Part shown: piece by piece, positions 1 through 14,378 of the stretch
Layout of the letters: every line of letters begins with the position of its first letter
Numbering within the stretch: the stretch's first letter is position 1
Assembly (NCBI GenBank): GCA_945836355.1
Contig: CAMALD010000007.1
Span: forward strand, 1 to 14,378
Direction of reading: 5' to 3'
Length of the DNA stretch: 14,378 nucleotides
Source: an uncultured Lachnospiraceae bacterium
GTDB taxonomy: Bacteria; Bacillota; Clostridia; Lachnospirales; Lachnospiraceae
Translations under genes and position numbers: made by a program
Notes under the pieces: model-generated
What the model saw: the letters and a program-made list of their open reading frames with translations, nothing else
Database searches by the model: none
What the model was told of the DNA's origin: nothing

Positions 1-485
1 TAGACCCGTTTTGTATGTTTTATTTGCACTTTATTTGGAATAAGAAAAAAATAAGTGAAAAATTTTGGCAGCAAAATGTGACATCAGCTTTTGTATCTAT
101 ATGGCGTGGATTTGCATTTGAAAATGTTTGTTTTAATCATGTAGAACAGATTAAACGTTCGCTTGGAATATCCGGAGTGATAACAGAGGCTAGTGCATGG
201 TCTAAAAAAGAAGATGATGCAGATGGAACACAGATTGATTTATTGATTTCACGAAATGACAATGTAATAAATATGTGTGAAATAAAGTATTATAGCGGAG
301 AATTTAAAGTAAACAAAGACTACTATTTAAAATTATTAAAAAGACAAACAATCTTGGCGGAAAATGTATCTCCTAGAGTTGCTATTCATAGCACGCTCAT
401 AACAACTTTTGGTTTAATACAAAATGAGTATAGTAGTGTATTTTCTAATGCTATTGTGTTAGACGATCTTTTTAAAGAAGCGTAA
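1..485 (+). CDS. ATPase of the DUF234/archaeal-ATPase type, C-terminal part (5' truncated by window)
   Basis: The frame is open to the window edge; the first full codon is at 3 and reads DPFCMFYLHFIW. That is the usual junction in AAA-type ATPases where a winged helix leads into the C-terminal domain (DUF234). The ATG at 15 is therefore probably internal and the P-loop part lies outside the window. In the visible part, WRGFAFENVC is followed by an acidic helix, then GTQIDLLI and MCEIKYYSGEF. This E...D...E-x-K pattern resembles the PD-(D/E)xK nuclease-like fold of the family. The coding DNA is AT-rich with A/T-ending codons, unlike the genes from 942 onward, which suggests acquired DNA. The target is unknown; members often occur as solitary accessory genes. 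The family call is good, the function is not established. Confidence 0.75.
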   Translation, partial: DPFCMFYLHFIWNKKKISEKFWQQNVTSAFVSIWRGFAFENVCFNHVEQIKRSLGISGVITEASAWSKKEDDADGTQIDLLISRNDNVINMCEIKYYSGEFKVNKDYYLKLLKRQTILAENVSPRVAIHSTLITTFGLIQNEYSSVFSNAIVLDDLFKEA

Positions 486-501
486 AAGAGGTGGATGTAC
501 G

Positions 502-636
502 TCTCAAAAAGTAACATTATACAATTTACTTATTTCTTGCCCTGGGGATGTCAAAGAAGAGATTATTTTGATTGAAACTGCAGTAGATGAGTTGCAGACA
601 GAGATATTATTACAGACAAAATCAGCAAGTATATGA
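502..636 (+). pseudogene. N-terminal remnant of a DUF4062-domain gene
   Basis: The frame from 502 reads SQKVTLYNLLISCPGD followed by VKEEIILIETAVDE, which I recognise as the start of DUF4062 proteins (TIR-like fold, often in STAND/NLR-like defence ATPases). The codon where the start is expected (499-501) is ACG, just after a good AGAGGTGG ribosome site at 487-494, so the original ATG may have been lost. Similarity appears to stop near 591, and the frame ends at TGA 634-636. About 30 family-like residues remain of a protein normally hundreds long. It lies 16 bases after the upstream ATPase gene. Confidence 0.6.
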
Positions 637-769
637 ATGCAAATGGATATACATTGAGTCCCAAATCAAAGTAGGATTTTATGTGGCAAGTAACAAACTG
701 TTTTTAAAGGTTGGATTTGGTGAGAAATACCGGACAGATGAGATTATAATGCTTAAGAAGGAATTGTAG
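592..769 (+). pseudogene. frameshifted 3' remnant of an unidentified gene
   Basis: Two overlapping frames read as one plausible C-terminus. Frame 603 gives DIITDKISKYMNANGYTL and SPKSK, then stops. One base out of phase, VGFYVASNKLFLKVGFGEKY continues as RTDEIIMLKKEL to TAG 767-769. The lysine-rich, AT-rich coding style matches the left flank. The parent family was not recognised. A single frameshift near 670-685 would unite the halves. It follows the DUF4062 remnant directly, so the join near 592 probably marks an old deletion. Confidence 0.35.
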
Positions 770-771
770 AT

Positions 772-843
772 ATGGAAAAGGAAGTTTACTTAGCAAATCC
801 ATGTAAGGCATCCAGTCTGCCTTTTTGGATAACGAACTGCTTT
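772..843 (+). pseudogene. N-terminal fragment of a GNAT-type acetyltransferase gene
   Basis: An ATG at 772 opens MEKEVYLANPCKASSLPFW, a characteristic start of one GNAT subfamily (xxxxxLANPC...S.P.WK). A weak alignment may continue through ITNCFRMPHM. After about 843 the frame runs antisense into the end of tldE and stops resembling any acetyltransferase, so only about 24 of an expected 250 or more residues survive. AGAAGGAA upstream could be its original ribosome site. The deletion point marks the boundary between AT-rich accessory DNA and the tld operon. Confidence 0.5.
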
Positions 844-884
844 CGGATGCCGCACATGCTCCAATCGGGCACATGCGGCATCCG
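844..884. repeat. perfect 10-bp inverted repeat (strong hairpin) downstream of tldE
   Basis: CGGATGCCGC (844-853) and GCGGCATCCG (875-884) are perfect complements. With two mismatches the pairing continues inward to 15-base arms and a 9-base loop. It lies 58 bases beyond the tldE stop on the minus strand. Neither side has a T-run, so it is not a standard intrinsic terminator. It could protect the 3' end or be a dispersed palindromic repeat. It also sits at the junction with the GNAT fragment. Confidence 0.6.
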
Positions 885-941
885 TCTCCGGCCATTCCTA
901 CTCATCCTCCGGAATCATCTCCAGCCATTTCCACTTCTTTC

Positions 942-2222
942 TCAGGCATTCATTCCGGCCACGCTCACGCCATCCATGCATACGGATTTCGGTCCTTCGA
1001 AGCGTTCCTCCTGCTGCAGCTCCTTTGAAAATACAAAGGTTTTCTGTGCCTCAAAAATATTGCCGTTCACGGAACCGCCCGTAACCGGTATCACCTTTTC
1101 CCCATCATACAAGAATGCCAGGCGAATCTCGCCACCGAAATGTCCGGTAAAGGTATCCATCTGGAAATCCGAGAAATTCACTACCTCAAGATACGGTGCT
1201 GCCTTCATCTCTGCCAGAGTCACACTGCCCGCCGGCATTTTCATGCTGTTATAATTTCCGGTCGGCTCGATGCCGAGATACTGAGCAAAACGGTTGCCGC
1301 CATGTATGAGCTGCAGCTTTCCGTCCCGCACCAGCTCGCGGTCCTTCATCGGGATTCCCTCGCTGCTGTACGGCACATCCGCTTTCAGAGTGAGATTAAC
1401 CATATCCCCTGTCACCTCCGTGCCCTGCACATCGCAACCCACCGAAAACGTGGAATATTTCGGATAAATCATATAGGATTCTGCCCGATCACTGTAGTAG
1501 CCTAACAGCTCGCTCACGTAATCGCCGGAAAGAATCAGACGGTAATTGCCTGCTGCCGGTGCACTCTTTGCCTTCGCCCGCGCATAGGTCATCTCAATCG
1601 TACTCTTCGCCTTTGCGCGCAGCGCCTCCGGATTCCAATCGTTGTATGCAAAGCTTTGATAGGTCTCCACGTCCTGTCCGTCTATGCACTGTACGACAAA
1701 TTCTCCCTGCGCACTCTTTCTGCTGTAAGCCACATCGACGCCGGATGAGCTGATGATGTGCTCGGTATGCTCATACGCAAAAATCTCCGCCGAATTGATA
1801 AATACCTTTTCCTGTGTATCCTCCGCGAACAGTGCCTCGGCATATCCCTGCGCAATCTGTGCCAGCGTTTTGTCCGTAAGCCCGCTCTTTACCTCCGTCA
1901 TAGCCTCCTTCGTGCCATGATAGAGCTCATAATATTTGTTTTTCACAAAACCTGCGGCATAATACGCATCGGCAAGCATTGTCTCAAGCTCCTGCGGGGT
2001 CATGCTCTCCTGCACCTTGACGGTGGAAGCACCGCGGTATTTCTGCCCATCCTCCTCAAAGGTCTTGAACACCGTCACCGTGGCGGAGGTTTCATTTGTG
2101 GTGCGCTTCATATCCAACGATTTTTTAATAAAGAATAACTGCGCCGACCGGTCCTGCGCCAGATTAATGTAATAATCATCAATCCCGCACTTCGCCAGTG
2201 CCGCCAAAATCTGATCTGTCAT
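942..2222 (-). CDS. tldE: TldE/PmbA-like subunit of the TldD/TldE metalloprotease
   Basis: The 426-residue product matches the TldE/PmbA family in length and in landmark motifs, including GYYSDRAESYMIYPKYS, FSVGCDVQG, and a tail ending GPKSVCMDGVSVAG. It lacks the HExxxH zinc motif carried by its partner, as expected for the non-catalytic subunit. In characterised bacteria the TldD/TldE heterodimer is a cytosolic protease that opens unfolded peptides, for example in maturation of modified peptides and degradation of CcdA. The start at 2222 is supported by AAAGGA about 8 bases upstream. tldD lies 144 bases upstream on the same strand, and the gap carries a 15-bp palindrome close to this start. 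No modified-peptide precursor was seen nearby. Confidence 0.88.
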   Translation of the reverse strand: MTDQILAALAKCGIDDYYINLAQDRSAQLFFIKKSLDMKRTTNETSATVTVFKTFEEDGQKYRGASTVKVQESMTPQELETMLADAYYAAGFVKNKYYELYHGTKEAMTEVKSGLTDKTLAQIAQGYAEALFAEDTQEKVFINSAEIFAYEHTEHIISSSGVDVAYSRKSAQGEFVVQCIDGQDVETYQSFAYNDWNPEALRAKAKSTIEMTYARAKAKSAPAAGNYRLILSGDYVSELLGYYSDRAESYMIYPKYSTFSVGCDVQGTEVTGDMVNLTLKADVPYSSEGIPMKDRELVRDGKLQLIHGGNRFAQYLGIEPTGNYNSMKMPAGSVTLAEMKAAPYLEVVNFSDFQMDTFTGHFGGEIRLAFLYDGEKVIPVTGGSVNGNIFEAQKTFVFSKELQQEERFEGPKSVCMDGVSVAGMNA

Positions 2223-2248
2223 AGTTGCTGTTCCTTTCGCTATATCTG

Positions 2249-2263
2249 TTGCGATTATCGCAA
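2249..2263. promoter_or_regulatory. 6-3-6 palindrome upstream of tldE
   Basis: TTGCGATTATCGCAA is a perfect 6-bp inverted repeat with a 3-base centre, 27 bases upstream of the tldE start. In RNA it could be a small hairpin in the tldD-tldE spacer; in DNA it could be an operator. A TTGACA occurs further upstream on the minus strand in the same 144-base gap, but no good -10 is paired with it, so a separate tldE promoter is not established. Confidence 0.35.
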
Positions 2264-2366
2264 TATTGATTCCTAATTTTTGGGGCTATCGTTTCTGTCA
2301 ATTACCTATCGTTCGGCTGTTTCCGCCTTTGCAGACCTGTCCGGCCTTCCCGGATTATGCTCTGCA

Positions 2367-3788
2367 TCAGCCCAGCCGAATTCTGGCTTTTATGTATGGA
2401 CCGCCGTCCGACACCTTGACCCATTCCTTGTAGCCCTTACCGCACATGCCGCTTCCGCCAAGCTTCACCTCATCCGACACCATGCTGATGGATTTCAACA
2501 GATCCGGCACATACCCGGTGAGTACAATCGGCGAACAGATTCTGCCCGTCAGCTTGCCGTCCTTAATCTCACGCGCAATGCTGACCATGCACTGAATCCC
2601 CCAGTTTTTCGGATCCTCCATGCCGCTGGATGCCTCCTCGAGCAAGAATCCGTAGGAAATGGAGGCAATCATATCCTCTACCTTGTCCTTGCCTGCCTCA
2701 AAGAAGGTATTGGTCATACGGGTGTATGCCTTTCTCGAATAGCTCTCGCGGCGCCCGTTTCCGGTCGGCTGAGTACCCAGATGCATCGCAGACTGCGCAT
2801 CGCTGATGCCTGCCTTTAAGATACCGTGATCAATCACAAGCGTATCCTGCGCAAGCACTCCCTCATCATCAAAGAAATACGATGCCACCTCGCGTGCCGC
2901 CAAAGCGCCGTCATGCATATTCACCAGCTCGGATGCCACCTGTTTTCCCACAAACTGCTTTGCCAGCGCGCGATCCTTCACGAACATATCCATCTCCACG
3001 CCGTGCCCGAATGCCTCGTGTACAATCATACCCGTCACACCCGGCTCACAGATGCAGTCATACTCTCCCGGCACCATCGGCTCGCTCTCCAAAAGGTCAA
3101 GCGCCGTCTGAGCCACCTTATTCACATTGTCGCTCATTTCCTTCAAAATCTCGACTCCGCCGAGATTGGAAAATCCGCGGTAGCTGTCCTTTACTTCTTC
3201 GCCGCGTGTTGCCATTGCCACAATTCCACCGCAGGTCCACAACACATTCTGCTCCATGTCACGATTCTTTGACAAAAAGAGCTTGCTGTATTTCTGATAG
3301 CTGGCAAATGCGCGGCAATCTAAGATTTTGTCGCTGTATGCACGTCCTGCCTCGCTGAGCTTCGTCAGCTCACCCATAATCGACTCGTCCCCATATTCCT
3401 TCGGGTCTATCTCATAATCGGTACTGTCCGAAAATACCATCGGCTCATCCGCAAGCATCGCGTAACAGCTCTTCTTCACGCCCTCCGGCAGCTTATCGGA
3501 AAGCGGCATCAGATCCTCGCGGATATGTACGGCGATTTCCTCGATGGTATCCTCTGAAATCTCATTGAAGGAATACTCCGCATAACTGCTTCCATCGAAC
3601 ACCTTCACTACAAAGCCGCGCTCCGGCTTCATCGAAATGCCCGAGCTTGTCTTGGACACACTGTAGTTCTTTGTCACGGAATCCTGCGCCAGAATCGACG
3701 CATACGGGTATTCCTGCAGCAGCCGGTCACGGAGCTTTACCAGCACCGGCTTAACCTTTCGTAAATATTCACTTGAATTAACCTTCAT
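2367..3788 (-). CDS. tldD: TldD-like zinc metalloprotease, catalytic subunit
   Basis: The 473-residue product is full length for TldD. The zinc motif HEAFGH lies at residues 257-262 within GMIVHEAFGHGVEMD, and the family's C-terminal cysteine ligand is present at C449 in GSGMCGKGY. Together these give the H-E-xxx-H plus Cys site of this peptidase family (U62/M103). The preceding domain (about 1-240) is the substrate-chamber fold shared with TldE. The start at 3788 is set by a near-perfect GGAGGA seven to eight bases upstream, which overlaps the stop of the SCP2 gene and implies translational coupling. The partner tldE follows. The operon contains both subunits of the protease plus the SCP2 protein. 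The call is secure; the natural substrate is unknown. Confidence 0.92.
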   Translation of the reverse strand: MKVNSSEYLRKVKPVLVKLRDRLLQEYPYASILAQDSVTKNYSVSKTSSGISMKPERGFVVKVFDGSSYAEYSFNEISEDTIEEIAVHIREDLMPLSDKLPEGVKKSCYAMLADEPMVFSDSTDYEIDPKEYGDESIMGELTKLSEAGRAYSDKILDCRAFASYQKYSKLFLSKNRDMEQNVLWTCGGIVAMATRGEEVKDSYRGFSNLGGVEILKEMSDNVNKVAQTALDLLESEPMVPGEYDCICEPGVTGMIVHEAFGHGVEMDMFVKDRALAKQFVGKQVASELVNMHDGALAAREVASYFFDDEGVLAQDTLVIDHGILKAGISDAQSAMHLGTQPTGNGRRESYSRKAYTRMTNTFFEAGKDKVEDMIASISYGFLLEEASSGMEDPKNWGIQCMVSIAREIKDGKLTGRICSPIVLTGYVPDLLKSISMVSDEVKLGGSGMCGKGYKEWVKVSDGGPYIKARIRLG

Positions 3789-3797
3789 GACTTCCTC

Positions 3798-4121
3798 CTA
3801 TTTTAGCTTAATCTTACTAAGCAGAACAAGCTTATCCCGGTTGCCTTCTATGCGAAGGCTGCCGTTTTCTATCGCTTCCTTCGCCGTTATTTTCCCCGCA
3901 GCGATTGCGATATAGGTGCTTGCATCCGCAGTCAGCAGACCATCTCTGTCTACATAATCGTATGGCTCCACGCAAACGCTCCGCTCGGCCACTTCAATGT
4001 AAAACGCACCGCTGCCTTCGCCAACGATGTTTGCCTGCACCGCAACATGCTCATAGATTTCTCTTGCATCTGCATTTTCAAGACCTTCTCTGACCTTTAA
4101 TACAACCTCTTCATACGTCAT
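3798..4121 (-). CDS. SCP2 sterol-binding-like domain protein
   Basis: This 107-residue single-domain protein has the SCP2-like C-terminal signature: AGKITAKEAIENGSLRIEGN followed by a short amphipathic tail. Earlier parts include GAFYIEVAERSVCVEPY and TADASTYIAIAAG, typical of the SCP2 beta-sheet. SCP2 domains bind hydrophobic ligands in a tunnel; in bacteria the ligand is usually unknown. The start at 4121 has AGGAGG about 10 bases upstream. Its TAG stop is contained in the ribosome site of tldD (gap 9 bases), making it the first gene of the SCP2-tldD-tldE operon. That linkage hints that it may help recognise a hydrophobic or modified substrate, but this is inference. Confidence 0.75.
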   Translation of the reverse strand: MTYEEVVLKVREGLENADAREIYEHVAVQANIVGEGSGAFYIEVAERSVCVEPYDYVDRDGLLTADASTYIAIAAGKITAKEAIENGSLRIEGNRDKLVLLSKIKLK

Positions 4122-4204
4122 AACCGCTCGCCCTCCTTACTGTTTTGTACAATTCATGAAACCCTGATTCCGGGTAATCAAATGAACCTCTTCCTTATAC
4201 TATC

Positions 4205-4210
4205 ATTATA
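4205..4210 (-). promoter_or_regulatory. possible -10 element for the SCP2-tldDE operon
   Basis: The minus strand reads TATAAT at 4210-4205, 84 bases upstream of the SCP2 gene, directly next to hairpin 3 of repeat copy A. No convincing -35 lies 16-18 bases upstream, so this is a weak call. A second AT-rich candidate (TATAAG, 4199-4194) is equally poor. Confidence 0.25.
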
Positions 4211-4211
4211 A

Positions 4212-4336
4212 TATCATGTGATTTCATCACATGATACACTCCGTGGGATGCGCACGATTCGGCGATGTACTTTCACTCGCGTTGCTCGTGACCGATTCGG
4301 CGCCGGTATAATGTGTTCCTTCGCACACATTATACC
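4212..4336 (-). repeat. structured intergenic repeat, copy A
   Basis: Read on the minus strand this holds, in order: a 12-bp perfect hairpin (4336-4325 with 4316-4305, 8-base loop); a GC-rich part with two direct copies of CGCCGAATCG (4302-4293 and 4264-4255) around GAGCAACGCGAGTGAAAG; the core GTGCGCATCC (4255-4246); a mini-hairpin CAC-GGA-GTG (4245-4237); and a 10-bp perfect hairpin (4236-4227 with 4221-4212, 5-base loop). Core, mini-hairpin and last hairpin occur in the same contiguous order in copy B. It fills most of the gap between the membrane protein gene and the SCP2 operon, so it could also shape 3' or 5' ends there. Confidence 0.6.
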
Positions 4337-4404
4337 ATATTTATACCTATATGTCATGTTAATTTATCCTTAAGTTTCTGAACTTTCTCCGCTCTCCTGC
4401 CCCT

Positions 4405-5814
4405 CTACTCCGTTTCCTGCACAGACCCGCGCAGGCTCTCATACAGCGCAAGGGTATCGGCATCCTCCGCCCCGCTCATGTAATATAGCGTATCCTCCGC
4501 CATAAAGGTCAGAAAATACTGATTTTCCGGATTCAAAAACACCTGACAGTCACTGCCGTAGGTTACATGAAAGCTTCCCTTATAAAGCCGGTCCATCGCC
4601 GTGCCGCTGTACTTGGAAAGTGCCGGAAGCTCAGTAATCAGCTCCAGCTTTGTGATCTCATCCACCGGAATCTCGTAATCCGTGTTCAGCTGCTCGGCTA
4701 CCAGCTGCCGGTTTTCCAGACTTAGCTGAATCGGAGTAAACTCCAGCAGAATCATCCAGATACACACCACCGGCAAAAGAAGTATCATCAGTGCGGCAAA
4801 TATCTCCAGCCCCTTGCCAAGCGGTGTCGCCAGATTCATCGATGTGCCTATGCCAAAGCGCGCCTCCACCATCGCATGCTTATCCTGCCTGTTGTAATAC
4901 AGCATGCCCCAAATCCAGTGGTCATCATCATCCGGCAGCAGGTCTTCCTCCCGTTTCTCTTTGTACTTTCCCTCCAGCTCCTGCACCTTTTTAACAGCGA
5001 TGAAAACCGCAGCCAGCAGAATCAATGAATAAAGGATGCTTCCGGTCAGAATCGTCGTGCCGACCGGCGCACCGGCTCCTAACAATACCGCACACACCAG
5101 CGTAAATAAGGTATTCATCCAGGCACAAAACAGCCAGAGATTTTTCCAGAGGTTTTTCTTTGCCCGCGCAAAATTCCGGTTAACTTCGCTGTCCGCACTG
5201 ATGACCATCACCTTCTGGCGGTCCATCCAGAGCGCGACAAGATAATACAGCACGGTCATTACCGCAAAGGTATCAATGACAAAGGACAGGGCTCCGGCAT
5301 AGCTTCCGCGAAAATGCAGCGTGTAGTACACCCCCGTCACAATACTTACCAATATCGGCAACAGAAACGACACCGGCCGCACCCGGCGCACCTTGCCGGC
5401 CTCCTTCAGCTCGGTGAGGCAGTTATCCGCAAATGCCTCCATCCTGTGCTGCTTTTTCCACAGCTTCAACGCTTGGTGGGAATGGATATACGGCAGCATC
5501 ATAACGCCCAGAAACCCGATAAGCCAAAGCATCCATATGGTAAAACCTATCGACATGCTCGGAATCAGAAAGGTGACAAGCGGAATCCAGAACATACCGA
5601 GCAGACAGCGCTTCATTCTGCGCCTAAACAGAACCTCCTGCTCCTTCACCAGCCCAAGGAACTCCTGCCGCAGCGCTTCATCCTTCGGCGCGCGCAATCC
5701 GAAATAAATACCCTTTTTCTGCATATTCTCATCCGCGCAAAAGCTTTTGTATACGAAAAACACAATGAAAATAACCGGATACATGGTAATCAATAAAATT
5801 ATATTCATCATCAT
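4405..5814 (-). CDS. multi-pass membrane protein with DUF5808-like segment
   Basis: The 469-residue protein has about eight hydrophobic spans, near residues 4-22, 69-87, 89-109, 148-166, 174-197, 225-246, 251-275 and 335-357. A cytosolic-looking linker at about 297-325 reads DDHWIWGMLYYNRQDKH and EARFGIGTSMN, the DUF5808 pattern. The last 110 residues form a soluble domain. Such proteins are commonly encoded directly after a YtrA/YhcF-type GntR regulator, as here (49-base gap). The regulator and membrane protein probably form one operon, and the role may be envelope stress or transport, which is inference. Three ATG codons are stacked at 5814, 5811 and 5808; AAGGAG sits about 6 bases before the first, so the second or third has the more usual spacing. 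Confidence 0.7.
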   Translation of the reverse strand: MMMNIILLITMYPVIFIVFFVYKSFCADENMQKKGIYFGLRAPKDEALRQEFLGLVKEQEVLFRRRMKRCLLGMFWIPLVTFLIPSMSIGFTIWMLWLIGFLGVMMLPYIHSHQALKLWKKQHRMEAFADNCLTELKEAGKVRRVRPVSFLLPILVSIVTGVYYTLHFRGSYAGALSFVIDTFAVMTVLYYLVALWMDRQKVMVISADSEVNRNFARAKKNLWKNLWLFCAWMNTLFTLVCAVLLGAGAPVGTTILTGSILYSLILLAAVFIAVKKVQELEGKYKEKREEDLLPDDDDHWIWGMLYYNRQDKHAMVEARFGIGTSMNLATPLGKGLEIFAALMILLLPVVCIWMILLEFTPIQLSLENRQLVAEQLNTDYEIPVDEITKLELITELPALSKYSGTAMDRLYKGSFHVTYGSDCQVFLNPENQYFLTFMAEDTLYYMSGAEDADTLALYESLRGSVQETE

Positions 5815-5863
5815 AGCTTCTCCTTTTCTACGCTACACTCTCCGCTATTTCTGCCACGCGCGG

Positions 5864-6241
5864 CTAATCCGTCCGACCGCTCTGATATATCCTGCTGCAT
5901 TCCTCCAGAAATGCCTTCTCCGAAATACCCGCCAGCTTTGCCTCCGAAATCAGCCGCCGCAGCATTTCACGGTTTTCCTGCGTCAGCTCTCCCGCATCCC
6001 GGAAGCTGCCGGCAACCTTCGCACCGTTTCTGCGGTCGGTCGTGATATAGCCCTGCAGCTTTAACAGCTGATATGCTTTGTTCACCGTCATGGAATTGAT
6101 GCCGATTTCCGCAGCCAGCGCACGTACCGTCGGCAGCGCCTCACCCGGCTGCAGTCTGCCGTCCGAAATCCCCATGACAATCTGATCGCGGATCTGCTGA
6201 TAAATCGGTACCTCCGAGCCATCCCTGATTGCAATAACCAT
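5864..6241 (-). CDS. GntR-family (YtrA-like) transcriptional repressor
   Basis: Starting at 6241, the 125-residue protein opens VIAIRDGSEVPIYQQIRDQI and has a GntR winged helix at about 10-78 (PGEALPTVRALAAEIGINS, then NKAYQLLKLQGYI). Only a short C-terminal tail follows, as in the YtrA subfamily, which lacks a large ligand-binding domain. The longer reading from 6304 adds 21 hydrophobic, unlikely residues. AAGGAG lies 8 bases before the 6241 ATG, and the promoter and operator occupy 6254-6304, so the short start is preferred. It precedes the membrane protein gene. The nested palindrome across its own promoter implies autoregulation. The inducer cannot be read from the sequence. Confidence 0.85.
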   Translation of the reverse strand: MVIAIRDGSEVPIYQQIRDQIVMGISDGRLQPGEALPTVRALAAEIGINSMTVNKAYQLLKLQGYITTDRRNGAKVAGSFRDAGELTQENREMLRRLISEAKLAGISEKAFLEECSRIYQSGRTD

Positions 6242-6253
6242 CCCGCCATCTCC

Positions 6254-6304
6254 TTTTGTATGATTTGTATTATATATAATAATACACGCAATACAAAATG
6301 TCAA
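6254..6304 (-). promoter_or_regulatory. promoter of the gntR operon embedded in a nested dyad operator
   Basis: On the minus strand TTGACA (6304-6299), 17 bases, then TATTAT (6281-6276) is a near-consensus promoter. An inner inverted repeat, TGTATTAT (6266-6273) and ATAATACA (6279-6286), and an outer one, TTTTGTAT (6254-6261) and ATACAAAA (6291-6298), share the centre 6276. The inner repeat resembles YtrA-type GntR operators. A bound regulator would cover the spacer, the -10 and the start point. Confidence 0.7.
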
Positions 6305-6327
6305 GAGAATTTCTTCTCACGAATGTC

Positions 6328-7659
6328 TCACGGTACCAGCCGGTGGATGTCCCGTGGAAACAGAGTGGTGCTGCGCACATTTTCAAATCCCAAAAGTCTG
6401 GCGGTAAAACGCTCAAGTCCCAGCCCGAGTCCTCCATGCGGCGGCATTCCGTATTTGTGCATCATCAGATAGCTCTCAAACAGCTCCGGATGCATCCCCC
6501 GGCGCAGCAGCTTTTCTACCTGGGCCGGATAGGAATGAATCCGCTGCCCTCCGGTAGTAATTTCAAGTCCGCGAAACAATAGGTCAAAGCTTAAGGTTTC
6601 CGAAGGATTCTCCGGATTTTCCATCGCATAAAACGGGCGCTTACTGCTTGGATAGTGGGTTACAAAGACAAATTCACTTCCGGTTTCTTTTTGCACGAGT
6701 TCACATAACAGGCGTTCCTCCTCCGGCTCAAAATCCGTGGTATCGGTTATCGGACGGTGATATGCCTGTGAAATCCATTGCTTTGCCTCCGAAAAACGAA
6801 TCTGCGGTGGCTCATGAAGCTTAGGCAGCCTGCAGTTAAGCAGGGCAAGCTCCGCTGCGGAATGCTCCGTTAAATAAGCAAAGGTAAACTGCAGCATGCG
6901 GCTTTCCATTGTCATGATTTCTTCAAAGCTCTCAATGTATCCCATTTCAAAGTCCACACTTGTATATTCATTGAGATGCCGGGAGGTGTCGTGCTTTTCC
7001 GCGCGGAACACAGGCGCAATCTCAAAAACACGCTCAAATACGCCCACCATCATCTGCTTGTAAAACTGCGGGCTCTGCGCGAGGTATGCCTCCTTGTCGA
7101 AGTAAGGCAGCTTAAAGATATTGGCGCCACCCTCCGCCCCGGCTGCAACAATCTTTGGTGTGTGAATCTCTGTAAATTTTTCCGAGATCAAAAAGGCACG
7201 AAACGCCTCACAGATGACCGCCTGAATGCGAAAAACAGCTCTCTCCTTCTCGTTTCTAAGAGTGATTGGCCGGTAGTTTAACAGATTTTCCAGCGAAGTA
7301 TTTACCTGCTTTTGATTGATAACAACGGGTACTGTCTCTTCCGGTACAGATAAAACGGTTACCTCCCTAAGGTGCAGCTCATAGCCGCTGCGGGAGCGCT
7401 CCTCCGCAGCCACCAGTGCAGTAAAGCGGACACAGCTTTCCTCCGGAATGGCTTCCAGAGAAAAATCTGCCTCTTCTTCGCTGTACACGCACTGTATCAC
7501 CGCACTCCCCGTGCGAAGCAAAACAAACGCAAACCCACTCATATGGCGAATTTTATATATGCTGCCGTGAATCTGCACAACCTCCCCGATATGGTTTTTC
7601 AGCTCTTCTGCCGCAACCTCCTGATTTGAATGAAAGTTCTTATAATTTATTGTTTTCAT
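6328..7659 (-). CDS. aspS: archaeal-type aspartyl-tRNA synthetase (AspRS, possibly non-discriminating)
   Basis: This class IIb synthetase is about 443 residues, the archaeal AspRS length, without the bacterial GAD insertion. An OB-fold anticodon-binding domain (about 20-105) precedes the catalytic core. Motif 1 is around FTEIHTPKIVAAGAEGG (162-178), motif 2 is FRAEKHDTSRHLNEYTS (218-234), and motif 3 is GLGLGLER (410-417). It charges Asp onto tRNA(Asp) and, if non-discriminating, onto tRNA(Asn) for amidation by GatCAB; that distinction cannot be settled here. The start at 7659 is chosen because AGGAGG lies about 8 bases upstream. An in-frame extension to 7740 begins with TTG and has no ribosome site. 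A long leader with a candidate Asp/Asn-responsive attenuator lies upstream. Confidence 0.85.
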   Translation of the reverse strand: MKTINYKNFHSNQEVAAEELKNHIGEVVQIHGSIYKIRHMSGFAFVLLRTGSAVIQCVYSEEEADFSLEAIPEESCVRFTALVAAEERSRSGYELHLREVTVLSVPEETVPVVINQKQVNTSLENLLNYRPITLRNEKERAVFRIQAVICEAFRAFLISEKFTEIHTPKIVAAGAEGGANIFKLPYFDKEAYLAQSPQFYKQMMVGVFERVFEIAPVFRAEKHDTSRHLNEYTSVDFEMGYIESFEEIMTMESRMLQFTFAYLTEHSAAELALLNCRLPKLHEPPQIRFSEAKQWISQAYHRPITDTTDFEPEEERLLCELVQKETGSEFVFVTHYPSSKRPFYAMENPENPSETLSFDLLFRGLEITTGGQRIHSYPAQVEKLLRRGMHPELFESYLMMHKYGMPPHGGLGLGLERFTARLLGFENVRSTTLFPRDIHRLVP

Positions 7660-7713
7660 AATGTGACCTCCTGAAATTATGTAGTTGTTGTTTTTGTTAT
7701 TTTGTTGTTTCAT
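7660..7713 (-). other. in-frame Asn-rich upstream segment overlapping the aspS ribosome site
   Basis: From an ATG at 7713 the minus strand reads MKQQNNKNNNYIISGGHI in frame into aspS, with four Asn codons in six (AAT AAC AAA AAC AAC region). The aspS ribosome site GGAGG is inside it. No Shine-Dalgarno precedes 7713, so translation from there is doubtful. The segment may simply be an A-rich, unstructured ribosome-loading region. Confidence 0.3.
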
Positions 7714-7812
7714 TTTTTTGTTCGCAAAATACTGAAACAAGCTCTTGTGTTTGCTTAGTTTTTCACCGACCTGTCTTTGCTGTGAGCACTGTTTTCAGCT
7801 TTATATCCATAC

Positions 7813-7831
7813 GGACATCATCCTTATGTCC
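7813..7831. repeat. small hairpin in the aspS leader
   Basis: GGACAT (7813-7818) and ATGTCC (7826-7831) form a 6-bp stem with a 7-base loop. Between aspS (7659) and repeat copy B (about 7880) I see no gene; a short open frame on the minus strand across here lacks recognisable protein features. Confidence 0.35.
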
Positions 7832-7879
7832 CATCCGATCACGACCTTTCCATGTCATATTTTCGCTTCCTATACGAGA

Positions 7880-8008
7880 ACAAGGAATTTCGCTTGCGAA
7901 ACTCCGACGCCGCTTTTGCATCGCTTCAGCGAAAAGATTCCGATGCAAAAGCGTGCGCATCCCCCGGAGGGTTTGTCGTGTTGGAAACACAGTTATCTAC
8001 ACGACAAA
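7880..8008 (+). repeat. structured intergenic repeat, copy B
   Basis: On the plus strand: a small TTTCGC-TT-GCGAAA hairpin (about 7888-7901); a perfect 12-bp hairpin GCTTTTGCATCG (7912-7923) with CGATGCAAAAGC (7941-7952); the core GTGCGCATCC (7953-7962); a mini-hairpin CCC-GGA-GGG (7963-7971); and a 10-bp hairpin TTTGTCGTGT (7972-7981) with ACACGACAAA (7999-8008). The order and abutment match copy A while the stems differ in sequence. It lies antisense within the aspS leader, and its last arm overlaps the T-run of the attenuator terminator. Confidence 0.6.
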
Positions 8009-8039
8009 AAAACCACACTGGTACCTCCATACCGTGTGG
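8006..8039 (-). terminator. intrinsic terminator (attenuator) in the aspS leader
   Basis: On the minus strand CCACACGGTA (8039-8030) pairs with TACC-A-GTGTGG (8023-8013), with one bulged base and a six-base loop, followed directly by seven T residues (8012-8006). It lies about 200 bases after the leader promoter and 347 bases before aspS, with no full gene between. Its 5' arm can instead pair with an upstream segment, described in the attenuator entry. Confidence 0.8.
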
Positions 8040-8136
8040 CTAAATACAATGCTTCCCAATCGTATTCATCTATCTATCCACACAGGCACAACACGAACAG
8101 CGCTTGTACCTGTGTATCCTACGCAGCTACAAGCGC
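8032..8136 (-). promoter_or_regulatory. candidate ribosome-mediated attenuator with chained alternative RNA pairings
   Basis: Minus-strand segments are: 1, GCGCUUGUA (8136-8128), overlapping the last leader codons and stop; 2, ACACAGGUACAA continuing to GCGC (8115-8100); 3, UUGUGCCUGUGUGG (8091-8078); 4, CCACACGGUA (8039-8030); 5, the 3' terminator arm. Pairing 1:2 is 9 perfect bp, 2:3 is 12 bp with one U-G, 3:4 is 8 bp with one U-G, and 4:5 is the terminator. Neighbouring pairings exclude one another. A ribosome held at Asn or the first Asp codon leaves segment 1 free, giving 1:2 and 3:4 and read-through. A ribosome at the stop codon masks segment 1 but ends near segment 2, giving 2:3 and termination. 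The sequence facts are direct; the mechanism is inferred. Confidence 0.65.
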
Positions 8137-8183
8137 AATCGATCGTCGTCCCTGTTTGCAATAAACGAAAAGAAAGCCTTCAT
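8127..8183 (-). CDS. putative 18-residue leader peptide with Asn-Arg-Asp-Asp-Asp, upstream of aspS
   Basis: The minus-strand ORF reads MKAFFSFIANRDDDRLRL and ends at TAG. It starts about 25 bases after the predicted transcription start, with GAGG 9 bases before the ATG (a second GAGG lies closer). The AAC codon is at 8156-8154 and the GAC GAC GAT run at 8150-8142. Hairpin segment 1 begins six bases after the last Asp codon. The gene downstream encodes a synthetase that makes Asp-tRNA, so the codon content matches the expected sensor, as Phe codons do in the leader of E. coli pheST. Three Phe codons also occur but lie too far upstream to control segment 1 well. The peptide itself probably has no function. 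Confidence 0.65.
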   Translation of the reverse strand: MKAFFSFIANRDDDRLRL

Positions 8184-8214
8184 AATCCTCAACCTCATCT
8201 TAAATATTGAGAGC

Positions 8215-8243
8215 ATTCTATCAGAAGTAATCCGATATTGCAA
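8215..8243 (-). promoter_or_regulatory. promoter of the aspS leader transcript
   Basis: On the minus strand TTGCAA (8243-8238) is followed by exactly 17 bases and TAGAAT (8220-8215). The predicted start is near 8208. It diverges from the perR promoter, whose -35 begins 37 bases away. Confidence 0.75.
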
Positions 8244-8279
8244 GGAAATTTTTAAACATAACCAAATAAATAATATATC

Positions 8280-8309
8280 TTGACAAACACCCCTTTTCTG
8301 TTATATATT
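8280..8309 (+). promoter_or_regulatory. promoter of the perR-like gene
   Basis: TTGACA (8280-8285) is followed by 18 bases and TATATT (8304-8309). It ends 5 bases before the shared 15-bp operator, the same geometry as in the rubrerythrin promoter. Confidence 0.7.
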
Positions 8310-8314
8310 TTAAA

Positions 8315-8329
8315 TAGTAACAGTTATCA
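8315..8329 (+). promoter_or_regulatory. candidate PerR operator at the perR-like gene
   Basis: TAGTAACAGTTATCA (7-1-7 layout) matches the rubrerythrin site CAGTAATAGTTACTG at 11 of 15 positions, including AGTAA and AGTTA, and lies at the predicted start point. Its own dyad is imperfect. Its place upstream of the regulator suggests autoregulation. Confidence 0.6.
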
Positions 8330-8353
8330 ATATTATTTGAAGTGAGGTAAAAC

Positions 8354-8755
8354 ATGGCAACAATTAAGTACAGCAGACAGCGCCAGTCCATCAAGGACTA
8401 TCTGATGAGTACAAAGGAGCACCCCACCGCAGACATGATATACTCGCATGTGCGCGAAGAGTACCCGAGCATCAGCCTGGGTACCGTCTACCGAAACCTT
8501 AATTTTCTTGTATCGCAGGGCGAGGCGATACGCCTGACCTGTGGTGACGGCAGTGAGCATTACGATGGAAACACCACAAAGCATTATCATCTGTTATGCA
8601 GCGGATGTAACCGTGTGGTGGACCTGACGATGGACCCGCTCGACCACATCGATACCCTCGCAGCGGTTAATTTTGACGGTATCATCGAGGGACACACCGT
8701 ACTGTTCCGCGGAAAATGTCCGGAATGTGCAAAGCAGACCAGAACCTCTGCTTAA
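8354..8755 (+). CDS. perR: PerR-like Fur-family peroxide-sensing repressor
   Basis: This 133-residue protein has the Fur fold: an N-terminal winged helix with HPTADMIYSHVREEYPSISL and GTVYRNLNFL, then a dimerisation domain. Structural zinc cysteines are C82/C85 (CSGC) and C122/C125 (CPEC). The regulatory-metal ligands of B. subtilis PerR have counterparts at H23, D71, H77, H79 and D90. An Asp at position 71, where Fur has Glu, favours PerR. PerR senses peroxide through iron-catalysed histidine oxidation and then releases its targets. GTGAGG lies about 7 bases before the ATG. The next gene is a rubrerythrin bearing the same operator, which supports a peroxide role. Fur or Zur cannot be fully excluded. 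Confidence 0.8.
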   Translation: MATIKYSRQRQSIKDYLMSTKEHPTADMIYSHVREEYPSISLGTVYRNLNFLVSQGEAIRLTCGDGSEHYDGNTTKHYHLLCSGCNRVVDLTMDPLDHIDTLAAVNFDGIIEGHTVLFRGKCPECAKQTRTSA

Positions 8756-8795
8756 GCTCCTCACCCGGACAACACATCTTTACAGTCATTAAAAA

Positions 8796-8818
8796 TTTTT
8801 TCAAAAACATTGAAAAAA
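8796..8818. promoter_or_regulatory. A/T-tract inverted repeat just upstream of the rubrerythrin promoter
   Basis: TTTTTTCAA (8796-8804) and TTGAAAAAA (8810-8818) form a 9-bp AT-only-like dyad ending four bases before the -35. Its position and composition suit an UP-element-like tract; as a hairpin it would be weak. Confidence 0.35.
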
Positions 8819-8822
8819 ACTA

Positions 8823-8871
8823 TTGACAAAATGATTTTACTTGTGTATTATTAAATCAGTAATAGTTACTG
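8823..8871 (+). promoter_or_regulatory. rubrerythrin promoter with PerR-type operator
   Basis: TTGACA (8823-8828), 17 bases, TATTAT (8846-8851) is a near-ideal promoter. CAGTAATAGTTACTG (8857-8871) is a palindrome with 6-bp perfect arms, starting 5 bases after the -10 and covering the predicted start point. A bound repressor should block transcription. Confidence 0.75.
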
Positions 8872-8967
8872 TTTTTAAAACAACAGGAACAACAACTGAA
8901 AGCTACAGGAAAAGCTACAAAATTATTCAAACAAAATTTTATTTCAAATATGAAAGGAGATTTCATT

Positions 8968-9510
8968 ATGGCAAAGTATGTATGTCCAGTTTGCGGTTAT
9001 GTTCACGAGGGAGATGAGGCACCTGAGCAGTGCCCGGTATGTAAGGCACCGGCTGAGAAGTTCAGCAAGGTAGAGGGTGAGAAGGTTTGGGCCTCCGAGC
9101 ATGTAGTCGGCGTTGCACAGGGCGTCAGCGAGGATATCATCGCAGATCTGAGAGCAAATTTTAACGGCGAGTGCACTGAGGTCGGTATGTATCTTGCAAT
9201 GGCAAGAGTTGCTCACAGAGAGGGCTATCCGGAGATTGGTATGTACTATGAGAAGGCTGCCTTCGAGGAGGCTGAGCACGCTGCAAAGTTTGCAGAGCTT
9301 TTGGGTGAGGTAGTAACCAACAGCACCAAGAAGAACCTTGAGCTTCGTGTTGAGGCTGAAAACGGCGCAACCGCAGGAAAAACCGACCTTGCAAAGCGTG
9401 CTAAGGCAGCAAACCTTGATGCAATCCATGACACGGTTCATGAGATGGCTCGTGATGAGGCTAGACACGGCAAAGCATTCGAGGGACTCCTGAAGAGATA
9501 CTTCAACTAA
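8968..9510 (+). CDS. reverse rubrerythrin (N-terminal rubredoxin, C-terminal diiron domain)
   Basis: The 180-residue protein starts [15 protein letters not shown], with rubredoxin iron ligands C6, C9, C22 and C25. A four-helix diiron domain follows, with E68, an E-x-x-H at 101-104 (EAEH) and another at 164-167 (EARH). The rubredoxin is at the N-terminus, as in the clostridial reverse rubrerythrins; classical rubrerythrin has it at the C-terminus. These enzymes reduce hydrogen peroxide, and in Clostridium acetobutylicum they belong to the PerR regulon. The 8968 start is preferred over 8950 because AAGGAG lies 8 bases upstream; it would otherwise fall inside the coding sequence. The regulator gene lies 212 bases upstream and carries the same operator. 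Confidence 0.9.
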
Positions 9511-9526
9511 TACCCCTCGGAAATTA

Positions 9527-9543
9527 TCACTGTAATTCAGTGA
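9527..9543. repeat. small hairpin after the rubrerythrin gene
   Basis: TCACTG (9527-9532) and CAGTGA (9538-9543) form a 6-bp stem with a 5-base loop, 17 bases after the stop. Only ATTTT follows seven bases later, so terminator function is doubtful. Confidence 0.3.
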
Positions 9544-9551
9544 AGTCATTT

Positions 9552-9596
9552 TCACAAAAGTCTGTACCCGCTTATGAAAGTGACAGACTTTTGTGA
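9552..9596. repeat. perfect 14-bp inverted repeat between rubrerythrin and pflB
   Basis: TCACAAAAGTCTGT (9552-9565) and ACAGACTTTTGTGA (9583-9596) pair perfectly around a 17-base loop. There is no T-run after either arm. It may stabilise or end the rubrerythrin transcript, or be a dispersed repeat. It lies 42 bases before the pflB -35. Confidence 0.6.
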
Positions 9597-9638
9597 GTAC
9601 CTGAGCGATATTTCATAATTTACACGATACGGTATCAG

Positions 9639-9667
9639 TTGCAAAAAAGCAAACCGTATGCTATAAT
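9639..9667 (+). promoter_or_regulatory. strong promoter of pflB with extended -10
   Basis: TTGCAA (9639-9644), 17 bases, TATAAT (9662-9667), preceded by TGC, forms an extended -10 promoter. GATAC-G-GTATC (9626-9636) is a small palindrome just upstream. Two direct copies of CGCAATAA (9679-9686 and 9701-9708, 22 bp apart) lie in the 5' leader. No Rex-like TTGTTAA dyad was seen. Confidence 0.75.
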
Positions 9668-9728
9668 CTAACGCAGGGCGCAATAACCTAATATATTTTA
9701 CGCAATAAGTAAAGAAAGGATGAATACC

Positions 9729-11993
9729 ATGAGTAATTTTCAGGAATGGGAAGGCTTTGAAGGCCGTATCTGGAAAGACGAAGTAAATGTTCGTGACTTT
9801 ATCCAGAAGAACTACAAGCCATATGATGGTGATGAGAAGTTTTTGGCTGATCCGACCGAGGCTACCAACAAGCTTTGGGGCGCATTACAGAAGCTTCAGA
9901 AAGCAGAGCGCGACAAGGGCGGCGTTTTGGACTGTGAGACAGAGGTTGTATCCAGTCTTACCGCTTACGGTCCTGGATATATCGATGAGAACCTGAAGGA
10001 TCTTGAGCAGATCGTAGGTCTTCAGACCGACAAGCCGTTAAAGAGAGCATTCATGCCTTACGGCGGTATCAAGATGGCTGTGCAGGCTGCTGAGAGCTAC
10101 GGCTACGAGATCAATCCGGAGCTCAAGAAGATTTTCGAGACCTACACGACCACACACAACGATGCAGTGTTCTCCGCTTACACACCGGAGATGCTTCTTG
10201 CACGTAAGACACACGTTGTTACCGGTCTTCCGGATACTTACGGTCGTGGCCGTATCGTAGGCGACTATCGTCGTGTTGCTCTGTACGGTATCGATTACCT
10301 CATTCAGGCAAAAGAGAATGACAAGTTAAACTGCGGCTGCGGTAACATGTATGATGATGTTATCCGTCAGCGCGAAGAGATCGCTATGCAGATTAAGGCA
10401 TTGAAGGGCATGAAGGAAATGGCTAAGATTTACGGCTATGATATTTCCAGACCTGCTAAGAATGCAAAGGAAGCATGTCAGTGGCTCTACTTCGGCTACC
10501 TGGCTGCCATCAAGACACAGAACGGTGCTGCAATGTCCGTTGGACGCGTATCCACCTTCCTTGATATCTACTTCGAGCGTGACCTTAAGAACGGTGTACT
10601 TACCGAGTCTGAAGCACAGGAGCTCATCGACCATATGACCATGAAGTTCCGTATGGTTAAGTTCGCTCGTATTCCTTCTTACAACCAGCTCTTCTCCGGT
10701 GACCCTACCTGGGCTACTCTTGAGGTTGGTGGTATCGGTATGGACGGACGTCACATGGTTACCAAGACCGACTATCGTTTCCTTCATACTTTGGAGAACA
10801 TGGGACCGTCTCCGGAGCCGAACCTTACGGTTCTGTACTCCAGTGCTCTTCCGGAGCAGTTTAAGAAGTACGCTTCCCACATCTCCATCGAGACCAGCTC
10901 AATCCAGTATGAGAACGATGATGTTATGAAGCCGGTATGGGGCGATGACTACTCCATTTGCTGCTGTGTATCCGCTACACAGACCGGTAAGGAGATTCAG
11001 TTCTTCGGTGCTCGTGCTAACCTTGGTAAGACCTTGCTTTACGCTTTCAACGGCGGTTTCGATGAGAAGCATCGTATCCAGTGTGGTCCTAAGTATGAGA
11101 AAATCACAAAGGATGTTCTCAGCGGCGAGGAAGATTTCAAGATGGTTCGCGACAAGTACGAGATCTGGCTTGACTGGTGCGCAGATATCTACGTAAATGT
11201 ATTGAACCTTATCCACTATATGCATGATAAGTACTACTATGAGGCAGCTGAGATGGCTCTTATTGATACCGATGTACGTCGTACATTCGCTACCGGTATT
11301 GCAGGCTTCTCTCACGTAATCGACTCCTTAAGTGCTATCAGATATGCAAAGGTTACCGTAATTCGTGACGAAGAGGGCATCACAAAGGATTTCGTTGTTG
11401 AAGGCGATTTCCCTAAGTATGGTAACGATGATGACCGTGCCGATGAGATTGGTGTATGGCTTCTTAAGACCTTCGTTGAGAAGATTAAGCGTCGTCATAC
11501 TTACCGCAACTCCGAGCCGACCACTTCCCTGCTTACCATTACTTCGAACGTGGTATACGGCGAAGCTACAGGTGCTATGCCTAACGGACGTGCCGCATTC
11601 ACTCCATTCAGCCCGGGTGCTTCACCAAGCTACGGCGCAGAGACCAACGGTCTTGTTGCTTCCCTTAACTCTGTTGCTAAGATTCCGTATCACTGGTCTC
11701 TCGATGGTATTTCCAATACCCAGACCATCAACCCGGATGCACTTGGCCACAGCAAGGAAGAGCGCGTAGACAACCTTGTACAGGTTCTCGATGGTTACTT
11801 CGATCAGGGTGCACATCATCTGAATGTAAACGTATTCGGTACCGAGAAGCTGCTTGATGCACAGGCACATCCGGAGAAGGAAGAGTACGCTAACTTCACA
11901 ATCCGTGTATCCGGCTACGCTGTTAAGTTCATCAGCCTGACTAAGAAACAGCAGGATGACGTTATTGCAAGAACTTGCCATAAGTTCCGCTAA
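9729..11993 (+). CDS. pflB: pyruvate formate-lyase (formate C-acetyltransferase)
   Basis: The 754-residue protein is full length for PFL. The paired catalytic cysteines lie in [15 protein letters not shown] (C412/C413 before Val). The glycyl-radical loop near the C-terminus is [12 protein letters not shown] with G729. It converts pyruvate and CoA to acetyl-CoA and formate in the cytosol during fermentation, and the radical form is destroyed by oxygen. The start at 9729 has AAAGG 9 bases upstream; the ATG at 9720 abuts that site and is unusable. Codon choice suggests high expression, as does the extended -10 promoter. The activating enzyme gene follows after a strong terminator. Generic glycyl-radical diol dehydratases are excluded by overall similarity to PFL. 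Confidence 0.97.
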
Positions 11994-12029
11994 TAATTGC
12001 GTCATTGATTGGTTATACTAGTCAAAACG

Positions 12030-12069
12030 AAAGGGGATTTTGAACCTACAGTTCAAAATCCCCTTTTTT
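12030..12069 (+). terminator. intrinsic terminator between pflB and pflA
   Basis: AAGGGGATTTTGAA (12031-12044) and TTCAAAATCCCCTT (12052-12065) pair perfectly around a 7-base loop, extendable by one A-T. The 3' side ends in six T residues (12064-12069). It is 36 bases past the pflB stop and 48 bases before the pflA start. The A-rich 5' flank is short, so it is mainly plus-strand. No clear promoter follows, so pflA probably depends on read-through. Confidence 0.9.
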
Positions 12070-12117
12070 AAAATCAAAAGCAATGGCATTCACCCGCCTT
12101 GCAGAAATGAGGATATT

Positions 12118-12864
12118 ATGGAAGGAAGAATTCATTCATTAGAGTCTTTCGGTTTGGTAGACGGGCCGGGAGTCCGCTACGTCGTGTTTGTGCAGGGCTG
12201 CCGCATGCGCTGCAAATACTGTCACAACCCGGAAACCTGGAGCATGGAAGGCGGAGAAATCTGGACTGCCAAGGATTTGTTTGAAAGAGCATACCGTTAT
12301 AAATCCTATTGGATGAAAAACGGTAAATTGAACGGCGGCATCACTGTCAGCGGCGGCGAGCCTCTGTTACAGACCGAATTTGTCACCGAATTTTTCGGCT
12401 ATGCAAAGGAAAAAGGGATTCACACTACGTTAGATACCGCAGGCAATCCATTTACCATGGAGGAGCCGTATTTGAGCAAATTTAATAAACTGATGGAAGT
12501 AACCGATCTGATTATGCTGGATTTTAAAGAGATCGTCAATGACAAGCATAAGCAGCTGACCGGATGGGAAAACGAGAACATTATTCAGATGGCAAGATAT
12601 ATGTCGGATATGGGCAAGGATATGTGGATTCGCCATGTATTGGTACCCGGACTCACCGATGACGAGGAAGGCCTGTATATGCTTCGCGACCTGATTCGTG
12701 AGCTGAAGACCGTGCGCAAGGTTGAAATCCTGCCATACCATACCCTTGGACTGGCAAAATGGGACAAACTGAACATCAAGTATCCGCTGGAAGGCATCGA
12801 CCCGCCGACACCGGAGCAGGTAGCCCGCGCCGAAGAGATTCTGGAGGTTGACAAATATAATTAG
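12118..12864 (+). CDS. pflA: pyruvate formate-lyase activating enzyme (radical SAM)
   Basis: The 248-residue protein carries the radical-SAM cluster motif C28-x3-C32-x2-C35 (CRMRCKYC) and the SAM-binding GGE at ITVSGGEPLL. It also has the family start MEGRIHSLESFGLVDGPGVR. It uses a 4Fe-4S cluster and S-adenosylmethionine to abstract a hydrogen from the PFL glycine. The 12118 start is preferred because ATGAGGA gives a ribosome site about 7 bases upstream and matches the family N-terminus. The in-frame ATG at 12040 lies inside the terminator hairpin. No separate promoter is apparent in the 48 bases after the terminator, so expression is likely lower than pflB, which suits an enzyme needed in catalytic amounts. 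Confidence 0.95.
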   Translation: MEGRIHSLESFGLVDGPGVRYVVFVQGCRMRCKYCHNPETWSMEGGEIWTAKDLFERAYRYKSYWMKNGKLNGGITVSGGEPLLQTEFVTEFFGYAKEKGIHTTLDTAGNPFTMEEPYLSKFNKLMEVTDLIMLDFKEIVNDKHKQLTGWENENIIQMARYMSDMGKDMWIRHVLVPGLTDDEEGLYMLRDLIRELKTVRKVEILPYHTLGLAKWDKLNIKYPLEGIDPPTPEQVARAEEILEVDKYN

Positions 12865-12897
12865 TTCCGCTCGTCTGCACAATACAACAACCGGGCG

Positions 12898-12918
12898 AGG
12901 GACAGCCCATCCCTTTTT
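12898..12918 (+). terminator. weak terminator after pflA
   Basis: AGGGA (12898-12902) and TCCCT (12910-12914) form a 5-bp stem ending in five T residues. An alternative GGGC/GCCC pairing overlaps it. It is 33 bases beyond the pflA stop and 7 bases before the 3' end of the convergent glycosylase gene. Confidence 0.45.
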
Positions 12919-12924
12919 GGCAGC

Positions 12925-13434
12925 TTAAGGATTCGTTGATTTTGGAATCAACGGCGCAATCTCATCCTCCCATGCTTTTACCAGTTTCTCCACCGACCAC
13001 GCGGCGTTTGCCGGGCTGGTCGATGGCAGCTTAACCGCATCCTTGCCTGTCTGCGGGCGGATGTATCTGCAGTACAGCTCATATGCCTTTGTACCGTTGC
13101 AGTAAATCTGCCGGATATCTGCAGCATTCAGTATGCCGGAAATATCATTTGCAACCACGTTTGTAATGGAAGAATCCGATGAGCCCTCGATTTCGCAGGA
13201 GGCAATCACATCCCACACCGCAATATGTGAATTTAGAAGCAGTTGTTTCTTTTCCTCGATATTCTGCGGTTCTGTTTCCCCGGCAAGCCGCGCAATGACC
13301 TTCCAGAAACGGTTTTGCGGATGCCCGTAAAAGAACATCTGCTCGCGCGATTTTACTGACGGAAACGACCCTAAAATCAATACCTTGGATTGCTCATCAA
13401 AAACCGGAGCAATCGGATGCTGTACTTTTTCCAA
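12925..13434 (-). CDS. DNA-deoxyinosine glycosylase (uracil-DNA glycosylase superfamily, family-6-like)
   Basis: The 169-residue protein belongs to the UDG superfamily. It has GSFPS (22-26), then FYGHPQNRFW (35-44) with the conserved Asn, and the second motif LPSTSPANA (136-144). This combination marks hypoxanthine-DNA glycosylases (family 6), which remove deaminated adenine to start base excision repair. Family 4/5 iron-sulphur cysteines are absent. The start is a TTG at 13434 with GGGAGG 7 bases upstream; the next in-frame Met is residue 33, past the first motif, so TTG is needed. It converges with pflA. A hairpin lies in its 5' region. Mug-like (TDG/MUG) assignment is the main alternative. 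Confidence 0.8.
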   Translation of the reverse strand: MEKVQHPIAPVFDEQSKVLILGSFPSVKSREQMFFYGHPQNRFWKVIARLAGETEPQNIEEKKQLLLNSHIAVWDVIASCEIEGSSDSSITNVVANDISGILNAADIRQIYCNGTKAYELYCRYIRPQTGKDAVKLPSTSPANAAWSVEKLVKAWEDEIAPLIPKSTNP

Positions 13435-13457
13435 AACGTTACCTCCCTTGAGACCAC

Positions 13458-13491
13458 GCCTCTTCTGTTGGCAGACAGGAGAGGCATTTTT
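13458..13491 (+). terminator. plus-strand terminator-like hairpin between the glycosylase and GNAT genes
   Basis: GCCTCTTCTGT (13458-13468) and ACAGGAGAGGC (13475-13485) form an 11-bp stem with one T-G pair and a 6-base loop, followed by ATTTTTATTT. The T-run is on the plus strand, yet the genes on both sides run minus. It would end plus transcripts reading antisense through the glycosylase gene. On the minus strand it is a hairpin in the 5' leader of that gene, without a T-run. Confidence 0.5.
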
Positions 13492-13497
13492 ATTTCT

Positions 13498-13959
13498 TCA
13501 CTTGGTTTCTTTCATATACATCCTCGTCATTGTCGGCTCGCCGTCGCCCTGCACCATGCACAGGAACTTCCAGCCATAGCGCTCATAAAACGAGGTATGC
13601 CCGGTAATCAAATATAAGGTCTCGATGCCTCTTTCCTTCATGTCATCACATACAAACTGCAGCATCTTCCCTGCAATTCCGCGGCAGCGGTATTCCTCAT
13701 TCACGTACACCGCGCACACATTTGGCGTCAAATCCTTTCTGTCGTGAAAATCATTCTCAATCACGCCAAGCCCGCCAATCATTTTGTCCCCATCCAGCAC
13801 AATGTACCACTGCGGCACCGCACTTTTAAGTTTTAAGCAATCTTCCATACTCTCAAGATAAGCTTCTTTTGGGATGCCCCACCTTTCATGGAACCATCCC
13901 GCCATCTCTTCCTTTAATTCCGGTCTGTCAACCAGTCTCACTATGCTATAATCACTCAT
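13498..13959 (-). CDS. GNAT-family N-acetyltransferase
   Basis: This 153-residue single-domain GNAT has the acetyl-CoA binding motif A at residues about 82-101 (CAVYVNEEYRCRGIAGKML, with R91, R93, G94 and A96 forming the R-x-x-G-x-A loop). It also has the motif B region HTSFYERYGWKFL (121-133). The substrate is unknown; small amines, antibiotics or protein N-termini are all acetylated by members. The ATG at 13959 has only a distant AAAGGA (about 13 bases away), so initiation may be weak. A TATAAA (13991-13986) with CTGAAA 16 bases upstream could be the promoter, and CTGAAA belongs to the last unit of the tandem repeat there. Confidence 0.8.
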   Translation of the reverse strand: MSDYSIVRLVDRPELKEEMAGWFHERWGIPKEAYLESMEDCLKLKSAVPQWYIVLDGDKMIGGLGVIENDFHDRKDLTPNVCAVYVNEEYRCRGIAGKMLQFVCDDMKERGIETLYLITGHTSFYERYGWKFLCMVQGDGEPTMTRMYMKETK

Positions 13960-14005
13960 GTTTATTCTAATTTCCTTTTGTTAATTTTATAGTGCCCTGT
14001 TTTGC

Positions 14006-14060
14006 TATTTCAGTGTTATTTCAGTGTTATTTCAGTGTTATCTCAATGCTATTTCAGCAT
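14006..14060. repeat. five tandem 11-bp repeats upstream of the GNAT gene
   Basis: TATTTCAGTGT occurs three times exactly (14006-14016, 14017-14027, 14028-14038), then TATCTCAATGC and TATTTCAGCAT. The period of 11 bp is close to one helical turn. On the minus strand each exact unit reads ACACTGAAATA. The last two units also contain a 6-bp hairpin, AATGCT (14045-14050) with AGCATT (14056-14061). They sit between the ABC exporter stop and the probable GNAT promoter. Confidence 0.85.
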
Positions 14061-14105
14061 TCTATCATCACGCATGCATTCGTTCTGCCGTCAAAACACA
14101 AGCCA

Positions 14106-14378
14106 TTACGAAGCCTCTCCGATATATTTTCCTGCCTGTGCATGCCACATCTGAGCATACTTTCCGTCCATTGCCAGCAGCTCCTCATGCGTTCCCTGCT
14201 CAATAATACGTCCCTTTTCCAACATAAAAATGCGGTCGGCATTTCTAGTAGTGGACAGTCGGTGGGAAATATAGAACACCGTCTTGTTCTTTGCCGCTTC
14301 ATGCATTGCCTTATTCAAATTGTACTCTGCAATCGGGTCCAGCGCACTGGATGGTTCATCCATCGCGAGAATGTCCGC
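14106..14378 (-). CDS. ABC exporter ATP-binding domain, C-terminal part (5' truncated by window)
   Basis: The frame enters from the window edge reading [20 protein letters not shown], which is Walker B plus D-loop. It continues to the switch histidine in VFYISHRLS and ends [20 protein letters not shown] with MWHAQAGKY. This is the last 90 residues of the nucleotide-binding domain of a type-IV (MsbA/LmrA-like, subfamily B) exporter; the membrane domain, Walker A and signature lie outside. The TAA at 14106 ends the gene. ATG codons inside the visible part are not true starts. The substrate cannot be inferred. It is followed by the 11-bp repeats and the GNAT gene on the same strand. Confidence 0.88.

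Follow-up and report, generated by a model that had tools for sequence, protein, structure and literature searches.

Leader-peptide attenuation is the textbook device of Proteobacteria, and Clostridia are thought to rely mostly on T-boxes for sensing charged tRNA. Escherichia coli pheST is controlled by a leader-peptide attenuator in which stalling masks segment 1 of a four-segment switch. The locus described here resembles pheST in having a leader peptide with cognate codons and alternative pairings that would control a tRNA synthetase, but it differs in amino acid and phylum, and in this case stalling should expose segment 1 while a fifth segment completes the terminator. An auxiliary, indolmycin-resistant TrpRS is under ribosome-mediated attenuation, and attenuators also control trpS and leuS of Streptomyces; as at our locus, the target is a synthetase gene, one of them an extra copy, but the codons are those for Trp and Leu and the phylum is Actinobacteria. 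Clostridium acetobutylicum carries a T-box on aspS2-gatCAB, which likewise controls an archaeal-type AspRS2 in Clostridia; the difference is that tRNA binds the RNA directly, and in the genomes studied here this arrangement is seen on a different AspRS2 clade.

The literature passages matched by our searches include the trpS and leuS attenuators of Streptomyces (PMC1262725) and the T-box regulation of one of the three aspS genes of C. acetobutylicum (PMC2494555), and a Shewanella aspS 5'-UTR is entered there as a 'tRNA synthetase leader' with no peptide named in the matched passage (PMC2659441). The uORFC-8-2 motif before cysS in Rhodobacterales, for which attenuation was predicted, shares tandem cognate codons before a synthetase and a U-run terminator with our locus, but in the passages concerned its Cys codons lie inside the first stem, its hosts are Alphaproteobacteria, and its rare third helix lacks covariation (PMC8632094). 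His-leader attenuators have been predicted for hisZ and a hisS paralogue in bacilli (PMC2965389), and His leaders on his operons are reported for the Bacillus cereus group, Peptostreptococcaceae with Lutispora, and Erysipelotrichales (PMC9413887); the matched passages of both papers contain no Asp, Asn, or Pro versions and no core common to amino acids. Some of the His leaders found in this study may be ones that these papers had predicted. An Asp leader peptide for an AspRS was not found in the open-licence PMC literature among the matches listed. The initial annotation of this DNA knew of no described case for AspRS; for His genes, control by leader peptides had been predicted before in Firmicutes. 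The kind of attenuator is known, and its Asp version, five-segment logic, and codon-swapped family look new.

The stretch of DNA analyzed here (the window) comprises 14,378 nt from an uncultured Lachnospiraceae bacterium. A promoter-like site, a small ORF, pairing segments, a terminator, and an aspartyl-tRNA synthetase gene were all found, in this order on the minus strand, where the initial annotation had placed them:

8215..8243, minus strand: promoter-like site TTGCAA-17-TAGAAT with TG ahead of the -10 (site scan, 9/12 matches)
8127..8183, minus strand: leader ORF of 18 codons, MKAFFSFIANRDDDRLRL and stop (sequence read; ORFs with the DDD run in 79 homologous leaders)
8156-8154, minus strand: AAC (Asn) codon of the leader ORF (sequence read)
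8142..8150, minus strand: control codons GAC GAC GAT (Asp); in homologues GAC 78/79, GAC 74/79, and GAT 79/79
8128..8136, minus strand: segment 1 (GCGCTTGTA), partner of segment 2; both-side changes in 9/15 pairs of 1:2
8099..8114, minus strand: segment 2 (CACAGGTACAAGCGCT), partner of segment 1 or 3 (covariation)
8078..8091, minus strand: segment 3 (TTGTGCCTGTGTGG), partner of segment 2 or 4; both-side changes in 7/11 pairs of 2:3 and 7/10 of 3:4
8030..8040, minus strand: segment 4, which pairs with segment 3 as its 3' partner and forms the 5' arm of the terminator (covariation, folding)
8006..8023, minus strand: segment 5 (8023-8012) and T run (8012-8006), intrinsic terminator; both-side changes in 11/14 pairs of 4:5
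7837..7850, minus strand: extended Shine-Dalgarno-like stretch GAAAGGTCGTGATC of the element 2 ORF (ungapped consensus)
7763..7834, minus strand: element 2 ORF, MGHKDDVRMDIKLKTVLTAKTGR and stop, with a hairpin at 7831-7813 and Asp codons 5 and 10 (scan of 80 leaders)
6328..7659, minus strand: AspRS2, archaeal-type aspartyl-tRNA synthetase, the putatively controlled gene and an extra copy (NF003483, TIGR00458)

The window AspRS2 scored 561 bits against NF003483 (cut-off 353) and 391 bits against TIGR00458 (cut-off 368.4) in the profile search, and its best PDB match was 1n9w. The promoter-like site is weak alone, as the scan found five such sites in the region against 2.3 in shuffled sequences. 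The terminator (8040-8012) was absent from the output of a simple terminator scan, probably owing to an unpaired base in its stem. In the register of the alignment, the window forms 13/15 pairs of 1:2, 11/11 of 2:3, 7/10 of 3:4, and 9/14 of 4:5. Two further hairpins, terminator-like according to the scan, lie between the terminator and element 2 (7961-7884, minus strand). Divergent from the leader promoter is a gene for a Fur/PerR-like regulator (8354-8755, plus strand; 103.6 bits, below the family cut-off), and beyond it come a gene resembling rubrerythrin (also below cut-off) and an ORF of 757 aa that is pyruvate formate-lyase-like by eye. A plasmid search with the leader gave no match.

We consider it highly probable (roughly 0.88) that this region is a ribosome-mediated transcription attenuator, with Asp-tRNA(Asp) as its signal and an extra, archaeal-type AspRS as its target; the functional steps, namely translation, stalling, termination, and induction, we infer from sequence. 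The transcript would start near 8208, and its 18-codon ORF would be translated by a ribosome that, when Asp-tRNA is short, stalls at the first Asp codons with its leading edge near the start of segment 1. Counted from the first base of the P-site codon, the leading edge of a ribosome is about 15 nt away, and the geometry fits this proposal, since placing the first Asp codon in the A site puts the leading edge near the start of segment 1, which begins, as had been noted before, at the sixth base after the Asp run. Stalling would thus leave segment 1 exposed, so that 1:2 and 3:4 form, 3:4 forestalls the 4:5 terminator, and AspRS2 is expressed. With ample Asp-tRNA, the ribosome would reach the stop codon and cover segment 1, leading to 2:3 and 4:5 and to an end of transcription near 8006. 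Because the stalled ribosome would expose rather than mask segment 1, failed translation should also mean expression, and read-through is predicted when there is no translation, unlike in trp. Instead of the four-segment layout of the trp type, the leader has five alternating segments, with segment 1 after the control codons and 3:4 as the antiterminator. It nevertheless contains an ORF with cognate codons ahead of the switch and mutually exclusive helices ending in an intrinsic terminator, and would work like a trp-type attenuator without that layout.

The leader probably also represents a so far undescribed family of attenuator cassettes with swappable codons in Clostridia. In such a family, the five-segment core would stay constant, the run of codons 4-8 nt ahead of it would be Asp, Asn, His, or Pro according to the gene, and stalling would expose segment 1. 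The AspRS branch would serve to arm a spare synthetase, with the second Asp-codon ORF and, in one family, a T-box in tandem as added sensors on the same mRNA. If true, Clostridia would possess a second general sensor of charged tRNA, with Asp and sister His, Asn, and Pro versions on one core, the sister versions being natural codon-swap experiments.

Homologues of the window AspRS2 were taken as the best 80 of at least 578 relatives, together with loci from additional genomes searched, and 95 loci were examined upstream, after nine distant loci, five duplicates from contigs already represented, and one locus with no upstream sequence (L109) had been set aside. Named carriers of the leader include Fusicatenibacter saccharivorans (L032) and Anaerocolumna aminovalerica (L039). 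A short ORF with three Asp codons close to its end was found in 79 of the 95; one locus (L009) has GAC GAA GAT, 12 belong to a distinct, gatCAB-type clade, and three (L033, L096, and L098) have too short an upstream region, although L098 keeps the 3' part of the leader at the contig edge. The initial annotation had proposed homologous leaders as a check, and among the 83 close homologues the small ORF with its Asp codons is indeed kept in 79, with a single Asp-Glu-Asp. The peptide core [N/H]RDDD varies much less than the N-terminal residues, the AGG ahead of the Asp run is conserved, and often so is an AGG behind it. The wobble positions of these Asp codons hardly vary, despite the mixed usage in AspRS2 genes overall (GAT 434 and GAC 362 times), indicating that more than codon identity is conserved. 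The claim that the leader senses Asp or Asn was upheld for Asp only: the codon at the position of the window's AAC is Asn in 60, His in 14, and another in 5 of the 79 leaders, and Asn was rejected on this ground as the residue sensed by the window's leader. An in-frame start codon is kept while the N-terminal codons diverge, and a Shine-Dalgarno-like stretch is present in 76/79 leaders, in a selection of leader ORFs that favoured ATG and such a stretch. The proposal of a promoter ahead of the ORF gained support, since promoter-like sites (at least 9/12) were found within 110 nt of the leader ATG in 52/63 leaders against 11.0 expected from base-composition shuffles, and in 39/62 the end of the best site falls 25-35 nt ahead of the ATG. 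In genome G011, one locus (L112; C154:4171-4200) has element 2 and, by eye, a terminator like segments 4-5, with no leader match; no close AspRS2 was found in this genome, and the locus is likely a remnant after loss.

The same RNA core was searched for with two models, R1, which includes the codon region, and R2, which consists of segments 1-3 and leaves out the control-codon positions; antisense shadows of true sites were left out of the counts. In the family, R1 matched 23/397 genomes (E up to 0.001), with 20 matches before AspRS2, two before bacterial-type AspRS (G662 and G601), where the codons are Asp, and one in G433. The last is an Asn leader, MYYSVKCFHLNGNNN and stop, in which AAC AAT AAT replaces GAC GAC GAT (L153:705-1579, minus strand); it sits before a methylthioadenosine/SAH nucleosidase gene, with no obvious logic. 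Order-wide, R1 matched 7/392 genomes, five before AspRS2, one by chance, and one (G218) with an HHHH leader before HisRS; R2 in the family of G218 matched this genome alone (1/22). With R2, at E up to 0.01, 32/397 genomes of the window's family matched. They comprise the 23 genomes already found with R1, two with His leaders before HisG (L184, labelled by NCBIfam, and L187, by eye), five that were chance-like, and two others (G526 and G576).

Class-wide, R2 matched 17/391 genomes (E up to 0.01), giving 18 sites besides the window, and at 14 of these a leader ORF is present whose codon run lies directly ahead of segment 1. The downstream gene fits the codons in 12 of the 14: His before HisRS (L193 and L203 by NCBIfam, L196 by eye) and before HisZ (L194, L199, and L204), Asn before AspRS (L190-L192, each the second, bacterial-type AspRS of its genome), Asp before AspRS2 (L195 and L197, labelled by eye), and Pro before ProRS (L198). 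In the remaining two, a His leader stands ahead of a gene for a short stand-alone protein (L207 in G797 and L208 in G846). The protein of L207 scores 26 bits against the HGTP anticodon-binding domain (cut-off 21), and that of L208 is similar by eye; the L207 protein is perhaps a HisRS remnant or a regulator. In G757, a core match (L202, E 9.8e-4) with the leader MNYINNFNLKIQIFFNNHFR precedes a sodium-dependent transporter, and its 3:4 is at shuffle level; L153 and L202 are the exceptions to the agreement of codons with genes. After inspection, L129 and L135 (R1) and L183, L185, L186, L188, L189, L200, L201, and L205 (R2) were rejected as chance matches, the number of L200, L201, and L205 being about that predicted by E 0.01 over 391 genomes. 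The R2 scores of L128 and L153 are circular, as both were in the training set of R2; they were first detected by R1, with E 0.0015 and 2.1e-10. In minimum free energy (MFE) folds of 19 variant or transplanted leaders, 17 showed 1:2 and 3:4 with segment 1 free and 2:3 with segment 1 masked, with 0-7 pairs resembling those of 3:4 left after masking. No switch was seen in the MFE folds of L128 and L193, and the 3:4 duplex was no better than in shuffles in L128 (z -0.2) and L202 (z 0.7). Taken together, the control codons agree with the gene, Asp before AspRS2 or bacterial AspRS and likewise in the His, Pro, and Asn variants, and this codon swapping is the strongest evidence for the attenuator reading.

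The swaps also bear on the best surviving alternative, that NRDDDR is an arrest or ribosome-destabilising nascent chain that responds to a drug, Mg2+, or another signal and is no gauge of Asp-tRNA. Acidic runs are known to destabilise translating ribosomes, and the R, the N/H, and the trailing R are largely conserved alongside DDD, as are the wobble bases. Arrest peptides, however, would not track the downstream amino acid, whereas the same core occurs with His before HisRS, HisZ, or HisG, with Pro before ProRS, and with Asn before AspRS, and the residues ahead of the core vary widely. We therefore regard an arrest peptide as improbable.

Slightly less credible still is a leader that binds tRNA or a protein, either as a T-box variant or through AspRS autoregulation; the ORF would then be incidental and GACGACGAU an RNA recognition sequence. 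The invariance of AGGGACGACGAT at the nucleotide level agrees with such a role, T-boxes are the usual device here, and the gatCAB-linked AspRS2 genes have them. On the other hand, the covariance model of the T-box (RF00230) had no match in the window up to E 5, and a T-box identity for the window's leader was rejected on this basis; moreover, the in-frame start and Shine-Dalgarno-like stretch persist over diverging N-terminal codons, and the codon-run swaps stay in frame and fit the gene.

Evidence for the alternating helices of the proposed attenuator came from an alignment of 64 non-redundant leaders, obtained from 80 by dropping seven of over 215 nt and nine with a similarity of 0.93 or more. 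All four helices named by the initial annotation (1:2, 2:3, 3:4, and 4:5) covary. For 1:2 and 3:4 together, 91.3% of cells are paired, with both-side changes in 16/25 pairs, and the values for 2:3 and 4:5 are 90.6% and 18/25, compared with paired cells of at most 48.4% (1:2 and 3:4) and 52.7% (2:3 and 4:5) in slid registers. None of 500 shuffles matched the observed values in any measure, in a control that ignores kinship and a structure that was read from the same 64 leaders. Six leaders (L077, L079, L081, L084, L086, and L095) form just 3-4 of the 10 pairs of 3:4 in the register of the alignment.

Equilibrium folding of the complete leader showed no switch in the 64 leaders between segment 1 free and masked, the terminator having a probability above 0.5 in 60/64 and 62/64, respectively; in the window with segment 1 free, 2:3 (0.88) was preferred over 1:2 (0.04). 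After this result was seen, we adopted folding of a truncated transcript that ends after segment 4, in which P(3:4), taken as the better of two registers with the second picked for the six leaders of shifted register, exceeded 0.5 in 56/64 leaders with segment 1 free and in 8/64 with it masked, and P(2:3) did so in 2/64 and 55/64. In the window, the probability of 3:4 fell from 0.93 to 0.12 on masking segment 1. P(3:4) stayed below 0.5 even with 1:2 formed in L053, L073, L080, L083, L088, and L100, and eight of the 64 leaders retained 3:4 despite masking. Because the finished transcript favours the terminator at equilibrium, the decision of the switch must be kinetic. The covariation and the switch in truncated-transcript folds support the earlier proposal that stalling would yield 1:2 and 3:4 and completion 2:3 and 4:5. 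That the region is an ordinary terminator of another transcript, with a fortuitous ORF and pairings, is hardly credible, for although the terminator wins at equilibrium, four helices covary, the ORF is conserved, and promoter-like sites are enriched just upstream.

We further examined what the attenuator would control. Of 21 genomes carrying the RNA core, which were checked for synthetases and GatB by profile cut-offs, all 21 had an AsnRS over the cut-off, 20 a bacterial-type AspRS, and 18 a GatB (19 when any match is counted). In 19/21 the core stands before an AspRS, and 18 of these 19 hold a separate, higher-scoring bacterial-type AspRS, the exception being G001 (86% complete). We take the separate bacterial-type AspRS as the housekeeping enzyme and the leader-linked AspRS as the extra copy. 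What the initial annotation named aspS is the extra enzyme of archaeal type, distinct from the housekeeping aspS. Upstream of seven housekeeping AspRS genes (L210-L214, L217, and L219), neither GACGACGAT nor UGGNACC was found within 450 nt. The extra AspRS2 may be a backup synthetase, induced when the cell faces starvation or AspRS inhibitors. In G530 (C17:120124-121376), the leader-linked AspRS2 is spread over two neighbouring reading frames of 261 and 218 aa, which points to a frameshift or to an error of assembly.

Eight core-bearing genomes (G003, G029, G414, G530, G532, G601, G611, and G672) have, about 2 kb from gatB, a member of a second AspRS2 clade that shares 52-57% identity with the AspRS2 of the window. 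In this clade, L215, L216, and L218 match the T-box model with E 8e-18 to 3e-6, below the gathering score, and two of the 12 gatCAB-type loci (L010 and L011) exceed the gathering score of 93 bits; judging by position, the specifier of these gatCAB-linked T-boxes is presumably AAC. Genomes with both sensors, leader attenuator and T-box, would permit a side-by-side comparison.

The two AspRS2 clades differ at two positions of tRNA specificity. The leader-linked AspRS2 has Y with K/R in 71/87 rows (five rows being second copies of one contig), and 16/87 rows lack this combination, eight of them with H first. The discriminating enzyme of Thermococcus has W/K at the same positions. A His and a Pro at the two positions linked to tolerance of tRNA(Asn), which we take to be the mark of a non-discriminating AspRS, occur in 7/12 of the gatCAB-type clade, as in the non-discriminating enzyme of Thermus, and are not found in the window AspRS2, which has Y and R and is nonetheless over the cut-off of TIGR00458, a model named non-discriminating. 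Among the bacterial-type enzymes, the AspRS behind an Asn leader (L191) has RDHGG, as do the aligned PDB chains 4rmf, 5w25, and 4wj3 (Asp/Asn ligase), that behind an Asp leader (L148) has NLGF, and the housekeeping L210 has RNLGS. By these residue rules and with few bacterial-type cases, Asn codons thus seem to go with an enzyme that looks tolerant of tRNA-Asn, and Asp codons with one that looks specific for tRNA-Asp.

Additionally, a 45-nt motif between the terminator and aspS, designated element 2, was present in 66/80 leaders. It consists of an extended Shine-Dalgarno stretch, ATG or GTG, a 6-bp hairpin with a 7-nt loop directly behind the start codon, and GGAT, and the stem has both-side changes in 5/6 pairs (58 non-redundant copies). 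In its ORF, D5 (GAC 39, GAT 27) and D10 (GAT 60, GAC 6) are each conserved in 66/66, values biased upward because the scan, which required 5/6 pairs, rewarded the GA of codon 5 and GGAT. Alifold returned the single hairpin alone, with no pairing to downstream sequence. A pattern search (up to 3 mismatches, 41 genomes) found just the window and G011 and missed divergent copies such as that of G003. The simplest guess is that element 2 is a second Asp-sensitive ORF. In three genomes (L190, L191, and L192 in G1068, G951, and G912, respectively), the gene for a second bacterial AspRS of non-discriminating look is preceded in tandem by an Asn leader, a stretch resembling element 2, and a T-box that scores 89-91 bits (E about 1e-18), short of the gathering score of 93.
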